DNA from: Candidatus Borrarchaeota archaeon
GTDB lineage: Archaea; Asgardarchaeota; Sifarchaeia; Borrarchaeales; Borrarchaeaceae
Direction of reading: 5' to 3'
NCBI GenBank assembly: GCA_016840645.1
Contig: JAEORY010000305.1
Coordinates: 1-5,491, forward strand
DNA: 5,491 bases
Shown here: positions 1 through 5,491 of the stretch, piece by piece
Layout: every line of letters begins with the position of its first letter
How positions within the stretch are numbered: position 1 is the first letter of the stretch
Position numbers and translations under genes: made by a program
Notes under the pieces: generated by a model
What the model was told of the DNA's origin: nothing
The model's input: the letters and a program-made list of their open reading frames with translations, nothing else
Databases searched by the model: none

Positions 1-374
1 GCCGTAGTGAGGAGTGGGGCATTGATCCCCAGAAGATCGGGATCCTCGGTTTCTCGGCTGGAGGTATGTTAAGCCTTGGTATTTTACTTGATACCGTACA
101 CCAAAGCAGGCCTGATTTTGCAGGAGTGATCTATACTCCATGGTCTGGAGGTCAAGTTCCTGAAGATGCCCCGCCACTTTTTATCGCTGTGGCAAGTGAC
201 GATGCTATAGCATCGGCAGGAAGTATTAAAATATACAAGGCTTGGAAGGCAGCCGGAGCGGAAGTTGAATTACATCTCTATTCCAAAGGTGGCCATGGTT
301 TTGGAATGCAGAAATCAGGATTGCCTTCCGAAAAGTGGATTGAGCGCTTCTGGGATTGGCTTGAAATCCAATGA
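1..374 (+). CDS. alpha/beta-hydrolase (esterase-like), C-terminal part
   Basis: The reading frame enters the window open (first full codon at position 3) and ends with TGA at 372-374; the N-terminal half lies outside. The visible 123 residues show the C-terminal half of an alpha/beta-hydrolase. GFSAGG (codons 48-65) is the nucleophile elbow with the catalytic Ser at 54-56. VASDD (near 189-203) supplies the likely catalytic Asp at the end of a beta strand. GGHGFG has the catalytic His at 294-296. The tail SEKWIERFWDWL is typical of the last helix in the acetyl-esterase / BD-FAE group, which in Bacteroidota often removes acetyl or feruloyl groups from plant polysaccharides. The family is clear from the triad and its spacing; the substrate is inferred only. 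ATG at 66 is an internal Met after the catalytic Ser and is not the start. No partner gene follows: the next element is a non-coding repeat. Confidence 0.87.
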   Translation, partial: RSEEWGIDPQKIGILGFSAGGMLSLGILLDTVHQSRPDFAGVIYTPWSGGQVPEDAPPLFIAVASDDAIASAGSIKIYKAWKAAGAEVELHLYSKGGHGFGMQKSGLPSEKWIERFWDWLEIQ

Positions 375-419
375 TTACTTGCTGTGCGAGTATGCTAGCC
401 ATAAAGTCGTAGTTGTCCT

Positions 420-437
420 ATAATGTACTTGGATTAT
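420..437. other. ATAAT-8-ATTAT dyad in repeat A
   Basis: An inverted pair ATAAT (420-424) and ATTAT (433-437) is separated by an 8-bp spacer (GTACTTGG). Arms and spacer are all identical in repeat copy B at 1886-1903. Short inverted arms around a 6-8 bp spacer are the usual layout of a tyrosine-recombinase core site, but an AT-rich dyad this short can also be a protein-binding site or chance. Function is inference. Confidence 0.4.
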
Positions 438-552
438 GTTTATATAGCTTTGATCCTAAAGCAACATTTATTTTTCAGTTGCTAATTCAGTGAATCTATC
501 GTCCATTCTTAGAAGGGGAGAGGTTCTTGGTTTTGATGAAGAATTCGAGAAT

Positions 553-591
553 ACACTCTTTTTGCGTTGTGCAGCAACGTGAAATGGGTGT
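553..591. other. conserved 39-nt hairpin in repeat A
   Basis: The arms ACACTCTTTTTGCGTTG (553-569) and CAACGTGAAATGGGTGT (575-591) pair over 17 positions with a single T:T mismatch and a few G:T wobbles, around a 5-nt loop (TGCAG). Both stem arms are identical in copy B and only one loop base differs (T to C). No T-tract follows on either strand, so a Rho-independent terminator is unlikely. It may act as folded single-stranded DNA or as RNA. Confidence 0.75.
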
Positions 592-704
592 TACCGTATT
601 AATCACTTCAACTGAAAAGTCTTTCATAGAACCAATAGCTGATTGAATGGCCTCTAATCCCATTAATCAAAAACTAAATTCAATTTTAACACAAACAATT
701 ACAG

Positions 705-1739
705 ATGAGTGGCACACCAATGCCTCACAATGACATTCTATTTCAGAGGATCCGAGACATACTTGATAATGCAAGATACAAAGTCTATCGTACGGCCAAC
801 ACAGAAATGCTCCGAGCATACTGGAATGTTGGAAGGGAGATCGTCGTACAAGAGCAAAAGGGCCAGGACCGAGCCAAGTATGGGAGTGCTTTGCTGGAAG
901 AATTGGCAAAAAGGCTAACTGAACTGTACGGGAGGAGTTTCAGCAGTCGACATCTTCGATATATGCGCCAGTTTTACAGGGAGTTCCCAAAATGGAACGC
1001 GGTGCGTTCCGAATTGTCCTGGACCCATTACCGGATGTTATTGAAGGTTGAAAAAGAAAATGCCCGAAATTTTTATATGCAAGAAGCCATTACTGGAAAC
1101 TGGAGTACTCGACAATTGGAAAGGCAAATCAACTCATTGTATTTCGATAGGTTATTAATTAGCAATGACAAAAAAGGAATCATGCTGGATATTGATACCG
1201 AGAAAGAGCTTATGCACCCTGAAAATATCATTAAGGATCCTTTCGTGCTGGAGTTCCTGAATGTGAATGAGAGCAAAAGGTTGGCTGAATCCGATTTAGA
1301 AACTGCATTAATTGATAAACTGCAACATTTCATACTTGAGCTGGGGAACGGATTTTCTTTTGTGAGTCGTCAATACAGGATTACAACGGGCAATGAACAC
1401 TACTATATTGACCTGGTATTCTACAATTATATCCTTAAATGCTTCTTAATCATTGATCTTAAACCAGATAAACTTACACACAAAGACATTGGGCAAATGG
1501 ATTTTTACGTGCGGTTTTTTGAAGATCAGTTGAAACAACCAGGAGATAATCCTTCAATAGGATTGATTTTATGCACGGAGAAGAATAGAACCATCGTGAA
1601 GTATAGCTTGCTTAATGAGAGCAAGCAGATCTTTGCTTCAAGGTATCAACTGTATCTTCCAACAATAGAACAATTAGAACAGGAGATACAAAGAGAGAGG
1701 GATCAGATCAAGCTGGAACAAAAACTTTGTAGAGAATAA
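705..1739 (+). CDS. DUF1016 / YhcG-type PDDEXK nuclease domain protein
   Basis: A complete 344-residue protein, close to the roughly 370 residues usual for the YhcG/DUF1016 family. Residues about 8-145 form the helical, winged-helix-like DUF1016 N-terminal domain (YWNVGREI at 39-46, YGRSFSSRHLRYMRQFY at 75-91, LSWTHYRMLL at 104-113). Residues about 175-325 form the PDDEXK nuclease fold: LETALI with E199, YYIDLVFYN with D236, IIDLK with D251 and K253, then GQMDFY at 263-268. All expected catalytic positions are present, so the protein is probably an active, soluble DNA endonuclease. The tail (322-344) is charged and may form a coiled coil. Family members are often linked to type I restriction or other defence loci, but no hsd genes are visible here. 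ATG 705 is the first start after an in-frame TAA at 687; it has no Shine-Dalgarno sequence, and ATG 720 is an alternative. The gene lies alone between two long direct repeats. G+C falls from about 50% in the N-terminal part to about 36% in the C-terminal part. Confidence 0.93.
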   Translation: MSGTPMPHNDILFQRIRDILDNARYKVYRTANTEMLRAYWNVGREIVVQEQKGQDRAKYGSALLEELAKRLTELYGRSFSSRHLRYMRQFYREFPKWNAVRSELSWTHYRMLLKVEKENARNFYMQEAITGNWSTRQLERQINSLYFDRLLISNDKKGIMLDIDTEKELMHPENIIKDPFVLEFLNVNESKRLAESDLETALIDKLQHFILELGNGFSFVSRQYRITTGNEHYYIDLVFYNYILKCFLIIDLKPDKLTHKDIGQMDFYVRFFEDQLKQPGDNPSIGLILCTEKNRTIVKYSLLNESKQIFASRYQLYLPTIEQLEQEIQRERDQIKLEQKLCRE

Positions 1740-1876
1740 AAACCTTGCGGGCTGGCGATGCATGATCCAAAGCGGTGGTAGCGTACAGGCCTTAGAGCGA
1801 GGGCTGAGCGGCTACTTAACATAATGCCTGATTATAGTGACAGAGCAGGATCCACAGAACAAAGCCGGAAAGTTGC
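1740..1876. other. GC-richer non-coding stretch between nuclease gene and repeat B
   Basis: This segment has no ORF and its first two-thirds are visibly richer in G+C than the flanks. Its start (CTTGC at 1745) and end (AGCC..AAAGT at 1863-1873) resemble the short stretch 379-408 that separates the esterase stop from repeat A, so copy B may carry about 100 extra bases relative to copy A. It holds a variant dyad ATAAT-gcctg-ATTAT (1821-1835). It could be an RNA or part of a larger repeat unit; I recognise no named family. Confidence 0.4.
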
Positions 1877-1885
1877 AGTTGTCCT

Positions 1886-1903
1886 ATAATGTACTTGGAT
1901 TAT
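1886..1903. other. ATAAT-8-ATTAT dyad in repeat B
   Basis: Identical to the dyad at 420-437: ATAAT (1886-1890), spacer GTACTTGG, ATTAT (1899-1903). It lies in the most conserved part of the element. Candidate recombinase or regulator binding site, by inference only. Confidence 0.4.
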
Positions 1904-2019
1904 GTTAATATAGCTTCGATCCTAAGGCAATATCTTTCAATCCGGTTTATGCTCTATGATACTCTCGTCTGAACCTGGAAGGGGAGGGGTTCAAAGGTTT
2001 TGACTAAGGATTCGTGGAT

Positions 2020-2058
2020 ACACTCTTTTTGCGTTGCGCAGCAACGTGAAATGGGTGT
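2020..2058. other. conserved 39-nt hairpin in repeat B
   Basis: Same 17-position stem as at 553-591 (arms 2020-2036 and 2042-2058) with loop CGCAG. Bases around the hairpin have changed between copies while the stem has not, which suggests the structure is maintained. An isolated copy of the first 11 bases of the left arm (ACACTCTTTTT) follows at 2067-2077 without a matching right arm. Confidence 0.75.
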
Positions 2059-2415
2059 TAACAATTACACTCTTTTTACCTTTGTTCTGTATGTTTAGGA
2101 GCATATCACTTTTAAGTCTGCCATCATTATATTATTGATAATTAGGAGCTTGTCAGGTATTTGAAAAGGCTCATATTCAATAGATTATCTCGGTCTCAAT
2201 AATAAGGCTAGAAATTCTTGACTTGAATTGATACATGGGGTAATTTTAATATTGGAATTCAACTCAGGGGTTTCCCTGTTTTCTTCTTACTACTGTATTA
2301 CCGCAATTCGTCAATCAGGAAATAGTATTGTTCGATACTTTTCCGTCATTTAATATAAAAGGATTAAGTCTTGAGTAGTCATCTGTTTTTTATTCTCAGT
2401 GATACGATTTATTCT

Positions 2416-2598
2416 ATGGCTGAAATAGGGGTGCAAAAGCAGGAACTGGAACTGATCAGAAATGAAATTGAATCCCGGAATAATTCAAAAATCACAAAAC
2501 GTGCTGCAAAGAAGCAACCGGAAGAGCACAATTTTCATCTTGGTATTAATCAATCGAACAATTTATTTCGATCATCATTTAACACACAAGCCACATGA
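2416..2598 (+). CDS. doubtful small ORF, 60 aa, unknown
   Basis: ATG 2416 to TGA 2598 encodes a 60-residue, charged peptide. Its first part (MAEIGVQKQELELIRNEIES) looks helical and amphipathic, and the middle is Lys-rich (KITKRAAKK). The same frame could start at TTG 2371, just after an in-frame TAA at 2365, with an AAAGGA-like sequence about 8 bp upstream. There is no signal peptide, membrane segment or motif I recognise. It may be a small protein, the remnant of a larger gene, or chance. I give it low weight because the surroundings are non-coding and AT-rich. Confidence 0.2.
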   Translation: MAEIGVQKQELELIRNEIESRNNSKITKRAAKKQPEEHNFHLGINQSNNLFRSSFNTQAT

Positions 2599-2772
2599 CT
2601 TCATTTAGTCTTCCTTTTATTCTGATTCTGTAGCTGGGTAATATTGGATTTCATTTTTCTCTCGAACGAAGGTTTTTTGATCATTGTCAGTATATGTTAA
2701 ATATAGGTTCTCATTTCGGCTGGCTAGACAATCAACATTGAACTGATAAAATAAACAAAGTAAAATATGCTG

Positions 2773-2787
2773 AGCCCTTCCGGGGCT
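2773..2787. other. short GC hairpin upstream of the operon
   Basis: AGCCC (2773-2777) and GGGCT (2783-2787) form a perfect 5-bp stem with loop TTCCG, conspicuous in AT-rich DNA. There is no T-tract right after it, so it is not a convincing terminator. It lies about 55 bp before the start of the first operon gene and could be a leader or operator structure. Confidence 0.3.
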
Positions 2788-2823
2788 AACCCAATATTAG
2801 ATTCTATTATTTCTCTTAGTTTA

Positions 2824-2831
2824 TAAATTTG
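2824..2831 (+). promoter_or_regulatory. possible Bacteroidota -7 promoter element (TAAATTTG)
   Basis: TAAATTTG matches the TAnnTTTG -7 consensus of Bacteroidota housekeeping promoters. It lies 12 bp before ATG 2844, which would leave a very short leader, and I do not see a clear TTTG -33 element at the usual distance. It is a candidate only; the AT-rich region could hold the true promoter further upstream. Confidence 0.3.
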
Positions 2832-2843
2832 AAAAACAAAGCC

Positions 2844-3572
2844 ATGAACAGACAATTATTAATTATCTTTCTTTTATGCTATGGATGTACAATCCTATCA
2901 GCACAGACAAGCACTGAATGGGGCTATCCCATTCGACCTGGAAGTCCAGAGTGGGAAAGAGCAACAAGTCTTGAGGAAAGACTACGCTTCTACAATATCC
3001 CAGATAATCTTCTTAACACAATGACCACTGAGGATCTTGTTAAAACTTGTCTAAATTATCCTGAGTTAAGGATGATTTTCACTCGTAACAGTCTTCAGAA
3101 AGGATATGAGTTCTTAAAAAGAGAATTTAATGGTTTTCGAGAACTTGAAAAGAGGACTGATGCTGGAGAGCATTTAATGATTGCTTACTCAGATAAAGAA
3201 CATGACGATGTTTCAAAAATTACCGATGGAGTTGGTAGAGGAAGATTTATGCAAAGTATCCTCAATATTGAGCTTATCCTTTCTCAAGAACCTATTATTA
3301 ATAACATGGCTAAAGCCGAACAATTTGCATTAAAAAAGCAGGCAATTAAAAGCTATGAAAATGTTGTAAGACTAGAAAAATATTATGGCACTTTCCCATT
3401 AGAAATGCCCGCTTTAATAATGGGTAGATTATTGATAATTGAGAAAGAGACAAATCTTGCTCTGAATAGCCAAATTGATAATGAGATAATAGCTTTTCTT
3501 AGTAATCCAGGGGGCTTCACAACTGATGTCTGGTCAAGGGTATATAATATTGCAAAAAATGATTTTAAGTAG
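2844..3572 (+). CDS. exported protein of unknown function, first of a paralogous pair
   Basis: 242 residues. ATG 2844 is preferred over an in-frame TTG at 2829 because it gives a normal signal peptide: a short charged N-terminus (MNRQ), a hydrophobic core (LLIIFLLCYGCTIL) and a cleavage region SAQ at 19-21, typical of signal peptidase I exports in Bacteroidota. The mature protein appears mostly helical. Its core (residues about 50-115) carries TTEDL at 61-65, NYP at 71-73, then NSLQKGY, KREFNG, ELEKRTD and a Leu/Tyr end. The next gene shares this pattern (TT..L, L.YP, NS..GY, KR...G, ELE.RTD.G, L...Y). I do not recognise a named domain and infer no enzyme activity. The gene overlaps nothing upstream, and its stop lies 7 bp before the next start, so the two are very probably cotranscribed. 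Being exported beside a lipoprotein paralogue and a secreted putative enzyme, it may be an accessory, inhibitor or binding protein. Confidence 0.85.
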   Translation: MNRQLLIIFLLCYGCTILSAQTSTEWGYPIRPGSPEWERATSLEERLRFYNIPDNLLNTMTTEDLVKTCLNYPELRMIFTRNSLQKGYEFLKREFNGFRELEKRTDAGEHLMIAYSDKEHDDVSKITDGVGRGRFMQSILNIELILSQEPIINNMAKAEQFALKKQAIKSYENVVRLEKYYGTFPLEMPALIMGRLLIIEKETNLALNSQIDNEIIAFLSNPGGFTTDVWSRVYNIAKNDFK

Positions 3573-3579
3573 CTGTAAA

Positions 3580-4317
3580 ATGCGAATTCATATCCTGTTG
3601 ATTCTGCTCTTATTAATAGTTATGGGCTGTGGTAAAAGGAACCCCTGTAGTGATCTGCCTGATTGCGTATATCAATATCCTGATCTACCTGAGGAACATA
3701 CAATGACTAGTGAGGAGGTAGACAAATATGCTGATCTCCCTAAAGAAGTTGCAGAGTGTCTTACAACGGACTGTCTGATAGAAAGTATTTTGACTTATCC
3801 TTACATAAGTTTGATATTTGCAGGAGCGAATTCTCAAGCCGGTTATGATTTAGTAAAACGACAATACCGGGGATTATCTGAGTTGGAATCAAGAACTGAC
3901 AGAGGGAGTTATTTATTGCAAAAGTATCAATCCAGGGATCCCATAGGTTTTGATAAAACGTGGGATAATCTTGAAATTGGGCGGTACATGGCTACAGGTG
4001 TATTTATTGAGGTAATTCAAAGCCAATATATAAATCTTCAGAATCTTGATTCTATAAACTTTAATCATCTATTCAAAAGAAGCTTAGAAGTATACGATCT
4101 CGAAAAGACAGAAATTGAGCACTTTGGTTATTTTGGGCTAACGTATAGTACAGCAACTTTAGCAAGAATGATGCTAATAAGCAATTATGAACCTTTTGTT
4201 TCACTGTACAACACAAATGATTATGTCAAATACATTACTGAAGAATACGGACCTTCCGATGCTTCATTAATTGAATTGATTTATGAGATAGCAATAGAAT
4301 ATTCAAAAAATATATAA
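3580..4317 (+). CDS. lipoprotein of unknown function, paralogue of preceding gene
   Basis: 245 residues from ATG 3580, chosen because it gives a textbook lipoprotein signal: MRIH, a Leu/Ile-rich core, then lipobox VMGC with the lipidated Cys at residue 17. ATG 3559 and GTG 3526 are in frame but add residues before the signal and overlap the preceding gene. The protein is expected to be anchored in the inner or outer membrane. Residues 51-116 align with residues 50-115 of the preceding protein, keeping LTTDCL, LTYP, NSQAGY, VKRQYRG, ELESRTDRG and the following Leu/Tyr. After this core the two diverge, though both keep a helical second half (here LEIGRYMATGVF and TATLARMMLI against GVGRGRFMQSI and PALIMGRLLI). 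The short region after the lipid Cys is Cys- and Pro-rich (CGKRNPCSDLPDC). I recognise no named domain. The gene follows its paralogue by 7 bp and precedes the secreted putative enzyme by 10 bp. A membrane-anchored copy beside a soluble copy suggests related but separate locations. Confidence 0.87.
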   Translation: MRIHILLILLLLIVMGCGKRNPCSDLPDCVYQYPDLPEEHTMTSEEVDKYADLPKEVAECLTTDCLIESILTYPYISLIFAGANSQAGYDLVKRQYRGLSELESRTDRGSYLLQKYQSRDPIGFDKTWDNLEIGRYMATGVFIEVIQSQYINLQNLDSINFNHLFKRSLEVYDLEKTEIEHFGYFGLTYSTATLARMMLISNYEPFVSLYNTNDYVKYITEEYGPSDASLIELIYEIAIEYSKNI

Positions 4318-4327
4318 AACTGTAGTT

Positions 4328-5491
4328 ATGAAAATAATATCTCTTTTAGTATTAATTTCCTTTTACGGAATGATGTGCATCGCACAACAGTATGTAACAC
4401 TAAAGACTCCAACAAATGTTTCGATTGAGTCAATAAACACATATGATAGTGGAGATTGGGTGGAAACATGGGAAGAAGAAGCTGCTGAGTGGATAGACGA
4501 GCATAATAGTGATGCAGTCAGGATTGGTCCGGCTACTTTAACCTATAATTGCCATTGTTTTGCATGGCATTCATCTGATGGAGGTGTAGAGAATTGGATT
4601 AATCAGGATGATCGTTACTACAATTCAAATGTATCAAAATACTGGACTGGTGGTAATGCAACTTATACATCTACTACTTTGGAAGATGCAACAAAAGTTT
4701 ACTTCCCAGATGGGGATCACTCACAAATAATTTCGCCTACTCATTCAGGATGGTATGAATCCAAATGGGGTTGGTGGCCTTTGTATAGACATTATCTTTA
4801 TGATCATCCATTTGATCCTTTTACTAATATGGCAGGCTACAAACTTGATGTAACAGGTGATGATTTCCTTTGCATGTCTGCTCAAGATACTTATTCCACA
4901 TTGAATATCTCTGGAGCGACTTATTCATGGAGTGCCGTTAAGTTAACAACTTCAGGTTCAGCATATAGCACAATCGGCACTGCAAGCAGTAATGGTCCAG
5001 GTAGTGTTCAAGTATCGATTGAAAGTCCATATTCAAATACAACTATTCATGGAACAACTCCAGTATGGGTAGGCCCACCACAAATAACAAATCAAAAGGT
5101 TGATGGAGGAAGCTATTATCCTGGCAAGCAAATTTGTCCTGGTGATCATTATCTAAATGTTACTCCTGTTGGTGGTGATGCCGGTACAGCTACCTGGACT
5201 GTGCCATATGGTATTACATATTTTGTTGGTACCAATATATTAGACTTTACATTTCCATCAAACGCAAATAGTGTTGCAATTACAACTAGATCAACTAACA
5301 GCTGTGGAACTGGGACTAATTCCAGTTTCTATTTGACTAAAAAGACCTGGGGATGCTATGATTCATATGCGATGACACTATCTCCAAATCCAGCTTCGGA
5401 TTATGTAACTATTACTATGCTTGAAAATCAGCCTTTGATTGATTACACAGAATCTGGTAATACAACTGTGGATGTTGATGCTAAGGCTTAC
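4328..5491 (+). CDS. type IX-secreted protein with putative Cys/His enzyme module and PKD-like domains (C-terminus cut off)
   Basis: ATG 4328 opens a frame that stays open to the window edge (388 residues, no stop). Residues 1-19 are a signal peptide ending CIA|QQ. Residues about 35-165 form a module with YNCHCFAWH at 73-81 (C75, H76, C77, H81), DGDHSQII at 128-135 (H131), YESKWGWWPLYRHY at 143-156 and D159-H160. The Cys near the N-terminus, a later His in a D-H-S turn and the SKWG strand resemble the layout of papain-like or NlpC/P60-like Cys peptidases and amidases; enzymatic function is inference. Residues about 172-249 and 250-343 look like two PKD/Ig-like domains, with pairs of Cys and aromatic/Gly strands (TYSWSAV, ATWTVPYG). 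LSPNPASDYVTI (351-362) is the start of a Por secretion-type C-terminal sorting domain, so the protein is expected to reach the cell surface or medium through the type IX system. It is the third gene of the operon, 10 bp after the lipoprotein gene. Confidence 0.85.
   Translation, partial: MKIISLLVLISFYGMMCIAQQYVTLKTPTNVSIESINTYDSGDWVETWEEEAAEWIDEHNSDAVRIGPATLTYNCHCFAWHSSDGGVENWINQDDRYYNSNVSKYWTGGNATYTSTTLEDATKVYFPDGDHSQIISPTHSGWYESKWGWWPLYRHYLYDHPFDPFTNMAGYKLDVTGDDFLCMSAQDTYSTLNISGATYSWSAVKLTTSGSAYSTIGTASSNGPGSVQVSIESPYSNTTIHGTTPVWVGPPQITNQKVDGGSYYPGKQICPGDHYLNVTPVGGDAGTATWTVPYGITYFVGTNILDFTFPSNANSVAITTRSTNSCGTGTNSSFYLTKKTWGCYDSYAMTLSPNPASDYVTITMLENQPLIDYTESGNTTVDVDAKAY

Follow-up and report, generated by a model that had tools for sequence, protein, structure and literature searches.

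Genes and repeats of the window

The window, meaning the whole stretch of 5,491 nucleotides analysed here, holds an alpha/beta hydrolase fragment, a first repeat copy, a YhcG gene, a second repeat copy and further open reading frames (ORFs), in this order (Table 1). The nuclease encoded at 705-1739 is a complete protein and a member of the YhcG family, as both the DUF1016_N and YhcG_C domains were found over their gathering scores (PF17761, 1.6e-44, and PF06250, 6.1e-59). This agrees with the initial annotation, which placed a single complete PDDEXK nuclease gene between the repeats; also its statement that no transposase or integrase is in view was borne out, none of the six window ORFs scanned matching such a family. 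Compared with the family PF06250/PF17761, nothing unusual was noticed in the protein, and the YhcG homology search gave at least 7999 scored candidates.

The ORFs beyond the second repeat had no Pfam family except for one PKD-like domain; at 2829-4317, two neighbouring ORFs without a Pfam or NCBIfam match are followed by a PKD-domain protein. The 19 nt at 382-400, before the first repeat, resemble the end of the nucleotidyltransferase gene of the contig L001 described below (E 0.03), and they are perhaps a remnant of a lost cassette or a chance likeness.

Table 1. Features of the window, with strand and the score or method supporting them.
Feature	Position	Strand	Score or source
Alpha/beta hydrolase fragment, left neighbour, open-ended, 5' end outside the window	3..374	+	Pfam
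Repeat copy 1, short form: Xer-type core and D side with terminal hairpin	397..595	+	
Site A copy 1: XerC arm 412-423, 10-nt centre 424-433 (TGTACTTGGA), XerD-like arm 434-446	412..446	+	score 18.5
Terminal hairpin of copy 1	553..591	+	
YhcG/DUF1016 PDDEXK nuclease gene, proposed cassette	705..1739	+	Pfam; PADLOC candidate PDC-S02
Repeat copy 2, long form of about 325 bp: element C side, site A, D side with hairpin	1740..2062	+	
Candidate site B, second dif-like site, inverted, 7-nt centre	1814..1843	-	under the paired-arm scan cut-off
Site A copy 2: XerC arm 1878-1889, centre 1890-1899, XerD-like arm 1900-1912	1878..1912	+	score 19.5
Terminal hairpin of copy 2	2020..2058	+	

The repeats, originally placed at 411-593 and 1877-2060 in the same orientation, aligned with 151 identities in 188 columns (80.3%). 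Aligned locally with the remainder of the window, copy 1 scored 253, compared with at most 99 in 100 shuffles. The part common to both copies covers 397-595 and 1863-2062 (162 of 204 columns, 79.4%), and for this part the original ends were nearly right; copy 2 is longer, its long form of approximately 325 bp beginning at 1740 directly after the nuclease stop codon. The initial annotation had overlooked the long form, and also the dif-type core, the second, inverted site and the connection to chromosomal dif. In an nhmmer model built from sequences including both window copies, model positions 5-326 corresponded to 1740-2062 and positions 127-326 to copy 1. The upstream stretch of copy 2, from 1740 on, was also present in copies of other genomes. 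The window repeats are most conserved at the two ends and less so in the middle.

The plus strand folded better than shuffled sequences, with z -2.85 for the short and -3.37 for the long form; z was -0.41 for the minus strand. The consensus of the hairpin included two-sided changes in 5 of the 27 pairs. Despite the fold and the pair changes, a non-coding RNA or an omega-RNA-like element was set aside as the identity of the repeat, because the half-exchange described below accounts better for the layout; weak RNA-model matches opposite the hairpin strand were disregarded. The Rfam scan of the window gave three matches, all far under the gathering scores. No match was found with blastn against plasmids and phages, and two sequence patterns and the YhcG search found nothing in viral contigs.

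The core of the repeat

Site A of the window consists of the XerC arm and the 10-nt centre, followed by TTATGTTaATA, in which the start of the XerD arm is the same as in dif. Both the centre and the XerC arm are identical in the two copies, and the XerC arm, GTTGTCCTATAA, was present unchanged (12 of 12 positions) in dif of G299, in that of G316 and in the dif of G305, which is a hybrid. The most conserved stretch of the repeat is TTGTCCTATAA - TGTACTTGSA - TTATGTTAATATAGCTTTG. The centres were 9-10 nt long in site A, 7 nt in site B and 6 nt in chromosomal dif. The paired-arm scan detected 30 sites with a score of at least 18.5 in 330 kb of loci, which had been chosen for such sites, and none in one shuffled set.

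Judged by its sequence, the core of the repeat is a dif-type Xer site, dif being the site used in bacterial chromosome separation. The XerD arm of the candidate site B is similar in sequence to that of chromosomal dif, and exact in copy d of L001. Site B, which is inverted, and the hairpin at the end of the repeat are possibly accessory.

Copies and arrays in Bacteroidales

The search for the repeat elsewhere, suggested together with the cassette reading, showed that it recurs in other genomes with different genes between the copies. Since it does so, the repeat is neither restricted to this locus nor bound everywhere to the same gene. The exact 21-base hairpin pattern matched one contig, L001, in a collection of 84,980 species genomes. 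L001 is a Bacteroidales MAG contig with four repeat copies, all in one orientation, which separate a shortened YhcG gene (82% identity to the window YhcG over 184 residues), an FG-GAP/ASPIC gene, a HEPN-MNT pair, a two-gene operon without family match and a HepT-nucleotidyltransferase pair. The ends of this contig (1-39 and 6796-6834) are an identical 39 bp, and the nucleotidyltransferase-HepT pair is adjacent across the join. An excised circle was considered on account of these ends and left out of the evidence, because a short assembly loop would give the same picture.

Among 295 genomes in the order, six gave matches at E <= 0.001 in the DNA search; within the family, the covariance model detected the repeat at E <= 0.01 in 7 of 28 genomes, in G303 only at 0.0067. 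With stricter filters, the covariance model matched 5 of the 395 genomes of the class at E <= 1e-4, G001 itself among them. The site-A pattern run over the phylum matched 0 of 395 genomes, which says little about absence, because the known copies of G001 in the same set were missed, too.

Several arrays have the same kind of layout. The order was nadE, partial repeat, HEPN-MNT and repeat in L014; repeat, nucleotidyltransferase-HepT-like pair, repeat and ORF6N gene in L015; and repeat, HEPN-MNT, repeat and transposase in L016, where the HEPN-MNT pair is full length (tblastn) and the transposase was named by eye. Partial repeats surround a distant HEPN-MNT pair and DUF433/DUF5615 in L019. Counting also partial terminal copies, the copies within each array were in one orientation (window 2, L001 4, L014 2, L015 2, L016 2, L019 3, L043 3); two loci, L041 and L043, had weak matches on the opposite strand, with E values from 8.6e-4 upwards. 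The same HEPN-MNT cassette, with 77-88% identity to that of L001, lies beside the repeat in G001, G126, G008 and G310. The cargo of the arrays included HEPN-MNT, HepT, DUF433/DUF5615, YhcG and other genes, some cassettes carrying ordinary genes (FG-GAP/ASPIC, AraC-like, ABC transporter). The copies of L041 and L042 start at fragments of a YhcG reading frame, 40 residues long (85%) and 41 residues long (51%), respectively. In G008, nine repeat matches were distributed among five contigs, the copies on C52 and C74 having no contig link to dif. Many arrays end at contig breaks, as repeats commonly do, and binning errors are possible because the comparison genomes include MAGs.

Chromosomal dif of the clade

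Searches for dif-like sites, in the order and then in the family, yielded the form TTTGTCCTATAA - 6 nt - TTATGTTAAATAG, with one site per genome in most of the genomes having any. The chromosomal dif form TCCTATAA-NNNNNN-TTATGTTAAAT was present in 17 of the 28 family genomes at two mismatches or less, a few of these matches being probably due to chance. In a set of 393 genomes, 113 gave matches, which are for the most part due to the dif core. The dif lies beside a TPR gene adjoining gyrA in G008, G126, G310, G284, G151 and G305 (gyrA called by Pfam in G008 and by blastp in G126, G310, G284 and G151). When read by eye, a TPR-like gene adjoined 12 of the 17 dif loci, or 14 when two divergent ones were counted; the three loci without it may be chance matches.

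A true dif within two mismatches was not found in 5 of 14 genomes (G001, G297, G306, G303, G039); G001, one of these, has the richest array. Two genes of the XerC/D type were found in all nine genomes tested, one of them partial in G310, and in eight of the nine a gene exceeded the XerD cut-off.

In five loci (L084, L085, L083, L094, L098), the XerC side of dif includes one or two further inverted dif-like sites with centres of 7 and 11 nt. It is possible that these sites upstream of dif are accessory sites for chromosome dimer resolution in Bacteroidales. Two dif-like sites were present in G008 (L083, L046), one by gyrA-TPR and the other near a gyrA/parC-like gene and a RES/Xre pair; this could be a mixed bin. 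Predicted dif sites of 19 Bacteroidetes have already been published (PMC3025954).

Half-exchange at the XerC arm

The flanks of the XerC arm were compared at 37 sites, 20 of them non-dif and 17 dif; the C side was taken as the 70 nt 5' of the arm and the D side as the 60 nt 3' of it. Element C and element D sides were joined at seven sites, including window copy 2, and chromosomal C and chromosomal D sides at five clear dif sites (G126, G310, G298, G299, G308). A chromosomal C side was joined with an element D side at two sites, copy b of L001 (L1b) and copy b of L015 (L15b), and an element C side with a chromosomal D side at one, the dif of G305, which is on the same contig as gyrA and the TPR gene. 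The references, window copy 2 (w2), L15b and the dif of G310 (dif310), match themselves by construction. All four combinations were present, and they are the classes expected of attB, attP, attL and attR. The switch between the C and D sides lies inside or at the end of the common TATAA-T.

A clear C-side class was lacking at 11 of the 20 non-dif sites, window copy 1 included; its C side scored no higher than background when compared with the C side of either the element or the chromosome. These 11, namely window copy 1 (w1), L41, L42, L43 and the seven G-numbered variant sites, of which G039v was weakly chromosomal (z 7.7), do not enter the junction classes. Among the 17 dif, dif305 is the hybrid, and a further eleven were not counted with the five chromosomal/chromosomal sites: the D side was weak in dif008b, and in the other ten a C or D side was weak or of another kind. 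The D side in G515, G541 and G455 resembles that of the window in the core only. The junction of element C and dif D comes from one genome, G305.

The element C side in G305, next to dif, is split by an insert of approximately 2.2 kb (L140, 5875-8211), in which a reverse-transcriptase-like ORF was recognised by eye at 6519-8003. The insert is perhaps a group II intron.

Linkage of variant sites to dif

Seven genomes outside the family with the arrays had variant sites, the centre of which is 9-10 nt long. In four of the seven, dif was on the same contig, at a distance of 9.6 kb in G284, 10.6 kb in G515, 10.5 kb in G541 and 11.3 kb in G486, and in all four the variant site was on the same strand as dif and on its C side. 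These four thus have dif and a variant site in direct orientation at chromosomal dif, the arrangement of IMEX. The dif was on a different contig from the variant site in G455 and G151, and was not found in G039.

Between dif and the variant site, G284 has a cluster of cytosine methylase, Vsr, AAA and HATPase genes, and a 196-bp direct repeat (96%) is common to the two ends in this genome. An RND efflux operon (Pfam), the metal type of which was judged by eye, lies between the sites in G515, and its counterpart in G486 is 56% identical (blastp). The genes between the sites in G541 include the antiphage pair GapS4a/GapS4b. In G008, the order is dif, META-domain gene, HepT remnant, repeat and nadE, and nadE also borders the array of G126. 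Within about 4 kb or less of dif were PemK and HTH genes in G151, and a RES/Xre pair on the D side in G008 (C21).

Interpretation and alternative explanations

The repeats are probably recombination sites of a mobile cassette system which uses the host XerC/XerD and dif and has no recombinase of its own; the exchanged halves speak most strongly for this. The module would be a circle with one site of about 325 bp, made up of the C side, the XerC arm, the 9-10-nt centre, the XerD-like arm and the D side ending in the hairpin. Strand exchange at the boundary of the XerC arm and the centre would put the circle into chromosomal dif or into an existing array site, and repeated insertion would lead to arrays in direct orientation, whose cassettes hold a single gene or an operon, in many cases of toxin-antitoxin or defence function. 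In the window, exchange between the two copies of site A would yield a 1466-bp circle carrying YhcG and a single site. Where two array sites have the same centre, which is the case in the window, both XerC-side and XerD-side exchange would be possible; between circle and dif, an XerD-side exchange would probably not follow the first, because the centres differ from that of dif in length and sequence. We infer catalysis by the host Xer proteins, circular intermediates and the use of the cargo. The window itself would, by analogy, be such an array; its link to dif is likewise an analogy with the relatives.

The exchangeable cassette of the initial annotation stands in so far as the repeat occurs elsewhere with other genes between its copies. 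As to its mechanism, recombination between the 184-bp repeats would likely be site-specific at the XerC arm rather than plainly homologous, because halves were exchanged at the 12-bp XerC arm of a dif-type site.

A dispersed intergenic repeat, MITE- or ERIC-like, which spread alone and left the genes between its copies as bystanders, later shuffled by homologous recombination, is an unlikely explanation. The number of matches and contigs in G008 would suit it, as would the copies located between ordinary genes, named by eye as an AraC-like regulator, an ABC transporter and a WD40-like gene. However, such spread would not lead one to expect one orientation per array, the half-exchange at the dif XerC arm with its four junction classes, dif linkage in 4 of 4 same-contig cases, or repeat ends which do not pair together.

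It is quite improbable that the site is served, instead of by host XerC/D, by an unseen element-borne tyrosine recombinase or a phage relative with a copied dif. This would explain why the centre of 9-10 nt exceeds that of dif, and PMC5357621 names other Xer-like systems with longer centres (difSL 11, difH 6-10). However, the XerC arm is identical to that of the host dif, hybrids with host dif were found, and inspection of loci by eye revealed no recognisable recombinase between the sites, insertion-sequence transposases aside. Neither was an own recombinase, as considered for IMEX, recognised by eye among the ORFs read, a part of which was scanned against Pfam.

Returning to the recombination sites of a Xer-dependent cassette system, a broader reading seems possible, with the balance slightly against it: Bacteroidales could have an integrase-free, integron-like platform in which dif and the chromosome-separation machinery gather toxin-antitoxin and phage-defence cassettes, maintain their order and swap them through strand exchange on the XerC side, the dif region being a growing defence array. 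If true, dif modules are not confined to Acinetobacter, and a family with true integrons also has a second cassette system, which needs no integrase. New defence genes could then be sought between the site copies and also beside gyrA-TPR-dif, and the question would be raised whether host XerC/D can handle a 10-nt centre. No paper on dif cassette arrays in Bacteroidota was found in a title-level literature search, which lacked most subscription papers and bioRxiv.

Comparison with known systems

On the best reading, the nearest kinds of element are the Acinetobacter dif modules and IMEX. In Acinetobacter, dif (pdif) modules and the islands of dif modules on the chromosome (PMC13141974, PMC12907356) have 28-bp sites, a 6-bp spacer and alternating inverted C/D and D/C sites, mostly on plasmids. 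Similarly, the arrays consist of small gene modules, often toxin-antitoxin, between Xer sites, in rows which share sites; toxin-antitoxin or other accessory cargo was found here, and the XerC arm is as in the host dif of the relatives G299 and G316 and in the hybrid of G305. XerC/D recombination takes place in the Acinetobacter modules, whereas here it is proposed from sequence. In contrast to those modules, site A has a centre of 9-10 nt and site B one of 7 nt instead of a 6-bp spacer, and the A sites are direct rather than alternately inverted, the long form adding the inverted site B. Also the conserved element of about 325 bp, the dif hybrids and the occurrence in Bacteroidales distinguish the arrays.

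The examples of IMEX in PMC5357621 are CTXphi, VGJphi, TLCphi and the gonococcal island. Strand exchange at VGJphi attP and cer is catalysed by XerC, and the proposed XerC-side exchange resembles these events (PMC5357621). Gokushovirus prophages at dif have an intact dif at one end and at the other a variant with a changed spacer and XerD arm (PMC7062461). The integration at dif, with an intact dif at one end, is common to IMEX, gokushoviruses and the present system. However, IMEX and gokushoviruses are single phages or islands, whereas here short cassettes of non-phage genes accumulate in arrays.

Like integrons, in which toxin-antitoxin cargo is known, the present system has cassette arrays with one site per cassette; unlike them, no IntI was recognised beside the arrays read, and the site is not attC-like. 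The repeats are very unlikely to be unusual attC sites of an integron cassette array with IntI elsewhere in the genome: the gene-repeat-gene-repeat layout is integron-like, and integron integrases exceeded the curated cut-off in 5 of 8 array-family genomes tested compared with 0 of 14 controls, but pairs joining the first and last 30 nt numbered 0 in window copy 2 and 8-18 in six attC pieces, and the repeat was in none of eight IntI neighbourhoods, two of them with partial intI (lowest E 3.5). On account of the unpaired ends of window copy 2 and the eight repeat-free IntI neighbourhoods, attC, the first idea, was rejected as the identity of the repeat. Also the real attC array beside IntI in G306 (L147) has sites of about 95 bp and longer, whose likeness to the repeat is limited to matches of at most 16 nt. 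This locus (L147, G306:C481, 4415-10690) is a true integron, intI followed by the attC array, and IntI is also present in G001, G297, G303 and G008.
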